DNA of 64,000 nucleotides from Parvibaculum sp. (lineage in GTDB: Bacteria > Pseudomonadota > Alphaproteobacteria > Parvibaculales > Parvibaculaceae), in NCBI GenBank assembly GCA_030645235.1, contig JAUSMV010000008.1:248001-312000 (forward strand), given 5' to 3'. The notes beneath the pieces are model-generated. The model saw only the letters and a program-made list of their open reading frames with translations, had not been told where the DNA came from and ran no database searches. The position numbers and the translations under genes were made by a program. The stretch's first letter is position 1; the number at the start of each line of letters is the position of its first letter. This document shows, piece by piece, positions 1-64,000 of this stretch.

Positions 1-569
1 GCCATGGTCATATCCTGAGCGGCAGCACGCTGGGCGCGGCCCAGACTTGTGTAGCGGATGACAAGCGTGAAGGCGACCATGAGCGCCATGGTGAGCGCGA
101 TGATCATGATTTGCAGATAAGAGATCGTCACCTGAAAGGCGCCGTCATTGTAAACCTGAAAAGAGCCGTGAACCATGGGCTGCAGAGGTTTGACGCGCGC
201 ACCCTGAGAGAGCTGCACAAAATTTTGCAGCACGATGGAAACGCCGATGGCCGAGATGAGAGGTGCCAGACGCGGTGCACGGCGCAGCGGGCGATAGGCG
301 ATGCGCTCGACCGTCCAGCCATAAACGCCGGTGAAAAACATCGCGAAAACGAGAACAAGAAAGAAGGCGAGAGGTACGCTCGTGATGCCGAAAGCCGCAA
401 GCAACATGAAGCCCACAAGCGAAATAAACGCCCCGATCATGTAGATATCGCCATGGGCGAAATTGATCATGCCGATAATGCCATAGACCATCGTATAGCC
501 GATGGCGATGAGCCCGTAGGTGGCCCCAAGCGTGATGCCATTGATCAATTGCTGCAGAAAATAGGCCAT
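1..569 (-). CDS. livH: LivH-type branched-chain amino acid ABC transporter permease (partial)
   Basis: Inner-membrane permease subunit of a branched-chain amino acid (or related amide/urea) ABC importer. The gene reads leftward from an ATG at 569 and runs off the left edge; about 189 residues are visible. The N-terminus MAYFLQQLINGITLGATYGL and the motif INFAHGDIYMIGAF are hallmarks of the LivH family, followed by alternating hydrophobic segments. A LivH is normally about 290-300 residues, so the last third is outside the window. No partner gene (livM, livG, livF, livK) is visible on this side, so they should lie to the left. The family is secure; the substrate is not, because UrtB-type urea permeases share this fold. 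Confidence 0.88.
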   Translation of the reverse strand, partial: MAYFLQQLINGITLGATYGLIAIGYTMVYGIIGMINFAHGDIYMIGAFISLVGFMLLAAFGITSVPLAFFLVLVFAMFFTGVYGWTVERIAYRPLRRAPRLAPLISAIGVSIVLQNFVQLSQGARVKPLQPMVHGSFQVYNDGAFQVTISYLQIMIIALTMALMVAFTLVIRYTSLGRAQRAAAQDMTM

Positions 570-656
570 AGGCCGCGCCGAACCCCCGTTTGCCCGCGAA
601 CCAACCTGCGGGCCTCAGTGCCCAATAAGTGAAGGGTTTGGCCGCTTCGGGCAAGT

Positions 657-698
657 CAAAAACGGACCAACCCCGTGCTCAGGAAGCACGGGGTTGGT
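657..698 (-). terminator. Rho-independent terminator of the chemotaxis operon
   Basis: A 14-bp perfect stem (ACCAACCCCGTGCT at 666-679 with its complement at 685-698) with a 5-nt loop. Reading leftward it is followed after three bases by TTTTT (complement of 658-662). It lies 28 bp beyond the cheR stop codon, so it closes the leftward che operon and separates it from livH. Confidence 0.85.
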
Positions 699-725
699 TT
701 GTTATGGTTTGCCTTAAGATTTGAC

Positions 726-1898
726 TCAGCCCAGACGCGCAACGGCGGCGAGCATGGCCTCAATAGGACGCGGATCAAGCGCGCTGCGGGCAGGCGCAGG
801 GGCCGCTGCCGGCGTCGCCGGACGCGGCGCAAAGGCCGAACCGGCGCGAGGAGCGACGGGAGCTGCCGCCGTAGCAGGACGAGGCGCCACAGGGGGGGCA
901 GCAGGACGAGGCACCACGGGGGTGGCAGCAACAGCCGGACGTGAGGCAAAGGCCGTGATGGGCGCGCGTGGTGCAACACCTGCAACAGCCGGAGCCGGTG
1001 CGGTCGGCGCTGTGGCAATAGCGGGACGCGGCGTAAAGACCTGAGCCGGTGCCGCAGCACCTGCCGCGCCGCCCGGCGCATTGACCGCAAAGAGACCGCG
1101 CTCGCCCGGCAGAATACGGAAAGCGTCCGAAATGCCGATCACGGTTTCAGCGCCGCCAAGGCAAAGGAAGCCCGCAGGCTTCATGGCTTTGGCCATGCCG
1201 GAGAAAACCTGCCTGCGCGTGGTTTCATCAAAATAGATGAGCACGTTGCGACAGAAGATGAGATCAAGGCCGGAAAGACCGACGCCTGATGCGCTGGGAT
1301 CGGCAAGCAAATTGAAATTACGGAATTTCACCATGGCGCGCAGCTTGTCACTGATCAGCCAACCATCATTGTCTTTGATGAAATATTTTTTAAGCAGTTC
1401 AGGGGTCATGCCGCGCTGCACTTCAAAGGCCGAATACCAGCCCTTGCGGCAACGATCGAGCATTTCTTCCGAAATATCAGTGCCGATCAGTTCAACCTGC
1501 CAGCCACCGAGAAGATGCCCGGCCTCAGCAAGCAACATAGCAAGCGAATAAGGTTCCTGACCGCTCGAACAAGCGGCACACCAGATGCGGATACGCTTGG
1601 TGGCTTTGTTGGCCTCAAGCAACGCAGGCAAAATCATTTGCGAGAAACGTTCGAACGGCCAGCGATCGCGAAAAAACAATGTTTCATTGGTCGTCATCGC
1701 TTCGACAACTTCAATGGTCAGTGCTTCGTCAGCACGCACCCGCATCTGGTCGATGAGATCAGAGAGCGCCTTATGTTTCAGACGACGCGCGATGGGCGCG
1801 AGGCGGCTTTCCAACAAATAGGACTTGTCGGGTGTGAGAGACAAACCGGAACGGTCGTAAAGAAACTTACGCAGGAACTCAAAATCTTCTGTTTTCAC
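726..1898 (-). CDS. cheR: Chemotaxis protein methyltransferase CheR with Pro/Ala-rich tail
   Basis: S-adenosylmethionine-dependent methyltransferase that methylates glutamates of chemoreceptors; 390 residues from a GTG at 1898. The GTG overlaps the cheB stop (GTGA), which suggests translational coupling. The N-terminal CheR helical domain covers about 1-75 (NETLFFRD at 71-78). The SAM-binding loop CAACSSGQEPYS is at 107-118 and the IFCRNVLIYFD motif at 214-224. The methyltransferase fold ends near residue 272. The last roughly 115 residues are a low-complexity Ala/Pro/Val tract with repeated APRPA-like units, absent from typical CheR of about 280 residues. It is the last gene of the operon, before a strong terminator. 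Confidence 0.96.
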   Translation of the reverse strand: MKTEDFEFLRKFLYDRSGLSLTPDKSYLLESRLAPIARRLKHKALSDLIDQMRVRADEALTIEVVEAMTTNETLFFRDRWPFERFSQMILPALLEANKATKRIRIWCAACSSGQEPYSLAMLLAEAGHLLGGWQVELIGTDISEEMLDRCRKGWYSAFEVQRGMTPELLKKYFIKDNDGWLISDKLRAMVKFRNFNLLADPSASGVGLSGLDLIFCRNVLIYFDETTRRQVFSGMAKAMKPAGFLCLGGAETVIGISDAFRILPGERGLFAVNAPGGAAGAAAPAQVFTPRPAIATAPTAPAPAVAGVAPRAPITAFASRPAVAATPVVPRPAAPPVAPRPATAAAPVAPRAGSAFAPRPATPAAAPAPARSALDPRPIEAMLAAVARLG

Positions 1899-3094
1899 AG
1901 CATCTCTCCTCGTGCAACACGACCAATCGCCTGACCGATTTGTGCAAGCGGCAGAACCGCGTTGCAAAGACCTGCCTGTGCGACGGCGCCAGGCATACCC
2001 CACACGATGGAGGACGCCTGATCCTGCGCGATGAGCGCAGCACCAGCCCCAATAGCGTATTGCGCGCCTTTGAGACCGTCATAGCCCATACCGGTGAGGA
2101 TAACCGTGAACAACTTTTTCTTATAAATATCGGACAGCGCGCGAAACATCGGATCGACCGCGGGCTTACAGGAATTTTCCATCGGCCCGTCATTGAGCCG
2201 CACAATTGTCTGGGCACCGACAGCTTCAAAGAGCATATGAAAGCCGCCCGGCGCCACATAGATACGGCCACCCTGCAACGCTTCGCCGTCAATCGCCTCA
2301 GCCGCAGGGCGACCTGCATAACGGTTCATATGTTCCGCCAAAATCGCGGTGAAGGTCGGCGGCATATGCTGCGTGATAACAATAGGTTGCGTCACACCAT
2401 GACCGAGATTTTTCAGAACTTCCGACAAAGCCTGCGGACCGCCGGTCGAGGCGCCGATAGCAATAATCGAAGGTTTCTCGATAACGGATTTGCGAAGCGT
2501 CAGCGGACCTGACTGCGCGATGCCCCCGACACGCGGCGCAGACGCGACCGGGGCAGCCATACCGGTAGCGCCAGATTTGGAAGGGCCGCGTGCGACACGG
2601 GCAAGACGCGCACGGGCACCATAGGCCTGTACCTTGCCCAGAAGTTCGGCGCGAAACGCATCAGCCGCACCTATATTGGATGTGGGCTTTGCCACATAGT
2701 CAGCCGCACCGAGCGAAATCGCCTTCATACTGATCTCAGCGCCACGACGCGTCAGCGTCGAAGACATGATGATCTTAACGTTGGGATTAATAGCAAGCAA
2801 AAGCGGCAAAGCGGAAATGCCATCAAGTTCGGGCATTTCAATGTCGAGCACAATGACGTCGCATTCAAGGGTACCAAGCATCTTGACGGCCAACGCACCG
2901 TTGGCAACAGATGCCACAACCTTGATACGCGGGGCGGCCTCGAGTGTGCGGGTGACAATGCCGCGCACAATCGAGCTGTCATCGACGACCATCACGCGCG
3001 TTACGGCATCATCACCGCCACCCAAAGCACTTTTAGAAACAGGCGCAGGTCGGGACGGTATCGCAGATTTTTCTTTAATGAAATTATCGGTCAT
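1895..3094 (-). CDS. cheB: Chemotaxis response regulator protein-glutamate methylesterase CheB
   Basis: Demethylates and deamidates chemoreceptors and is activated by phosphorylation from CheA; 399 residues. Receiver domain at about 33-145 with phospho-acceptor D84 (IVLDIEMPELDG). A linker of about 60 residues precedes the CheB esterase domain from about residue 207, with catalytic triad candidates S216 (GASTGGP), H243 (TQHMPP) and D339 (LTGMGYDG). The extra 30 residues before the receiver (Lys/Ser/Pro-rich) are unusual but modest. It lies between the CheZ-like gene (101 bp upstream) and cheR (overlapping stop). All family residues are present. Confidence 0.97.
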   Translation of the reverse strand: MTDNFIKEKSAIPSRPAPVSKSALGGGDDAVTRVMVVDDSSIVRGIVTRTLEAAPRIKVVASVANGALAVKMLGTLECDVIVLDIEMPELDGISALPLLLAINPNVKIIMSSTLTRRGAEISMKAISLGAADYVAKPTSNIGAADAFRAELLGKVQAYGARARLARVARGPSKSGATGMAAPVASAPRVGGIAQSGPLTLRKSVIEKPSIIAIGASTGGPQALSEVLKNLGHGVTQPIVITQHMPPTFTAILAEHMNRYAGRPAAEAIDGEALQGGRIYVAPGGFHMLFEAVGAQTIVRLNDGPMENSCKPAVDPMFRALSDIYKKKLFTVILTGMGYDGLKGAQYAIGAGAALIAQDQASSIVWGMPGAVAQAGLCNAVLPLAQIGQAIGRVARGEML

Positions 3095-3196
3095 TTCATG
3101 CGCCTGTTGGGGCTCGCCGTCACAACATGTGACGGCGACGATATAACGTGAGGAGCGCAGGCGCGTGACGGCTTTCGCAGTCAGATCGTTTGAAGA

Positions 3197-3715
3197 TTAC
3201 GCAAACAACTGATCAACAAAATCCTGTTCAATGCCCTCGCCTTCAAGAGCCGGACCATTGAGGAGCGCCGCATCACTGTGAGGCTTCTCGGCGACCACTT
3301 CAGGCTCAACGGACGCCGCACCTGAGAACGCATTTTCGAGCTCCTCAATTTTGCTCTCAACGAGTTGAAGTGTCTTCAACACATTGGCGATGCGCTGACC
3401 TGTAATGTCCTGAAACGAGCAGGCTTCAAAGATACGCATGCAGGCATTGTTGACCTGTTCGGCGGCGAAATCAGGCTCCGACAAATCGAGAGCCATCATG
3501 TCTTCGGCCGCGAGCATGATGTCGTTGGTGGCGCTTTCCGTCATGGTGAGGATTGCACCAATTTCTTCAGACGCGCGGGGCAGATGGACCTGACGCAATT
3601 CGGGATCGTGCAAACGACCCATTTCGCGGCGAGCCACCAGAATAGTGCGCACAATATCGACGCACTCTTGCGTCAGCTTTTTGATGCGCGCTGAGTTTTC
3701 CTCATTTGATGACAT
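3197..3715 (-). CDS. cheZ: CheZ-family CheY-P phosphatase
   Basis: Predicted to dephosphorylate CheY-P; 172 residues from an ATG at 3715 that overlaps the last base of the cheY stop (TGATG). The protein is largely helical and contains CSFQDITGQRI at 99-109. D103 and Q107 match the D-x-x-x-Q catalytic spacing of E. coli CheZ (D143/Q147). The acidic C-terminus ends DFVDQLFA, resembling the CheY-binding tail peptide of CheZ after a flexible linker. Many gene finders start three bases earlier at a TTG; ATG is preferred because of the tight coupling. The family assignment rests on these motifs and on the position between cheY and cheB. Confidence 0.85.
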   Translation of the reverse strand: MSSNEENSARIKKLTQECVDIVRTILVARREMGRLHDPELRQVHLPRASEEIGAILTMTESATNDIMLAAEDMMALDLSEPDFAAEQVNNACMRIFEACSFQDITGQRIANVLKTLQLVESKIEELENAFSGAASVEPEVVAEKPHSDAALLNGPALEGEGIEQDFVDQLFA

Positions 3716-4101
3716 CAAAATTCTCCCAGGACGGCTTTGAGCTTCGCCTTGAGCACAGCGGCGCTGAAGGGTTTGATGATATAATTGTTAACACCGGCCT
3801 GGCGCGCGGCCTGGACGTTTTCAACTTTCGATTCCGCCGTCACCATGATGAAGGGCATGGTCTTCAGAACCGCGTCGGCGCGAACGACTTTGAGAAGTTC
3901 AAAGCCTGTCATCGGCTGCATGTTCCAGTCGGAGATCACGAGACCATACTCACGCGACTTGAGCATCGCCAAAGCCGTTTCACCGTCAGCAGCTTCATCA
4001 ATGTCAGTGAAGCCAAGTTTTGAAAGAAGATTACGCACGATACGGAGCATGGTGCGGTAGTCGTCCACGATCAAGATCGGCATGTTCATTTGCACAGCCA
4101 T
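3715..4101 (-). CDS. cheY: Chemotaxis response regulator CheY
   Basis: Single-domain receiver that carries the phosphoryl signal from CheA to the flagellar switch; 128 residues. Acidic pair D13/D14 (LIVDDYRTM), phospho-acceptor D58 (VISDWNMQPM), T88 (VTAES) and K110 (IIKPF) are all present. The start at 4101 gives MAVQMNMPIL; in-frame ATGs at codons 5 and 7 are also possible. It sits between cheW (33 bp upstream) and the CheZ-like phosphatase (overlapping), so kinase, regulator and phosphatase are made from one transcript. Confidence 0.97.
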   Translation of the reverse strand: MAVQMNMPILIVDDYRTMLRIVRNLLSKLGFTDIDEAADGETALAMLKSREYGLVISDWNMQPMTGFELLKVVRADAVLKTMPFIMVTAESKVENVQAARQAGVNNYIIKPFSAAVLKAKLKAVLGEF

Positions 4102-4134
4102 AACAAACTCCTAGAAATAGACCCGTTCTGACCC

Positions 4135-4608
4135 TTAGGCTTCAGCGCGGATGGCGCCGAGCACGGCGGCAATGTTGAGAACGATGAGAAGAGAACCGTC
4201 GAGACGATAGAGACCATCGGCAATCTGGCGCCATTTGGCGTCAAGCGTCGCAGGATTGTTGTCACGCTGGCTGTTACGCAAGCGAAGCACTTCACCCACT
4301 TCATCCACAAGAAGGCTATAAGGTTCGTCTTCATATTCGACGACGACGGCCATAGCCTTTTCAGGGGCATCACTTTTAGGCAACTGCAAACGCTGACGCA
4401 TATTGACCGCCGTCACGATACGACCGCGCAGATTGAGCGAACCTTCGATCTCCGGCGGTGCCAAAGGCACGCGGGTGATACGCTGGGGTCCTAGCACGTC
4501 GCGAACATGGAGCACCGGGATCCCGAAGGCCTGCCCCGCAACCACCATGGTTACAAAATCCTGCGTGGGGCCGTTACTATCCGTGTCTTTCAGAATTTCG
4601 GCGCTCAT
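4135..4608 (-). CDS. cheW: Chemotaxis coupling protein CheW
   Basis: Scaffold that links chemoreceptors to CheA; 157 residues. One CheW-like beta-barrel domain covers most of the protein, with the typical VPLAPPEIEGSLNLRGRIV segment near 46-65 and the YSLLVDEVGEVL stretch. The start codon at 4608 overlaps the end of cheA by 4 bp (ATGA), consistent with translational coupling. No receiver domain is present, so this is CheW and not CheV. Confidence 0.95.
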   Translation of the reverse strand: MSAEILKDTDSNGPTQDFVTMVVAGQAFGIPVLHVRDVLGPQRITRVPLAPPEIEGSLNLRGRIVTAVNMRQRLQLPKSDAPEKAMAVVVEYEDEPYSLLVDEVGEVLRLRNSQRDNNPATLDAKWRQIADGLYRLDGSLLIVLNIAAVLGAIRAEA

Positions 4609-7600
4609 GCTGCGCTCTCCCTTGTGTCATCGGCGGCCAACACACGCGACAGCGAGGTCAGAAGAGCCTTGGGATCAAGTTTGGTGACATATTCAGTGAA
4701 GCCTGCATTGCGGCCACGCTCGAAATCCTGCGGGTTGGCATGCGAGGAGAGAGCAACAATCGGCGTCTCTTTCCATTTGTCGTCTTTGCGCAGCGTGCGG
4801 GCAAGATCGAAGCCCGAAAGACCCGGCATTTCGATATCTGAAACGATGATGTCGAACTCTTCGTTCTCATCATTGCAGATCCTGAGCGCCGCTTCGCCAT
4901 GCTCCGCAATCGTGACGCGGTAGCCCGCCATCTTCAGCATCGGCATCAGCAGATTGCGGAAAAAGCTTGAGTCTTCGACAAGCAACACACGACGTTCGCT
5001 TTCGACACCGAAAGGTTCATGCGTCTGAAGTTCGAACCAAGCCGCATCTGACTGGCGCAGATAGTGAACCGTGTCGATAACGTCGGTCGATTTACCGTCG
5101 ATGATGGAGGAGCCAAGGAGACCGGCTTCTGTGCCGCCGCTGACCAGTTGAAGATCAAGCGAACCTTCAACAATATCGACAACTTCATCAACCACGAGGC
5201 CGCACATGCGATCGCCTTCGGCAAACACAAGAATTGGATGATGACCTTCACGACGCGCCGGCAGACCATCGAAGCCAACGAGAGGCATCAAGCCGCCGCG
5301 ATACTGAATAACGGTACGTTCACCCGCGAATTCCGCCGTGGAGAGATCGGCTTCCTCAAGACGCGCGATGAGCGAGAGCGGCACCGCCTTATTACCACCG
5401 GCACCTGCCTTAAAGACGAGCATCGAGACTGCTTCATGACGGCTCGAGACTGCAGCAGCCGCTTTATCTTCCGAAGCCGCTTCATGCGTAACTTCACTCG
5501 TGGCGGCAGAGATGCCGTTCGGGTCGAGGATCATGATAACGCTGCCATCACCAAGAATTGTCGTACCGGAGAAGAGCGAGATGTGACGCAGTGTACGTGA
5601 CGCCGGTTTCACCACGATTTCTTCCGTATCGAAGACGCGATCAACAATGATGCCGAACACAAAGCTGCCAACCTGAGCAACGACCACATAGAGCTCGCTG
5701 CTTTCTTCGCCGGGCTTACGGTCAAGACCCAGGATGCCGTTAAGGGCTACGAGCGGCAGCAGGCGGTCACGCAAGCGATAAACCGGATGACCATTGATGA
5801 GTTCAACACCTTTGGCCGAATTCTTGGAGATGCGCACAAGTTCGATGACGCTCGACTGCGGCATGGCAAAGCGTTCGCCGCCGCATTCAACGATAAGGGC
5901 CGAGACAATCGCAAGTGTCAGCGGAATTTTGATGATGAAGCGCGAGCCCTGACCTTCACGCGAGGTGAATTCAATGACACCACCGATTTTTTCGATGTTA
6001 GTGCGCACCACATCCATGCCGACGCCGCGACCTGAAACCGAAGTCACAGCAGCCGCTGTCGAAAAACCGGGACGGAAAATGAATTGCTGAATCTGCTGCT
6101 CTGTCATGCCGTCGAGCTGAGCGTCAGTGGCCAGACCGTTCTGCACAACTTTGGCGCGGATGCGCGAGGTTGGCAGACCGCGACCATCGTCACTGACTTC
6201 CACCAGAATGTGTCCGCCTTCATGACGCGCATCAAGAAGAATACGGCCGGTTTCGGACTTGCCAGCCGCACGGCGGTCCTCAGGCTCTTCCAAACCATGG
6301 TCGGCCGAGTTGCGCACCATATGGGTGAGCGGGTCTTTAATTGATTCAAGGATCTGACGATCGAGCTCCGTATCGGCACCCGTCATCACGAGTTCGATTT
6401 TCTTGCCAAGTTCCTGTGTCAGATCTCGCACAAGGCGGGGCAGTTTCGACCAGGCATTGCCAATGGGCTGCATGCGCGTCTGCATGACGCTTTCCTGCAA
6501 CTCGGTTGTGACCTGATTGAGGCGCTGCAAGGGCGCGGAGAAAGGGCTGTCGGTAAAGCCACGCAGCGTCTGAAGGAGCTGGTTGCGCGTCAGCACAAGC
6601 TCACTCACCATATTCATCAGGTTTTCGAGCACGTTGATATTAACGCGCAACGTCTGGGGCTGGGCCTGAACGGCGGCAGCGGCGGACGAAACATCGGCTT
6701 CTTCGACCTTTTCAACTTCACGCGCAGCCGCTTTCTTGGCAGGCGCTGCCTTTACGGCCTCCTTGACGGCGGCAGGCTTTACGACCTCAATTTCAGGGTC
6801 GGCAAAATTATCCTCAAGCACAACCGATGCGCCCGCTGCAGCGGCTGGCGTAGCTTCGACTTTAAAACGCGACAAAACAACGGCGACATCTTCTTCAGCC
6901 ACTTCAAGTGAGCCGAGCGCTTTGCCAAATTCTTCGCGCAGGAGCTGCAATTCATTGACGCTCCAGCCATTGTTGACGAGACCAGCGATCACGCCATCAA
7001 TGTCATCGCTGGCACCTTCTTTACCGCTTAAAGCGGAAGTAAAAGCACCGGCAAGCGCAAACTGAAGGTTCAGCATTTCAGCTTCAGCGTCCGCATGATC
7101 CGATGTCACAGAAAGAAGTTCTGTGCAGGCGGTTTCTGCGGCCGTGTCAAACACAGCGGCGCCACCGACACGCTGATAAATGCCAGGAAGACGGCTTTCA
7201 TCAACTGCAACGGCTTCTGCTGCCACATCTCCAGTGTCGCTGACTTCTTCTTCCGCACCGGCACCTGACGCGGACGGCAGTTTGCCGCTGGCCAGAAGAT
7301 GCAGATCATCAATAATATCTTCGTCGGTGCCCTTGGGTTCTTCGCCGGACTGACCGAGCGAGTCGATCAATTCTTTAATACGATCCAGCGCGCCGAGAAC
7401 AAGCGAGACACCTTCTGCCGTCACAGTGAGTTCATTATCACGGATCTTGCCGAGCACATCTTCAGCAGCATGGGCCACTGATTCAAGGCGCGGCAAACCA
7501 AGAAAACCGCAGGTGCCTTTAATCGTATGCATAATACGGAAAATACTGCCAAGCAGCTGGGGGTCGCCAGGACGTTGTTCCAGCTCGACCAGTTCACTGT

Positions 7601-7658
7601 CGAGCATCTCAAGCGCCTCTTGCGTTTCGGCGAGGAACTCTTTGAGCAGATCGTCCAT
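4605..7658 (-). CDS. cheA: Hybrid chemotaxis histidine kinase CheA with C-terminal receiver
   Basis: Autophosphorylating kinase of the chemosensory array; 1017 residues, longer than the roughly 650 of E. coli CheA. Order: Hpt domain with phospho-histidine H44 (RIMHTIKGTCGFL); acidic linker; a helical segment near 175-270; Ala/Lys-rich linker; dimerisation domain (LRVNINVLENLMNMVSELVL); HATPase with N box (HMVRNSADHGLE) and GRGVGMDVV; a CheW-like domain; a second degenerate CheW-like segment (about 760-870); and a receiver from about residue 888 with phospho-acceptor D941 (IVSDIEMPG). It is first in the leftward che operon. The receiver may act as a phosphate sink or self-regulator, which is an inference from other hybrid CheA proteins. 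Confidence 0.96.
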   Translation of the reverse strand: MDDLLKEFLAETQEALEMLDSELVELEQRPGDPQLLGSIFRIMHTIKGTCGFLGLPRLESVAHAAEDVLGKIRDNELTVTAEGVSLVLGALDRIKELIDSLGQSGEEPKGTDEDIIDDLHLLASGKLPSASGAGAEEEVSDTGDVAAEAVAVDESRLPGIYQRVGGAAVFDTAAETACTELLSVTSDHADAEAEMLNLQFALAGAFTSALSGKEGASDDIDGVIAGLVNNGWSVNELQLLREEFGKALGSLEVAEEDVAVVLSRFKVEATPAAAAGASVVLEDNFADPEIEVVKPAAVKEAVKAAPAKKAAAREVEKVEEADVSSAAAAVQAQPQTLRVNINVLENLMNMVSELVLTRNQLLQTLRGFTDSPFSAPLQRLNQVTTELQESVMQTRMQPIGNAWSKLPRLVRDLTQELGKKIELVMTGADTELDRQILESIKDPLTHMVRNSADHGLEEPEDRRAAGKSETGRILLDARHEGGHILVEVSDDGRGLPTSRIRAKVVQNGLATDAQLDGMTEQQIQQFIFRPGFSTAAAVTSVSGRGVGMDVVRTNIEKIGGVIEFTSREGQGSRFIIKIPLTLAIVSALIVECGGERFAMPQSSVIELVRISKNSAKGVELINGHPVYRLRDRLLPLVALNGILGLDRKPGEESSELYVVVAQVGSFVFGIIVDRVFDTEEIVVKPASRTLRHISLFSGTTILGDGSVIMILDPNGISAATSEVTHEAASEDKAAAAVSSRHEAVSMLVFKAGAGGNKAVPLSLIARLEEADLSTAEFAGERTVIQYRGGLMPLVGFDGLPARREGHHPILVFAEGDRMCGLVVDEVVDIVEGSLDLQLVSGGTEAGLLGSSIIDGKSTDVIDTVHYLRQSDAAWFELQTHEPFGVESERRVLLVEDSSFFRNLLMPMLKMAGYRVTIAEHGEAALRICNDENEEFDIIVSDIEMPGLSGFDLARTLRKDDKWKETPIVALSSHANPQDFERGRNAGFTEYVTKLDPKALLTSLSRVLAADDTRESAA

Positions 7659-7779
7659 GGGCTTTTCCTCTAAGGCAGACGGTAAGTTTGTGGTTCTGTT
7701 GAATTGAAGTATTAAGGCAAACCTTTAATGATCGCGCCCCAACTGCCGGGCTAATGCATTAGGCTTTCAGCAACTTCTT

Positions 7780-8715
7780 TCACCCTGCGGCGCGCATACC
7801 AGCAACAGCGCCCATCGGTTTGACATGCGTTGTTGCGCGCAAGCGGCTACTTTGAATCTGCGCACCGTCATCAAGTTGCATACGCAAGCCTTGCATTTCT
7901 TCGCTCTGGCGGACGATGAAAAGAGCAAGACCGAAGAGCGGCGCAAGACCTTCGATAAGTGAGAGCGCCATGCAGTCGCCGGGGCATGTGGGGGAGGCCT
8001 CGAGCATCAGAACAGCAACAAGCTTGTCACCGACATGGATGGGGAATGCCACACGGCCTTCATCATAAACGGACTTTTCTGCCGACCAGGCACGACCCAC
8101 AAGACTGTCATCGGCGAACTTGAGGTGCGCGACGGTCTGCGTGTCAGACACAGAATCTTTTGACACACGCATAGAGCGCCGCACGAGAGCTGTGCCTTCC
8201 TGCAACCAGATTTCGCCGCCGGTCGAGCGCGACAGAAGGCAGAAAATACGAAGGGCTTTGGTGAGCACAGTCCCGACATTTTCGCTGCGAGCAAGATTGG
8301 CAACCATCATGTCCCAAATACGACGACGGCGGCGGTCCTGTTCGGCGGCTGTCATATCTTCAACAACAAGCATCGTGCTGGACCCTGGCGCCCAGACGCG
8401 CGAGATCGCCATAACCGAACCATCTGAACGGCGGCAAACACGGCGCAGCTCTGATGCACCATTGCCAAGACCGTCCATAACAGCGGGTTCTGATTTGGTT
8501 TTGCCGTCAGCCATGATGCCGCGTTCGATAACCGCGAGCGACAGACGAGGCGCTTTATCGAGGCCTAAACGACCGATCAGATCAACAGCGCCCAAATTCA
8601 TCGACATGGCATTGCCCGTCACCGGATCGAAGACAAAGACGGCGGGTGCCACAGCAGGATAGCCCGCAAGCGAGGCTTCAGACGAAGACGTGGAGTGTGT
8701 AATATTAGTATTCAT
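7780..8715 (-). CDS. PAS/GAF sensory protein without output domain
   Basis: 311 residues from the ATG at 8715, preceded by a purine-rich GAGGGGG ribosome site; an upstream in-frame extension lacks family support. The first about 120 residues look like a PAS-type domain (FVFDPVTGNAMSMN, then RRSDGSVMAISRVW and MLVVEDMTAAEQDRRRRR). Residues about 140-285 resemble a GAF domain (ALRIFCLLSRSTGGEIWLQE, VAFPIHVGDKLVAVLMLEAS). No kinase, cyclase, DNA-binding or methyl-accepting domain follows, so it may sense a ligand and act through a partner. It lies directly downstream of a TATA-rich repeat region (8844-8909) and upstream of cheA on the same strand, with 121 bp between. Function unknown. Confidence 0.7.
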   Translation of the reverse strand: MNTNITHSTSSSEASLAGYPAVAPAVFVFDPVTGNAMSMNLGAVDLIGRLGLDKAPRLSLAVIERGIMADGKTKSEPAVMDGLGNGASELRRVCRRSDGSVMAISRVWAPGSSTMLVVEDMTAAEQDRRRRRIWDMMVANLARSENVGTVLTKALRIFCLLSRSTGGEIWLQEGTALVRRSMRVSKDSVSDTQTVAHLKFADDSLVGRAWSAEKSVYDEGRVAFPIHVGDKLVAVLMLEASPTCPGDCMALSLIEGLAPLFGLALFIVRQSEEMQGLRMQLDDGAQIQSSRLRATTHVKPMGAVAGMRAAG

Positions 8716-8843
8716 GATCGCAGCCCCCTCGCGCCGACCGCACTCGCGGCCTTCAATGCCTGGATCGCAAGTTCTTGCTACCCAGGTGGCGTCACGAAGA
8801 CTAGATGGACCCATAAATATTTCTGAAAACTTGCCAAGTTGGC

Positions 8844-8909
8844 GAGATATACTATGAATATGGCATCAAATACTTCGGTATATATACGATATATACTGTG
8901 ATATATACC
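8844..8909. repeat. Cluster of ATATATAC repeats, possible operator/promoter
   Basis: The octamer ATATATAC occurs at 8880-8887, 8889-8896 and 8901-8908, and a shorter GATATAC at 8846-8852. The outer ends form an imperfect inverted repeat starting GGTATATAT at 8877 and ending ATATATACC at 8909. It is about 165 bp upstream of the PAS/GAF start and is the most AT-rich stretch nearby. It could be an operator for a dimeric regulator or simply a bent promoter region. Confidence 0.5.
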
Positions 8910-8942
8910 AAATTATACTTATAAAGGCTTGCACGGCAAAAG

Positions 8943-8967
8943 GGCGTCAAGGGGTGTCCTTGACGCC
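8943..8967. other. 10-bp hairpin between herA terminator and PAS/GAF promoter region
   Basis: Perfect stem GGCGTCAAGG (8943-8952) with its complement at 8958-8967 and a 5-nt loop GGTGT. Read leftward it is followed by CTTTTGCC, a short T-run, so it could be a weak second terminator; it could equally be a leader structure or protein-binding site. Confidence 0.5.
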
Positions 8968-9006
8968 GAACAGGTTTTCAAATTTCCGAAATACCCCGTT
9001 TTAGAC

Positions 9007-9034
9007 AAAAAGAAGCCCCGGCAAGCGGGGCTTC
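9007..9034 (-). terminator. Rho-independent terminator of herA
   Basis: Stem GAAGCCCCG (9012-9020) pairs with CGGGGCTTC (9026-9034), 5-nt loop, followed on the minus strand by TTTTT (complement of 9007-9011). It begins 27 bp after the HerA-like stop codon. Confidence 0.85.
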
Positions 9035-9061
9035 AATCACAGGTAACGCATGAAAATCGGA

Positions 9062-10777
9062 TCAGGTGCGGTCGCGGCCGCTGAGACGCCAACGCGCAAC
9101 AATGGCCTCAAGCTGTTCCATATCCATATTGGGCATCTTCCAGCTTTCGGAGAAGCCGAGACTATGGGTCTGAGGTTTGGCGTCATCCGCAATATCGTCA
9201 AAGCGGATGCGCATAGGCATGGCGACACCCTGACCAAAGATAATAGCCTCGCGATCGCCTAAAAGCGGCAGGAAGCCCAAGAGATCAAGCGCCCCGTCAT
9301 GGGTATTGGCACGCATCACGGCCTGATCCCTCTCGGTGGAGAGCCTCATGGCGATAGCCGTACTGCACTGAGAAAGCACAGTGGGATCCAACTCGGACGG
9401 GCGCTGCGTGACAAGTGCCAGCGACACACCATACTTACGCCCCTCCTTAGCGATACGCGAGAGCGCCTGACGCGTCGGAGCAAACTTGTCGAGATCACCC
9501 GCAGGCGCATAACGATGCGCTTCTTCGCAAACGAGAAGCATAGGTAATCCGCCCTTGCTCCAAACCGCAAGATCGAAGGCCAGACGCGCAATGACCGAGA
9601 TCACCACGTCGAGAATTTCGGCGGGCACGGTCGAGAGATTGATCACCGTGATCGGCTTGCCATCATGCGGCACGCGGAAGAGACGACCAAGCGTCTCCGT
9701 CATCGTGTCCTGAATAGTCAGGCTGCCAAACATGAAGCTGTAACGCTGGTCGGACACCAATGTCTCGATACGTGTCTTGAGGCGGCGATAGGGCACCGTG
9801 GTCCGTGCACGGTCGAGCTTGCCAACCTGCTCATCAATGAAGGAAACAACATCTGACAGGCGATAAGGCGTCGGCGTATCCACTGTGATGCCGTTGCTCT
9901 CGGACGTGCGCCGCGCGAGCGTTGTGCCGCGCACGGTGGAGGCATCAAGGAAACGGCGCTTGGCGTAAACAACGCCATCAGACAGGATTTCAGCTTCCGC
10001 GTCGCGCGATGAATCCTTGCTTGTTAAAGCTTCAGTGAGCTCCTGAAAATTCAGCAGCCAGATGGGCAGGTTGAGATTAACCGGATCAATCGTTTCGGCC
10101 TTGTCGCCAAAGGCTTCGGGATATTCATTATGCACGTCGAGAACAAGCATATGGGCGTAATGATGCTCTTCAAGCACGCGCTGCAAAATGCAGGTCAGCG
10201 CTGTTGATTTGCCGCAACCCGTTGTGCCGACAACAATGAAATGCTTGGACAGGAGATCATCAACCAGCAGACGCGCAGGCACCGCTGCATCCTGATAGAG
10301 CGAACCGACCTTAATGCTCGCCACATTGGGCTGCGAATAAACGCGCGTGAGATCATGGCGGTCAGCAAAAAGTACAGGATCTCCAAGGCTCGGCAGACAG
10401 GCAACACCGCGCCGAAAAGCAAGACGCTTCGTCACCGGATCAACAACGAGTTCACCGGCGAGATTAACCTCAACAAGGCCGATATCCGCCGCGTCTGATT
10501 CAAACGAAGGCGTGGGCGAGCTGACCGCCGTGATAATGCCGACAACGGATGTTGCAGGCGTTGTGATTTTGACGAGCGCGCCGATCTGGATCCGCGTATC
10601 GCGCGATTGCGACATGACACCGACAGGCCGCTCCAGCACGACAACGGCCTGAGCACCGGAAACTGACACAATATGTCCGATACGGGTGGGCTCGGCAGCG
10701 GCCAAGCCACGCCTTTCCGACATATCCGTTCTGGCTGCGGCCGGAGCGAGCGCTGTCGGCTGAAGAACTTGTGTCAT
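9062..10777 (-). CDS. HerA/FtsK-superfamily DUF87 ATPase
   Basis: Predicted hexameric DNA-translocase-type ATPase of the HerA clan; 571 residues. An N-terminal beta-barrel (HAS-barrel-like, about 30-130) precedes the Walker A motif GTTGCGKST at 184-192. The Walker B region is LLVCEEAHRYAP, followed by a sensor/arginine region (VSLALVTQRPSELDPTVLSQC). No NurA nuclease partner is adjacent; instead the gene overlaps a histidine kinase by 4 bp (ATGA). Stand-alone HerA-like ATPases are common in alphaproteobacteria and their role is poorly defined. DNA processing is inferred from the clan only. Confidence 0.85.
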   Translation of the reverse strand: MTQVLQPTALAPAAARTDMSERRGLAAAEPTRIGHIVSVSGAQAVVVLERPVGVMSQSRDTRIQIGALVKITTPATSVVGIITAVSSPTPSFESDAADIGLVEVNLAGELVVDPVTKRLAFRRGVACLPSLGDPVLFADRHDLTRVYSQPNVASIKVGSLYQDAAVPARLLVDDLLSKHFIVVGTTGCGKSTALTCILQRVLEEHHYAHMLVLDVHNEYPEAFGDKAETIDPVNLNLPIWLLNFQELTEALTSKDSSRDAEAEILSDGVVYAKRRFLDASTVRGTTLARRTSESNGITVDTPTPYRLSDVVSFIDEQVGKLDRARTTVPYRRLKTRIETLVSDQRYSFMFGSLTIQDTMTETLGRLFRVPHDGKPITVINLSTVPAEILDVVISVIARLAFDLAVWSKGGLPMLLVCEEAHRYAPAGDLDKFAPTRQALSRIAKEGRKYGVSLALVTQRPSELDPTVLSQCSTAIAMRLSTERDQAVMRANTHDGALDLLGFLPLLGDREAIIFGQGVAMPMRIRFDDIADDAKPQTHSLGFSESWKMPNMDMEQLEAIVARWRLSGRDRT

Positions 10778-11697
10778 GGCAGGGGACCTGTTGTTTCCAA
10801 TTTCATCGCGGGATGAATGGGAGAGGGGTGAAGTGAACTTTTTAGGATGCTCTTGCGGACCGGCACAACGACTGGCGGCGGCAAAGTCACAACAATAGTT
10901 GTGCCCGCATCAGGCTTGCTCGAAATATGAAACTCGCCGCCATGCTGGCGGACAAGGGCCGCCGCAATCGGCAGGCCGAGGCCCGTGCCTTCATGGGCAC
11001 GCGAATAAGCCGACTGGACCTGACCAAAGGGCGTCAGTGCAATCGAGATCTGATCGGCACTCATGCCGATACCACTGTCCGCGATAGCGATGGTTGCCCC
11101 GCCACCGGCGGTGCGCTGCGCCACAACAAAAATGCGACCGCCTTCGGGCGTGAATTTATGCGCGTTGGACAAGAGATTGATGAAAACCTGTTTCAAACGT
11201 TGCCCGTCAACCTCAAGGGTCGGCAGATCAGCGGCGGCGCGAAACTCAAGTGTCTGATTTTTGTCCCGCGCGCGATCACGCACCAGGATGAGGCTCTGAT
11301 CTATCAACTCGCGCAGGCAATGCTCTTCGCAAGACAACTCAAACGTGCCGCTTTCGATCTTCGAAATATCGAGAATATCTGTGATGATGTTGAGCAAATG
11401 ACGACCGGCAGTTGCAATATGCCCCGCATATTCCGCGCCCTTCTGGTGGTCGCGACCTTCGCTGGAAAAATGATTGAGCAGGTCCGCAAAGCCGATAATA
11501 GCATTGAGCGGCGTACGCAACTCATGGCTCATATTGGCGAGAAATTCGGACTTTGTGCGGTTGGCAAGATCAGACTCGACCTTGGCAGCGCGCAAAGCCG
11601 TCTCCGATTGCTTGCGCGACATCAATTCCCCAAGATTTGCGGAATATCGCGACAGCAAACTTGATTTCTTTGGGGATGTGTCCCGCCGCCCTTGCAT
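10774..11697 (-). CDS. Soluble sensor histidine kinase coupled to HerA-like ATPase
   Basis: 307 residues from the ATG at 11697 (a GTG five codons earlier is possible). There are no transmembrane segments and no recognisable sensor domain: a short coiled lead (about 1-50) runs into HisKA with H58 (SHELRTPLNAIIGFADLL). A HATPase domain follows, with N box (FINLLSNAHKFTP), G1 (ADSGIGMS) and G2 (GTGLGLPIAAALV). The kinase core is intact. Translation is coupled to the downstream HerA-like ATPase (4-bp overlap). No cognate response regulator is adjacent. It resembles PleC/DivJ-type cores by its HisKA sequence, but lacks their sensor parts. Confidence 0.85.
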   Translation of the reverse strand: MQGRRDTSPKKSSLLSRYSANLGELMSRKQSETALRAAKVESDLANRTKSEFLANMSHELRTPLNAIIGFADLLNHFSSEGRDHQKGAEYAGHIATAGRHLLNIITDILDISKIESGTFELSCEEHCLRELIDQSLILVRDRARDKNQTLEFRAAADLPTLEVDGQRLKQVFINLLSNAHKFTPEGGRIFVVAQRTAGGGATIAIADSGIGMSADQISIALTPFGQVQSAYSRAHEGTGLGLPIAAALVRQHGGEFHISSKPDAGTTIVVTLPPPVVVPVRKSILKSSLHPSPIHPAMKLETTGPLP

Positions 11698-11841
11698 CAA
11701 TCTGTACCTCACATGGAAGGTCAGATTAACGCTACGAACATTGCAGCAGGGTAAACGATTGATACCAAAAGGGCATAGTGCCGCAACCGAGGACCTGAAT
11801 CTCAGTCAATCAGGGTTAAGATTAAGTTAACGTGCGGTCTG

Positions 11842-13143
11842 TCAAGCGACAGCGGCTACGAGCGCTGCCTCAAGCTTATCAAGACCTTCATCAAGCACGG
11901 CCTCGCTGACGGTCAGCGGCACAAGGATACGAATGACATTGCCAAAGACGCCGCAAGACAGAAGGATCAACCCGCCCTCAAGCGCCGCCGTTGTCACACG
12001 CTTGGTCGCATCAGCATCGGGTTCATAAGTCCCGCGCGACTTCACAATGTCAAAACCGATCATCGCACCATTGCCGCGGATACCGGTGATGGGCACCACG
12101 TCATTGCGTGCGGCGATGGCGGCAAGCCGCGCCTTAACCCGCGCGCCCATGGAGTTGGCTTTTTCCACGAGCTTCTCTTCCGCCATAACATCAAGCACAG
12201 CAAGTGCCGCTGCACAGGCCACGGGGCTGCCCGCATAGGTCCCGCCAAGACCACCCGGCTCCGCCGCATCCATGATCCCGGCCTTACCGATAATGCCCGA
12301 CAGCGGAAAACCGCCCGCCATGGATTTGGCAATCGTGATCATGTCGGGTTCCACGCCCGAATGCTCAATGCCGAACATCTTGCCGGTGCGGGCAAAGCCT
12401 GTCTGCACTTCATCGGCGATCAGCATGATCCCGTGCTGGTCGCAGATTTTGCGCAAAGCCACCAAAAGCTCTTTAGGTGCTTCGTAAAAACCACCTTCGC
12501 CCTGCACAGGCTCAATCATAATAGCGGCAACGCGGTCAGGCTCAACGTCAGCACGGAACAGAAACTCCAACGCCTTGAGGCTGTCGGCGACCGTGACGCC
12601 GTGATCAGCGACAGGAAACGGCAAATGGAAAATCTCGGCAGGCATGGGGCCGAATTTCTTTTTGTACGGCAATGTCTTTCCCGTAAGCGCCATCGTCAGC
12701 ATCGTGCGGCCATGAAAACCACCGGCAAAGGCGATAACGGCGGAACGGCCCGTATGCGCGCGTGCAAGCTTCACCGCATTTTCAGTAGCTTCCGCTCCCG
12801 TCGTGAAAAGAATGGTTTTGGCTTTGCCCCTGAAGGGCGCGAGCGCATTGAGCTTCTCAGCCAACTCAATGTAGGGCTCGTAAGCGACGACCTGAAAAGC
12901 CGTATGCGTATAGGCTTTAAGCTGCGCTTCAACGGCGGCAATAACTTTGGGGTGACGGTGGCCGGTGTTCAGAACGGCGATGCCACCTGCAAAATCGACA
13001 AAGCGGCGGCCTTCCACGTCCCAGAGTTCAGCATTTTCAGCGCGCGCCGCAAAAATGTTTGTGGCGGTAGAAACCCCGCGCGGCACGGCGCTTTCACGCC
13101 GCGCCTGCAGGTCTTTATTGGTGCTTTTTGATGGGGGTGTCAT
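11842..13143 (-). CDS. gabT: 4-aminobutyrate--2-oxoglutarate transaminase (class III PLP aminotransferase)
   Basis: PLP enzyme converting 4-aminobutyrate and 2-oxoglutarate to succinate semialdehyde and glutamate; 433 residues. The start at 13143 (MTPPSKSTNK) is preferred over a start 13 codons upstream because GGAG lies about 10 bp before it. The PLP phosphate/ring region includes TTGAEATENA (114-123) and FHGRTMLTMALTGK. D244 (IADEVQTGF) and Schiff-base lysine K273 (ITIAKSMAGGFP) are present. Motifs and length fit GabT/PuuE; related omega-aminotransferases acting on 5-aminovalerate or beta-alanine cannot be excluded. No succinate-semialdehyde dehydrogenase is adjacent. Confidence 0.88.
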   Translation of the reverse strand: MTPPSKSTNKDLQARRESAVPRGVSTATNIFAARAENAELWDVEGRRFVDFAGGIAVLNTGHRHPKVIAAVEAQLKAYTHTAFQVVAYEPYIELAEKLNALAPFRGKAKTILFTTGAEATENAVKLARAHTGRSAVIAFAGGFHGRTMLTMALTGKTLPYKKKFGPMPAEIFHLPFPVADHGVTVADSLKALEFLFRADVEPDRVAAIMIEPVQGEGGFYEAPKELLVALRKICDQHGIMLIADEVQTGFARTGKMFGIEHSGVEPDMITIAKSMAGGFPLSGIIGKAGIMDAAEPGGLGGTYAGSPVACAAALAVLDVMAEEKLVEKANSMGARVKARLAAIAARNDVVPITGIRGNGAMIGFDIVKSRGTYEPDADATKRVTTAALEGGLILLSCGVFGNVIRILVPLTVSEAVLDEGLDKLEAALVAAVA

Positions 13144-13191
13144 TGAAAGCAGCTCCGCGAAAACTCGTTCTGCCGCTTTCAATAAGTGATG

Positions 13192-14436
13192 TCAGCGGCC
13201 CTTGGTTGGAATCTGATTGAAGGGCACGGACTTGTCCACGCGAATATCGGCTGGCAAGCCCAGAACGCGCTCGGCTATGATGTTACGCAAAATCTCATCC
13301 GTACCGCCTTCAACGCGCGTTGCGGGTGAACGCAGCAACATCGCCTGAAAACGGGCTTTTGCGGCGGCCTGATCGGGATTGAGCAAAGCGCCCGCTTCAC
13401 CCTGCAGGTCGAGTGCGAACATTGCGATCTCCTGCATGGTGGGACCGGCGACGAGCTTGCCGATGGAGTTTTCAGGTCCCGGTGTTTCACCTTTCGACAA
13501 AGCCGAGATCGAACGGAAGGCGGTGTATTTCAAACCGCTGGTGCGCACCGCCCATGTGGCAAGTTTGGAGCGCACATTGCGATCATCAATCGCAGGACCA
13601 TCGCCCGTTTCAAGCGTCGTGCAGAAATCAAGCAGTTCAGGAAAGCCTGTCGGCATGCCCGCACCAATCGAAAGCCGCTCGTTCATCAATGTGGTAAGCG
13701 ACACGGCCCAGCCGTCGCCGACTTTGCCAAGGCGCTGATGATCGGGAATACGCACATCCGTGAAGTAAACTTCATTAAAGCCCGATTGACCGTTCACCTG
13801 TTTGATCGGGCGGATTTCGATGCCCGGCGACTTCATGTCCAAAAAGAACATGGTGAGACCCTTGTGCTTGGGCACCGTCGGGTCTGTACGCGTGATCAAA
13901 ATACCGTAGTCAGAATAATGCGCGCCCGAGGTCCAGATCTTCTGGCCGTTGATGACCCAATCATCGCCATCCTTTTCGGCTTTGGTGCGCAGGCCCGCAA
14001 GGTCGGAACCACCGGCAGGTTCTGAAAAGAGCTGGCACCAGATATTTTCGCCGGCCGCAAGCGGCGGTAGGTATTTCTTTTTATGCTCCTCGGACGCATA
14101 GACCATCATGGTCGGACCGCACATGCCATGGCCGATGATAAAGAGCGAGGAGAGAGCGGCATAGACACCTTCTTCCTGCTGCCAGATCACGCGCTCGATG
14201 GGGGTCGCACCACGACCGCCATATTCTTTGGGCCAATGAAGACAGGCCCAGCCCGCTTCATATTTTTTACGCTGCCAGTCTTTCGACGCTTTCATCACGT
14301 CAACGCCTTCAAGCGCGGTGTGACCAAAGCCCGATGTTTTCAGGCCTTTTTCAAATTGCTTGGGTGCATTCGCATCAAGCCATGAGCGGACGGATTTGCG
14401 GAATTCAGCTTCCTGCGGTGTGTCATCAAAATTCAT
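13192..14436 (-). CDS. Acyl-CoA dehydrogenase, large-subunit type
   Basis: FAD flavoenzyme that introduces a 2,3-double bond in an acyl-CoA; 414 residues. It has the ACAD N-terminal helical domain, the middle beta domain (QLFSEPAGGSDLAGLRT; INGQKIWTSGAHYSDYGILI) and the C-terminal helical domain ending RVEGGTDEILRNIIAERVLG. It follows the 375-residue ACAD at 14456-15583 on the same strand with 19 bp between, and the two probably form a heteromeric dehydrogenase like the PimC/PimD or steroid side-chain enzymes. That pairing is inferred from gene order and the two subunit types; the acyl substrate is unknown. Confidence 0.9.
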   Translation of the reverse strand: MNFDDTPQEAEFRKSVRSWLDANAPKQFEKGLKTSGFGHTALEGVDVMKASKDWQRKKYEAGWACLHWPKEYGGRGATPIERVIWQQEEGVYAALSSLFIIGHGMCGPTMMVYASEEHKKKYLPPLAAGENIWCQLFSEPAGGSDLAGLRTKAEKDGDDWVINGQKIWTSGAHYSDYGILITRTDPTVPKHKGLTMFFLDMKSPGIEIRPIKQVNGQSGFNEVYFTDVRIPDHQRLGKVGDGWAVSLTTLMNERLSIGAGMPTGFPELLDFCTTLETGDGPAIDDRNVRSKLATWAVRTSGLKYTAFRSISALSKGETPGPENSIGKLVAGPTMQEIAMFALDLQGEAGALLNPDQAAAKARFQAMLLRSPATRVEGGTDEILRNIIAERVLGLPADIRVDKSVPFNQIPTKGR

Positions 14437-14455
14437 TTTTATGATCCTTCAATGT

Positions 14456-15583
14456 TCAGGCAGCGTTTTTCGCGCGCAGACGGTCGATGAGCTTATCTTC
14501 CCAGATGGAAAGCGAGCCGAGCGAGAGAGCCAGAAGATTTGAGCGCCGGTAGAAAAGGTGGCAATCAAATTCCCACGTGAACCCCATGCCACCATGAACC
14601 TGAATGTTGTTCTTGGAACAATGCTGATAGGCCTGCGTGGCGCTAACGCGTGTCGTCGCCGCCGCTTCGCCAAGCTCTGCGGCATTGGTCGAGAGCGCCC
14701 AGGCACCGTAGTAGCAATTGGAACGCGCGAGCGTCGCCGACACATACATATCGGCAAGCATATGTTTCACAGCCTGAAACGAACCAATAGGACGACCGAA
14801 CGCCATACGATCAAGCGCATAATCCCGCGCCATTTCCAGCGCACGGTCTGAGCCACCGAGTTGCTCAAAGCCTGTGAGGATCGCGGCACGGTCGAGCACG
14901 TTTTGTAAGATGTTCCAGCCTTCGCCCGCGGCGCCCAAGGGTTCGGCGGCTGCACCTGCAAACGTAATCGTCGCCTGCTTACGTGTCGGGTCAATCGTTT
15001 CGACATCGGTGCGCGTGACACCTGCGCCTTTAAGATCAACGATGACGAGCGAGATACCGCGTGCATCATTGCCCGCGCTTGTGCGCGCAACGACGACGGC
15101 GAAGTCAGCGGCATTTCCGTCGAGCACCGGAATCTTTGTGCCCGTCAGTTTGCCGCCCGCGACGCTTGCCTGAATGGATTTGGGTGAGGCATTGGCGACA
15201 CCTTCGGACAAAGCCATGCAACCGATCAACTCACCGCTGGCAAGCTTCGGCAGATACTTTTCTTTTTGTTCGCGCGTACCGGCAGCGAGAATGAACTCAG
15301 CCGCGAGGAAGATCGATGAGGCAAACGGCACGGGCGCAACGGCACGGCCAAGCTCTTCGGCAATGACGCAAAGCTCAAGATAGGTTGCACCGAGACCACC
15401 GAACTCTTCAGGGATTGCGGTCCCCATAAAGCCCATTTCGGCCAAGCCCTTCCACAACGCCTTGTCATAAGGCTCCGGGCCTTCAAGGATCACACGGACG
15501 GATTTGGGCGATGACTTCGCCTCAAGAAAACGCCGCGCCTGATCCTTCAACTGTTTCTGGTCGTCAGAAAAATCGAATTCCAT
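14456..15583 (-). CDS. Acyl-CoA dehydrogenase, small-subunit type
   Basis: 375-residue ACAD-fold protein, first of a two-gene unit with the ACAD at 13192-14436. The N-terminus is MEFDFSDDQKQLKDQARRFL, followed by GFMGTAIPEEFGGLGATYLE. The C-terminal motif VHGGMGFTWEFDCHLFYRRS is typical of the small partner of heteromeric acyl-CoA dehydrogenases. The FAD-contacting middle domain is more divergent (MALSEGVANASPKS) than in the large subunit. It probably contributes to a shared FAD site; whether it is catalytic alone is not evident. A paralogous pair in the opposite gene order lies at 42833-45186. Confidence 0.88.
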   Translation of the reverse strand: MEFDFSDDQKQLKDQARRFLEAKSSPKSVRVILEGPEPYDKALWKGLAEMGFMGTAIPEEFGGLGATYLELCVIAEELGRAVAPVPFASSIFLAAEFILAAGTREQKEKYLPKLASGELIGCMALSEGVANASPKSIQASVAGGKLTGTKIPVLDGNAADFAVVVARTSAGNDARGISLVIVDLKGAGVTRTDVETIDPTRKQATITFAGAAAEPLGAAGEGWNILQNVLDRAAILTGFEQLGGSDRALEMARDYALDRMAFGRPIGSFQAVKHMLADMYVSATLARSNCYYGAWALSTNAAELGEAAATTRVSATQAYQHCSKNNIQVHGGMGFTWEFDCHLFYRRSNLLALSLGSLSIWEDKLIDRLRAKNAA

Positions 15584-15893
15584 TTGGCTCCCCTGAATCT
15601 CTGCCGGTTGAGCGCGTGGCGCGCTTTCCGGTGTCTACAGATTTTGATGGGGGAGACTAACGCGCGCAAAGGGCCAAGGCGAGCCGTTTGCATAAAACGT
15701 AGCGGCAGCGGGGGCCACAAACCACTCGTACAAATGGCCGCTGCGCGAAAAAGTGCAATGACGGCATTATTCCGCCGGAATGAACAATTAAGTTCAATTA
15801 GAGATTAAGGCGACGCACTGGCGACTCAATCATGATGCGCATAGCCTCCATATCGCGACCACACTTCACAAGGCAACAGGGGGGCGCTGGGCC
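15584..15893. other. Divergent intergenic region
   Basis: 310 bp between the leftward ACAD unit and the rightward glutamate-synthase-like gene, so it should hold both promoters. A small inverted repeat TGAAC-N6-GTTCA lies at 15781-15796, in an AT-rich patch about 100 bp before the rightward start. No credible gene or RNA was recognised. Confidence 0.6.
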
Positions 15894-17540
15894 ATGTCGT
15901 TTGTGAACAAGATTGCATTTCATCTGTCTGTATCAATCCTGAGCCGCTATGCAGCGCTGATAGCCTGCGTCGCGCTCACTTGCATCGGCCTACTCACGAT
16001 GCCCTACTGGGAACATGCGTGGATGCTTGCATTGGGCACCGGTCTTTTAAGCCTTATCGGCGCACGCGACCTGATACAGAACAGTCACGCAGTCTTGCGC
16101 AACTATCCCATCATCGGCCATATCCGCTATCTCGTTGAAACGATCCGGCCTGAAATCCGTCAGTACCTGCTGGAAGCCGACGACGATGCCCTACCCTTCT
16201 CGCGCAGCCAACGCTCACTCATCTATGCGCGCGCCAAGGGCGAGCAGAGCGACAAGCCTTTCGGCACACTCATGGACGTCTATGCGACCGGTTATGAATT
16301 TATCGGCCACTCAACACGCCCGATGCCAGAAAGCGATCCGTCTGAATTTCGTGTTGTGATCGGCAACGAGCAATGCAGCCAACCTTATGCTGCCTCGATC
16401 TTCAACATCTCAGCAATGAGTTTCGGCTCGCTCAGCGCCAATGCCATCGCGGCGCTCAATCGCGGCGCACATCTGGGTGCCTTTGCCCATGACACGGGCG
16501 AAGGCGGCATCAGCCCCTATCACCGCGAGCATGGCGGCGATCTCATCTGGGAAATCGGCAGCGGTTATTTCGGTTGCCGGAACACAGACGGAAAATTCAG
16601 CCCCGAGCGCTTCGCAGTGAACGCCAAGCTGCCGCAAGTCAAAATGATCGAAATTAAACTGAGCCAGGGCGCCAAGCCCGGCCATGGCGGCATTTTGCCC
16701 GCCGCCAAAGTGACGCCTGAAATTGCTGAAACGCGCGGCGTCGAGCTTGGCATTGACTGCGTCTCGCCATCGCGCCATTCGGTATTCACCACACCCATCG
16801 AGATGATGGAGTTCATCGCGAGCCTACGAAAACTCTCCGGCGGCAAACCTGTGGGGTTCAAACTCTGCGTCGGCCACCCTTGGGAGTTCATGGGTCTTGT
16901 CAAAGCCATGCTGCAAACAAAGATCGTGCCGGACTTCATCGTCGTCGATGGTGGAGAAGGCGGTACAGGCGCGGCGCCTGTCGAATTTTCAGATCACCTC
17001 GGCACGCCGTTGCGCGAGGGGCTTCTGTTTGTCCACAACACACTCACGGGTGCCGGACTGCGCGACAAAGTAAAAATCGGCGCGAGCGGCAAGATCGTCG
17101 GGGCCTTCGACATTGCGCGCGTATTGGCTTTGGGCGCTGACTGGGCAAACTCCGCACGCGGTTTTATGTTCGCCATCGGCTGCATTCAGTCGCGCTCCTG
17201 CCACACCAATAAATGCCCGACCGGCGTTGCCACACAAGACGCATTGCGCCAACGCGCACTTGTTGTTCCCGACAAGGCCGAACGCGTGGCAGGTTTTCAC
17301 CGCAGCACCGTAAAGGCCCTGGCGCAGATGCTCGCTGCTGCAGGTCTCGACCGGCCTGACGAGTTGGGCCCTCATCATATCGTGCGGCGTATCAGTGCCA
17401 CGGAATCACGCCTCTTCTCCCAGCTCCACTACTTTGTAGAGCCGGGAGAGATCGTGAATAATGCGGCAGGTCTTAGCGATTTTTATAAAACGAGCTGGGA
17501 CATGGCGCGCGCCGATAGTTTCGACGCACTCCGTGCCTGA
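15894..17540 (+). CDS. Membrane-anchored glutamate synthase-like FMN protein (GltB domain)
   Basis: 548 residues. Two hydrophobic segments near 15-60 predict an N-terminal membrane anchor. The rest is the FMN/Fe-S domain of glutamate synthase, with LSQGAKPGHGGILPAAKVT, IVVDGGEGGTGAAPVEFSDH and SARGFMFAIGCIQSRSCHTN. The cysteines in CIQSRSCHTNKC have the C-x5-C-x4-C spacing of the 3Fe-4S site. There is no glutaminase domain, so it is not a full glutamate synthase. Stand-alone proteins of this type are widespread with unclear physiology. It converges with the acyl-CoA ligase (5 bp between stops). Confidence 0.85.
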   Translation: MSFVNKIAFHLSVSILSRYAALIACVALTCIGLLTMPYWEHAWMLALGTGLLSLIGARDLIQNSHAVLRNYPIIGHIRYLVETIRPEIRQYLLEADDDALPFSRSQRSLIYARAKGEQSDKPFGTLMDVYATGYEFIGHSTRPMPESDPSEFRVVIGNEQCSQPYAASIFNISAMSFGSLSANAIAALNRGAHLGAFAHDTGEGGISPYHREHGGDLIWEIGSGYFGCRNTDGKFSPERFAVNAKLPQVKMIEIKLSQGAKPGHGGILPAAKVTPEIAETRGVELGIDCVSPSRHSVFTTPIEMMEFIASLRKLSGGKPVGFKLCVGHPWEFMGLVKAMLQTKIVPDFIVVDGGEGGTGAAPVEFSDHLGTPLREGLLFVHNTLTGAGLRDKVKIGASGKIVGAFDIARVLALGADWANSARGFMFAIGCIQSRSCHTNKCPTGVATQDALRQRALVVPDKAERVAGFHRSTVKALAQMLAAAGLDRPDELGPHHIVRRISATESRLFSQLHYFVEPGEIVNNAAGLSDFYKTSWDMARADSFDALRA

Positions 17541-17545
17541 CAGGT

Positions 17546-19291
17546 CTAGCCGTTTGCAAAAACTTTCTTGAGTTCGGTCTTGAGGATCTTGCCATTGGCA
17601 TTGCGCGGCAATGTTTCGGGCCAGAACACAACTTTGACCGGCACCTTGAAAGCAGCCAAATGGCCCGCCACGAAATGGCGAAGCTCATCTTCGGTCGCCG
17701 TCGCGCCGGGCTTGAGATGCACAACAGCACCGGGTTCTTCGCCCAATGTGCGATGCGGCACAGCAACAATCGCCGCGTCCATCACAGCAGGATGCTCATA
17801 GAGAACATTCTCAACTTCGACACAGTAAATGTTTTCGCCGCCGCGGATGAGCATGTCCTTGGCACGGTCAATGATAAAACAAAAGCCTTCTTCATCGATA
17901 CGCGCAAGATCGCCTGTATGCACCCAGCCATCGCGAAACGTTTCCGCTGTGGCTTCCGGCTTGTTCCAATAACCTTTGACGACATTTGGACCGCGACCAC
18001 ACAGCTCGCCCACTTCATTTGGTCCGAGTGTCTCACCCTTGGGACCAATGACTTTCAGATCACAAACCGGAATAGCAGGACCACAACTTGACGGGCGGTG
18101 CTCATAATCTTCGCCCTGATGATGCGTGAAAGTCGCCGATGTTTCCGTCATGCCCCAGCCATTACCCGGCGAAGACTTCGGGAATGCCTCTTTAATCTTG
18201 CGCACTAGTTCAGGAGCAGATGGTGCCCCGCCGTAAGACACGCCTTCAAGCGATGAGAGATCATATTGCGCCCGGTTCGGATGTTCGATGAGCTGCCAGG
18301 CAATGGTCGGCACGCCGCCCGCACCAGTAATCTTCTCACGTTCGATAAGCTGCATCGCACGTTCCGCGTCCCACTTATGCATCATCACAATCTTTGCACC
18401 GCCAAAGAGCGAGGGCGACATGATGGCGTGGCACCCCGTGGCATGAAAGAACGGTACAGAGAGAAGCGTCGAGCGCTGCGCCGCTGTCGGATCGGGCTGG
18501 GGCGGCATTTCACCACGACGCAAGAAAGTGCGTGCACTGGAAATCGCCGAGGCCATGATGTTTGACATCATATTGCGATGTGTGCCGAGCGCTCCCTTGG
18601 GCTTGCCGGTTGTACCCGAGGTATAAAAAATCGTCGCATCATCATCGCTGTCGAGCGCCACATCAGGCAACGGCTTGTCGGCAAGCTTCCCCCAATCATT
18701 GACTGCACCAACGATGCTCTCAAATTTAACAATCATGGGATCGGCAATCTCGTCTGTCTTACGCGCAACATAGACGCGTTCAAGCGCAGGACATTTGTCG
18801 AGATGCTCAGTGATGCGCTCAAGAAGGCCAGCATCCACGATGGCGATCTTGGAACCTGAATCCTTTAGGCCGTATTCAAGCTCTTCGCCTGTCCACCACG
18901 CATTGAGCGGCGTGACGATGGCACCCGTGAGCGCCGCACCGTAAAACGCGACCGGCCACTCAGGCAGGTTGCGCATGACAATCGCGACACGGTCACCTTT
19001 TTTTACGCCCTGAGCGATCAACTCGTGTGCGAATGTGATAGAAGCACGCGCAAAACTTTCAAAAGTTGCACGGTCATCATCAAGCACAAGGAATGTCTTG
19101 TCGCCATGAGCGCGACCAGCGAGAAACGCATCGCGGATGGTCGGCGGTGCGTTTTTCCAGACGCGGGTTTTCAGGCCGCGAATGACCTTTTCTTCCATCT
19201 CGAAAGGAACGCCCGGCGCCGTCAAAAAGGCATGCGCCTCGGCAATGGTCATCGCAGGCCAGGCGGGCTTTGTCTCAGCAGAATTGGTCAT
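17546..19291 (-). CDS. AMP-forming acyl-CoA ligase (class I adenylate-forming)
   Basis: Activates a carboxylic acid as acyl-AMP and transfers it to CoA; 581 residues. The P-loop-like motif is YTSGTTGKPKGAL, and later core motifs include GWGMTETSATFTHH and the WVHTGDLARIDEEGF / IIDRAKDMLIRGGENIYC hinge. The C-terminal lysine motif is LPRNANGKILK. Length and motifs fit a medium/long-chain or branched substrate, not acetyl-CoA synthetase. It may feed the nearby acyl-CoA dehydrogenases, an inference from context. Start at ATG 19291. Confidence 0.9.
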   Translation of the reverse strand: MTNSAETKPAWPAMTIAEAHAFLTAPGVPFEMEEKVIRGLKTRVWKNAPPTIRDAFLAGRAHGDKTFLVLDDDRATFESFARASITFAHELIAQGVKKGDRVAIVMRNLPEWPVAFYGAALTGAIVTPLNAWWTGEELEYGLKDSGSKIAIVDAGLLERITEHLDKCPALERVYVARKTDEIADPMIVKFESIVGAVNDWGKLADKPLPDVALDSDDDATIFYTSGTTGKPKGALGTHRNMMSNIMASAISSARTFLRRGEMPPQPDPTAAQRSTLLSVPFFHATGCHAIMSPSLFGGAKIVMMHKWDAERAMQLIEREKITGAGGVPTIAWQLIEHPNRAQYDLSSLEGVSYGGAPSAPELVRKIKEAFPKSSPGNGWGMTETSATFTHHQGEDYEHRPSSCGPAIPVCDLKVIGPKGETLGPNEVGELCGRGPNVVKGYWNKPEATAETFRDGWVHTGDLARIDEEGFCFIIDRAKDMLIRGGENIYCVEVENVLYEHPAVMDAAIVAVPHRTLGEEPGAVVHLKPGATATEDELRHFVAGHLAAFKVPVKVVFWPETLPRNANGKILKTELKKVFANG

Positions 19292-19430
19292 GGTTCACGC
19301 AAACTCCCGGAAGAATAGTTTTTGATTGATTGGGCGGGAGAATGAGCGCGGGACGCGCCCTCACGCAAGAAAAAAGGCATGAAACGCTGCGTAAAATCGA
19401 CATAACGGTGTCAGTTGGACGCGAGCCGCG

Positions 19431-21242
19431 TCAGTCCGACGCAGCTTGCTTAGGCACAGACGGCTGCTTTGCCGCCATATAGGCCCGCCAGCTGCCGAAA
19501 GATGTAATGTCGTCAGCGCCGGCTATACCTGCGGCCTCACAGAGAAAGCCCTTCACTTTACGACCCGTCGCGAGTTCCACGGTGCCGATGCAGAGGGGTG
19601 CCGGTACGCCGGCCATGAAATCGCCAAAGGCGGAACGCGGCAGACGCCAGACTTCAAGCTCAATCGCCGCCCCACTCTCGACACGCACCATGCCGGGCCG
19701 GAACGGCGGACCACCCGCAAGCGCATAAAACTTATAAAGCGGTGCCGTGCGCACGCGCTCAACAAACATCGCGCCACGTGAGGTAAGTTCATGATTGAGC
19801 GGCAGCCCGCTCATATGGGCACCGACAACGGCCAGCTCGATAAAGGCATCGTCCAGCGTGCCCTCATTGAGCATCGGTCCACCCGCACCAAGACCGAGAG
19901 CTGCATGAAAGCGTGCGCCAAGTTCGAGCAGGCGCGCCTCGCCATAGGCAGGCGCACAAAGCGTAACACCAAAAGGCAGGCCCATAGCGTCGATACCGGC
20001 GGGGACAGCAAGACCGGACAGGTCCGCAAGGTTCATAAAATTCGTGTAAGTACCCAAGCGCGAGTTGAGCTTCACGGGCTCGGCTTTAACCTCATCAACC
20101 TTGTAGATCGTCGGTGCGGTCGGCACAACGAGCACGTCAATCTCCGACATGATGGTTGCGATCTTGCGCGTCAAAATCTGCAAGCGCTGAAAAGCATCAA
20201 ATACTTCGACCGCCGTGCGTGTGCGCCCACCTGCGATAATGGCTGCAACTGTTGCGTCCACTTCCTTTGGGTGTTCCTCCATGAACCGGCCAACGGCCGC
20301 GGTGCGCTCAGCAACCCACGGGCCTTCGTAAAGAAGCGCCGCCGCTTCACGGAACGGCGCAAAGTCGATGCGGCGCGCGCGACCGCCAAGCTCTTCGAGC
20401 CGCGTCACCGCTTCACCAAACAAACGTTCAGCCTCGCTATCACCAAAGAACGTGAGGTCAGCAGCGCGCGGCGCGGCGAATGTAAAATTCGCGCCCGCAA
20501 CAATCGGGTCCGACGGCATCAGCGCACGCGCATAAGGATCGCCTGCATCGAAAGCTGCCGCCTGATGAAAGATCGTGCCTGCGTCTTCAGCTGAAAGCGC
20601 AAAAATCGACACACAATCAAGTGAGCGGCAGGCAGGCACAACACCGCGCGTCGAAAGCAGGCCTTTGGAGGGCTTCAGGCCCACAATATTGTTGAAAGCC
20701 GCAGGCACGCGGCCCGAGCCCGCCGTGTCTGTACCCAAAGAAAATGAGGCAAGCCCCGCCGCGACGGCGACCGCAGACCCTGAGCTGGACCCACCGGAAA
20801 TATAATCAGCATTAAACACCGAGCGCGGCGCGCCATAAGGCGAGCGCGTACCGACAAGGCCTGTCGCAAACTGATCGAGATTGGTTTTGCCAAGCACGAT
20901 GGCGCCTGCCGCAACAAGACGCTTTACGACCTCGGCGCTTTCTTTCGGCTCATAAGCATAGGCCGGACATGCCGCCGTCGTCGGGATGCCACCCACATCA
21001 ATATTGTCTTTGACCGCAAAGGGCACACCGAACAGGGCGAGCCGACCGCGCTCCTCGCGCGACATAGCATCCTGCACACGCGCCTTCGCCAAAAGCTCAT
21101 CGGCGTCAACGCGCGAAATCCAAACCGCCTGATCGTCATAAGCGTTGATGCGGCGGATCACCTCGCCGATCACATCTTCGACGCGCACACCTTCGGAGTA
21201 AGCCGATTTCAACGACACTAAATCAAGTGATAGAGACTTCAT
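19431..21242 (-). CDS. atzF: Allophanate hydrolase
   Basis: Hydrolyses allophanate to two ammonia and two CO2; 603 residues from the ATG at 21242, which overlaps the carboxylase stop (ATGA). The amidase-signature domain has the catalytic lysine in VPFAVKDNIDV and the Ser-cisSer-Ser region in GGSSSGSAVAVAAG and GTDTAGSGRVPAAFNN. The last about 150 residues form the small C-terminal domain typical of AtzF and DUR1,2, ending near FGSWRAYMAAKQ. It is the last enzyme of the guanidine operon, turning the deiminase product into ammonia. Length is normal for AtzF (about 600). An upstream in-frame extension of 25 codons inside the carboxylase gene was not used. Confidence 0.95.
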   Translation of the reverse strand: MKSLSLDLVSLKSAYSEGVRVEDVIGEVIRRINAYDDQAVWISRVDADELLAKARVQDAMSREERGRLALFGVPFAVKDNIDVGGIPTTAACPAYAYEPKESAEVVKRLVAAGAIVLGKTNLDQFATGLVGTRSPYGAPRSVFNADYISGGSSSGSAVAVAAGLASFSLGTDTAGSGRVPAAFNNIVGLKPSKGLLSTRGVVPACRSLDCVSIFALSAEDAGTIFHQAAAFDAGDPYARALMPSDPIVAGANFTFAAPRAADLTFFGDSEAERLFGEAVTRLEELGGRARRIDFAPFREAAALLYEGPWVAERTAAVGRFMEEHPKEVDATVAAIIAGGRTRTAVEVFDAFQRLQILTRKIATIMSEIDVLVVPTAPTIYKVDEVKAEPVKLNSRLGTYTNFMNLADLSGLAVPAGIDAMGLPFGVTLCAPAYGEARLLELGARFHAALGLGAGGPMLNEGTLDDAFIELAVVGAHMSGLPLNHELTSRGAMFVERVRTAPLYKFYALAGGPPFRPGMVRVESGAAIELEVWRLPRSAFGDFMAGVPAPLCIGTVELATGRKVKGFLCEAAGIAGADDITSFGSWRAYMAAKQPSVPKQAASD

Positions 21243-24200
21243 GCCGCGCTCACTTTCACATGCGGCAGGATCGTCACCAAGGCTTGCCCCGCCTGTACCA
21301 TATGGCCCGGCGTGCAATGAACCTCATAAACGCGCCCGCTCATCGGCGCTTTCATATCGATTTCCATTTTCATCGATTCAAGCACAACGAGAGATTGGTC
21401 CTTCGTCACTTCGTCACCTGCCTGCACACCGATCGACCAAACGTTGCCGGGTACGCTCGCCTCAACAAGCCGTGCGCCGGGCGGCATGTCGTTGAGATCA
21501 GGTGCGGGCGGCAGATCGGGTTCACTGCTTTGAAGCGTAATGCCCTGCGCTTCCCAACGCTGGCGCTCCTCTTCAAAAGCCTGACGCTGTGTGGCGCGAA
21601 AGCCCGCAATCTCGCCCGCATTGTCGTCGAGGAAGCTCATATAGTCAGACAAGCGGAACGACGACGGCTCAACCTTCACATCAAACTGGCCATACGGGAA
21701 AGCTGCACGCGCTTCGAGCAGCTCATCCGCCGAGACTTCATAGAAGCGAATACGGTCAAAGAAACGCAACAACCACGGCGAACCTTCGACGAAACTATCG
21801 GTCGTTCGCCACGTGTTCCACATCTGCACCGTGCGACCGACAAGCTGATAACCACCCGGCCCTTCCATGCCATAGACACACATATAGGCGCCGCCGATGC
21901 CGACCGCATTTTCCGGCGTCCATGTGCGCGCCGGATTGTACTTCGTGGTTACAAGGCGATGGCGCGGATCGAGCGGCGTCGCCACCGGCGCACCGAGGTA
22001 AACGTCGCCAAGGCCCAAGACCATATAATCCGCGTCATAAACAATGCGACGCACATCTTCGATACTATCAAGACCATTGATGCGACGGATAAACTCGATA
22101 TTAGACGGACACCATGGCGCATTAGGATTGACGAGCGTTTGATACTTGCGCACCGCCTCGCGCGCCGCCTCATCATCCCATGACAGAGGCAGATGCACGA
22201 TGCGACTTGGCACTTCGATATCACGCGTAGCGGGTAGCGCGCGCTCTGTCTCTTCAAGCAGCCGCAGCAACTTACGCAATGGCAAACGGTCTGGATCAAA
22301 ATGGATTTGCAGTGACCGGATGCCCGGCGTCATTTCAATGATGCCAGTGACGTGACGCGCAATAAGCGCCTCCATCATCGCGTGAGCGCGCATACGCAGC
22401 GCAAAATCAAGCACCATCGCCCCGTACTCAATGAGCACATAATCATCGCCCGCGCGTCGGTAAGTGACCGTCACATCAAGATCATCAATGCAGCCAAGGA
22501 TCGCTTGACCCGTGCCCGGCAGATTTGATTTATGCGGTGCGGCTCGTGGTTGCTTCAGCGATCTGACCCACAGATCCTCATCGCGGCGCATTTTCTCGGC
22601 TTCTTCATCTCCAATGCGGCGGAAGCGCAACTTATCACCCGGACGCAACTGTCCGATTTTCCACAGATCGGCTTTCGCCAATGTTGCGGGGCAAACAAAG
22701 CCGCCGAGGCTCGGCCCGTCGGGGCCCAAGATGATCGGCATGTCGCCGGTGAAATCAATCGTCCCGACGGCATAGGCATTATCGTGAATGTTGGACGGAT
22801 GAAGCCCCGCCTCGCCGCCATCAAGCCGCGCCCATTTGGGCTTCGGCCCGATGAGACGGACACCGGTGCGCGCCGAATTGTAATGCACCTCGTAGGTTGC
22901 GCTGAAGAGAGTTTCGATGTCCTCGTCTGCAAAATAATCAGGCGCGCCATGCGGCCCGTAAAGCGCCGCAATTTCCCAATGACGGCCGAGCACGGGTCGG
23001 TCGGCTTCCTCCAACGCATCGGCACGCGCCTCTGCAATAGCGCCCTTACGGTTGACGCGCAGCACGTCACCGGTCTTCAGCGCCCCTGTCGCATGGCCAC
23101 CAAATTTACCAAGCGTGAAAGTCGAGCGGCTACCGAGATAGGCGGGCACGTCAAAGCCGTGATGCACGGCGAGATAAGCGCGCTGACCCGCACTTGCGAC
23201 ATCACCCACTTCGAGCGTCTGTCCACGTTTAACCTTGATCGCCTGAAAATACGCAACCGCTTCACCATCAAGCTTGGCGACCATATCAGCGCCCGTGAGC
23301 GCCACAATGGCATCGGTCCGAAAAAACAGCGTCGGACCATTAAGCGTCATTTCAAGCGCAGGTGCGCCATCGTCATTACCGACGAGGCGGTTTGCCAAGC
23401 GGAAAGACAAACTGTCCATCGGGCCGGACGGCGGCACACCGACATTCCAATAGCCGACGCGTCCCGGATAATCCTGAATGCTGGATTGGGCACCCGGTGC
23501 AATCACATCAATCGTTGACGGATGGAATGCAAAATTGCCGAGCGTCGCCGTGCGCATCGATCCGCTCAAAAAATTGGGCGAGCGGACAAGCTGGCGCAGA
23601 TAATCGAGATTGGTTTCGATACCGTAAACAGCGCTCGCATCAAGTGCCGCCGCCATCTTCGTCACGGCGTCCGCGCGATTTTTCCCATGCACGATGATTT
23701 TGGCAAGCATCGGATCATAGAAGGGCGAGACATCTGTGCCGGTCACGATCCAACCGTCGATGCGGGCAGTTGACGGGAAAGAGACGTGCGTCAGCAATCC
23801 CGACGAAGGTTGAAAATTGCGCGCTGGGTCTTCAGCATAAAGACGCACTTCAATCGCGTGGCCCTCGCAAGCGCGCTCATAAGTAGCTAGAGGAGCAAGA
23901 TCACCCGCCGCCTGTTTAATCATCATCTCAACAAGATCATGCCCCGTCACTTCCTCGGTGACGGGATGCTCCACCTGAAGCCGCGTGTTGACCTCAAGAA
24001 AATAAAACTGGGCGTCAGACGCGTCATAAATAAACTCGACCGTACCGGCTGAGGCATAAGAGACGGTGCGGCCAAGTTTAATTGCCGCCTGATGGAGCGA
24101 GGCACGCATCTCATCGGACAAATGCGGAGCCGGTGTCTCTTCGATCACTTTTTGATTACGACGCTGGGCCGAACAATCGCGCTCACCCAGCGCAATCACC

Positions 24201-24856
24201 TCACCTTTACCGTCACCGAAAATCTGTACTTCGATGTGACGTGCTTCAGCGACAAACTTCTCGATAAAGAGACCCGCATCTTTGAAATTGGCGAGCGCGA
24301 GGCGCTGCACCGTTTCAAAGAGACGCGGCAAGTCTGCCGCCGATTTGCAAAGCTGCAAACCGATACCGCCGCCGCCCGCCGTGCTTTTCAGCATGACGGG
24401 ATAGCCGATTCTAGCAGCCCATGCTTTCGCATTTTCAAGATCGGACACGAGAGGCGAACCTGGCAACAGTGGTACGTCACTCTTCTCAGCCAACTCACGC
24501 GCCGTGTGCTTTAAGGCGAATGCGCGCATATGTGCGGGCGACGGGCCGATAAAGACAATACCCGCAGATTCGAGTACCGCCACAAAATCAGGGTTCTCGC
24601 TCAGAAACCCATAGCCCGGATGAACGGCTTCTGCGCCCGTCTGACGGATCGCCTCGAGGATCGCATCAACATTCAGATAACTTGCCGCAACATTGGCGGG
24701 ACCAACACAAACAGCCTCATCTGCCATGCTCACATGAGCGGAAAAACGATCGGCTTCGGAATAGATCGCGACAGAAGCCACGCCCAGTTTCTTGAGCGAG
24801 CGAATGACCCGGACGGCAATCTCACCGCGATTGGCCACCAAAACTTTTTTAAACAT
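21239..24856 (-). CDS. uca: Biotin-dependent guanidine (urea-type) carboxylase
   Basis: 1205 residues. Domain order: biotin carboxylase (MFKKVLVANRGEIAVRVIRS; ATP loop KSTAGGGGIGLQL; FLEVNTRLQVEHPVTEE), then the two halves of the urea-carboxylase carboxyltransferase domain (KipA-like from about 465, KipI-like from about 800), then biotinyl carrier with K1163 in LESMKMEID. Family annotation says urea carboxylase, but the guanidine-I riboswitch upstream and the two flanking DUF1989 genes argue for guanidine carboxylase, making carboxyguanidine. The start at 24856 lies 2 bp after the preceding stop. All biotin-enzyme motifs are intact. The substrate call rests on context, and the residue said to discriminate guanidine from urea was not assigned here. 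Confidence 0.93.
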   Translation of the reverse strand: MFKKVLVANRGEIAVRVIRSLKKLGVASVAIYSEADRFSAHVSMADEAVCVGPANVAASYLNVDAILEAIRQTGAEAVHPGYGFLSENPDFVAVLESAGIVFIGPSPAHMRAFALKHTARELAEKSDVPLLPGSPLVSDLENAKAWAARIGYPVMLKSTAGGGGIGLQLCKSAADLPRLFETVQRLALANFKDAGLFIEKFVAEARHIEVQIFGDGKGEVIALGERDCSAQRRNQKVIEETPAPHLSDEMRASLHQAAIKLGRTVSYASAGTVEFIYDASDAQFYFLEVNTRLQVEHPVTEEVTGHDLVEMMIKQAAGDLAPLATYERACEGHAIEVRLYAEDPARNFQPSSGLLTHVSFPSTARIDGWIVTGTDVSPFYDPMLAKIIVHGKNRADAVTKMAAALDASAVYGIETNLDYLRQLVRSPNFLSGSMRTATLGNFAFHPSTIDVIAPGAQSSIQDYPGRVGYWNVGVPPSGPMDSLSFRLANRLVGNDDGAPALEMTLNGPTLFFRTDAIVALTGADMVAKLDGEAVAYFQAIKVKRGQTLEVGDVASAGQRAYLAVHHGFDVPAYLGSRSTFTLGKFGGHATGALKTGDVLRVNRKGAIAEARADALEEADRPVLGRHWEIAALYGPHGAPDYFADEDIETLFSATYEVHYNSARTGVRLIGPKPKWARLDGGEAGLHPSNIHDNAYAVGTIDFTGDMPIILGPDGPSLGGFVCPATLAKADLWKIGQLRPGDKLRFRRIGDEEAEKMRRDEDLWVRSLKQPRAAPHKSNLPGTGQAILGCIDDLDVTVTYRRAGDDYVLIEYGAMVLDFALRMRAHAMMEALIARHVTGIIEMTPGIRSLQIHFDPDRLPLRKLLRLLEETERALPATRDIEVPSRIVHLPLSWDDEAAREAVRKYQTLVNPNAPWCPSNIEFIRRINGLDSIEDVRRIVYDADYMVLGLGDVYLGAPVATPLDPRHRLVTTKYNPARTWTPENAVGIGGAYMCVYGMEGPGGYQLVGRTVQMWNTWRTTDSFVEGSPWLLRFFDRIRFYEVSADELLEARAAFPYGQFDVKVEPSSFRLSDYMSFLDDNAGEIAGFRATQRQAFEEERQRWEAQGITLQSSEPDLPPAPDLNDMPPGARLVEASVPGNVWSIGVQAGDEVTKDQSLVVLESMKMEIDMKAPMSGRVYEVHCTPGHMVQAGQALVTILPHVKVSAA

Positions 24857-24858
24857 GG

Positions 24859-25491
24859 TCAGCCGTTCCAAATCACAGTGCGAATGGGGGTTGGATTAAA
24901 GTCATTGCACGGATTGTTGACCTGCGGGCAATTAGAGATGACGACAAGAATGTCCATCTCGGCGCGTAGCTCCACATAGTCGCCGGGCTTTGACACACCA
25001 TCGACAATCGCGAGCGTGCCGCCGGGTTCAATCGGCACATTCATAAAGAAATTGATGTTGCTCACGAGGTCGCGTTTGGTCAGACCATGACGCGAAAGCT
25101 CGGAGACAAAATTGTCGCGACAGCTATGCATGAATTTGGTGTCGTGACCAAAGCGGACAGTATTAGCTTCTGCACTGCACGCGCCCGCCGATGTGTCGTG
25201 CCCGCCTGATGTGTCAGCAACAATCACCGCCATCACATTGCCTTCATTCGACAAGAGTTTCGTGCCCGTGGTGATGTAAGGCGAGCCTTGCTCACGCACC
25301 GTGTCTTGCGCGCTGTAGCGCTCAGAGGCGTCGCCGGCTTTATAGAAAAGCGTGTCAACGGCCTGACAACCTTCGCTGTCAATGATGCGTAGAACTTCAC
25401 CCTTGCGCACGATATGCGACCATGGCCTTCCGGCCGGAACAGTGAAATCATAACCAACAGCGTTGGGTTCGCGATTGCGGGCCATGTTCAT
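24859..25491 (-). CDS. Carboxyguanidine deiminase subunit (UAAP2-type, DUF1989)
   Basis: 210 residues, DUF1989 family, formerly urea amidolyase-associated protein 2. Work on guanidine-catabolic bacteria showed that the UAAP1/UAAP2 pair forms carboxyguanidine deiminase (CgdAB), producing allophanate and ammonia. Candidate metal or active-site residues lie in SEGCQAVDTLFY, GHDTSAGACSAEANTVRFGH and SNCPQVNNPCNDFNPTP. The ATG at 25491 overlaps the stop of the longer paralogue (ATGA), and the carboxylase starts 2 bp after its end, so the three products are probably made in fixed proportion. Which subunit is called A or B is left open. Confidence 0.92.
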   Translation of the reverse strand: MNMARNREPNAVGYDFTVPAGRPWSHIVRKGEVLRIIDSEGCQAVDTLFYKAGDASERYSAQDTVREQGSPYITTGTKLLSNEGNVMAVIVADTSGGHDTSAGACSAEANTVRFGHDTKFMHSCRDNFVSELSRHGLTKRDLVSNINFFMNVPIEPGGTLAIVDGVSKPGDYVELRAEMDILVVISNCPQVNNPCNDFNPTPIRTVIWNG

Positions 25492-26336
25492 TGCCCCCTT
25501 ACGAGTTGGGCACTGACGGCCACAAGCGCATCAGTATTTTCAAAACCACGGATCGCTTCTTCACATGACGTGCGACAGAAATCGTCGACGGCGGCGGCAG
25601 GAGACATCCAACGCATTAGCTCAACAGATGATGGCTCGCCAAGGTCCGGCGACAACGGGTGCGGGCAGTTCGATACAAAGACCAGAATATCCATTTCAGC
25701 ACGCAGATCGATATAGTCCCCCGCCTCCGTGCCACCCGCACCCCATTGCAGTCCGCCGGATGGATCAACACTCACCGGCGCAAAGAAAGTGACGCAGGGC
25801 GGAATGTCAGTCTTTGAAAGTCCGTGCTTCGACGCAAGCAGAATGAAATTACCGCGCGTATGACGACCAAGATCGTGACCATATCTTTTGATATTCGTCG
25901 CCGCCGTCGAACCGCCAGCAAGCGCATCATGCATTCCATAGGTGTCGTCGGTGATGGAGGCGAGGACGCGCCCCATATCGGAATAAAGAAGCTTGCCCTT
26001 ATGTAGCTTTGCCGACCATTGCACTTTCACCGTGTCGCCGACATTGAGCCGCTCAGTCAACTCGTCCGCACGAAACAGCAGCACCGACACGCCTTGCGTA
26101 TTATCGCCTGCAACAAGGCGCAGCGTCTGACCGCGTGGGACAATCATGGATGTGCCCCAATTTGCAGGCAGTATTTCGCGCGCGGCAATCAACTCATCGG
26201 CAATGATCGTCGGATTGCCCGTTACATCGGCAAAGTCGCGTCGCGCCGCGCGGCCACGAGCATATAGCGCTTCATAACGTGCGCGCTGAGCGGCATAGGT
26301 ATCTGATTTTTTGCTATCCGGAGATGTCATATTCAT
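25488..26336 (-). CDS. Carboxyguanidine deiminase subunit (UAAP1-type, DUF1989)
   Basis: 282 residues, DUF1989, longer paralogue of the next gene and formerly urea amidolyase-associated protein 1. Shared family signatures are GQTLRLVAGDNTQGVSVLLF, YGMHDALAGGSTAATNIKRYGH and VFVSNCPHPLSPDLGEPS. A C-terminal extension after residue about 240 (WMSPAAAVDDFCRTSCEEAI) distinguishes it from the UAAP2 partner. It probably forms the heteromeric deiminase acting between guanidine carboxylase and allophanate hydrolase. The start is ATG at 26336 (an ATG two codons later is possible). It sits 98 bp downstream of the ABC ATPase gene in the same leftward operon. Confidence 0.92.
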   Translation of the reverse strand: MNMTSPDSKKSDTYAAQRARYEALYARGRAARRDFADVTGNPTIIADELIAAREILPANWGTSMIVPRGQTLRLVAGDNTQGVSVLLFRADELTERLNVGDTVKVQWSAKLHKGKLLYSDMGRVLASITDDTYGMHDALAGGSTAATNIKRYGHDLGRHTRGNFILLASKHGLSKTDIPPCVTFFAPVSVDPSGGLQWGAGGTEAGDYIDLRAEMDILVFVSNCPHPLSPDLGEPSSVELMRWMSPAAAVDDFCRTSCEEAIRGFENTDALVAVSAQLVRGQ

Positions 26337-26434
26337 CTCGTTTCCTTGTTCTCAGTCGCTCCGGTCGTCCGGATATTGGCTCACATCTTTGCGTGAACCG
26401 CGTTTGGGCATCGGGTCGTCCCGCCGCCCGAAGT

Positions 26435-27220
26435 TCAAACAGCCGCTTTGAGTTCGATGGGCTGCACTTCTTTCAAAACCACATCAGCGGGTTTCGGAAT
26501 AGGGTGATGCACCGGCAAGTCAAAGGTGATCGTTGCACCGTATGCTTCAGCTTCTTCGGGCCGCGTGCGGCGACGATCAAACGCGATAACGCGCGTACCA
26601 AGCTTGAAGGCTTCCGACAGATCATGCGTCACCATGAAAACCGTCATGCCTGTCTCATGCCAAAGTCTGAGTAATACTTCGTGCACACCTGCACGAATAC
26701 CCGGATCAAGCGCGCCGAAAGGTTCATCCAGCAAAAGAATTTTTGGCTTCTTCACCAGTGCCTGTGCGATGGCAAGACGCTGCTGCATACCACCCGATAG
26801 CTCGGACGGATATTTGTTTTCCGCTGCTCCCAAGCCGACACATTGGAGCATGTCGCGCGAAATCTCTTTCGCCTCACGGCGTTTACGCCCAAACAAAATG
26901 CCAAGACGTGGCGCGCCGGCAAACTCAAGACCCAGCATCACGTTTTGCAAACAAGTGAGATGTGGAAAGACCGAATATTTTTGAAACACCACGCCACGCT
27001 CTGGCGAAGGCTCGGCCATCAAAGGTTCACCATCAATCAGAATGCGGCCCTTGCTCGGCACCTCATCGCCGAGCAACATACGCAGGAAGGTGGACTTGCC
27101 GCAGCCTGATGGGCCGACCAATGCAACAAAGGATTTTGGCGCAACTTCAAACGAAACCCGCTCCAGAACCGTTTGACGGCCATAAGTCTTCCAGACATTT
27201 TCAACGCTTACGCTACTCAT
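26435..27220 (-). CDS. ABC importer ATP-binding subunit (NitT/TauT type)
   Basis: 261-residue ATPase with Walker A GPSGCGKST (about 35-43), Q-loop VVFQKYSVFPHLT, signature LSGGMQQRLAIAQAL and Walker B ILLLDEPFGALD followed by the switch histidine (VTHDLSEAF). It belongs to the nitrate/taurine/urea class of importers and energises the permease encoded 8 bp upstream. The C-terminal segment (about 225-261) is slightly longer than in SsuB/TauB. Position inside the riboswitch-led operon suggests guanidine as substrate. Confidence 0.92.
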   Translation of the reverse strand: MSSVSVENVWKTYGRQTVLERVSFEVAPKSFVALVGPSGCGKSTFLRMLLGDEVPSKGRILIDGEPLMAEPSPERGVVFQKYSVFPHLTCLQNVMLGLEFAGAPRLGILFGRKRREAKEISRDMLQCVGLGAAENKYPSELSGGMQQRLAIAQALVKKPKILLLDEPFGALDPGIRAGVHEVLLRLWHETGMTVFMVTHDLSEAFKLGTRVIAFDRRRTRPEEAEAYGATITFDLPVHHPIPKPADVVLKEVQPIELKAAV

Positions 27221-27228
27221 GGGGAGCC

Positions 27229-28047
27229 TTATGCCTGACCGCGATACATCCAGCGGAACGTGACCCGTTGGAAAACACGCAAAATGAAATCGAGTGTGAA
27301 AGCAAGGAACGTAATCCAGAACACATAGGGCAAGATCACGTCCATCGCGAGATAGCGGCGCATCAGAAAGATGCGATAACCAAGGCCGTTTTCAGCAGCA
27401 ATCGCTTCGGCTGCGATGAGATAAAGCCACGCTGCACCAAGCGACAGGCGCACGCTGTCGATGAGACGCGGCAGCATTTGCGGCAGCACAACTCGCAGAA
27501 TGATCTGCCATGTGGACGCGCCCAGAGTTTGCGCTTTGATGAGTTCCTCATGCGGAAGCTCACTTGTACGCAAGGCAAGATCGCGCACGATGAAAGGCAC
27601 GATACCGACAACAATCAGTACAACTTTGGAAAGTTCGCCGAGACCAAAGGTGATGAAGAGAATAGGAAGAATGGCGAGCGGCGGCACCATCGCCACAACA
27701 GATGTAAAATTGGCGAGCATCGCACGCGCATACGGGATCAGCCCCTGCAGGATGCCGATGAGGCCACCGATGACGGTCGCCACAGCAACACCAATGGCGA
27801 GCCTTTGCAGGCTCGCCATCGTGTCTTCAAGGAGGAGAAAATTCCCCGTACGCAGATCGGCGACAAACCCCATGCGGATAATCGCCGCCTCAATCGTTGA
27901 CCAATCTGGCAACAGCTTATCGTCGGGATTGATGCTGAGGCGTGCTTCTGACGCCACGGCATAAGCAAGAAGCACCAACGCGAAAGGCAGAGCAGCAAGC
28001 AACAGACTGTTCAGCACACTCGGTTGTTGGTTGATAAGGCGACGCAT
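27229..28047 (-). CDS. ABC importer permease (NitT/TauT type)
   Basis: 272-residue inner-membrane permease with about six hydrophobic segments. The first follows MRRLINQQPSVLNSLLLAAL. The coupling-helix EAA-type region reads LGASTWQIILRVVLPQMLPR and the segment SLGAAWLYLIAAEAIAAENG is typical of the SsuC/TauC class. It lies between the binding-protein gene (34 bp upstream) and the ATPase (8 bp downstream), completing a three-gene importer. Substrate is inferred as guanidine from the operon. Confidence 0.92.
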   Translation of the reverse strand: MRRLINQQPSVLNSLLLAALPFALVLLAYAVASEARLSINPDDKLLPDWSTIEAAIIRMGFVADLRTGNFLLLEDTMASLQRLAIGVAVATVIGGLIGILQGLIPYARAMLANFTSVVAMVPPLAILPILFITFGLGELSKVVLIVVGIVPFIVRDLALRTSELPHEELIKAQTLGASTWQIILRVVLPQMLPRLIDSVRLSLGAAWLYLIAAEAIAAENGLGYRIFLMRRYLAMDVILPYVFWITFLAFTLDFILRVFQRVTFRWMYRGQA

Positions 28048-28081
28048 GGAATACCCGATCTACGAGAGAAGTAACTAAATC

Positions 28082-29146
28082 TCAGAGCTTTCCGTCAGCC
28101 GCGAGTTTCATATAGTCGTCATTAAAACGGAACTTCACGTTCGCCTTGTCACCGATGATCTTGCCGTCCGCAAACTCGATGCCGACAACATCAGCCGATG
28201 GCGCATTGTTACCGAGAAGGCCGTGGGTGAAGAGGAAGTTGCGCACCTTGTCCATCGCAGGGACAAGGTCACCACCGGTGAAAGCCACCATTTCCGCAGG
28301 CGTCCAGAACATCTTTGTTGTCTTGAGCTGGCCTTCGAAACCGGCGAGATCCGTGCCCGAGGCTTTAGCCATGGATTCACGCGCGGCTTTGGCTTCCGGT
28401 GTGCCCGACTGCATCAGCGCAAGGGTTTCAAACCAGATGCCGACCATCGCCTTGCCGAAATCGGGATTGTCTTTGAGCGTGTCAGTGTTGACCACAAGGC
28501 AATCCTGAATTTCACCGGGCAATGAACTTGAATCGAAAACCGAATTAGCGCGAGGGTCTTTCAGGATCGAAGCGACCATCGGGTTCCATGTGACCATCGC
28601 GCTCACATCCGGCGTCTTCCACGCCGCTTCCATGTCAGCGTCCGACGTGTTGACGACAGTGATGTCTTTCTCACTCAGGCCGACCGTTTCAAGCGCGCGG
28701 GCAAGAGTGTAATGCGACACGGACAATTCAACGAGATTGACCTTCTGGCCTTTGATGTCGGCAAGGGTCTTCTTGTCTTTCAGGATAATTGCATCATTAC
28801 CGTTTGAATAATCGCCGACGATAAGTGCCGTTGTGTCAACGCCACCGACCGAAGGAATGGCGAGCGCATCCATGTTGGTTGAGAGCACGCCGTCGAGCGA
28901 GCCTGCCGTGTATTGATTGATCGACTCGATATAATCGTTGAATTGCACGACTTCGATTTTGAGACCGTATTTATCGGCCCATTTTTTAACGATGCCGTGA
29001 TCTTGTGCGTAGCCCCATGGCATCCAACCGACATAGATCGACCAGGCCACTTTGAATTCTTTTTTGGGCGCCGCTTGCGCCGGTGCGCTCATCACGAGCG
29101 CTAAGGCTGTCATTGCCGCGATGGCAAATTTAGGAAAAAATTTCAT
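28082..29146 (-). CDS. Periplasmic binding protein of the putative guanidine ABC importer
   Basis: 354 residues from an ATG at 29146 preceded by a strong GGAGGA site; a longer in-frame extension upstream is rejected. Signal peptide MKFFPKFAIAAMTALALVMS ends near APAQA (cleavage about residue 25). The mature part is an NMT1/NitT-type binding protein (FKVAWSIYVGWMPWGYAQDH; SINQYTAGSLDGVLSTNMDA; VGDYSNGNDAIILK). It is the first gene after the guanidine-I riboswitch, and its ribosome site lies in a sequence able to form alternative hairpins with the leader. A close paralogue is encoded at 29552-30637. Such proteins are often labelled urea or aliphatic-amide binding; guanidine is more likely here. 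Confidence 0.92.
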   Translation of the reverse strand: MKFFPKFAIAAMTALALVMSAPAQAAPKKEFKVAWSIYVGWMPWGYAQDHGIVKKWADKYGLKIEVVQFNDYIESINQYTAGSLDGVLSTNMDALAIPSVGGVDTTALIVGDYSNGNDAIILKDKKTLADIKGQKVNLVELSVSHYTLARALETVGLSEKDITVVNTSDADMEAAWKTPDVSAMVTWNPMVASILKDPRANSVFDSSSLPGEIQDCLVVNTDTLKDNPDFGKAMVGIWFETLALMQSGTPEAKAARESMAKASGTDLAGFEGQLKTTKMFWTPAEMVAFTGGDLVPAMDKVRNFLFTHGLLGNNAPSADVVGIEFADGKIIGDKANVKFRFNDDYMKLAADGKL

Positions 29147-29154
29147 GTCGTCAG

Positions 29155-29224
29155 TCCTCCGGACCGTTTGAGTGCGTTCCAAATCGGAGGATCGGCGTGA
29201 CTAGGCGGTGCAATGCCAATCCTC
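29155..29224 (-). promoter_or_regulatory. Putative translational expression platform of the riboswitch
   Basis: On the transcript, CGGAGGA (29161-29155, containing the Shine-Dalgarno of the binding-protein gene) can pair with TCCTCCG (29191-29185). The same anti-SD segment can alternatively pair with an upstream GAGGAT (29224-29219) through ATCCTC (29192-29187). The two pairings share bases and exclude one another, as expected for ligand-controlled access to the ribosome site. No T-run follows, so control of translation is more likely than termination. Base pairing is read by eye only. Confidence 0.55.
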
Positions 29225-29232
29225 GCATTACG

Positions 29233-29341
29233 TCCGTCTCCCGGGCTTTTGTCCCGCCGTGTACCTGACCGCTGTTCACCGATCAGGGTGCGGCTCTCGG
29301 ACCAGCACTCTCCCTACAACCTGAAAAGCCGGAACCCTAGC
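29233..29341 (-). ncRNA. Guanidine-I (ykkC) riboswitch aptamer
   Basis: On the minus strand the conserved blocks of the guanidine-I class appear in order: CTAGGGTTCCG (29340-29330), GGTCCGAGAG (about 29303-29294), ACACGGCGGGAC (about 29263-29252) and AAAAGCCCGGGAGA (about 29251-29237). Spacing and sequence match the known class closely. It lies between a sigma-54 type promoter and the first gene of the transporter/carboxylase operon. Guanidine binding is expected to switch the operon on. Confidence 0.93.
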
Positions 29342-29360
29342 CGCTGCCAATCACATGAAT

Positions 29361-29376
29361 TGCAAAGCATGGGCCA
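29361..29376 (-). promoter_or_regulatory. Sigma-54 (RpoN) type promoter of the guanidine operon
   Basis: Minus-strand sequence TGGCCCATGCTTTGCA matches the -24/-12 consensus TGGCACG-N4-TTGCW, with GG and GC separated by exactly 10 bp. Counting 12 bp from the GC puts the transcript start near 29350, about 10 nt before the first conserved riboswitch block. The geometry is what a real leader needs. It implies nitrogen control through an NtrC-type activator, whose site was not identified. Confidence 0.72.
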
Positions 29377-29483
29377 CATCAAAAACGGCTCGTTTGTGCG
29401 CTTGCGCATGCCCTCAACAATTTCAGAGCAGAAAAATCGCCTCAATTTTAAGCAAGCGCCTAATCACGACGCATTTTTGAGCA

Positions 29484-29525
29484 GAAAAACAAACCTCCGG
29501 CTCCTCACTTCAGAAGAGCCGGAGG
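29484..29525 (-). terminator. Terminator after the second binding-protein gene
   Basis: Stem CCTCCGGCTC (29494-29503) pairs perfectly with GAGCCGGAGG (29516-29525), 12-nt loop. Read leftward it is followed by TTTGTTTTT. It insulates the upstream unit from the riboswitch-led operon. Confidence 0.85.
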
Positions 29526-29530
29526 CACGC

Positions 29531-29551
29531 GTCATAGATCAAACATATGGC
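29531..29551. repeat. 21-bp element, copy 2 (possible LysR-type operator)
   Basis: Minus strand begins GCCATATGTTTGATC and continues TATGAC, immediately after the binding-protein stop codon. It shares 19 of 21 positions with the copy at 32737-32757, including the core GTTTGATCTATG. It has the T-N11-A spacing of LysR-type boxes. Confidence 0.5.
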
Positions 29552-30637
29552 TCAGAGTTTGCCGTCGGCCGCGAGCTGCATGTAAGTCGGGTCGATGCGG
29601 AGCTTCACATTGTCCTTGTCACCGAGCACTTTGCCGCTGGGAAGCTCGATGCCGATATAACCCTTGTCCTTGGCTTTGGCACCAAGAAGACCGTGAGAGA
29701 AGCTGAACTCCATCGTCTGATCGACAATGGTTTCCATTTCAGGACCGGTCACCGCCGCCGCACCCTTGGCCGGATCATAATAAAAGGCCGTGGTCGCGAT
29801 CTGACTGTCGAAGTCGGCAAGATCAGTACCCGATGCCGCCGCCATGAAGGTACGCGCTTCGATGCCCTTGGCATCGTTCTTTTGCATAAGAGCCAGCGTC
29901 TCATACCAAGCGCCTGCCAGCGCCTTGGCAAATTCCGGGCTTTGTTTCAGCACTTTGGTATTCACCACCAGAATGTCCTGAATTTCGCCTGGAAGTTCCG
30001 TTGAGTTGAAAACTTCGGACGCCGTACCGAGTTTGCGGATCTGACTCGTCGCAGGATTCCACGCAACAATCGCTTTCACTTCATCTGTATTATAAGCCGC
30101 GACGAAGTCGGCATCGGCGATGTTCGCGGTTTCAACGTCACCCTCTTTGAGACCAGCCTTTTGCAGCGCGCGCCACAGCATGTAATGCGACACCGAATAT
30201 TGCACGAGATAGACCTTCTCACCTTTGAGATCGGCCATCGTCTTACCCTTGCCCTTGATGAAGACCGAGTCATTGCCGTTAGTATAGTCGCCGACAATGA
30301 CCATTGTCGTGTCAACACCGCCTGCAGCGGGGATGGTCAGGCTGTCCATCACCGTGTCAGTCACCGCATCATATTGACCGGCAGTATACTGATTGATCGA
30401 TTCCACATAGTCATTGATCTGTACGAGCTCGATTTCAATACCGTACTTATCGGCCCATTTTTTCAAAATACCGGACTTTTGCGCATAAGCCCAGGGCATG
30501 TAGCCGGCATAGATCGACCAAGCGAGCTTAAAACTCTTGCCTTCCGCGGCCGACACAGGCGCAAAGCTGGCTGTGGCGAGCATCACACTTGCGAGAAGCA
30601 AGCCCGTCGCCTTTTTGATGAATCCGGATCTCAACAT
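29552..30637 (-). CDS. Second NitT/TauT-type periplasmic binding protein
   Basis: 361 residues, with a signal peptide MLRSGFIKKATGLLLASVML cleaved near residue 30 (APVSA/AEG). It is clearly paralogous to the binding protein at 28082-29146: both have the AWSIY-GYMPW-YAQ start, NDYVESINQYTAG, VGDYTNGNDS and the C-terminal YMQLAADGKL/YMKLAADGKL. It has no permease or ATPase of its own nearby, so it may feed the adjacent importer with a different ligand. It is the last gene of the LysR-side unit, 101 bp after the oxygenase, and is closed by its own terminator. Confidence 0.9.
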   Translation of the reverse strand: MLRSGFIKKATGLLLASVMLATASFAPVSAAEGKSFKLAWSIYAGYMPWAYAQKSGILKKWADKYGIEIELVQINDYVESINQYTAGQYDAVTDTVMDSLTIPAAGGVDTTMVIVGDYTNGNDSVFIKGKGKTMADLKGEKVYLVQYSVSHYMLWRALQKAGLKEGDVETANIADADFVAAYNTDEVKAIVAWNPATSQIRKLGTASEVFNSTELPGEIQDILVVNTKVLKQSPEFAKALAGAWYETLALMQKNDAKGIEARTFMAAASGTDLADFDSQIATTAFYYDPAKGAAAVTGPEMETIVDQTMEFSFSHGLLGAKAKDKGYIGIELPSGKVLGDKDNVKLRIDPTYMQLAADGKL

Positions 30638-30738
30638 GGATCGTCCTTTCGGGTCAATGAGGCGACAAGCGCCCGTTACAACAATTTCGCAATCAACAAT
30701 TCGTCAGGACGTTTCCGTAGTTCTTTTTTGATGACTCA

Positions 30739-31806
30739 TTACGCGGTCTCTTTGCGTCCGAAGGCAATGGCGCTTCCTTTTTCTGACGCAGGCATGGCGA
30801 CAACACCCTCGCGCTCCAACGCGCGCAGGTAAGCAAAGGTTTTCATCGTTTCCGCAAAGAGGTGATCGCCGGCGACATAGCTTGGATAAGTCGCCTGCGC
30901 CCCGTCACGAAACTCTGGCAGAGGTTCGATCACCGTGTCGAAATCAACGGCGCAAAAAAGAGGAAACGAAAACCGCTCCTCTGACACATTGCGCACGCGA
31001 TGCGGCGTCGCGATGAAGCGGCCATTGGTGAGCGCCTCCAGCATATCGCCGATATTAATCACAAACGCACCAGCAACCGGCGGCGCATCAATCCATTCGC
31101 CAGCAGCGTTCAGAACCTCAAGACCAGGCTTTGTTGCATGCAGGATTGTGAAACATTCATAATCTGTATGCGCGCTGATGCCCCAATTGCTGTGCTGGGA
31201 TTTGCCTTCTTCAGCCGCAAAGCGGTTCGGCCCTTCGGGATAATGCACGAGACGCAGTTGCGATGGCGGCTTTGTCGTGATGCTCTGAAAGTAAGTTTCG
31301 GGCAGACCCAGCGCCAAAGCAAACCCGCGAAAAAGTCTCTGGCTCAGTGAAATCACAGCCTGATAATAGGCATAGACATCTTTCTCAAAGCCATCAACTT
31401 CAGTCGGCCATTGATTAGGGCCAAGCAAGCGGTAGCCGTGAATGTGGTCAGGATCATCGGCAGGCAATTCAATCGAGAGATCAAACGCTTCTTTCTTATC
31501 AACGGTCGCCACTTCACCAGCGTAAAAATTTTCTTCACCGACCGGCACATAGCCACGATGCGCGCGCGATTTGCCAATGTAATAGTTTTGCTTGATTTCA
31601 ACCGGTAGCGCAAAAAATTCATCCGCCCGCGCCAGAAGCCTTTCGATCATCACCGGTGCAATACCGTGCCCTGTTACGTAGAGAAAGCCAACATTACTCG
31701 CCGCATCCGAAATCTCTTCAGCTACTTTACGTTTTTCTACTTCATCACTGCCAAACAGCGCCGAAATATCAACAAGCGGAATTTTATTGAACGCTCTTCC
31801 AGTCAT
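30739..31806 (-). CDS. 2-oxoglutarate/Fe(II)-dependent oxygenase (isopenicillin N synthase-like)
   Basis: 355 residues. N-terminal DIOX_N-like region (IPLVDISALFG; VGFLYVTGHGI) and a double-stranded beta-helix core with the iron triad H213-x-D215 (SAHTDYECF) and H269 (IATPHRV). The 2-oxoglutarate-binding R278-x-S280 (ERFSFPLF) is present. All catalytic residues are intact. Related plant and microbial enzymes hydroxylate arginine or homoarginine and release guanidine, so beside guanidine-uptake genes a similar role is attractive, but this is inference. The ATG at 31806 overlaps the stop of the upstream unknown gene (ATGA), indicating coupled translation. Confidence 0.88.
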   Translation of the reverse strand: MTGRAFNKIPLVDISALFGSDEVEKRKVAEEISDAASNVGFLYVTGHGIAPVMIERLLARADEFFALPVEIKQNYYIGKSRAHRGYVPVGEENFYAGEVATVDKKEAFDLSIELPADDPDHIHGYRLLGPNQWPTEVDGFEKDVYAYYQAVISLSQRLFRGFALALGLPETYFQSITTKPPSQLRLVHYPEGPNRFAAEEGKSQHSNWGISAHTDYECFTILHATKPGLEVLNAAGEWIDAPPVAGAFVINIGDMLEALTNGRFIATPHRVRNVSEERFSFPLFCAVDFDTVIEPLPEFRDGAQATYPSYVAGDHLFAETMKTFAYLRALEREGVVAMPASEKGSAIAFGRKETA

Positions 31807-32651
31807 CGCATCGCCCTCATGCTTTGCACCTGCGGAATGGCTGTCACGTCACCCTCCACATCAAGAATGTTCCAATGACGCAACATGCGCCGCCCGTCCG
31901 CACCCGTATCGCCCGTCACCAACACACCAGCACCTTGCGCGTCGCCTGACACAACAAAATGATCGGGACTCAAATTCTGCGCCTCGCGGTATGGAAGACT
32001 GGAGCGCTGCACGATCCAACCTGTTGATGTGATCGCGCCTTGGCTGATTTCGCAGTCAATGAGGTCTTGCGCCGCCATCAGATTTGGTGCGGCGGCCACA
32101 CAATCACGTAAATGCAACCCAGCGGGCATTTCGGCAACACGGCCGCGCGCATACATGAAGAGCGACCCGACACGCAGCAAAAATCCGCGCACCCCGTCTG
32201 CCCGCCCCATCAGACGTAACGCGCAGACAGGTGCGAGTTCAAGCGGCTCTCGGTGCCAATGTTCGATATAGGCAATGTCTCTGCCCTCTTCGACCATCAT
32301 ATCACCCTCGTACCAAAGCCGGCCCTGATCGGAATAAATAGCCTGAGGCTGAAAGTCGATCTCACGACGCCATTCATAATAAGTGCCGTCAAAATGCAGC
32401 TCGCCCGCAAAGCCCTCTTGCTCGGCAAGCCAGCGCACGTGCTCCAACGAGAGCTGACGAAGGCTGCTCACACCCTGAAAGTCAGGCTTCACAGCGGGCT
32501 GGCGCAGATCAAGATAAGCGCGCACGCCTTGCATCCAGTTGACCCAGGTTTCTGTGTCGCGCGGACCATCCGGCCAAGCGATCAGCGAGCGCCGCCACAA
32601 GCCGGTCAACTCGTCAATCTTGGGAACAATCTTGGAAATTGCTTCGCTCAT
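31803..32651 (-). CDS. Conserved-looking protein of unknown function, coupled to the oxygenase
   Basis: 282 residues from the ATG at 32651 (a GTG one codon earlier is possible). I do not recognise the family with confidence. It has no signal peptide or membrane segment. The middle (about 75-200) is rich in alternating beta-type stretches with many aromatics (GTYYEWRREIDFQP; GRLWYEGDMMVEE; YIEHWHREPLELAP), suggesting a lipocalin-like barrel. The last about 80 residues resemble another beta domain (GWIVQRSSLPYREAQNL). The stop overlaps the oxygenase start by 4 bp, so the two proteins likely work together. It is the first gene after the LysR gene and one copy of the 21-bp element. Confidence 0.75.
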   Translation of the reverse strand: MSEAISKIVPKIDELTGLWRRSLIAWPDGPRDTETWVNWMQGVRAYLDLRQPAVKPDFQGVSSLRQLSLEHVRWLAEQEGFAGELHFDGTYYEWRREIDFQPQAIYSDQGRLWYEGDMMVEEGRDIAYIEHWHREPLELAPVCALRLMGRADGVRGFLLRVGSLFMYARGRVAEMPAGLHLRDCVAAAPNLMAAQDLIDCEISQGAITSTGWIVQRSSLPYREAQNLSPDHFVVSGDAQGAGVLVTGDTGADGRRMLRHWNILDVEGDVTAIPQVQSMRAMR

Positions 32652-32736
32652 CACCGTCCGCTTTGCCTCTTAACCCAACAGAGATTAAGTTTGTTGCACT
32701 GCGGCAAAGCTGAGAAGGTGCAAAATTCTGATACCC

Positions 32737-32757
32737 GCCATAGATCAAACCTATGGC
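32737..32757. repeat. 21-bp inverted repeat, copy 1 (possible LysR-type operator)
   Basis: Perfect arms GCCATAG and CTATGGC around 7 bp, 86 bp before the start of the unknown gene and 9 bp after the LysR stop. It contains ATAG-N7-CTAT, the T-N11-A pattern of LysR-type boxes. A near copy lies at 29531-29551. Confidence 0.55.
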
Positions 32758-32766
32758 CCGGCGTCA

Positions 32767-33714
32767 TTATAGCTCCGGCGGCCTCTGGCGGAGTCTTGTC
32801 ACCACCTCACCGATAAAGATTTCAGTGGGTGTATCGCGAGATGCGGCCTCACGGGTGACGAGATAAACGTGATAGCTCGGCAAGAGGTTGTCGGGCAGCA
32901 GCGGCCAAACGCGACCTTGTGCGATCATGGGTTCGGCAACGCAAGTCGGCAGAAAGCCGATGCCCATACCAAGCTCGATAAGGCGGGTGACTTCATGCAG
33001 GTTTTCGGCAAAGCCTCCCACTTTAGTCCCAAGCCCGAAGCGGCGACGAAACCGCTCAAGCTCTTCTGGCTCGTCTTGGCCGGTCAGCACAAAGGCCTCA
33101 TCACAAAGTTCCGACGGCAGGCTGATATCCCGACCAAAGAGCGGGTGGCTCTTCCCGCAATAAAGCTGCTGCACCTCGCGCATTAATGGCTCATAGCAAA
33201 GCCCTTCGCTCGGTGCACTGTCACAGGCGAGACCCACTTCAGCGTCACCGAGCCGAAGTGCCTTCACCACTTGGCGCCACGGCGCCACTTCAAGATGAAT
33301 TTCAACGCCTGGATGTGCGTGATGAAAGGCGACGAGCGCCTCATCAAATTGAATCGAAACGACGCTCGAAATCGTACGGATATTAATGACACCTTCGAGA
33401 AGATTTGCGGCCTTCGCCACCTCATGTGGCGCGGCGCGCGCAGCCTCGACCATCGCCTGACACAAAGGCAAAAGCGCATGCCCGGCAGACGTCAGATCGA
33501 CGCCTTGCGACGTGCGCTTGAACAACTCGACGCCCAAATGGTCTTCAAGCCGCTTGAGGCCCGCACTAATCGTCGGCTGTTGTTTATTGAGCTGACGCGC
33601 AGCCGCGCTGATACCACCTGATTGCACGATCTCGATAAAAAGGTGAAATAGGTTCCAATCCACATTGCGTACAAAATGGCGCTCATCCGGCGGGATCATC
33701 TGAATATCAGGCAT
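32767..33714 (-). CDS. LysR-family transcriptional regulator
   Basis: 315 residues. Winged helix-turn-helix near residues 18-78 (NLFHLFIEIVQSGGISAAAR; QPTISAGLKRLEDHLGVELF), then a LysR-type periplasmic-binding-fold effector domain (about 105-305). It precedes the unknown protein/oxygenase/binding-protein unit on the same strand. The inverted repeat 9 bp beyond its stop is a candidate target. The effector is unknown; an arginine- or guanidine-related compound would fit the neighbours. Confidence 0.92.
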   Translation of the reverse strand: MPDIQMIPPDERHFVRNVDWNLFHLFIEIVQSGGISAAARQLNKQQPTISAGLKRLEDHLGVELFKRTSQGVDLTSAGHALLPLCQAMVEAARAAPHEVAKAANLLEGVINIRTISSVVSIQFDEALVAFHHAHPGVEIHLEVAPWRQVVKALRLGDAEVGLACDSAPSEGLCYEPLMREVQQLYCGKSHPLFGRDISLPSELCDEAFVLTGQDEPEELERFRRRFGLGTKVGGFAENLHEVTRLIELGMGIGFLPTCVAEPMIAQGRVWPLLPDNLLPSYHVYLVTREAASRDTPTEIFIGEVVTRLRQRPPEL

Positions 33715-33747
33715 CGCACCTCACTTCTACGATCCGCTTCACGCAAA

Positions 33748-34491
33748 CTATTTGAGCCAGTCCGGAGACGGGATCGTCTGATAGGCCTTGGTTAGCGCAT
33801 CCGACCAGGACTGGCGCAGACCCTTGAAATAAGCATCATCATCCTTGATACGCTTCAGAAGCGACAGTTTCAGAGCATCACGGCGATAGACCATGAGATC
33901 AATCGGCATACCAACAGACAGATTGGAGCGCATGGTGGAGTCCATCGAGATAAGCGCAAGCTTCATCGCATCGGTCACATCCGTGTCATAGGTCGCGGCA
34001 CGGTCAATAATAGGCTTGCCGTATTTATTCTCACCTATTTGCAGATAGGGCGTGTCCTCGGTCGCCTCAATATAATTGCCCGCCGAATAAACTTGGAAGA
34101 GACGCAGCTTACCGCCACCGATCTGACCGCCCAGCAAAATGGAGACGTTGAACGTTTCCTTCTGATCTTCAAGCGCCGGCCCGTCGATACGATACACTTC
34201 ACGCACCGCAGCCCCCATGATCTGCGCCGCGCGCACCATGCTGGGGGCCGTGTTCAAAGTTTCAAGCGGGCCACCCTCACTCATCACCACGCCCTGCTCT
34301 GTCGCCATATTGATAATGGCCTGGCTCAAAGCAAGATTACCCGCCGTCATCATCCCGATCACGCGATCGCCCGCCTCTTCAATCACCGTGAGTTTGCGAA
34401 AGGTCGAAATATTATCAACGCCCGCATTGGTGCGTGTATCAGCCAGCATGACAAGACCGCCCCGGAGGCGAAGCGCAACACAATAAGTCAT
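33748..34491 (-). CDS. Anbu, ancestral proteasome-like peptidase subunit
   Basis: 247 residues of the Ntn-hydrolase proteasome beta-subunit family, subtype Anbu. The start MTYCVALRLRGGLVMLADTR would expose a nucleophilic Thr after Met removal. The residues of the beta-subunit core (D18 in LADTRTNAGVDN and the K33-like lysine in FRKLTVIEE) are present, and the C-terminal extension is typical of Anbu. It is the last of a four-gene unit with a transglutaminase-like protein, alpha-E and circularly permuted ATP-grasp, the conserved Anbu neighbourhood. Its physiological substrate is not established. Confidence 0.92.
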   Translation of the reverse strand: MTYCVALRLRGGLVMLADTRTNAGVDNISTFRKLTVIEEAGDRVIGMMTAGNLALSQAIINMATEQGVVMSEGGPLETLNTAPSMVRAAQIMGAAVREVYRIDGPALEDQKETFNVSILLGGQIGGGKLRLFQVYSAGNYIEATEDTPYLQIGENKYGKPIIDRAATYDTDVTDAMKLALISMDSTMRSNLSVGMPIDLMVYRRDALKLSLLKRIKDDDAYFKGLRQSWSDALTKAYQTIPSPDWLK

Positions 34492-34545
34492 CGAAATATC
34501 CTGAACCCAATCCTGAAACGTTTTCCCTAACGGTCTTAAATGCCG

Positions 34546-35364
34546 TTACTGCTGCGAACCGCTTTCAGCGACTTGCACCCGCACGTCAAGGGTCTCCTGT
34601 CCACCGCCGCGCCGCAAGCCCCGAATGGGAGCCGCTTCAAGATAATCAAGCCCCGACGCCACCCGCAAATGAGCTTCTGTCGGACAGATACGGTTGGCAA
34701 CATCAAAGCCGACCCAACCCAGATCCTCGATAAAAGCTTCCGCCCAGGCATGTGCCGCTTCGCCCTGACTGCCCTCCTCGATCCAGAGATAGCCGCTGAC
34801 ATAACGCGCCGGAAGTCCCAGACCACGAGCAGCAGCAATGAAAACATGCGCATGGTCCTGACAGACACCTGACCCATTAGCGAGCGCCTGCGCCGCCGTC
34901 GTCGTCGCGTCCGTTTCGCCGATCATATAGTCGAGCTGATCACGCACCTGATGCATGAGACAATGAGCCAGATCAAGCAGTGTACCGTCAGACGTCGCAC
35001 GCGCCGCCTCAGCCAGATCGGTCAAGGCCTCATTGGGTTCGGTGAGGAGCGTCCGGCGCAAATAAAAGCGCGGAGGAAAGCGTTCAATAGGGCTGGCAAC
35101 AACGCCGTTCAGCTCCGTTGTTTCGACATCACCCGAAACACGCAACCGGATTTCAGTGTGCGGTCGTTCGACATAAAGCATCTGCAACACATTGCCATAA
35201 ACATCGCGCTGCTCACGCACCGACGCTTGTTGCGGCGTCTCGACTATCCAATTCACAATGCGTTGCGCGCGCGTATCAAGCGGACGCAGCCGCAGTGCCT
35301 GAATGGAATAGGAGACTGGCTCATCGTAAGAATAGATAGTTTCATGCTCGATGTGAATGCGCAT
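34546..35364 (-). CDS. Transglutaminase-like cysteine protease/amidase of the Anbu cluster
   Basis: 272 residues. N-terminal bacterial transglutaminase-like beta domain (MRIHIEHETIYSYDEPVSYS) and a core with the catalytic triad C168 (GVCQDHAHVF), H205 (AAHAWAEAF) and D221 (GFDVANRI). It lies 54 bp before anbu and 12 bp after alpha-E. In the proposed pathway of this cluster it would hydrolyse or remodel a peptide tag formed by the ATP-grasp ligase; that is a literature hypothesis. Confidence 0.92.
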   Translation of the reverse strand: MRIHIEHETIYSYDEPVSYSIQALRLRPLDTRAQRIVNWIVETPQQASVREQRDVYGNVLQMLYVERPHTEIRLRVSGDVETTELNGVVASPIERFPPRFYLRRTLLTEPNEALTDLAEAARATSDGTLLDLAHCLMHQVRDQLDYMIGETDATTTAAQALANGSGVCQDHAHVFIAAARGLGLPARYVSGYLWIEEGSQGEAAHAWAEAFIEDLGWVGFDVANRICPTEAHLRVASGLDYLEAAPIRGLRRGGGQETLDVRVQVAESGSQQ

Positions 35365-35376
35365 GGGTTTCCTCGC

Positions 35377-36318
35377 TCACATCAGGTAGCTGCGGGCAAT
35401 CTCTGCCCCCAGCTTATTGTTCTGGTCAATGAACTGCTCCAGAAAATCATGCAAGCCCTGCCCAAACACATCATCGACTTTGCCAAAGCGTAACTGAGAA
35501 TAGCGCGCACCTGCCATGCGATGGCTTTCGTGTCTCTGACCATATTCCTCAGCAAGATCGTCAAGACATTCTTTGATCTTGGCGGCACAAGCCACGAGCG
35601 AGCGTGGCATTTCTTCGCGCATGATCATAAAATCCGCAACAAGCCAAGGCTTAATCCCTTCCTTGTAAAGCGCATGATAGCCGCGATAACCTGATACAGC
35701 ACGCAAGATTGCGGCCCATTGATAGTAGTCAATGCCGCCGCCGATCTCGGCATGATCCGGCAAGAGCACATGATATTTCACGTCGAGAATGCGCGCCGTG
35801 TTGTCACCGCGCTCAATGAATGTACCGAGCTGCATAAAATGAAAACTATCACGGCGCAGCATGGTCGCTACCGTGCTACCATGAAACATCAGCGTGCGCT
35901 CTTTCACCCAATCGAGAAATCCGTGCAATCCGCCCCCGCGCAACCGGCTCTCTTTTATCCGCGTAAGTTCAAGCCATGTCGTGTTGAGACATTCCCATTG
36001 TTCTGACGTGAGTGCCGTTCGCACCGAGCGCGCATTACGCCGCGCCGCTTCGATACAGCTCCGGATTGACGAAGGATTATCAGGATCAAAGGCGAGGTAT
36101 GAAATCACATGCTCGGCGGTGGCCTCATCATACTTTTCGTAAAAACCTTCTTCGCAATCAGATACGACAATGGTTGAATGCCATTCATTGCCGCCCGTGT
36201 CGCCAATGGAAGGCATCAGCGACAAGCGATCCGTCACGCGCAAAATGCGGGCGAGATTTTCCGCGCGCTCCATATAGCGCGCGACCCAATAAAGACTGTC
36301 TGCGGTACGGCTCAGCAT
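35377..36318 (-). CDS. Alpha-E domain protein (DUF403)
   Basis: 313 residues, all-helical alpha-E family. Family signatures are MLSRTADSLYWVARYMERAE at the start and HFMQLGTFIERGDNTARILDVKYH in the middle. It is encoded 3 bp after the circularly permuted ATP-grasp gene and 12 bp before the transglutaminase-like gene, the usual association in which alpha-E accompanies a peptide ligase. Its biochemical role is unknown. Confidence 0.93.
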   Translation of the reverse strand: MLSRTADSLYWVARYMERAENLARILRVTDRLSLMPSIGDTGGNEWHSTIVVSDCEEGFYEKYDEATAEHVISYLAFDPDNPSSIRSCIEAARRNARSVRTALTSEQWECLNTTWLELTRIKESRLRGGGLHGFLDWVKERTLMFHGSTVATMLRRDSFHFMQLGTFIERGDNTARILDVKYHVLLPDHAEIGGGIDYYQWAAILRAVSGYRGYHALYKEGIKPWLVADFMIMREEMPRSLVACAAKIKECLDDLAEEYGQRHESHRMAGARYSQLRFGKVDDVFGQGLHDFLEQFIDQNNKLGAEIARSYLM

Positions 36319-36321
36319 GAT

Positions 36322-37776
36322 TTAGTCCTTCAGCACCCAAGTGTCCTTGGTGCCTCCGCCTTGGCTTGAATTAACGACAAGCGAACCCTCCGTCAGCGCA
36401 ACACGCGTAAGCCCGCCCGGCACGACACGAATGTCTTTGCCCGCAAGTACAAAAGGGCGCAGATCAACATGACGCGGCGCGATACCTTCATCCACAAAGG
36501 TCGGGCATGTGGACAGTGCCAGCGTCGGCTGAGCGATGTATTTGTCAGGCGATGCTTTGATAAGATTTGCGAAAACTTCGCGCTCCGCCTGTGTCGATTT
36601 CGGTCCGATCAACATGCCGTAACCGCCTGAACCATGCGTCTCTTTGACAACAAGTTCATTGAGATTTTCGAGTACACATTTGCACTCGTCCGCTTCTGAA
36701 CAACGAAACGTCGGGACATTATTAAGGATCGGCTTTTCACCGAGATAAAACTCAATCATTTTAGGAACGAACGTGTAAGTCGATTTGTCGTCGGCAATAC
36801 CCGCACCCACCGCATTGGCAAGGTTCACATTACCTGCACGATAAGCATTCATCAGCCCCGCAACGCCGAGCGCCGTATCTGCTCGAAAGGCCAGTGGATC
36901 GAGAAATTCATCATCCACACGACGATAGATTACATCGACCCGCTTCGGACCTTGCGTCGTACGCATATAAACATAATCGTCTTTAACATAAAGATCCGGC
37001 CCTTCGACAAGCTCGACGCCCATCTGATCAGCCAAAAACGAATGTTCATAATACGCACTGTTATAAATGCCGGGTGTCATCACCACGACAGTCGGCTCCC
37101 GGTCACAATTGCGCGGCGGTACGGATGTCAGCGTCGTAAGAAGCGCATCACAATAATGATCAACAGGCTCGACCGCGTGGCGCGAAAAGAGATCCGGAAA
37201 GAGCCTCATCGTGATTTCACGGTTCTCCAGCATGTAGGAGACACCCGACGGTGTGCGCACATTATCTTCGAGCACGTAAAACTCATCCGCGCCGACACGC
37301 ACCATGTCGATGCCCGATATATGCGTGTAGATGCCATTGGGAACTGAAACGCCCTGCATCTGATGTCTATACGTGTCGTTCAGAATAATCTGATCGGCAG
37401 GCATATGACCGGCGCGCACGATTTCCTGCGCACCGTAAACGTCACCGATAAAAGCATTAAGCGCGCGCACGCGCTGCGTAAGGCCCGCCGTGATGTGGCG
37501 CCATTCGCCCGCTTCCAGAATGCGTGGAATAATGTCGAAAGGAATGATGCGTTCCGGATCCCCCCCTTCCCCATAAACGGCGAAGGTAATGCCGATACGG
37601 CGGAAAAAAGTCTCCGCTTCTTCGCGCCGAAGCGCGAGAATATCGGCCGGGGTCTCCTTCAACCAATCGCGCAAGCCCAGATAGGCCCGGCGCACTTCCT
37701 GGTCGTTGAGGCCCATTTCATCAAAGATAGCGGAACTTGCCATCCCTGAATTCGCCCCAAGTCGCGCGTCTGGCAT
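36322..37776 (-). CDS. Circularly permuted ATP-grasp protein (CP_ATPgrasp, DUF404/407)
   Basis: 484 residues from the ATG at 37776, which has AAGGAG five bases upstream; an alternative ATG at 37743 lacks as good a site. Family stretches include GEWRHITAGLTQRVRALNAF, VLEDNVRTPSGVSYMLENRE, VVMTPGIYNSAYYEHSFLAD and KETHGSGGYGMLIGP. The end reads GTKDTWVLKD. Predicted to form peptide bonds on an unknown protein or peptide. It is first of the leftward Anbu unit, so the four genes are probably cotranscribed. Confidence 0.92.
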   Translation of the reverse strand: MPDARLGANSGMASSAIFDEMGLNDQEVRRAYLGLRDWLKETPADILALRREEAETFFRRIGITFAVYGEGGDPERIIPFDIIPRILEAGEWRHITAGLTQRVRALNAFIGDVYGAQEIVRAGHMPADQIILNDTYRHQMQGVSVPNGIYTHISGIDMVRVGADEFYVLEDNVRTPSGVSYMLENREITMRLFPDLFSRHAVEPVDHYCDALLTTLTSVPPRNCDREPTVVVMTPGIYNSAYYEHSFLADQMGVELVEGPDLYVKDDYVYMRTTQGPKRVDVIYRRVDDEFLDPLAFRADTALGVAGLMNAYRAGNVNLANAVGAGIADDKSTYTFVPKMIEFYLGEKPILNNVPTFRCSEADECKCVLENLNELVVKETHGSGGYGMLIGPKSTQAEREVFANLIKASPDKYIAQPTLALSTCPTFVDEGIAPRHVDLRPFVLAGKDIRVVPGGLTRVALTEGSLVVNSSQGGGTKDTWVLKD

Positions 37777-37943
37777 TCCAACTCCTTGATCGGCGCACCA
37801 AAGAGGTACGCCCTGTCCACACTACAGGAGCAAGAGCGATGCCAGAATTTTTCTGAAAAAATGGCAGAAAAACGGGGAGTTTTATGTGCATTTGGCGCGA
37901 AAATAAGCAGGGGCCGCCTCGCCTCCCGCACAACTGCCCGTTT

Positions 37944-39089
37944 TTAGGCAGAAGTCTCAACACGCCAGGCTGGCAGATGGACGATCACAGACGTACCCTC
38001 ACCGAGACGACTGGTGAGCTCCAGCACGCCGCCATGCATTTCCACGAGCGACTTCGTAAGCGTAAGACCCAGCCCTGTACCCTCATAGCGCCGCGCCAAA
38101 GAGGTGTCGATCTGCTGGAAGGGCAACATGGCTTTCGCCATGTTTTCTTCGCTCATGCCGATACCCGTGTCATGAACGATAAAATAGAAGCCGCCATCCG
38201 CTTCGCAACCCGCACTCAGCGTGACCGACCCTGACGGTGTGAACTTCACAGCATTGGACAAAAGATTGAGCAGAATTTGCTTCATCCGCGTCGGGTCCGC
38301 CGTGATCGTCACATCCTCTTCTGGTACATCAATGCTAAGGACGATGCCCGCCTGACCGGCCGCATCCGCCACATAACGTTCACAGGCCGCCAGAATACCA
38401 ACGACATCAACAGGCTGCTCATCAAGATCAAGATGACCTGCTTCGATCTTGGTGAGATCGAGAATATCGTTGATAACGTTGAGAAGGTGCCTGCCGCTGC
38501 TGAGAATATCACCCGCATATTCGCAATAGCGTTTGTCGCCCAAAGGTCCGAGCAACTCGTCACGCAGGATTTCAGAAAATCCCAAAATCGCATTCAGCGG
38601 CGTACGCAACTCATGGCTCATATTGGCGAGAAACGCTGATTTAGCGCGGCTTGCCGCCTCGGCTTGTTCTTTTGCCGCCCGCAATTCACGTTCAGCCGAT
38701 TTACGGATCGTGATGTCTTCGACAGTGCCTTCAAAATATAGAAGTTCGCCAACACCGTTGCGCACTTCACGGCAGCTTTCTGAAATCCAGATAATTTCGC
38801 CGTCGAGGCGATAAACCTGTGATTCAAATGACGAGACATGGCCGCCTTCGCGCATCATGCGTACAAAATCATCGCGGCGACGCGGATCAACATAAAGCTG
38901 ACGACCAATATCCGTCAGGGCACTGAGCATTGCATCGCGTGAGGGGTAGCCGTAAATCTCCGCAAGCGCCCTGTTGGCGGCGAGATAATGACCATCCTCC
39001 GTGGTTTGGAAGATGCCCCAGATCGCATTTTCAAACATGCCGCGATAGAGATCTGCCTCTTCGCTTGCTTTTCGCACTGCCAACGCCAT
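37944..39089 (-). CDS. Cytosolic PAS-domain sensor histidine kinase
   Basis: 381 residues from the ATG at 39089 (a TTG five codons upstream is possible). PAS domain with PAC at about 15-130 (FENAIWGIFQTTEDGHYLAA; ESQVYRLDGEIIWISESCRE). HisKA with H159 (MSHELRTPLNAILGFSEIL) and a HATPase with N box (LLNLLSNAVKFTPSG), VHDTGIGMS and GTGLGLTLTKSLVEMHGG. No transmembrane segments. No response regulator is adjacent. The kinase core is similar to that at 10774-11697 but with a sensor domain. It is divergent from the multi-domain glycosyltransferase; 271 bp separate them. Confidence 0.92.
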   Translation of the reverse strand: MALAVRKASEEADLYRGMFENAIWGIFQTTEDGHYLAANRALAEIYGYPSRDAMLSALTDIGRQLYVDPRRRDDFVRMMREGGHVSSFESQVYRLDGEIIWISESCREVRNGVGELLYFEGTVEDITIRKSAERELRAAKEQAEAASRAKSAFLANMSHELRTPLNAILGFSEILRDELLGPLGDKRYCEYAGDILSSGRHLLNVINDILDLTKIEAGHLDLDEQPVDVVGILAACERYVADAAGQAGIVLSIDVPEEDVTITADPTRMKQILLNLLSNAVKFTPSGSVTLSAGCEADGGFYFIVHDTGIGMSEENMAKAMLPFQQIDTSLARRYEGTGLGLTLTKSLVEMHGGVLELTSRLGEGTSVIVHLPAWRVETSA

Positions 39090-39360
39090 TACCCTGCCCG
39101 CCAATTCTAATTCCTGCCGAAACCATGAAGAAGGTTGCAGCCGGTTGATAAGGAAGTTACAGCTATTTCCTTTCGTCTTTCCTAAGCCAACTCATTGATT
39201 TTCATGATGTTTTCGACAAACCCTCACTTTTTGTGCCGCATTTTTGAGCACACGGACCATGAAACAAGCAGTTCAGCCTGACTTTAAGATTTTGTTTGCA
39301 CAGTTGTCGGCAAACAGGCGCAATTTGCGCCCTTATCCAACACCCTGACGGATCGCTCTT

Positions 39361-42300
39361 TTGTCCATACCCAAAATCATCCATCAACTTTGGAAAGACG
39401 ATGCGCCGCCCGCGCGATACCTGAAGCTCATTGAAAGCTGGAGGCTGCATCACCCGACTTGGGAATACCGCTTCTGGACCGACACATCTTTGCGCGCCTT
39501 CGTCGCCGCAACCTATCCGGCCTTCCTACCCATCTATGACGGCTATGAAAAAAACATCTGCCGCGCTGATGCAGGTCGTTATTTATTGCTCTCGCATTTT
39601 GGCGGCCTCTATGCCGATCTCGATGCGGAAGCCTTGCGCCCGTTTGACGATTTGATAGAGAGCCACGACTTCGTCATCGGCCTCGAACCTTCATCGCATC
39701 TCAGCCATAAGCATGTGTCCAAGCTAGGCCTCGATCATCTGCTCTGTCCGACGATCATCGCCAGTATGCCCGCGCACCCGTTCTGGAACGATGTGATGCG
39801 CACGTTGCGCGCACGGCCCAAAAGTTTTGATGTGCTTGAGCTCACCGGCCCCGCCATGCTGACGCGCGTGCATGATGCCTACAAAGACACAGCACCCGTT
39901 ACCGTCATGCCATCAGAGACCTTCTATCCGCTGACCAAAGATGAGTGCTGGCGGGGTGACGCTTTCAATATTGAGGTGTGGGAGGAGAAAACACGCACGG
40001 CCTATGCGCTGCACTATTGGGACGGCACCTGGTTTCGCGAAAGCAGTGACGATCTGCCCGCTCTTCCGTCAAGCTTTCCGCTGACGCTGACGGAAGGCGC
40101 TCCGGGTGACCGGCCACGCCGCAATGACAGACCACCGCTCATCACCTGCATGATGGTGACTCGCGACCGCTTTCATCTGGCCCGCCACGCGCTTAAAGCC
40201 TTTCTCAATCAGACTTACAAACACATCGAACTGGTCATTATCGACGACGGCACATGCACCAAACTTGCTAACGAAGTCACCCGCCTCAATGACCCGCGCG
40301 TGAGATTTATCCGGCCAGTCACAGACAACATGTCGCTCGGTCGCTTGCGCAATCTCGCCGTTGAAAATGCGCGAGGCGACTATGTCTGCCAATGGGATGA
40401 CGATGATTTGTCCGATCCCTGCCGTCTTGAAATCCAGCTTGCGTCACTCATCGCGTCAGGCGCACGCGCGTCCTTCCTCACACGCTGGCTCATCTGGCAA
40501 CCGCAGAAAAAGCGGATGATTGTCTCACCATCCCGCGCATGGGAAGGCTCGATGCTTTGCGAGCGAGAAATCATGCCGCGATATGATGATCTCAGACGCG
40601 GCGAAGATACGCCGGTCGCAGAAGCCATTTGCGCCAGATATAAAGTCGCTCATCTCGACATACCCCGCCTCTATATCTATATCGGGCACGGCTCGAATAC
40701 TTTTGATAGCAGCCATTTCGACGATTATTTGCGCACGCGCGGCAAAAAGTTCGAAGGCGCGCGCTATGAGGTCGTGGTTAGAGAACTTGGAAAACGCATC
40801 AACCTCAACGCCTATAGCGCGTCGCTCGCGTCTGCTCCTGAGCTTCCCGCGCTCAACATTTTCGGCATGTTCAATTCAGGCACGGGCCTTGGCTCCGGCG
40901 CGCGCGGTCTGGCCGCAGCGACAAAAGATATTCCGCATACATTGATTGATCTGCAAAACCTGCCCGACGAAACCACGCGCGACTGGCAAAAGCTCGCACC
41001 GCACGGAACCAACATCCTCTATACCAATCCTGACCTGCTCGATCTCTTTCTAAAACGCAAAGACGGCAGCCTGGACATGAGCCTCTTTGAGGGCCGCCGT
41101 ACCATCGGTCTATGGGCTTTTGAAAGCGCAATCCTGCCGGACAATTGGCTCAAATGGCTGCCTCATTTCGACGAAATCTGGGCGCCGAGTCAGTTTGTCG
41201 CCGACTGTCTCACGCCGCATATCTCTGTGCCTGTATTCGTCATACCCATGCTTGAGCCCCCCCTCCCACCAATACAGACTCGCGCAGCCCTCAACCTCCC
41301 CGCACAATCCTTTATATTTCTCACATTGTTTGATGAGTTAAGCGGCTTCACGCGCAAGAACCCGCTTGGCACAATCGACGCATACATAAGCGCCTTTCCA
41401 TCAGACGACGGCAAAACCCATCTCGTCATCAAGGCGCGCTCTCTTTCACCGGAACGCCAGCGCAAATTAAAAGAAAAGATAAACGACCGCGCCGACATCA
41501 CCCTACGCATCGGCGAAACAACACAAAGCGAAACCGCATCCTATATCGCTCATTGCGACGCACTCGTCTCGCTCCACCGCGCCGAAGGCTTTGGTCTCGT
41601 CATGGCCGAAGCGATGCAGCACGGCAAACCTGTCATCGCCACCGGCTGGTCCGGCAATCTGGAGTTCATGCCGGAGAGCGCCGCCTATCTCGTTCGCTAT
41701 CACCTGACCACGCTCACCGAACACACAGACAATGCTTATGCCACAGGCACGCAATGGGCCGAACCCGACCTCGATCACGCGGCGAGCCTCATGCGTGCGC
41801 TGGTTACTGATCCTGAAGCCGCACGCACAATCGGTGCCCGTGCCAAGGATTTCATTACCACGGAACTTACACCCGAGAAAATCGGCACACGCATAGTGGC
41901 CCGCCTCATCAAACAACGCGTTGTGCCGTCCGTCCTCATTCTGACACCCGTCAAGAACGCCGCGAAATTCTTAGTCCACTATTTTGAACTGCTCTCACGC
42001 CTCGACCACGACAAATCAAAAATCTCATTGGGCTTCATCGAAGGAGACAGCACCGACACGACCTATGCCAATCTTGCAGCACGTTTGCCCGCGCTCACAA
42101 AAACCTATGCCAATGTCACTCTCATCAAACACGACGAAGGCCTCACATTCGCTGGTCCGCGTTGGGCACAAAGCATCCAGAGAGCGCGCCGCGCCACTCT
42201 GGCTCGCGCCCGCAACCGCCTCCTCAGCGCTGCCTTGCGCGATGAAGCATGGGTGCTCTGGCTCGATGTTGATCTCATTGATTACCCGGCCAATCTCCTC

Positions 42301-42693
42301 GCCCGCCTCATCGCGGCAGACAAAGACATCATTGTGCCACGCTGCACACTGCCGGACGGGCGCGACTATGATCTCAACAGTTTCCGCTTTGAACCATCAC
42401 GCGGTTCCGCCGAAAACCCTGACCACCTCATCGACAGTATTTATCAGCCGCCACGCGGAGCAGGTCGCGCCTATCTCGGCGATTTAGTCCATGAGAACGG
42501 TGCCGTTCCCATCGATGGCGTCGGCGGTACGGCACTCCTCATCAAAGCGGACCGCCACCGCGAGGGGCTTAACTTTCCGAGCTACAGCCATCGCGGTTAT
42601 ATCGAAACCGAAGGCCTCGCCATGATCGCGCGGGATATGGGCATTATGTGTTGGGCTTTGCCTGAACTCACAATCATCCATACCGACGAGTGA
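39361..42693 (+). CDS. Multi-domain glycosyltransferase (GT32-like, GT2, GT4 and Anp1/GT62-like modules)
   Basis: 1110 residues from a TTG at 39361; an in-frame stop lies five codons upstream and the family begins IPKIIHQLWK, so this start is nearly forced. Module 1 (about 1-230) is a DXD sugar transferase with DLD at 86-88. Module 2 (about 257-490) is GT2-type (LITCMMVTRDR; QWDDDDLSD near 343). Module 3 (about 497-850) is GT4-type (FGMFNSGTGLGSGARG; LHRAEGFGLVMAEAMQHGKP). Module 4 (about 856-1110) has Anp1-like features (LILTPVKNAAKF; GFIEGDSTDTTYANL; WVLWLDVDLIDYP). No signal peptide or membrane segment is evident. No sugar-nucleotide or export genes are adjacent. Probably builds a cell-surface or protein-linked glycan. 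Confidence 0.85.
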   Translation: MSIPKIIHQLWKDDAPPARYLKLIESWRLHHPTWEYRFWTDTSLRAFVAATYPAFLPIYDGYEKNICRADAGRYLLLSHFGGLYADLDAEALRPFDDLIESHDFVIGLEPSSHLSHKHVSKLGLDHLLCPTIIASMPAHPFWNDVMRTLRARPKSFDVLELTGPAMLTRVHDAYKDTAPVTVMPSETFYPLTKDECWRGDAFNIEVWEEKTRTAYALHYWDGTWFRESSDDLPALPSSFPLTLTEGAPGDRPRRNDRPPLITCMMVTRDRFHLARHALKAFLNQTYKHIELVIIDDGTCTKLANEVTRLNDPRVRFIRPVTDNMSLGRLRNLAVENARGDYVCQWDDDDLSDPCRLEIQLASLIASGARASFLTRWLIWQPQKKRMIVSPSRAWEGSMLCEREIMPRYDDLRRGEDTPVAEAICARYKVAHLDIPRLYIYIGHGSNTFDSSHFDDYLRTRGKKFEGARYEVVVRELGKRINLNAYSASLASAPELPALNIFGMFNSGTGLGSGARGLAAATKDIPHTLIDLQNLPDETTRDWQKLAPHGTNILYTNPDLLDLFLKRKDGSLDMSLFEGRRTIGLWAFESAILPDNWLKWLPHFDEIWAPSQFVADCLTPHISVPVFVIPMLEPPLPPIQTRAALNLPAQSFIFLTLFDELSGFTRKNPLGTIDAYISAFPSDDGKTHLVIKARSLSPERQRKLKEKINDRADITLRIGETTQSETASYIAHCDALVSLHRAEGFGLVMAEAMQHGKPVIATGWSGNLEFMPESAAYLVRYHLTTLTEHTDNAYATGTQWAEPDLDHAASLMRALVTDPEAARTIGARAKDFITTELTPEKIGTRIVARLIKQRVVPSVLILTPVKNAAKFLVHYFELLSRLDHDKSKISLGFIEGDSTDTTYANLAARLPALTKTYANVTLIKHDEGLTFAGPRWAQSIQRARRATLARARNRLLSAALRDEAWVLWLDVDLIDYPANLLARLIAADKDIIVPRCTLPDGRDYDLNSFRFEPSRGSAENPDHLIDSIYQPPRGAGRAYLGDLVHENGAVPIDGVGGTALLIKADRHREGLNFPSYSHRGYIETEGLAMIARDMGIMCWALPELTIIHTDE

Positions 42694-42832
42694 CATCAAG
42701 CCGCCCCTGCGTCAGTTTTTGAGGTTGGCAGCCCTACACATATTTGCGCTATACCAAGAGCCAATGTCGGGGCCATGCCCCAGTTAGGCTAAAGTACCTA
42801 ACAACAAATAAAAACGATGAGGATGCGTCCCG

Positions 42833-44047
42833 ATGAGCACTTCTGCCCCCTCGCCCGCAGAACTTGACGACTTCCGCCGCGAAGTTGCCGACTGGTTCAC
42901 CGCCAACAAGCCCAAGGATCCGGGCTTCCTGTTGCCGCAATCCTTCATGGAAGTCGGCACCGACGAGCAGTTTTACTTCCTGCGCGACTGGCAGAAGAAA
43001 ATCTATGAGGCGGGCTATCTCGGCATGGCATGGCCCAAAGAATATGGTGGCGGTGGAAAACCACAGGCGTTGCAGGACATCGTGACGCGCGAAATGGTCA
43101 AACAAAAGCTGCCCTTCATGACCAACACAATCGGTCTCAATTGGGCCGGTCCGCTCATCCTCAACATGGGCACGGAAGAACAGAAGAAAGCCTATATTCC
43201 GGGCATTCTCTCTGCCGATGACATCTGGTGTCAGGGCTTCTCCGAACCCGATCACGGCTCGGACCTCGGCAACGCACAACTCAAAGCCACGCGCGACGGC
43301 AATGAGTTTGTCCTCAACGGATCCAAAATCTGGACAAGCCTTGGCCGCCACGCCAAATATATGATACTGCTGGCCCGCACCAATCCGAACACCAATAATA
43401 AATATGAAGGCCTGAGCTTCTTCCTCATCCCGATGCAAATCCCCGGCATCGAAGTGCAGCCGATCAAAAAATTAACCGGCGAATACGGTTTCAACCAAAC
43501 CTTCTTCACAGACGCGCGCATTTCAGAAAGCTGCCTCATCGGCAAGGAAGGCGGCGGCTGGGCGGTTGCCATGGCGACGCTCGCGTTTGAGCGCGGCGCA
43601 GTCGGCGGTCAGGCCGGCGGCCACTCCATGATGAGCAAACACGTCTCCGAAGTCGTGGCGCTCGCCAAAGTGGCCAGGCGCAATGGCAAGCCCGCCATCG
43701 AAGACCCCGTGATCCGCGACCAGCTTTTGCAATTCATCATCGAGGAGCGCTCACAAGCGCTCAACGGTTCGCGCGGCCGCATCAAAGCACTCAACCAGGA
43801 ACGCCCCGGCTCGCTCGCCATGTCCGGGAAATTGGTCGGCAGCGAGTATCAGCGCCGTCTCAACCAGTTTGCTTTGTCATTGCAGGGCTCGAACGCCGCT
43901 TACTATGTCGGCGATCCGCTCGCCTATGAAGGCGGTCTCTGGCAGCGCTCCTACTTCAACGCGTTCTCCGCCACCATCGGCGGCGGCACCAGCGAAGTGC
44001 AACACAACATCATCGGCGAGCGCGTGCTCGGCCTCCCGAAAAGCTAA
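42833..44047 (+). CDS. Acyl-CoA dehydrogenase, large-subunit type (second pair)
   Basis: 404-residue FAD flavoenzyme with the ACAD fold: LGMAWPKEYGGGGKPQALQD, GFSEPDHGSDLGNAQLKATR, LNGSKIWTSLGRHAKYMILL, and a C-terminus with GGGTSEVQHNIIGERVLGLP. It is followed 14 bp later by a 374-residue partner, reproducing the large/small arrangement at 13192-15583 in opposite order. The two pairs look paralogous in organisation, and each likely forms a heteromer with its own acyl substrate. Confidence 0.9.
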   Translation: MSTSAPSPAELDDFRREVADWFTANKPKDPGFLLPQSFMEVGTDEQFYFLRDWQKKIYEAGYLGMAWPKEYGGGGKPQALQDIVTREMVKQKLPFMTNTIGLNWAGPLILNMGTEEQKKAYIPGILSADDIWCQGFSEPDHGSDLGNAQLKATRDGNEFVLNGSKIWTSLGRHAKYMILLARTNPNTNNKYEGLSFFLIPMQIPGIEVQPIKKLTGEYGFNQTFFTDARISESCLIGKEGGGWAVAMATLAFERGAVGGQAGGHSMMSKHVSEVVALAKVARRNGKPAIEDPVIRDQLLQFIIEERSQALNGSRGRIKALNQERPGSLAMSGKLVGSEYQRRLNQFALSLQGSNAAYYVGDPLAYEGGLWQRSYFNAFSATIGGGTSEVQHNIIGERVLGLPKS

Positions 44048-44061
44048 TCCGAGTAACGCAC

Positions 44062-45186
44062 ATGTTAGACAGCAACAAAAAACCAACGATCCTTTTCAGC
44101 GACGAGCAGGAACAGCTCCTCGAAGTCGCCACCAATTTCTGCCGCGACCGCTTCCCGATGAGCGAAACGCGAAAGCGCATCGAAGCCAAGGAAGACCTGA
44201 GCAAAGCCCTGTGGGATGAAATGGCAGGGCTCGGTTGGCTCGGCATCGCGGTGCCAGAAGAGTTTGGTGGCAGCGGCTTGACGCTCGCCGAAGTCGTCAC
44301 GGTTGTTGAACCGATGGGCGAGCATCTCGCAGGCACACCGCTTGTCGCCACAACACTTGCCGCACAGGCACTTCTCGCCGCAGGCACGTCTGCGCAAAAA
44401 GAAACATGGCTCCCGAAAATCTGTGAAGGCGCTATTGCCACTTTGGCTTTGAGCGAACCTTCAGGCGACTGGTCGCTGACATCGCTTGAGGCGACCGCTA
44501 CAAAATCCGGCGATACGCTGACGCTGAAAGGCACAAAAACCTTTGTAAGCGATGCGGCATCAGCCGATCTCGTCATCGCCTCGGTGAGTTACGAAGGCAA
44601 AGCTGCTCTCGTCCTTATCGAAAAGACGCAACTGAACAACATCACGCGCGAAATCGTCATCGACGAGACGCGCCGTTCCTACCGCATTGAGCTTGACGGC
44701 ATCACTGTGCCCGCAAGCGCGCTTCTTGACATCAGCAAGACAGAAGCCGCCCTCGCACATATCGAACAAGCGGCTTGTCTGCTTCTCTCCGCCGAAGCCT
44801 GTGGCGGCACCAATGGCGCAATCAATGTCATTGTCGAATATCTCAAAACCCGCAAACAGTTTGAGCGCTATATCGGCTCCTATCAGGCGCTGAAGCACCC
44901 GACGGTGGACGCGCTTCTTGCGATGGAAGCCGCGCGCTCGCATCTCTATTATGCAGCCACAATGTTCGGTGAAGGCATCGAAGGCGAGATCGCGGTGCGC
45001 ATGGCCAAAGCGACATCATCAAGCGCTTTGGCCTTCGCGTCGGACCGTGCCATCCAGTTTCATGGTGGTTTCGGCTTTACCTATGATTGCGACGCACAGC
45101 TCTATCGCCGTCGTGGCATATGGTGCGAGGCGCAATTCGGCGACGCTGCCCATCACCGCGCCAAGCTTTCCGACATGCTGCTCTGA
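44062..45186 (+). CDS. Acyl-CoA dehydrogenase, small-subunit type (second pair)
   Basis: 374 residues. N-terminal helices FSDEQEQLLEVATNFCRDRF, LGIAVPEEFGGSGLTLAEVV, a divergent middle domain (LALSEPSGDWSLTSLEATAT) and the end motif FHGGFGFTYDCDAQLYRRRG typical of the small partner of heteromeric acyl-CoA dehydrogenases. Cotranscribed with the preceding large-type gene; converges with the thiolase gene (29 bp between stops), suggesting a shared beta-oxidation route for an unusual acyl-CoA. Confidence 0.88.
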   Translation: MLDSNKKPTILFSDEQEQLLEVATNFCRDRFPMSETRKRIEAKEDLSKALWDEMAGLGWLGIAVPEEFGGSGLTLAEVVTVVEPMGEHLAGTPLVATTLAAQALLAAGTSAQKETWLPKICEGAIATLALSEPSGDWSLTSLEATATKSGDTLTLKGTKTFVSDAASADLVIASVSYEGKAALVLIEKTQLNNITREIVIDETRRSYRIELDGITVPASALLDISKTEAALAHIEQAACLLLSAEACGGTNGAINVIVEYLKTRKQFERYIGSYQALKHPTVDALLAMEAARSHLYYAATMFGEGIEGEIAVRMAKATSSSALAFASDRAIQFHGGFGFTYDCDAQLYRRRGIWCEAQFGDAAHHRAKLSDMLL

Positions 45187-45215
45187 CGCCAGAACTCAAT
45201 CTGCCCGCTGCCGTT

Positions 45216-46490
45216 TCAACGCGCTTGCAACAGCGCAACAGTCCCTTGCCCGCCATCGGCACAAACCGAAACAATAGCGCGCGAACCCGACGCCATGCCC
45301 GCAAGTTCCTTCGTTGCCTGACTTAAGATACGCGCGCCCGTCGCGGCAAAAGGATGCCCGATCGACAGCGACCCACCATGCGGATTAACGCGGTCCCATG
45401 GAAAATCACCAAGATCAAAATCCACGCCTGCTTTCGCGCGACGATAGGCAGGATCAGACGCCGCCTTGATATTGGCCAGAACCTGCGCGGCAAAGGCCTC
45501 ATGTATTTCCCAGAGCTGAATATCTTCAAAGCGCAGACCATGACGCGCCAGCAATCTCGGGATCGCGCGCGCAGGCGCCATCAATATCCCTTCCTCGCTA
45601 TAACGCATGGCCGCGACTTCCCAATCAACGAGCCTCACAGCAGGCGGATTGCCGATGCGCTTCAAACCTTCTGTGTCCCCGACCCAGAGCGATGCCGCGC
45701 CGTCCGTGATGGGCGATGCATTGCCCGCCGTGATCGTGCCTTTGCCTGATGTGCGGTCAAAAACAGGCGGAAGCTTCGCAAGCTTTTCAAGCGACGTATC
45801 GCGGCGCGGGATCATGTCATGGTCAACGCCTGCAACAGGCACAATGAGATCTTTGAAGAAGCCCTCGTCCTGCCCTTTCAATGCACCCATATGGCTCAGA
45901 TAAGATCGCTTGTCCTGATCTTCGCGCGAGATCGCATAGGTCTTGGCCGTGTCTTCCGTGTGCTCGCCTTGCGAGCGACCGCTCTGCTTGTTCGCCCAAC
46001 CATGGATCGGCAGTAAAAAATCATCTGCCGTCAGGGCATCAATCGCCTTGAGCGCCGCATCAGGATCATGTGCAAAAGTTGAAATAATCTTGTCCGCCAC
46101 CGGCGCTTTAAGCGCAATCGGCAAATGGCTCATTGTTTCAGCGCCCCCCACAAGAATGAGGTTCATGCCGCCATGCCCGATCATGCCGGCCGCTTGGATC
46201 ATCCCGACAAAGCTCGACGAACAGGCAAGCACCGTTGAGAAGGCCGGTATCGTCGGATCAAGCCCCGCTTCATAAACAAGCTCGCGCGCAATATTGGATT
46301 GCGTCGGATCAGGGATCACCTGCCCCCAAATGAGCGCATCAGGTCGGCCCTTATTCGCCATCGCCTGCGCCACGGGGATTGAGAGCGACATGGTCGTCTC
46401 GCCAACCAAAGCCCCGCCGCCCTTGGTGAAGGGCGTGCGCAATCCGGCAGCGAGATAAATGTCTTGGAATGCAGATATCGTATTGGCCAT
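45216..46490 (-). CDS. Thiolase family acetyl-CoA acyltransferase
   Basis: 424 residues. Catalytic Cys90 (STVLACSSSF), the HEAFAAQ histidine, and the C-terminal GHPFAATGAR and SVCADGGQGTVAL motifs carrying the second Cys are all present. Length suits a FadI/FadA-type degradative thiolase. The gene is read leftward from ATG 46490. A perfect 26-bp palindrome ends about 11 bp before the start and overlaps the GGAGG ribosome site. Probably completes a beta-oxidation cycle with the neighbouring dehydrogenases. Confidence 0.92.
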   Translation of the reverse strand: MANTISAFQDIYLAAGLRTPFTKGGGALVGETTMSLSIPVAQAMANKGRPDALIWGQVIPDPTQSNIARELVYEAGLDPTIPAFSTVLACSSSFVGMIQAAGMIGHGGMNLILVGGAETMSHLPIALKAPVADKIISTFAHDPDAALKAIDALTADDFLLPIHGWANKQSGRSQGEHTEDTAKTYAISREDQDKRSYLSHMGALKGQDEGFFKDLIVPVAGVDHDMIPRRDTSLEKLAKLPPVFDRTSGKGTITAGNASPITDGAASLWVGDTEGLKRIGNPPAVRLVDWEVAAMRYSEEGILMAPARAIPRLLARHGLRFEDIQLWEIHEAFAAQVLANIKAASDPAYRRAKAGVDFDLGDFPWDRVNPHGGSLSIGHPFAATGARILSQATKELAGMASGSRAIVSVCADGGQGTVALLQAR

Positions 46491-46500
46491 GGGGAGCAGC

Positions 46501-46526
46501 CTCCATTGATATGCATATCAATGGAG
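46501..46526. promoter_or_regulatory. Perfect 26-bp palindrome before the thiolase gene
   Basis: CTCCATTGATATG (46501-46513) is followed directly by its exact reverse complement (46514-46526). It lies between 11 and 36 bp upstream of the thiolase ATG, and its leftward end supplies the GGAG of the ribosome site. Typical of a TetR- or GntR-type operator; in RNA it could also fold over the ribosome site. Confidence 0.75.
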
Positions 46527-46591
46527 AATAGAACGCAATTTCTCAGGCCGGTAGATCAGCAGTGATCGGAAAGCTCACAATCGGCATTATA

Positions 46592-46681
<90 letters not shown>

Positions 46682-46870
46682 GCGAGATGCCAGCCGGTTG
46701 CCCGGCGGTATGGAAGCGGCGCGGAATGTAAACCGAGGTGTCGGGGGGACACAAGGCTTGATCGGGCCTGATCCACTCCAAATCACCTTTTAGCGCGCGG
46801 CATTTGCCCTCATTCGGCCCTAGCGGCCCCGCAAGCGCCTGCTAGACTGCGTGAAAAGGGGAGCTGCCTG

Positions 46871-47635
46871 ATGAATGAGCGAGACACAACGGGCGTGACA
46901 GGCAAGGCACTCGTCACGCTGCGCGCCCGCATAGCGGCTGCCTGGGCGGTTCATGCCTTCACGGCCACGGGCGTCGTCACGGGGCTTCTCGCCATTGCCG
47001 CCCTCATCTCGGGTGATTTCCGGCTCGCCCTCCTCTGGCTCGGAGCCGCGCTCCTCATTGACGGGTTCGACGGGCCGATGGCGCGCAAGGTCAATGTGAA
47101 CGCCTATGCCCCCAATATGGACGGGGCGATCCTCGATCTCGTGATCGATTATCTCAATTACACGGTCATTCCCGCCCTTCTCGTCTATCGCTTCGGCCTC
47201 GTTCCCTATGGCTTTGCCATACCGGCGGCGGCCTACATTATGATGACCTCGCTCTATTGCTTCGGGAACCGCGACATGAAAACCGAAGACAATTACTTTC
47301 AGGGCTTTCCCGCCGTCTGGAACTTGGTGGTCCTCTTTTTCTACATCACAGCAAGCCCCGCCTGGCTCAATCTCCTCGTCATTATCGCTCTCGGCATCCT
47401 CACATTCGTGCCGCTGAAATTCGTCCATCCTTTCCGCGTTGTCCGCTTTCGCGCGCTCACCATCGCCATGACGGGCGCCTGGGGCGCGCTGGCCGTCGTG
47501 CTCGTGCTGGGAAGCGCGCCGGACAGCCCGCCCGCGGTCTCAAATCCCACCGCCTATTGGGCATTTTTGGCGGTTTCCCTCTATTTCCTGGGGCTCACGG
47601 TCTGGCGCAGCTATAAGGGTACGCGGCCCGCCTGA
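46871..47635 (+). CDS. pcs: Phosphatidylcholine synthase
   Basis: Condenses CDP-diacylglycerol with choline to make phosphatidylcholine; 254 residues, integral membrane with about eight hydrophobic segments. The CDP-alcohol phosphotransferase motif appears as DGFDGPMARK, followed by the paired aspartates of MDGAILDLVIDYLNY. The NYFQGFPAVWNLVVLFFYI stretch is characteristic of Pcs. The enzyme occurs mainly in alphaproteobacteria and some host-associated bacteria. It stands alone between tRNA-Ser and rplU. Confidence 0.93.
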   Translation: MNERDTTGVTGKALVTLRARIAAAWAVHAFTATGVVTGLLAIAALISGDFRLALLWLGAALLIDGFDGPMARKVNVNAYAPNMDGAILDLVIDYLNYTVIPALLVYRFGLVPYGFAIPAAAYIMMTSLYCFGNRDMKTEDNYFQGFPAVWNLVVLFFYITASPAWLNLLVIIALGILTFVPLKFVHPFRVVRFRALTIAMTGAWGALAVVLVLGSAPDSPPAVSNPTAYWAFLAVSLYFLGLTVWRSYKGTRPA

Positions 47636-47708
47636 AACCTCTTACGAAACAGCGGCAAATTGGCCGGAAATTCGGGCGTTTAAGGCCGTTCTTTCGCCCT
47701 CCCGCGCC

Positions 47709-47736
47709 TTGACAGGACGACCTCCCCCTGTATATT
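47709..47736 (+). promoter_or_regulatory. Sigma-70 type promoter of rplU-rpmA
   Basis: Consensus TTGACA at 47709-47714, 16-bp spacer, TATATT at 47731-47736. It lies 73 bp before the rplU start, giving an A/G-rich leader of normal length for a ribosomal operon. Confidence 0.75.
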
Positions 47737-47808
47737 GCGCGCCAATCCGGCTCGCGCTCACGGTGTTTTTGCGCGCGTGCCCCTTATCGTTACATGGTGG
47801 TATCCAAA

Positions 47809-48120
47809 ATGTTCGCAGTCATCCGGACAGGCGGCAAGCAATACAAAGTCTCGCAAGACGACGTGCTCGAAGTTGAGCGCGTTGAAGCGAATGCTGGCGA
47901 CAAAATCCAGCTCGACGTGTTGATGCTTGGCAACGGCTCCGACGTCACAGTCGGCGCTCCCCTCGTTACCGGCGCCAGCGTCACTGCTGAAGTCGTCGAA
48001 ATGACACGCGGCCCGAAGATCATCATCTTCAAGAAGCGTCGTCGTCAGAATTACCGCCGCAAGAACGGTCATCGCCAGGATCTGATGCTGGTGAAAATCG
48101 TCAACATCGCCGCCGCTTAA
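47809..48120 (+). CDS. rplU: 50S ribosomal protein L21
   Basis: 103 residues, exactly the usual size, beginning [18 protein letters not shown]. An in-frame ATG five codons upstream is less likely because the canonical N-terminus starts at 47809. The RNA-binding segment [20 protein letters not shown] is conserved. It is followed 23 bp later by rpmA; L21 and L27 contact 23S rRNA. Confidence 0.98.
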
Positions 48121-48143
48121 TCGGTTCGCAGGAGTAAAATCTC

Positions 48144-48425
48144 ATGGCACATAAAAAAGCAGGCGGTTCATCCCGTAACGGTCGCGACAGCGCCGGTCGC
48201 CGTCTTGGCGTGAAGAAGTTTGGTGGCCAGGCTGTTGAAGTCGGCAACATCATCATTCGTCAGCGCGGCACCAAAGTGCATCCCGGCGACAATGTCGGCA
48301 TGGGCACGGACCACACCATTTTCGCGAAAGCTGTAGGCACCGTTGCCTTCCGCGCCAAGAAAAACGGCCGCACCTATGTGTCGGTTCTCCCGGCCTCCAT
48401 GCCGGCAGTTGCTGCGGCGGATTAA
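48144..48425 (+). CDS. rpmA: 50S ribosomal protein L27
   Basis: 93 residues. It begins [20 protein letters not shown], the highly conserved tail that reaches the peptidyl-transferase centre, followed by [20 protein letters not shown]. No N-terminal extension of the kind cleaved in Firmicutes. Second gene of the rplU operon and followed by a strong terminator. Confidence 0.98.
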
Positions 48426-48473
48426 TCGCGAGGCTCCGCCACCTCGCAAGGTGGCGGCCATCCAGATACGAGA

Positions 48474-48502
48474 GGGAGATGGGTCGCCATCTCCCTTTTT
48501 TA
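48474..48502 (+). terminator. Rho-independent terminator of rplU-rpmA
   Basis: Stem GGGAGATGG (48474-48482) with CCATCTCCC (48487-48495), 4-nt loop and a following run of six T. It ends about 30 bp before the GNAT start. Confidence 0.9.
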
Positions 48503-48530
48503 TTTCCCGCTCGGGGCAAAGGAGACCCCG

Positions 48531-49085
48531 ATGGAAAAAGTGATAACAACGGACCGGCTCATTCTCCGGCCCTTCACATTGAGCGACGCGGCCTCTGTGC
48601 GCGCGCTCGTCGGCAATTGGAAAGTGGCAAGCATGCTCGCCCGCGTGAGCTACCCTTACGGACAGGACCTTGCGGAACAATGGATCGCAAGCCATCCGCA
48701 GACCCGCGCGCAAGGCAGCCACATTCCTTTCGCCATTGAAAAAGACGGCGCCCTTGTCGGCTGTGTTGGTCTCGACCGTGAGGACGACAGCGACGCCTAT
48801 GAAGTCGGCTATTGGGTCGGTGAACCTTACTGGAATCAAGGCATCGCCACCGAGGCGGCACGCGCTGCCGTCACTCATGCGTTCACGGCCCTGAAATCAA
48901 AAGACGGCAGCCCCGTCACGCGTTTGACAGCGGGCCACATGGCAGAAAATCATGCATCAGGTCAGGTGCTGACAAAGCTCGGCTTCCGCTATACTGCCGA
49001 GACCGATGTGTGGAGCGAGGCCCGCCGCGCCAAGGTCCACGCGCTTCGCATGGTGCTGAAGCGGACCAACGGACAAAACAAATGA
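48531..49085 (+). CDS. GNAT acetyltransferase (RimJ/RimL type)
   Basis: 184 residues. N-terminal [20 protein letters not shown] and acetyl-CoA-binding strand/loop [20 protein letters not shown] are the RimJ/RimL signature; the end ([20 protein letters not shown]) fits too. The stop overlaps obgE by 4 bp (ATGA). A GNAT here, between rpmA and obgE, is a regular feature in Rhizobiales; the acetylated substrate is unknown. Confidence 0.92.
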
Positions 49086-50131
49086 AGTTTCTCGACCAGG
49101 CCAAAATCTACATCCGCTCCGGCGACGGCGGCGCCGGAGCGGTGAGTTTTCTGCGCGAGAAATTCAAAGAATTCGGCGGACCCGATGGCGGTGACGGCGG
49201 CAGAGGCGGTGACATTGTTGTTGAATGCTGTGAAGGCCTCAACACGCTCATCGACTTCCGCTTTCAACAGCATTTCAAAGGCAAGACCGGCATGCACGGC
49301 ATGGGTCGCAACCGTCACGGCTTTAACGGCGATGATGTGATCTTGAAAGTCCCCGTCGGCACACAGATCATTGACGAAGACGAAGAGACACTGATCGCCG
49401 ACATGACAGAAGTCGGCCAGCGCATCGTCCTCATCAAAGGCGGCAATGGCGGCTTTGGCAATGCGCATTTCAAAACAGCGACGAACCGCGCCCCGCGCCA
49501 CGCAAACCCCGGACAAGAAGGCGAAGAACGCTGGATCTGGCTGCGCTTAAAGCTCATCGCGGACGCCGGTCTCGTCGGATTACCCAACGCCGGCAAGAGC
49601 ACATTTCTCGCGGCAACAAGTGCGGCGAAACCCAAAATCGCTGACTATCCTTTCACCACACTCACACCGGGCCTCGGTGTTGTGTCCGTTGATGCGCGTA
49701 CCTTTGTGCTTGCCGACATTCCCGGTCTCATCGAAGGCGCGAGCGAAGGCCTCGGACTTGGCGACCGTTTCCTCGGTCACGTCGAGCGCTGCCGCACACT
49801 CATTCATTTGGTTGACGGCACACAGGATGATGTGGCGGAAGCCTATCACATCATTCGCGGTGAGCTTGAAGCTTACGGCGCGGGACTTGAAGACAAGCCC
49901 GAAATTCTCTGCCTCAACAAATGCGATGCGTTGAGCGACGAAGACCGCAAAGAAAAGGTCAAGGCGCTGAAAAAAGCTGCCGGTCGCGGCAAGAAAGTCT
50001 ATGAGATTTCAGGCGTCACGGGTCTCGGCGTCACCACCATTCTCCATCTCGTTGCCGATGCGATTGCAGCGGCTAACGCTGAAGAAAAAGCCGCGCTCAA
50101 TGCGCCCGAAGATGACGGCTGGCGTCCATGA
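49082..50131 (+). CDS. obgE: GTPase ObgE/CgtA
   Basis: Essential ribosome-assembly and stress GTPase; 349 residues. The Gly-rich Obg fold is at the N-terminus ([35 protein letters not shown]). The G domain has G1 GLPNAGKST, the G2/switch TTLTPGLG, G3 [20 protein letters not shown] and G4 LNKCD. The start at 49082 (MKFLDQ) overlaps the GNAT stop; an ORF extension upstream is not family-like. It overlaps proB by 4 bp. Confidence 0.97.
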
Positions 50132-51264
50132 CTTCTACGTCCCTATCAAGCATTGAACGCCTGACCAAAGCAGAGCGCGTCGTCGTGAAAATCGGCTCGG
50201 CCCTTTTGACCGATGCTGAAACCGGCAAACTCAATCGCCCATGGCTGCAGGCCTTTGTTGAAGACATCGCGACCATGCGCGCGCGTGGACAAGATGTGCT
50301 GATCGTTTCATCCGGTGCCATCGCACTCGGACGCCGCGCATTGAAACTCGCGCCCGGCAAATTGAAACTCGAAGAAAGTCAGGCGGCCGCCGCTGTCGGT
50401 CAGATTTTTTTGGCACACGCGTTTCAGGAAATTCTGTCGGCCTATGGTCGCAACTGCGCGCAAATTCTTCTAACGCTTGATGACACCGAAGAGCGCCGCC
50501 GCTATCTCAATGCGCGCTCGACACTGAACACGCTTTTGAAATTCGGGGCCGTCCCCGTCATCAATGAAAATGACACAGTGGCGACAAGCGAAATCCGCTA
50601 CGGCGACAATGATCGTTTGGCGGCGCGCGTCGCCGCGATGATCTCTGCCGACTGTCTTGTGTTGCTGTCGGACATTGACGGTCTCTACACCGCGCCGCCA
50701 TCTATGCCCGGCGCGACGCATCTGCCTGAAGTCACCGAGATCACGAGCGAGATCGAAGCGATGGCGGGCGATGCCGCGAGCGAAATGAGCCGTGGCGGTA
50801 TGAAAACAAAAGTGGCGGCTGCCAAGATCGCGGTTGAAGGCGGCTGCAATATGGCGATCGGCAATGGCCGTCATCTGCATCCGTTGCGGGCCTTAGAAGA
50901 AGGCGCGCGCTGCACATGGTTCCTCGCCCACAACACGCCCTTTGCCGCGCGCAAGCGCTGGATCTCCGGTGGCCTTAAAACACTCGGTACACTGACGATT
51001 GACGACGGCGCGGTGCGCGCCCTCAACGCCGGAAAAAGCCTGCTTCCTGCGGGTGTCGTGACAGTCGAAGGAACGTTTGAGCGCGGTGATGCGGTGAGTG
51101 TGCGCGACACTGAGGGACGCGAAATTGCACGTGGTCTCATCACCTATTCAAGCGCCGATGCGGAGCGTTTAAAGGGTCGGAATTCGAGCGAAATCGAGCA
51201 TCTTTTGGGCTTTGCCGGTCGCGCTGAAATGATCCATCGCGATGATCTTGTGGTGAAAAACTGA
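50128..51264 (+). CDS. proB: Glutamate 5-kinase with PUA domain
   Basis: First step of proline synthesis, ATP-dependent phosphorylation of glutamate; 378 residues. Amino-acid kinase domain ([47 protein letters not shown]), then a C-terminal PUA domain (about 280-378). The start ATGA overlaps the obgE stop. proA follows after a 427-bp gap instead of directly. Confidence 0.97.
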
Positions 51265-51691
51265 CACTTTTTGCCCCTTCGCAAAAGCGGGGATAGAGAG
51301 GTTATCCATCAGGATTCATACTCGGACAGTTAGTATTTCTTGCAAGAGATTCGAGGTTTCCATGCAGAGATCGTGTGTCGGTTCGTTGAGTGATTTTTTG
51401 ACGGCGAAAATTTTAATCCCCGGACGGGGATAGTTATGTCGTTCAGGGCTTAATCCCCGCAAAAATAATCCTCAGGCGGGGATTAGTCCGCGAAGTCAAT
51501 TCACATAGACCTTTTGGTCAGGTCGCCCTAAGATTCACCTGCGCAAGCGCGTGAATTGATGAAACGCATAGGCTAAGTTGCGCAAGTCCCTTTCCGAACC
51601 CATGTATCGGGTCGGGAGAGAGAGAATACAGAGAATCACATCGGGCAGTCCGCCTTCGGGTGCGCTGCGATCCTAAGAAGGCGAGAGTTCC
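51265..51691. other. 427-bp gap between proB and proA with alternating ATCCCCG repeats
   Basis: No convincing gene. Four copies of the heptamer CGGGGAT or its complement occur in alternating orientation. An inverted pair lies at 51416-51422 and 51425-51431 with a 2-nt gap. A larger pair, TAATCCCCGC (51451-51460) and its exact complement (51476-51485), surrounds 15 nt. The first part (51270-51295) has CCCCTTCGCAAAAGCGGGG, a terminator-like hairpin for proB. The last about 200 bp carry no recognised signal. Confidence 0.65.
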
Positions 51692-53002
51692 GTGAGCACC
51701 GAGACGAGCAAAGTCGTTGAACTTGTGAACGACAAAGAAAGCGTCATCATCCGTACAGAGATGGCTGCGATGGGCGTGAAAGCCCGCGCCGCCGCGCAGA
51801 CGCTCGCCCGCACACCGACAAAACAAAAAGACGCAGGCCTTCTTTGCGCCGCCATGGTGATCCGCGCCAATGCCGGTGACATTCTTGAAGCCAATGCCAA
51901 AGACATGGTGGCGGCAAAAGCCAAAGGTCTCTCCGGCGCTTTGCTCGACCGTCTGCTGCTGGACGATGCACGCATCGAAGCCATGGCCAAAGGCATTGAA
52001 GCGGTGGCCGCCCTCGCCGATCCCGTGGGTTCCGTTATCACTGAATGGGACCGCCCCAACGGACTGCATATCGAGCGCCGCCGCACACCTTTGGGCACCA
52101 TCGGCATCATCTATGAAAGCCGCCCCAATGTGACGGCGGACGCCGCAGCCCTTTGCCTCAAATCCGGCAATGCCGCAATCCTGCGCGGTGGCTCGGAAGC
52201 GCAACATTCAAACCGCGCGATCCATGACGCTCTGGTCGAAGGGTTCCTCGCCTCCAATCTGCCTGAAGCCTCCGTGCAACTCGTCACCACGACAAACCGC
52301 GCCGCGGTCGGTGAAATGTTGCAGGGCCTTGATGGTGCGATTGATGTCATCGTGCCCCGTGGCGGCAAAAGCCTTGTTGCGCGTGTGCAGGCCGACGCCC
52401 GCGTGCCCGTCTTCGCGCATCTGGAAGGCGTCTGCCATGTCTATGTGCATGGGGCCGCAGATCTCGCCATGGCGAAAGACATTGTCATCAATGCCAAGAT
52501 GCGCCGCACCGGCGTTTGCGGGTCAGCGGAAACGCTCCTCGTCGATGAGGCCTGTGCCGCGACGCATTTGGCACCGCTCGTCAAAGCTTTGCTTGAGGCG
52601 GGCTGCGAAGTGCGCGGCGATGAAGCAACCCGCGCGGTGGATGCCCGCGTCGTCGCGGCAAACGAGATCGACTGGTCAACGGAATATCTCGACGCCATCA
52701 TCGCGGTGCGCGTGGTGAAAGGTCTTGAAGCGGCAATCACCCATATCAGCACCTATGGCTCGCATCACACCGAAGCGATCGTCACCGCCGACCAAAAAGC
52801 CGCCGATACGTTCTTTGACGGTCTCGACAGTGCGATCCTGCTGCACAATGCCTCCACGCAATTTGCAGATGGCGGCGAGTTCGGCATGGGCGCTGAAATC
52901 GGCATTGCCACGGGCAAGTTTCACGCACGCGGTCCCGTTGGCGTTGAGCAGCTCACCAGTTTCAAATATGTCGTGCGCGGCTCCGGCCAGATCAGGCCGT
53001 AA
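51692..53002 (+). CDS. proA: Gamma-glutamyl phosphate reductase
   Basis: Second step of proline synthesis, reducing gamma-glutamyl phosphate with NADPH; 436 residues from a GTG at 51692 with AAGGCGAGAG upstream. Motifs: [40 protein letters not shown], catalytic Cys in [18 protein letters not shown], and [20 protein letters not shown] at the end. Complete, no frameshift. nadD follows 3 bp later. Confidence 0.97.
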
Positions 53003-53005
53003 TTC

Positions 53006-53623
53006 ATGGCTTCAAACGGACGTCCATTGCTGACGGCGGGACAGAGGGTCGGCCTTCTCGGCGGCTCGTTTAATCCCGCCCATGAAGGCCATCTCCATGT
53101 CGCGAGCGCCTGCCTCAAGGCGCTTCATCTCGACCGCATCTGGTTTCTGGTCTCACCGCAAAACCCGCTGAAGAGCGCAAACGGCATGGAACCGCTTGCG
53201 ACACGCCTCGCCGAGACGCGCGCCCTCGTCGCGGCACAAGGCGACCGCCGCATCATCGTCACCGATATTGAAACACGGCTCGGAACAACGCGCACCATCG
53301 ACACATTGCGCGCGCTGAGGCGCCAATACCCGCTGGTGAATTTTGTCTGGCTGATGGGGGCCGACAATATGGTGCAATTCACCTCATGGGCGAAATGGCG
53401 TGCGATTACCCAAACCGTGCCGATTGCGGTCTATCCGCGTCCCGGTTTCACGCTCAAAGCGCGGCTTTCGCCTGCCGCAATGGTCTTGCGCCCCGTCACC
53501 ATCGAGCCTTGTGATGCGAGCCTTTTGCCGCATCTGGCCGCGCCCGCGCTGACATTTTTGCAGGGCCGCGAACATGCGGCCTCCGCGACGGCCATTCGCC
53601 GCGCACGCGACACAAAAGCGTAA
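53006..53623 (+). CDS. nadD: Nicotinate-nucleotide adenylyltransferase
   Basis: NAD biosynthesis enzyme converting nicotinate mononucleotide to the dinucleotide; 205 residues. Nucleotidyltransferase motif GGSFNPAHEGHLHVA (HxGH-type) near the start, and VSPQNPLKS, DIETRLGTTRTIDTLRALR, WLMGADNMVQFTSWAKWR. The C-terminal ISATxIR-type segment is ASATAIRRARD. Start 3 bp after proA. Confidence 0.96.
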   Translation: MASNGRPLLTAGQRVGLLGGSFNPAHEGHLHVASACLKALHLDRIWFLVSPQNPLKSANGMEPLATRLAETRALVAAQGDRRIIVTDIETRLGTTRTIDTLRALRRQYPLVNFVWLMGADNMVQFTSWAKWRAITQTVPIAVYPRPGFTLKARLSPAAMVLRPVTIEPCDASLLPHLAAPALTFLQGREHAASATAIRRARDTKA

Positions 53624-53743
53624 TGGCCATCCCTCATTGATGTTGAGGCTTTCGCGCTCTATTCTCTCAAAAAACGGGCAGGCCATCAGACCACCCGATC
53701 CCGCTTGAATACCCCAATCTCGCTTCAATAAAGGAATGCTCTC

Positions 53744-54751
53744 CTGAGCCCTAAACCCAAAACCGGCAAAGCCGCTGCCAAGTCCAAAACAGCCGCCAAG
53801 CCCAAAGCCAAATCAGCCCCCGCGAAATCTGCAAAGCCCGCTGCGAAGTCGAAGCCTGTTGCGAAGTCGAAGCCTGCTGCGAAAGCAAAGCCCGCTCCTT
53901 CCAAAGCAAAGCCAGCCGCGAAAGCAAAGCCCGCCGCCAGAGCTGCAAAGCCGGTGGCCAGGAAGCCGGTTGCCGGAAAGAAACCTGCGCCTGCTAAAAA
54001 GCCCGTTGCTGCTAAAAAGCCCGTTGCTGCGAAAAAGCCCGTTGCTGCTAAAAAGCCTGTGGCGACAAAGAAGCCTGCGCCCGCTAAATCCGCACCGAAG
54101 AAATCAGCACCGGTCAAGGCATCAGCAAGGCCCGCGGCTAAACCCGTTGCCAAGCCCAAAGGCAAAGCCGCGCCCAAGCCGGTCGCAAAAACAAAGCCTG
54201 CTGCGAAAGGCAAACCCGCGCCGAAATCCAAGTCTGCGCCGAAAGCCGCTGCAAAGCCTGCGGCCAAGCCGACATCAAAGCCCAAAGCCAGCAAGCCGAA
54301 AGCGGCACCCGCGCCTGTCGTCGCCGCACCGGCAGTCCCCGAGCTTCCCGCCGCCGTTATTGCCCGCCAGAAAGCCGACGCCGAAGCCCATGCCGCTTCC
54401 GTGAAGCACGTGCAGGCGATGCTGACCCTCATCATGTCGAGCCTTGATGATGACAAGGCCGAGGATGTGGTCGCGATCAATCTCGCAGGCAAGACGCCGA
54501 TGGCCGATTACATGGTCGTCGCCTCGGGCCGCTCGACCCGTCACGTCAGCTCGATTGCCGACCATGTGATGCGCCGTCTCAAGGATGAAGGCTTCGGCCT
54601 TGCCCGTGTTGAAGGCATGACGCAGGGTGACTGGGTGCTGATTGATGCGGGCGACATTGTCGTCCATGTCTTCCGCCCCGAAGTGCGCGAATTCTATCGC
54701 CTCGAAAAAATGTGGGCGGCGGATATTCCCGAAGACAGCATCAGCGCGTAA
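53744..54751 (+). CDS. rsfS: Ribosome silencing factor RsfS with long Lys/Ala/Pro-rich N-terminal extension
   Basis: The C-terminal 120 residues are a normal RsfS (VKHVQAMLTLIMSSLDDDKA; INLAGKTPMADYMVVASGRS; TQGDWVLIDAGDIVVHVFRP), which blocks subunit joining by binding L14. Upstream the same frame continues with about 215 residues of AKPAAK/KKPVAA-type repeats back to 53732, where a stop precedes. No ATG occurs in this stretch. CTG at 53744, 8 bp after AAGGA, is taken as start and gives 335 residues. GTG at 53954 would give 265. The ATG at 53736 is out of frame and stops after three codons. The extension resembles histone H1-like basic tails. Confidence 0.75.
   Translation: MSPKPKTGKAAAKSKTAAKPKAKSAPAKSAKPAAKSKPVAKSKPAAKAKPAPSKAKPAAKAKPAARAAKPVARKPVAGKKPAPAKKPVAAKKPVAAKKPVAAKKPVATKKPAPAKSAPKKSAPVKASARPAAKPVAKPKGKAAPKPVAKTKPAAKGKPAPKSKSAPKAAAKPAAKPTSKPKASKPKAAPAPVVAAPAVPELPAAVIARQKADAEAHAASVKHVQAMLTLIMSSLDDDKAEDVVAINLAGKTPMADYMVVASGRSTRHVSSIADHVMRRLKDEGFGLARVEGMTQGDWVLIDAGDIVVHVFRPEVREFYRLEKMWAADIPEDSISA
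53993..54064. repeat. Four tandem 18-bp repeats encoding KKPVAA
   Basis: Units start GCTAAAAAGCCCGTTGCT at 53993, 54011, 54029 (one change) and 54047 (several changes), inside the RsfS extension. The repeats are in frame, so unit gain or loss would change the length of the basic tail without disrupting the protein. Confidence 0.85.
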
Positions 54752-54775
54752 AGCGACAAGCCATGCGACCCATTT

Positions 54776-55258
54776 ATGCGAATTGACATTTGCGCCGTCG
54801 GGCGGTGGCGGGCAGGACCTGAAAAGACCCTGACCGACGACTACCTGACGCGCGCGGGTGCCGCCGGTCGCGGCATCGGCCTCACGAGTTTCAAACTCAC
54901 CGAAGTCGAAGAAAAGCGCAGCCTGACGGGCGACGCATTAAAAACCGCCGAAGCCGCACTCCTCAAAGGTGTGATCGCGCGCGGGAGCCGCATTGTCATG
55001 CTGGACGAGCGCGGCACGCTTGAAGGCTCTGTCGCCTTCGCCAAACGCATCTCGACGTGGCGCGACGCGGGCACACAGGATCTCGCCTTTGTCATTGGTG
55101 GCGCCGACGGGTTGGACGCTACGTTTCGCAAGCAAGCCGATCACCTCATGGCTTTCGGCCCGATGACCTGGCCGCATATGCTGGTGCGTGTTCTTCTGTC
55201 GGAACAAATCTACCGTGCCGTTTCGATCATCACCGGCCACCCGTATCATCGGGTCTGA
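54776..55258 (+). CDS. rlmH: 23S rRNA pseudouridine-1915 N3-methyltransferase RlmH
   Basis: SPOUT-class SAM methyltransferase modifying helix 69 of 23S rRNA; 160 residues. It begins [20 protein letters not shown], with trefoil-knot motifs VIGGADGLD and [20 protein letters not shown], and ends YHRV, as the family requires. It follows rsfS by 24 bp, the usual order. Confidence 0.97.
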
Positions 55259-55452
55259 TCTATTTCCGCACAAAAGGCCGCTGCGCCTCCGCTATCGCGG
55301 AAATTAACCACCACGGAATCGCTTTTACACGCGCTTGTTGCATGCTTGCGTATGCGCATGCATGGACAGGATTCACGCCTTCGACTAATTTCATCTGATG
55401 AGCGGACAGGGTTTTCAAACTGATCCGCGAGGCTTGGGACAGTCATTAAAAA

Positions 55453-57051
55453 ATGAGCGGCAAGATCGGCGTCAAACCCCTGGTCCTGGTTCTTCTGGAC
55501 GGATGGGGCATCCGCGCTGAGCATGAGGCAAATGCCCTCGCTCAGGCGCGCACACCTGTCTATGACCGGCTCGCGGGCACCTATCCGCATACGGTTTTGC
55601 AGGCTGCGGGCGCATCTGTGGGTCTGACGCCCGACAAGCCCGGCAATGTGCAGGCAGGCTATATGACGATGGGCGCAGGCGCGCCGGTCGAGCAGAACCT
55701 CATCCGCGTCAACCGCGCGTTGCAGGATGACGGCCCGCGTGGCCTTGCCCACAATCCCATCCTGCAAAAGCTCATTCAGCGTGTGCGCCCGCTCGGCGGC
55801 GCGGTGCATCTGATCGGCATGGTCTCGCCCGGCGGCATTGCCGGTCATCAGAACCATCTGGCTGTTCTGGCCGCGCGCCTGAGCCATGAAGGCGTGCAGG
55901 TCTATATTCACGGCATTATGGATGGTCTCGACGTTGCGCCCCAAAGCGGCATTATTTGTCTGGGCGAGCTGATCGACGATGTGGCCGGTGCCGAGCATGT
56001 GCACCTTGCCAGTGTTATGGGCCGCGCCCTCACCATTGACGAGACGGCAGACGCTGCAAGCCTTAAATCAGCCTGGAAGGCCATAGCCGACGCCAATGCA
56101 CCGCGTACGGAATATCTTTCGACGCATCTTGACCAGGCTTACGGCAAAGGCCTGAACGACGACCGTATCCCGCCCGCCATCTCGCAGAAATATCGCGGCA
56201 TCCGTCGCGATGATGCTGTGTTCCTTGTCAATCTGCGCCCCGATCTCGGCGCACAGATGATGCAGGACCTGATCGAATCTGAAACCGGCGCAATGCTCTC
56301 AAGCATCACCTCGCTGGTGCAGCTTGAAGGTGCGGGGCTTGATTGGGTCGAGCCGCTGTTTCCCCGCGTCACAAGCCATATGACATTTTCCGAAACACTG
56401 GCACGCGCCGGTCAGAGCCAATTGCTGCTCACCGAAACCATGGCGGAAAAAAACCTCTCGCTGTTCTGGCGCGGCGGTCAGAACCGCATTTTTGATAATG
56501 AGACTTTGGCGCTGGCTGAAACCCCGCTCAACAAACTCGAAAAGCGGCCTGATCTGTCAGCGGCTGATCTCACCATCGAAGCGATGAACACGATCAAAAC
56601 CAATGACCGTGATTTCCTCCTCATCAATTTCGCCAATGTCGGTCTCATCGGCCGCACCGGCAATATGCGCGCGACCATTGAGGCGGCTGAAGCCATCGAC
56701 AAATATCTCGGCAAGATTGCAGCGCAGGTTGAAAAGCGCGGCCTTACTATGGCCATCACCAGCGCCTATGGTCGCGGTGAAATGATGATCAATCCCGATA
56801 CCGGCAAAATCTGGCGCGGCCCCACAAGCTCCAACATGCCCTTCACGCTTGTGGCACCGGGCCTGAACAAGGCACCGCACGGCACCTTGCGCTTTGGCAC
56901 TGTGGCTGATGTCGCGCCGACGCTGCTTTCACTGATGGGCATTGAAGTGCCGGCCGGTATGACAGGCCGCTCGCTTCTCGTCAGCGACGGGGACGGACCG
57001 CAGGCGGAGCCCGTTTCTCAAACAAGCAGTGTCAACAGTGTTCCGGCCTGA
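55453..57051 (+). CDS. Degenerate GpmI-family protein (probable phosphoglycerate mutase pseudoenzyme)
   Basis: 532 residues covering the whole cofactor-independent phosphoglycerate mutase fold without a frameshift, in the locus normally held by gpmI. The start VLVLLDGWGI and several scaffold motifs remain, but active-site residues do not. The nucleophile motif GNSEVGH reads GNVQAGY (65-71, Ser to Val). The metal pair PDMVGHTG reads VGLIGRTG (D, H lost). The ADHGN pair reads SAYGRG (D, H lost). The H of AHTxN reads TSSN. SDGGVHSH reads SPGGIAGH, and DGRD reads DGLD. Catalysis by the known mechanism is therefore unlikely. envC overlaps its end by 23 bp, suggesting a structural or regulatory role at the envelope. 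Confidence 0.88.
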   Translation: MSGKIGVKPLVLVLLDGWGIRAEHEANALAQARTPVYDRLAGTYPHTVLQAAGASVGLTPDKPGNVQAGYMTMGAGAPVEQNLIRVNRALQDDGPRGLAHNPILQKLIQRVRPLGGAVHLIGMVSPGGIAGHQNHLAVLAARLSHEGVQVYIHGIMDGLDVAPQSGIICLGELIDDVAGAEHVHLASVMGRALTIDETADAASLKSAWKAIADANAPRTEYLSTHLDQAYGKGLNDDRIPPAISQKYRGIRRDDAVFLVNLRPDLGAQMMQDLIESETGAMLSSITSLVQLEGAGLDWVEPLFPRVTSHMTFSETLARAGQSQLLLTETMAEKNLSLFWRGGQNRIFDNETLALAETPLNKLEKRPDLSAADLTIEAMNTIKTNDRDFLLINFANVGLIGRTGNMRATIEAAEAIDKYLGKIAAQVEKRGLTMAITSAYGRGEMMINPDTGKIWRGPTSSNMPFTLVAPGLNKAPHGTLRFGTVADVAPTLLSLMGIEVPAGMTGRSLLVSDGDGPQAEPVSQTSSVNSVPA

Positions 57052-58360
57052 TCCGCGTTTGCCGCTGATGCTGCTGGCCTTGCTCGCACCGGCCCCTGAT
57101 GCCCGCGCCGAAGTCACCGACCCGTCAAAGCTCGAAAGCCTCAAGCAAGAGGTGGACACGAGCCTTGAGCGCAAAAAAGAGCTGGAAGCCAAAGCGAGCA
57201 AAGTCGCCGAAGACGTCGCCGCCACACGCGCCAAGCTGATTGCAACGGCGGCCAAAGTGCAAAAGAGCGAAGCCGAAGTCTCGGCCTCCGAAGTGCGCCT
57301 GAACGAACTGAAAGCCAGCGAAGCCGAACTTCTCATCCGCCTCGAAGCGCGGCGCGCCCGCCTCTCGTCGCTTTTGGGGGCGCTGGCGCGGCTCGACGCC
57401 AACCCGCCGCCGGCGCTCGCCGTCGAACCCGATGATGCTTTGGGCGCGGTGCGCGGCGCGATCCTGCTTGGTGAAGCCGTGCCCGAACTCAAAGCCGAAG
57501 CGGCAGCCCTCAAGGCCCGCCTGATCCAGTTGCAGTCGCTGCGCGCGGCCATTCTCGCCGAACGCACCACGCTCAGTCAGGCCACCGCCTCGCTGGAGCG
57601 TGACAAAACGGCGCTTGAAAGCCTGCTCAATACCAAACTCGCGACGCAAAAAAAGCTCACGGCCGCCGCAACATCTGCCGAGACACGGGCAAAAGCTCTG
57701 GCGCAGGAAGCCACCGACCTCAATGATTTGATCGCGAAGCTCGAAAACAAAGCCTCAAGCCGCCTGCCCCAACAAAGGCCCGACCCGCAGGCCCCCAAAC
57801 CCAAACCACCTGTTGAGATCGCCGAAAAGCCTGCCGAAAGACCGACCGAGCTTGCCATGCTCTCGCCGCCGTCCGAACCGTCTGTCATGCCCTCCTCGCG
57901 CCTCTTTTCGCAGGCCAAAGGTCTCATCCGCCTGCCCGCGACGGGGCTTTTGCTCTCAGGTTTCGGCTCATCCAACGGTGAGGGCGGGCGCACCGAAGGC
58001 ATGACCATTGCGACGCGACCCGACGCCCAGGTCATCGCCCCCTTTGACGGCAAAGTGGCCTATGCCGGACCCTTCCGGCGTTATGGGCAACTTTTGATCC
58101 TGTCGGTCGGCGAGGGCTATCATGTGCTGCTGGCCGGGATGAGCGAAATTGATGCCTCTGTCGGCCAAACGGTGCTCGCAGGCGAGCCGTTGGGCCGTAT
58201 GGGAGGTACTTCTTCATCTTCCTCTGATGAAATTGCAGAAAGCCGCCAGAATATCGCGACAGATGGAAGACCCTCCCTTTATATTGAGTTTCGCAAAGAC
58301 AGCGACCCGATCGACCCCCGACCGTGGCTGAAGATGAGTGACACAAAGGCGCGTGGATAA
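57029..58360 (+). CDS. envC: Murein hydrolase activator EnvC family protein
   Basis: 443 residues from a GTG at 57029, overlapping the preceding gene by 23 bp. Signal sequence near 1-28 (LPLMLLALLAPAPDARA), then long coiled coil (about 30-240; LESLKQEVDTSLERKKELEA), a Pro-rich linker and a C-terminal LytM domain (GRTEGMTIATRPDAQVIAPF; GKVAYAGPFRRYGQLLILSV). The Zn-binding His residues of active LytM peptidases are missing, as in EnvC, which activates amidases at division sites. Acts in the periplasm. ctpA follows without a gap. Confidence 0.92.
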   Translation: MSTVFRPDPRLPLMLLALLAPAPDARAEVTDPSKLESLKQEVDTSLERKKELEAKASKVAEDVAATRAKLIATAAKVQKSEAEVSASEVRLNELKASEAELLIRLEARRARLSSLLGALARLDANPPPALAVEPDDALGAVRGAILLGEAVPELKAEAAALKARLIQLQSLRAAILAERTTLSQATASLERDKTALESLLNTKLATQKKLTAAATSAETRAKALAQEATDLNDLIAKLENKASSRLPQQRPDPQAPKPKPPVEIAEKPAERPTELAMLSPPSEPSVMPSSRLFSQAKGLIRLPATGLLLSGFGSSNGEGGRTEGMTIATRPDAQVIAPFDGKVAYAGPFRRYGQLLILSVGEGYHVLLAGMSEIDASVGQTVLAGEPLGRMGGTSSSSSDEIAESRQNIATDGRPSLYIEFRKDSDPIDPRPWLKMSDTKARG

Positions 58361-59689
58361 ATGAATAAGTCAGTGCTTGCCGGTTTTGTTGTTGGAACCA
58401 TGATTTCGGCTTTTGCCGTTTTCGCCTTCCAGTCAGACAGTTTTGATACCACGGCCAATGCCTCCGATAGTGAGACCTATCGCCAGCTCAATCTCTTTGG
58501 CGATGTCTTTGAGCGCGTGCGCGCCGACTATGTCGAGCCGACCGAAGACGCCAAGCTCGTCGAAAACGCCATCAACGGGATGCTGACATCGCTTGATCCG
58601 CATTCAAGCTACATGAACCCCAAGAGTTTTCGCGACATGCAGGTGCAGACCCGCGGCGAATTCGGCGGCCTCGGCATTGAAGTGACAATGGAAAACGGCG
58701 TCATCAAAGTCGTGACACCGATTGACGACACGCCCGCAAGCCGTGCAGGCCTTCGCCCCAACGACTACATCACGCATATTGACGACAAGCAGATCCTCGG
58801 CATGACCTTGTCAGACGCCGTTGATCGCATGCGCGGTGCGGCCGATACACCAATCACGCTCACCGTTGTGCGCAAGGGTCTCGACGAACCCTTTGACGTC
58901 AAGCTCACACGCGCCATCATCACCATCAAGTCGGTGAAGTTTCACCGCGAAGGCGATATCGGTTACATCCGCATCACCTCCTTCAATGAGCAGACCAGCG
59001 ATCTTCTTGAAGAAGCCATCGGCACATTGCAGAAGCAGATCGGGGCCTCGCGCGTCAAAGGCTACATTCTCGACATGCGCAACAATCCCGGCGGCCTTCT
59101 CGATCAGGCGATCAACGTCAGCGGTGACTTCATCGAAGAAGGTGAAATCGTCTCAACGCGCGGCCGTCATCCTGAAGACACGCAACGCCACAATGCGCGC
59201 GGCGGCGACCTCACCAAGGGCAAGCCTGTGATCGTCATGGTCAATGGCGGCTCGGCCTCGGCGTCTGAAATTGTTGCAGGCGCCTTGCAGGACCATCGCC
59301 GCGCCGTGATCCTCGGCACGCGCTCATTCGGCAAAGGCTCTGTCCAGACGATCATCCCGCTCGGTGCCGACGGCGCACTGCGTCTTACCACCGCGCGTTA
59401 CTACACACCGTCTGGTCATTCCATTCAGGCCAAAGGCATCGAGCCCGACATTATTGTCGAACAGACGGACCCGACCTCCAAAGCCAAGAAGAAAATGCAG
59501 ATCACCGGCGAAGCTGAATTGCCGGGACATCTTGCCGCCGAAAAAGGCAGCGCCGAAGTCGCTGGCTCAGACAGTTTCGTGCCCACTGACAAAAAAGATG
59601 ACAAGCAACTCCTCTATGCCATCGACCTGCTGAACGGCGTGCGCAAAAACGCGGCCTTCAAAGGGGCTGTGATCACCGGAGCCAACTGA
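58361..59689 (+). CDS. ctpA: Carboxy-terminal processing protease CtpA (S41 family)
   Basis: 442 residues. N-terminal membrane anchor or signal (VLAGFVVGTMISAFAVFAFQ), then PDZ domain (GGLGIEVTMENGVIKVVTPI; ASRAGLRPNDYITHID) and S41 peptidase with the catalytic Ser in VNGGSASASEIVAGAL and Lys in GTRSFGKGSVQTIIPLG. Start directly follows the envC stop (TAA-ATG). Probably processes periplasmic or cell-wall-associated proteins. Confidence 0.96.
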   Translation: MNKSVLAGFVVGTMISAFAVFAFQSDSFDTTANASDSETYRQLNLFGDVFERVRADYVEPTEDAKLVENAINGMLTSLDPHSSYMNPKSFRDMQVQTRGEFGGLGIEVTMENGVIKVVTPIDDTPASRAGLRPNDYITHIDDKQILGMTLSDAVDRMRGAADTPITLTVVRKGLDEPFDVKLTRAIITIKSVKFHREGDIGYIRITSFNEQTSDLLEEAIGTLQKQIGASRVKGYILDMRNNPGGLLDQAINVSGDFIEEGEIVSTRGRHPEDTQRHNARGGDLTKGKPVIVMVNGGSASASEIVAGALQDHRRAVILGTRSFGKGSVQTIIPLGADGALRLTTARYYTPSGHSIQAKGIEPDIIVEQTDPTSKAKKKMQITGEAELPGHLAAEKGSAEVAGSDSFVPTDKKDDKQLLYAIDLLNGVRKNAAFKGAVITGAN

Positions 59690-59723
59690 ACGGCATGACG
59701 GATAAAGGCGCGCCGGAAAGATC

Positions 59724-61028
59724 ATGCCGATTAGGATGTTGAACGATAAGGGCAATAAAAGGCGGGCACCAAGCATCCTGGTGCTCGCAGCCTCGTTCAT
59801 CGCGCTCACCTATGGCGGCGTGTTGCTGTATCTCGCTTTTGTCGATGGCCGCTTTTCCGGCAAACCGGTTGTCGCAATTTCCATCGCGCCTGAAGTGGTC
59901 GCGGAAACTGAAAAGCCCGCCGAGACAGAAGCTGAAAAACTACTGCGCGAAAGCCAGACCGAAATACCTGCATCCGACGCGGCCGATGTTGCAGCAAGAG
60001 AAGACGCAGGTAACGCCGATAGCGACACACCGGGCGCGACACCGATCCCCGCTGACGCGCCGGGCCTGAGCCCCGAAGAACTGACACTGCTTGAAGCCGC
60101 CAAGAGCATCAAAGACAGCAGCAAGGGCGATGACGCCGACGACGCCCATAATGACGGCGTCAAAATTGTCGGCGCAGAGACGGTCTCATCCGGCGGGAAT
60201 AAATCATCCGCACCGCCCGCACCTGTCGCAACACCACTCGCAGCCGTGCCCGACGCTGGTCTTATTGCCTCAAGCAATCAGGGTCCGCTCCCGGTCATCA
60301 GCAAGGACGGACGCAAAGCCTGGAAGGTCTATGCGCGTCCCCTGTCCGAAGACATTGGTAAAGGTCCGCGCGTTGCCCTCGTGGTCTCAGGCCTCGGCAT
60401 TTCAGACAGCGCCACCGAACACGCGATCAAAACATTACCGCCAGAAGTCACACTCTCCTTCGCGCCCTATGGCAATAATTTACAAAACTGGATCAGACGC
60501 GCGCGCGATGCCGGTCATGAAGTGCTGCTCGAATTGCCGATGGAACCTTTCGGCTTTCCGCAAAATGATCCCGGCCCCTATACATTGCTGACAAGCCTGT
60601 CGGCCGCTGACAATGTCGCCCGTCTTGAATGGCTGCTCTCGCGCTTCACAGGCTATGCCGGCGTGATGAACTATCAGGGCGCGCGCTTCACATCGACACC
60701 CTCCGCGCTCTCGCCTGTACTGTCCGCCATCAAATCGCGCGGCCTCATGTATATCGACAATGGCGCATCCAATCGCAGCCTCGCGCCCAAAATCTCCGGC
60801 GAGATCGGCCTGCCCATGGCCGCGGGCACACGCAACATTGATCCGGTGCAAAGCGCCGCCGTCATTGATGAGAATTTTGCCGCACTCGAAAGCACGGCCA
60901 AAAAAGATAGCGTCGCCATCGGCGTCGCTTCAGGCTTTCCCGTTACAGTTGACGCAGTAGCCGAATGGGCGCAAACCCTGAAAGACAAAGGCCTTGTACT
61001 GGTACCCGTGAGTTCCGCTGCCCGCTGA
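59724..61028 (+). CDS. Divergent polysaccharide deacetylase family protein
   Basis: 434 residues. An N-terminal membrane segment (ILVLAASFIALTYGGVLLYL), an acidic and Ser-rich linker (about 60-180) and a C-terminal divergent deacetylase domain (about 200-434) with VALVVSGLGISDSATEHAIK, ELPMEPFGFPQNDPGPYTLL and VAIGVASGFPVTVDAVAEWA. The usual metal-binding Asp of active deacetylases at the first strand appears as Ser (VVSGLG), normal for this subfamily. Conserved partner of envC and ctpA. Confidence 0.88.
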   Translation: MPIRMLNDKGNKRRAPSILVLAASFIALTYGGVLLYLAFVDGRFSGKPVVAISIAPEVVAETEKPAETEAEKLLRESQTEIPASDAADVAAREDAGNADSDTPGATPIPADAPGLSPEELTLLEAAKSIKDSSKGDDADDAHNDGVKIVGAETVSSGGNKSSAPPAPVATPLAAVPDAGLIASSNQGPLPVISKDGRKAWKVYARPLSEDIGKGPRVALVVSGLGISDSATEHAIKTLPPEVTLSFAPYGNNLQNWIRRARDAGHEVLLELPMEPFGFPQNDPGPYTLLTSLSAADNVARLEWLLSRFTGYAGVMNYQGARFTSTPSALSPVLSAIKSRGLMYIDNGASNRSLAPKISGEIGLPMAAGTRNIDPVQSAAVIDENFAALESTAKKDSVAIGVASGFPVTVDAVAEWAQTLKDKGLVLVPVSSAAR

Positions 61029-61048
61029 AACAGTTCCGGATCGCGCCC

Positions 61049-61582
61049 ATGTCGTCCCCCCCCAGAAAACTGATCGATCCCGCCAGCCTGCCGTATCGCC
61101 CTTGCGTCGGCGCTGTTCTCATCAACAAGGACGGTCTGGTCTTTGTCGGCAATCGCATCCAGATGTTTGATGTCGGTCCCAACACATGGCAAATGCCGCA
61201 AGGCGGCATCGATAAGGGTGAAGAACCGCAAGACGCTGCCTTGCGCGAATTACAGGAAGAAACCGGCGTCGCCCCCCATCTCGTCGATATTATCGGCGAG
61301 ATCGACGACTGGCTGACCTACGACCTGCCGCCGGAACTCGTGGGCTACGCCTTAAAGGGTAAATATCGCGGCCAGAAACAACGCTGGTTCGCGCTGCGCT
61401 TCAACGGGGCCGACCACAACATTGACCTCGCCGCCGATGCGCATCAGGAATTCAGTGATTGGCGCTGGGAGCCGTTGAGTGAAATCGTAAACCTCATCGT
61501 TCCCTTCAAACGTCACATTTACGAACGGATCGCAAAAGATTTCGCCCCGCTCGCCAAACCGGCGAAGATCCGAATCACCTGA
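61049..61582 (+). CDS. rppH: RNA pyrophosphohydrolase RppH
   Basis: Nudix hydrolase removing pyrophosphate from RNA 5' ends; 177 residues. The start at 61049 (MSSPPRKLIDPASLPYRPCV) is used because the upstream extension overlaps the deacetylase. The Nudix box reads GGIDKGEEPQDAALRELQEE with TGV following. LPPELVGYALKGKYRGQKQRW is characteristic of RppH. Last gene of the conserved block. Confidence 0.95.
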   Translation: MSSPPRKLIDPASLPYRPCVGAVLINKDGLVFVGNRIQMFDVGPNTWQMPQGGIDKGEEPQDAALRELQEETGVAPHLVDIIGEIDDWLTYDLPPELVGYALKGKYRGQKQRWFALRFNGADHNIDLAADAHQEFSDWRWEPLSEIVNLIVPFKRHIYERIAKDFAPLAKPAKIRIT

Positions 61583-61744
61583 ATGACACGTATAGCAACC
61601 TGATTGGAGGCCATTCAGCATCCGTTCATCTGCCACAATGCATTAATGGACATAATTCAGGACCCCGCCTTAAAATGAATTGGGCAATTGACCAATAAGA
61701 AGGCCGGAGTAAGCTTCTTTCATGAGCATGGTTATGACATCTAC

Positions 61745-62410
61745 ATGAATATTCTGCTCGCCGACGATCACCCTCTATTCACTGACGCCATTGAGCGCCA
61801 GTTGATAGCGGCTTATCCAAACGTGAAAGTGCTCGCAGTCGAAGACCTGCCAGCCGCCATCACTATCCTGTCTGATGGCACACAAACCGATCTTGCTGTT
61901 CTCGATTGGGATATGCCCGGCATGGAAGGGGCATCAAGCATCACCGATCTGCGGAACCGCTTCCCCGATCTGAAGCTCGTGATTCTTTCAGGCCGCATCA
62001 ATGATGCGACCGTGCATGAAGTGCTGGGTTTGGGTGTCAAAGGCTTCATTCCGAAATCATCAACAGGCAATACAATTGTTGCTGCGCTCTCCGTTATTAT
62101 GAGCGGCGGCACTTATCTGCCTGTCGAGACAGCTTTGAGCCAAGGCCGCAATGCGTGGGGCAATACGACCCGCCCTGTGGGCATACAAGCGCTTACTAAA
62201 GCGCTGACCGACCGCGAGGTCGAAATTCTGAAACTGCTGGCCGGTGGCGGTTCTAACAAAGAAATTGCGCGTCAATTGGGTCTGCAGGAAATCACGATCA
62301 AGATGCATGCAAGCCGCATCTTCGCAAAATTGCATGTGCGCAACCGCGTACAGGCCGTGAGTCATGCGCTGAAAGCCGGGTTACTCAACGAAGAGCATCT
62401 CTCGTCGTAA
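61745..62410 (+). CDS. NarL/FixJ-type response regulator
   Basis: 221 residues from the ATG at 61745; a TTG start 19 codons earlier has no better site. Receiver domain (about 1-120) with D7/D8 (LLADDHP), phospho-acceptor D54 (AVLDWDMPGM) and lysine K102 (GFIPKSS). LuxR HTH at about 155-215 (LTDREVEILKLLAGGGSNKE; VRNRVQAVSHALKAGLL). It faces the histidine kinase at 62413-63645 tail to tail, with 2 bp between stops, the likely partner. Confidence 0.93.
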   Translation: MNILLADDHPLFTDAIERQLIAAYPNVKVLAVEDLPAAITILSDGTQTDLAVLDWDMPGMEGASSITDLRNRFPDLKLVILSGRINDATVHEVLGLGVKGFIPKSSTGNTIVAALSVIMSGGTYLPVETALSQGRNAWGNTTRPVGIQALTKALTDREVEILKLLAGGGSNKEIARQLGLQEITIKMHASRIFAKLHVRNRVQAVSHALKAGLLNEEHLSS

Positions 62411-62412
62411 AA

Positions 62413-63645
62413 TCAGATATTCGGAATTAAGTAATTCACAATATCGGCGGGTGCCGCATCTGCGCCCAAAGGCATCGCCGCCATATTTGCCATCAGCAAT
62501 GCGGTTGCATCACTTGCCGCACAGGCATTGATCGCACCGACAACGAGCAGCAAATCCACATTAAACCGTTTGTTGAATATCGCGTGAAGCGCGACCGCAT
62601 CCTCATGGCCAAACCCGCCACGCGGCAAACGCACCACCACAACATGACGCGCACGCGACGCCCGTTCCAAAATTCCCGTCGCCTCACTGATCGTGGCGAC
62701 CTGTCGGGCAGGCCAATCCAGCAATCCCAAAAGCGTTGCCGTCGCCGCCCCCCATTGCACCAGCGGATCGACAATCACAACCTGCGGCGCGGATTCTTCG
62801 CTGTCGCTTGAGTTCAGAGTGTCCGGTACACGATCATTGACCGGCAGATAAGCGGTAAAGCAGGTCTCTTCCTGACGCGCGACACCGAGCGCCCCGCCGC
62901 GCCGCTCCACAATCGCCACTGCGAATGTGAGACCCAGACCCAAAGCTGTCTTGCGCCTGGAGCGCGTCACAAAAGGCTGAAAAGCCGACGCCGCATTCGC
63001 CTTCAGGGCTTCAATAAAGCCGCACCCATTGTCATAAACACGCAGCGCAATTGCGTTGCCCGCAGGCATCGTGCCGCGCATGAATGTCTGCGTATGAATT
63101 TCAGCCGCCATCTCGTCGGCACTTACCTCTTCCAGCGCCACACGAATATGCGCATGTGCACCATCCGATATGTCAGCAGCATCGCAGGCATTGCGCAAAA
63201 GAATAAAAAGCAGAATGGAAAATTCGCCCTGCGTCAGCGCGAGCGCCTTGCTCGATGTGATAGGTGTCAGCGAAAACGAAATCCGCGTGCCGATCAAATG
63301 CGTCGCAAGCCGCGTCACAGTTTCGCGCGCCGTTTCCATATCAAGCACAGGCGCATCATGATGATATGAACCGGGCAGCAGCGCCTGATTGACCACCACC
63401 TGCAACAGACGACCGGCCGCGGCAATGCGCCCGGCAATCGCATTCACCTGTTCGGCATCGTCAGCAACCGCAGGCAACACTTCCGACAGGCCCAAAATCG
63501 CACCGATATAATTATTGGCGTCATGAGCCAACCGCTCGGCATAAGCGACGACGGCATCAAAAGCCACGTCTTCACCGGATCGTGCGGACTCTTTCGTCTG
63601 TGTACTGTCGTTCGTCGTCAAATCATTCGTCATATCGCGGCTCAT
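62413..63645 (-). CDS. Histidine kinase with degenerate receiver-like C-terminus
   Basis: 410 residues. A HisKA-like helix carries the H-D-x-N-N phospho-acceptor motif at H41 (AERLAHDANNYIGAILGLSE). The HATPase domain has N box LRNACDAAD, G1 DNGCGFI and G2 GLGLTFAVAIVERRGG. After residue about 285 a region like a receiver (VVIVDPLVQWGAATATLLGL) lacks the phospho-acceptor Asp (RLPRGG). No membrane segment. The end converges with the LuxR-type regulator and may signal to it. Start at ATG 63645, with a second ATG four codons later. Confidence 0.85.
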   Translation of the reverse strand: MSRDMTNDLTTNDSTQTKESARSGEDVAFDAVVAYAERLAHDANNYIGAILGLSEVLPAVADDAEQVNAIAGRIAAAGRLLQVVVNQALLPGSYHHDAPVLDMETARETVTRLATHLIGTRISFSLTPITSSKALALTQGEFSILLFILLRNACDAADISDGAHAHIRVALEEVSADEMAAEIHTQTFMRGTMPAGNAIALRVYDNGCGFIEALKANAASAFQPFVTRSRRKTALGLGLTFAVAIVERRGGALGVARQEETCFTAYLPVNDRVPDTLNSSDSEESAPQVVIVDPLVQWGAATATLLGLLDWPARQVATISEATGILERASRARHVVVVRLPRGGFGHEDAVALHAIFNKRFNVDLLLVVGAINACAASDATALLMANMAAMPLGADAAPADIVNYLIPNI

Positions 63646-63709
63646 CCTTCAGGGCAACCAAAGCCCATTTACGCTTGAAGCCACCTTACAACAGTAACGC
63701 TCGCAAAAA

Positions 63710-64000
63710 TCAGGCGCGCCAGCCCGCAATAATCGAGGAGATTTTTTCCGACAGGGGCATGACCTTTTGCTTGAATGCAAAGTCAGCATAGTCCCAGCGC
63801 GGTGTCGGCTTCAACGCCATGATATGCTGAAGCTGCATATCGGCATTGCTGAGCAAATATCCGGCTTTGTCGAGACGGGCCTGATCGTCCGGACCCACCT
63901 GATTGCGCATCGCGGCGAGTGTCGGCAGGCTGGAACGGAAGGAGGCATACTCGGCCATCAGTTGCGTCGGTGCCGCCTTGGCGCTGGAAGGCAAATACAC
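63710..64000 (-). CDS. C-terminal fragment of an unidentified protein (window edge)
   Basis: The frame is open from the right edge to a stop at 63710; 96 residues are visible. The first visible codon is GTG, so it may be a start or an internal codon. It is helical, with MAEYASFRSSLPTLAAMRNQ and a conserved-looking YADFAFKQKVMPLSEKISSI end. No family is recognised. It lies 64 bp before the histidine kinase start on the same strand. Confidence 0.5.
   Translation of the reverse strand: MYLPSSAKAAPTQLMAEYASFRSSLPTLAAMRNQVGPDDQARLDKAGYLLSNADMQLQHIMALKPTPRWDYADFAFKQKVMPLSEKISSIIAGWRA

Follow-up and report, generated by a model that had tools for sequence, protein, structure and literature searches.

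A gpmI orthologue of the Parvibaculaceae kept under purifying selection after apparent loss of its catalytic site

The distribution of the two forms of phosphoglycerate mutase, dPGM and iPGM, was considered by Foster et al. (2010), in whose table both forms are present in 3 of 89 alphaproteobacteria, enterobacteria being among the groups where both are common (PMC2964296, cited in part). Parvibaculum lavamentivorans is discussed there among the genomes that carry both forms; the dPGM of this species is described as short and lacking the dimerization region. The passages cited here do not mention a missing iPGM catalytic site. Non-orthologous displacement is commonly told as the gain of one enzyme and the loss of the other; at the locus described here, the displaced enzyme stays in place, apparently dead and under strong selection. 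Two described systems come close to this situation. The trypanosome AdoMetDC prozyme is a dead homologue kept beside the working enzyme, a dead paralogue that acts as its regulator, whereas here it is the original orthologue that would be dead, and the work would be done by GpmA, which is not homologous to it (PMC5201418, cited in part). In cyanobacteria, the inhibition of iPGAM by PirC illustrates that the interdomain cleft and the surface of an iPGM can dock a protein (PMC12077085, cited in part). iPGAM is active, in contrast to the protein analysed here, which lacks catalytic residues, and the likeness is one of analogy and not of functional homology. No report of an iPGM pseudoenzyme or of the loss of the catalytic site of an iPGM was found in the openly licensed PMC literature, nor, for phosphoglycerate mutases, any earlier report there of retention as a pseudoenzyme after gene displacement.

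The window is a stretch of 64,000 nucleotides of Parvibaculum sp. (assembly GCA_030645235.1, contig JAUSMV010000008.1, positions 248,001 to 312,000 of the forward strand), taken from a genome of 3.83 Mb in 86 contigs; NCBI lists the genus under Parvibaculaceae. The pseudo-iPGM frame in it (Table 1) reads as a full-length orthologue of the cofactor-independent phosphoglycerate mutase (iPGM, GpmI). TIGR01307 matches its 532-aa product from end to end (residues 8-509 on model positions 1-504 of 504; 316.7 bits, 2.2e-94), Pfam assigns iPGM_N to residues 98-278 and Metalloenzyme to residues 8-498, and solved iPGMs align with it by phmmer across residues 8-509. The predicted model has a pLDDT of 92.4 with an intact fold, and its best matches are ligand-bound iPGMs. 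The full-length two-domain sequence and the fold match, the latter by prediction, place the protein in the bacterial-type iPGM family, and its position in the order rlmH-gpmI-envC-ctpA is that of a GpmI orthologue. An earlier sequence-only reading of this DNA had described a full-length GpmI homologue with an intact fold and a frame free of stops and frameshifts; the homology and the open frame hold, and the fold holds as a prediction. Two features set the protein apart from GpmI as defined by TIGR01307: its score stays below the equivalog cut-off of 330.65, that is, below the threshold for functional GpmI, and it has new conserved residues.

Table 1. Features of the pseudo-iPGM locus (window positions; residue numbers of the window protein, with those of 1O99 for the catalytic positions)
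Feature	Position	Strand	Remarks
rlmH, ancestral upstream neighbour	54776..55258	+	
pseudo-iPGM (degenerate gpmI)	55453..57051	+	ATG start, 532 aa plus stop, no internal stop
D16 = D12 (DGWG motif), sole metal ligand kept	55498..55500	+	alignment
V66 at the nucleophile S62 position	55648..55650	+	alignment
transferase domain	55690..56385	+	residues about 80-311; borders approximate; Pfam iPGM_N match 98-278
A130 at the H123 position (substrate contact)	55840..55842	+	alignment; PMC3886921, cited in part
residues 137-146 (AVLAARLSHE); new A137, V138, A141, S144, H145, E146	55861..55890	+	
L159 at the R153 position; adjoining D160 = D154 kept	55927..55929	+	alignment
residues 172-180; new E172, D176 (in all three f121 copies too)	55966..55992	+	
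E197 at the R191 position	56041..56043	+	alignment
residues 251-253 (RRD); new R251, D253 (in f121 too)	56203..56211	+	
L265 at the R264 position	56245..56247	+	alignment
A331 at the K336 position	56443..56445	+	alignment
G397..R401; D403 and H407 lost; Arg for His in 25/28 family rows	56641..56655	+	alignment
residues 417-429; new K417, A424, K428, R429	56701..56739	+	
A438-Y439 at the D444-H445 positions (metal ligands)	56764..56769	+	alignment
P457 at the H462 position (metal ligand)	56821..56823	+	alignment
envC-like gene, ancestral downstream neighbour	57029..58360	+	GTG at 57029; overlaps the pseudo-iPGM stop by 23 bases

The catalytic site was scored at 15 catalytic or ligand residues in the numbering of 1O99. 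D12, D403, H407, D444 and H445 are taken by us, after structure work on the B. stearothermophilus enzyme, to be metal ligands. A role with Mn is described for H462 of iPGM (PMC12077085, cited in part), and the nine substrate contacts of the enzyme are S62, H123, R153, D154, R185, R191, R261, R264 and K336 (PMC3886921, cited in part). Compared with GpmI/GpmM/iPGM (TIGR01307; 1EJJ, 1O98, 5VPU), the window protein is without 11 of the 15, keeping D12, D154, R185 and R261. The nucleophile Ser62 is a Val, and H123 is replaced by A, R153 by L, R191 by E, R264 by L and K336 by A, so that 6 of the 9 substrate contacts are lost and 3 kept. Five of the six metal ligands are replaced as well (D403 by G, H407 by R, D444 by A, H445 by Y, H462 by P), leaving D12 alone of the two-metal site. 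The protein is, in this respect, a homologue without essential catalytic residues, as a pseudoenzyme is. The sequence-only reading had proposed that the nucleophile, both metal clusters and two substrate motifs were replaced. Its claim on the nucleophile is borne out by V66, whereas that on the metal clusters applies to all ligands except D12, retained as D16; in the DGLD motif R153 is indeed lost and D154 is kept as D160, and in SPGGIAGH the His is lost, while SPGG itself is canonical (SPGGVHSH or SPGGVHAH in alphaproteobacterial iPGMs).

These losses recur throughout the family alignment, in which 28 Parvibaculaceae rows (L001, L002, L013-L038) are set beside three class-level rows. All 28 are degenerate, with at most 7 of 15 residues kept, and the three class-level rows are canonical. 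Ser is found at position 62 in none of the 28; S62, R153, R264 and K336 are lost in every row and H123 in 27, while D154 and R185 are kept in all 28 and R261 in 10. The H407 position is occupied by Arg in 25 rows, Lys in 1 and His in 2. Sequencing error or chance is ruled out as the source of the replacements, since the same sites are degenerate in a second copy from this assembly and in every one of the 28 family rows. The residues might have been displaced instead of lost, the outcome that would have told against the sequence-only reading, and the alignment was inspected for such substitutes. In the 25-row alignment A1, no His of the phosphatase domain is conserved at 90% or more and no conserved Ser lies near position 66, the nucleophile site. 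The conserved Asp residues of the phosphatase domain in A1, D16 (= D12), D38, D416 and D486, are equally conserved in canonical iPGMs, so none of them is a new ligand. An alkaline-phosphatase-type two-metal site has not been rebuilt elsewhere out of conserved residues.

The phosphoglycerate mutase of the host is presumably a normal GpmA of 210 aa, encoded at L005:1489-2121 between genes that by eye are dapB-like and nth-like, which scores 368.3 bits against the NF002339 cut-off of 316. A catalytic gpmI elsewhere is ruled out for this assembly (G000), which has two TIGR01307 matches in all, both degenerate; the search for another mutase gene that had been suggested has thus yielded a GpmA and no catalytic gpmI. 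Of 37 family genomes, 34 have a GpmA over the TIGR01258 cut-off, and the other three are 71-84% complete. In the class sample of 385 genomes, an iPGM scores over the cut-off in 261 and a GpmA in 86. Among the 86 GpmA-bearing genomes, a canonical-scoring iPGM is present in 2 (G159, and G272 with 8% contamination), a degenerate gene or piece in 8 (five of the family, three of f121), and no iPGM-like gene in 76, weak matches in G063 and G195 being counted as none. GpmA therefore needs no such partner.

Degenerate and canonical genes are sharply separated in the named-genome scan. Its best 80 matches represent 78 loci, of which 25 are degenerate (2-7 of 15 residues kept) and 53 have all 15, intermediate counts being absent, many of the 25 coming from genomes that are also in the 28-row family alignment. 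The value of 2 belongs to L086, whose N-terminus is cut, whole degenerate copies among these best 80 matches keeping 3-7. Identity to the window protein, again among the best 80, is 40-65% for the 25 degenerate copies and at most 36% for the 53 canonical ones. Nine class-level rows (L039-L041, L066-L071) likewise keep 15 of 15. At the level of the order, a match of some kind at E 0.001 or better was obtained in 37 of 40 genomes, and 32 of the 40 carry the gene, whole or in part, G010 and G015 with contig-end pieces alone. Weak matches under 30 bits are all that G003, G005, G014, G021 and G023 give, and G027, G031 and G034 have no match. These eight genomes without a clear gene are 100% (G027), 91-92% (G003 and G014, in which no convincing copy was found) and 68-88% complete (the others). 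In the sister family f121, a more eroded copy with a full-length frame occupies the same genomic place in three sequences, and it keeps R153, D154 and R185. The survey of relatives proposed in the sequence-only reading has thus extended the degenerate form to all 28 family rows and to f121. A score-based second search of 18 low-scoring genomes of the class sample found no degenerate iPGM besides f121 (three of the 18); it covers low-scoring genomes, and single-residue losses in high-scoring iPGMs could escape it. Twelve loci from those 18 genomes gave 13 matches, mostly contig-edge fragments, in which all covered catalytic sites are kept except for one R153C (G127). Short weak matches occur in G063, G090 and G195, and the loci L057 and L058 of G195 contain neither the window's neighbour genes nor its pgmI at E 1e-5. 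As a separate observation, G127:C43:6427-9413 (L042) holds two iPGM-like genes in tandem, scoring 387 and 370 bits, well under ordinary iPGM scores; all 15 catalytic sites are kept in one and 14 of 15 in the second, the carrier of R153C.

Selection on the degenerate gene was estimated by the crude NG86 method in 15 pairs. Its dN/dS lies at 0.028-0.256 in 14 of them, one being saturated, and is near that of envC and rlmH. In the same pairs envC gives 0.057-0.214 except for one value of 0.90 (L082/L083, 181 codons), which we regard as artefactual, the gene being truncated at a contig end, and ctpA is lower (0.011-0.128). The gene is thus under purifying selection, as a retained pseudoenzyme would be. 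Conservation has also been gained. Columns were counted as newly conserved when a residue reaches at least 95% in the degenerate set and at most 35% of canonical rows, and 24 such columns are found, 18 of them in the transferase domain. Controls put through this test give 4 columns in 17 canonical alphaproteobacterial rows and 0 in 26 other canonical rows, with similar mean identities in the three sets (0.532, 0.598 and 0.525). The 25-row alignment shows no variation at H145, E146, E172, D176, K232, R251 and D253, residues that are rare in canonical rows or at least do not prevail there. When the list is narrowed to 19 columns, 8 are matched in two or three of the three f121 sequences: positions 141, 172, 176, 253, 417 and 429 in all three, 144 and 145 in two. 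R251 is shared with f121 as well, but the new constraint as a whole is common to the two families only in part. Identity is higher in the transferase than in the phosphatase domain in 53 of 300 degenerate pairs, against 3 of 903 canonical pairs and none of the 136 canonical alphaproteobacterial ones. The means for degenerate pairs are still 0.560 for the phosphatase and 0.513 for the transferase domain, so that the usual gap is narrowed and not reversed. Constraint has shifted off the metal and nucleophile site to new positions, most of them in the transferase domain. The sequence-only reading had seen selection for a different role behind the scattered losses, and the dN/dS of 0.03-0.26, the confidence of the predicted model (pLDDT 92.4) and the newly conserved residues support it. 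The gained conservation could, alternatively, be structural repair after metal loss rather than the mark of a partner.

The protein appears to represent a new pseudoenzyme family derived from a familiar enzyme, and we consider it probable that it is a dead iPGM kept as a non-catalytic, partner- or ligand-binding pseudoenzyme, most likely of single origin, in a lineage that uses GpmA. According to this model, an ordinary gpmI would have lost its mutase chemistry in place, a single loss in an ancestor shared by Parvibaculaceae and f121 being the simplest assumption, and the short GpmA would now do the phosphoglycerate mutase work of the lineage. The two-domain iPGM body would persist as a non-catalytic, metal-free protein, with new constraint on transferase residues 137-146, 172-180, 232 and 251-261 and on a phosphatase-domain helix, 417-429. 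Most likely it would be a soluble protein that adjusts central carbon metabolism through binding, either by docking on a partner protein or by sensing a small anion as its ligand. We infer the absence of mutase activity, the binding role and, from ancestry and co-occurrence with GpmA alone, the link to carbon metabolism; retention of the fold is predicted, and a regulatory role is plausible. A more specific proposal is put forward tentatively, namely that a core glycolytic enzyme, whose work is done by the non-homologous GpmA, was converted once into a metal-free protein that regulates or serves as a scaffold, bearing a new conserved interaction surface on the transferase domain, and kept in two families for this non-catalytic role. 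A lineage free of iPGM catalysis makes the non-catalytic roles of iPGM addressable, and could hint that ordinary iPGMs have a second role as well.

Two other functions can be proposed for the conserved domains. One is that the protein has become a different enzyme, whose transferase domain has acquired a metal-free active site for another reaction, which we regard as unlikely. The seven residues invariant in the 25-row alignment, the kept D160 (= D154) and R191 (= R185) of the same domain and the purifying selection would agree with it. However, active-site residues are expected to be the most fixed, and the f121 set differs at several of these positions, with K232 replaced by A, T or G, H145 by Y in L056 and E146 by A in two of three copies; moreover, no catalytic motif is recognised among the new residues. 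The other, which is the chief alternative inside the binding model itself but just as doubtful, is that the old cleft binds an anionic metabolite without metal and signals by domain closure, as a phosphometabolite sensor. The arginines and aspartate that remain there would suit such a function (D154 and R185 in every family row, R261 in 10 of 28, and R153 with D154 and R185 in f121), as would the ligand-bound iPGMs that the predicted model matches best, and the Arg found at H407 in most family rows could stand in for the lost cation. Against this, most of the substrate contacts are gone, from the window protein (6 of 9) and from the family (S62, R153, R264 and K336 in 28 of 28 rows, H123 in 27), and D154 and R185 may be structural.

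The downstream gene had led the sequence-only reading to consider a role in the envelope or in division. Its observation that envC overlaps the stop is correct, the overlap amounting to 23 bases, and co-translation with envC may occur. The order rsfS-rlmH-gpmI-envC-ctpA, however, is found at 9 of 9 family loci examined, around the three f121 genes and also around canonical genes at L066, L068 and L070. At canonical L069 the distance to rlmH is about 4 kb; L067 and L071 have gpmI-envC-ctpA without rlmH within the stretch examined. All five genes are within the locus at canonical L096, L098-L101, L103-L105 and L108; gpmI, envC and ctpA occur without an rlmH match at L109, L112, L120 and the gammaproteobacterial L116 and L118, and gpmI alone at L102 and L125. 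Since catalytic iPGMs of other families have the same neighbours, the neighbourhood is largely inherited, and envC gives no clue to a new role. Conversely, in G027 (L181) rlmH at 870-1349 adjoins envC at 1447-2814, with no room for a gpmI-like gene, so that the association with envC is not specific to the degenerate form. By eye, too, the window protein has no signal peptide, whereas the EnvC frame seems to carry one. A factor acting with EnvC in the envelope or at division is therefore highly improbable.

The progressive loss of catalytic residues could suggest a decaying relic that persists only because it spaces the genes or couples the translation of envC. Copies of the g3/g5 type keep 6-7 of the 15 residues, against 4 in Tepidicaulis and 3-4 in whole copies of Parvibaculum, and erosion of the site continued after the initial loss; the gene is also absent from G027, which at 100% completeness makes its role dispensable in at least one lineage. 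Decay is nevertheless hard to credit for a gene with a dN/dS of 0.03-0.26, full-length frames in two families, gained conserved columns and an intact predicted fold. That the protein is still a mutase with displaced ligands, as the kept D12, D154, R185 and R261 and the predicted fold might allow, is hardly conceivable given the missing phosphatase-domain His, the missing Ser near 66 and the presence of GpmA.

As for the origin of the degenerate iPGM, the gene tree has a branch, supported at 100/99, that parts all degenerate rows and f121 from the rest. The f121 branch is very long (2.61) and the family rows group against f121 at 67/45, so attraction is possible. A tree of neighbour proteins (proA, nadD, rsfS, rlmH, ctpA) unites f121 and Parvibaculaceae in one group (100/100); it was built without L066, L067, L071, L112, L120 and the two gammaproteobacteria and with L181 added, and its columns take the window's proteins as anchor, a choice that may favour their relatives. 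The tree of CtpA alone is poorly resolved, with the long-branched canonical L066 and L067 beside f121 and the family. The simplest account is a single loss before the split of Parvibaculaceae and f121, followed by deletion in the G027 lineage; two separate losses are possible.

The degenerate family copy at L092:4001-5581 scores 330.9 bits, just over the TIGR01307 cut-off of 330.65, and could therefore pass as a working mutase in automatic annotation. This risk of misannotation has a counterpart in the discussion of P. lavamentivorans among genomes with both forms (PMC2964296, cited in part). The host assembly contains a second rsfS-rlmH-pseudo-gpmI-envC block at G000:C22:83122-84666 (L002), on a contig of 90.7 kb, with a pseudo-iPGM 76% identical to that of the window. 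The second copy lies in a duplicate neighbourhood on that contig, and the assembly has 3.31% contamination, which makes a true paralogue pair less likely; the block may stem from contamination by a related strain or from real duplication. The rsfS gene of the window (53954-54751, + strand), for a ribosomal silencing factor, encodes an extension of about 150 aa of lysine/alanine/proline repeats (KKPVAAKKPVA...) before the conserved core. By eye L002 is similar, and the K+A+P fraction upstream of the core is 0.56 in L072 and 0.60 in L073, against 0.21-0.37 in the other 18 loci.
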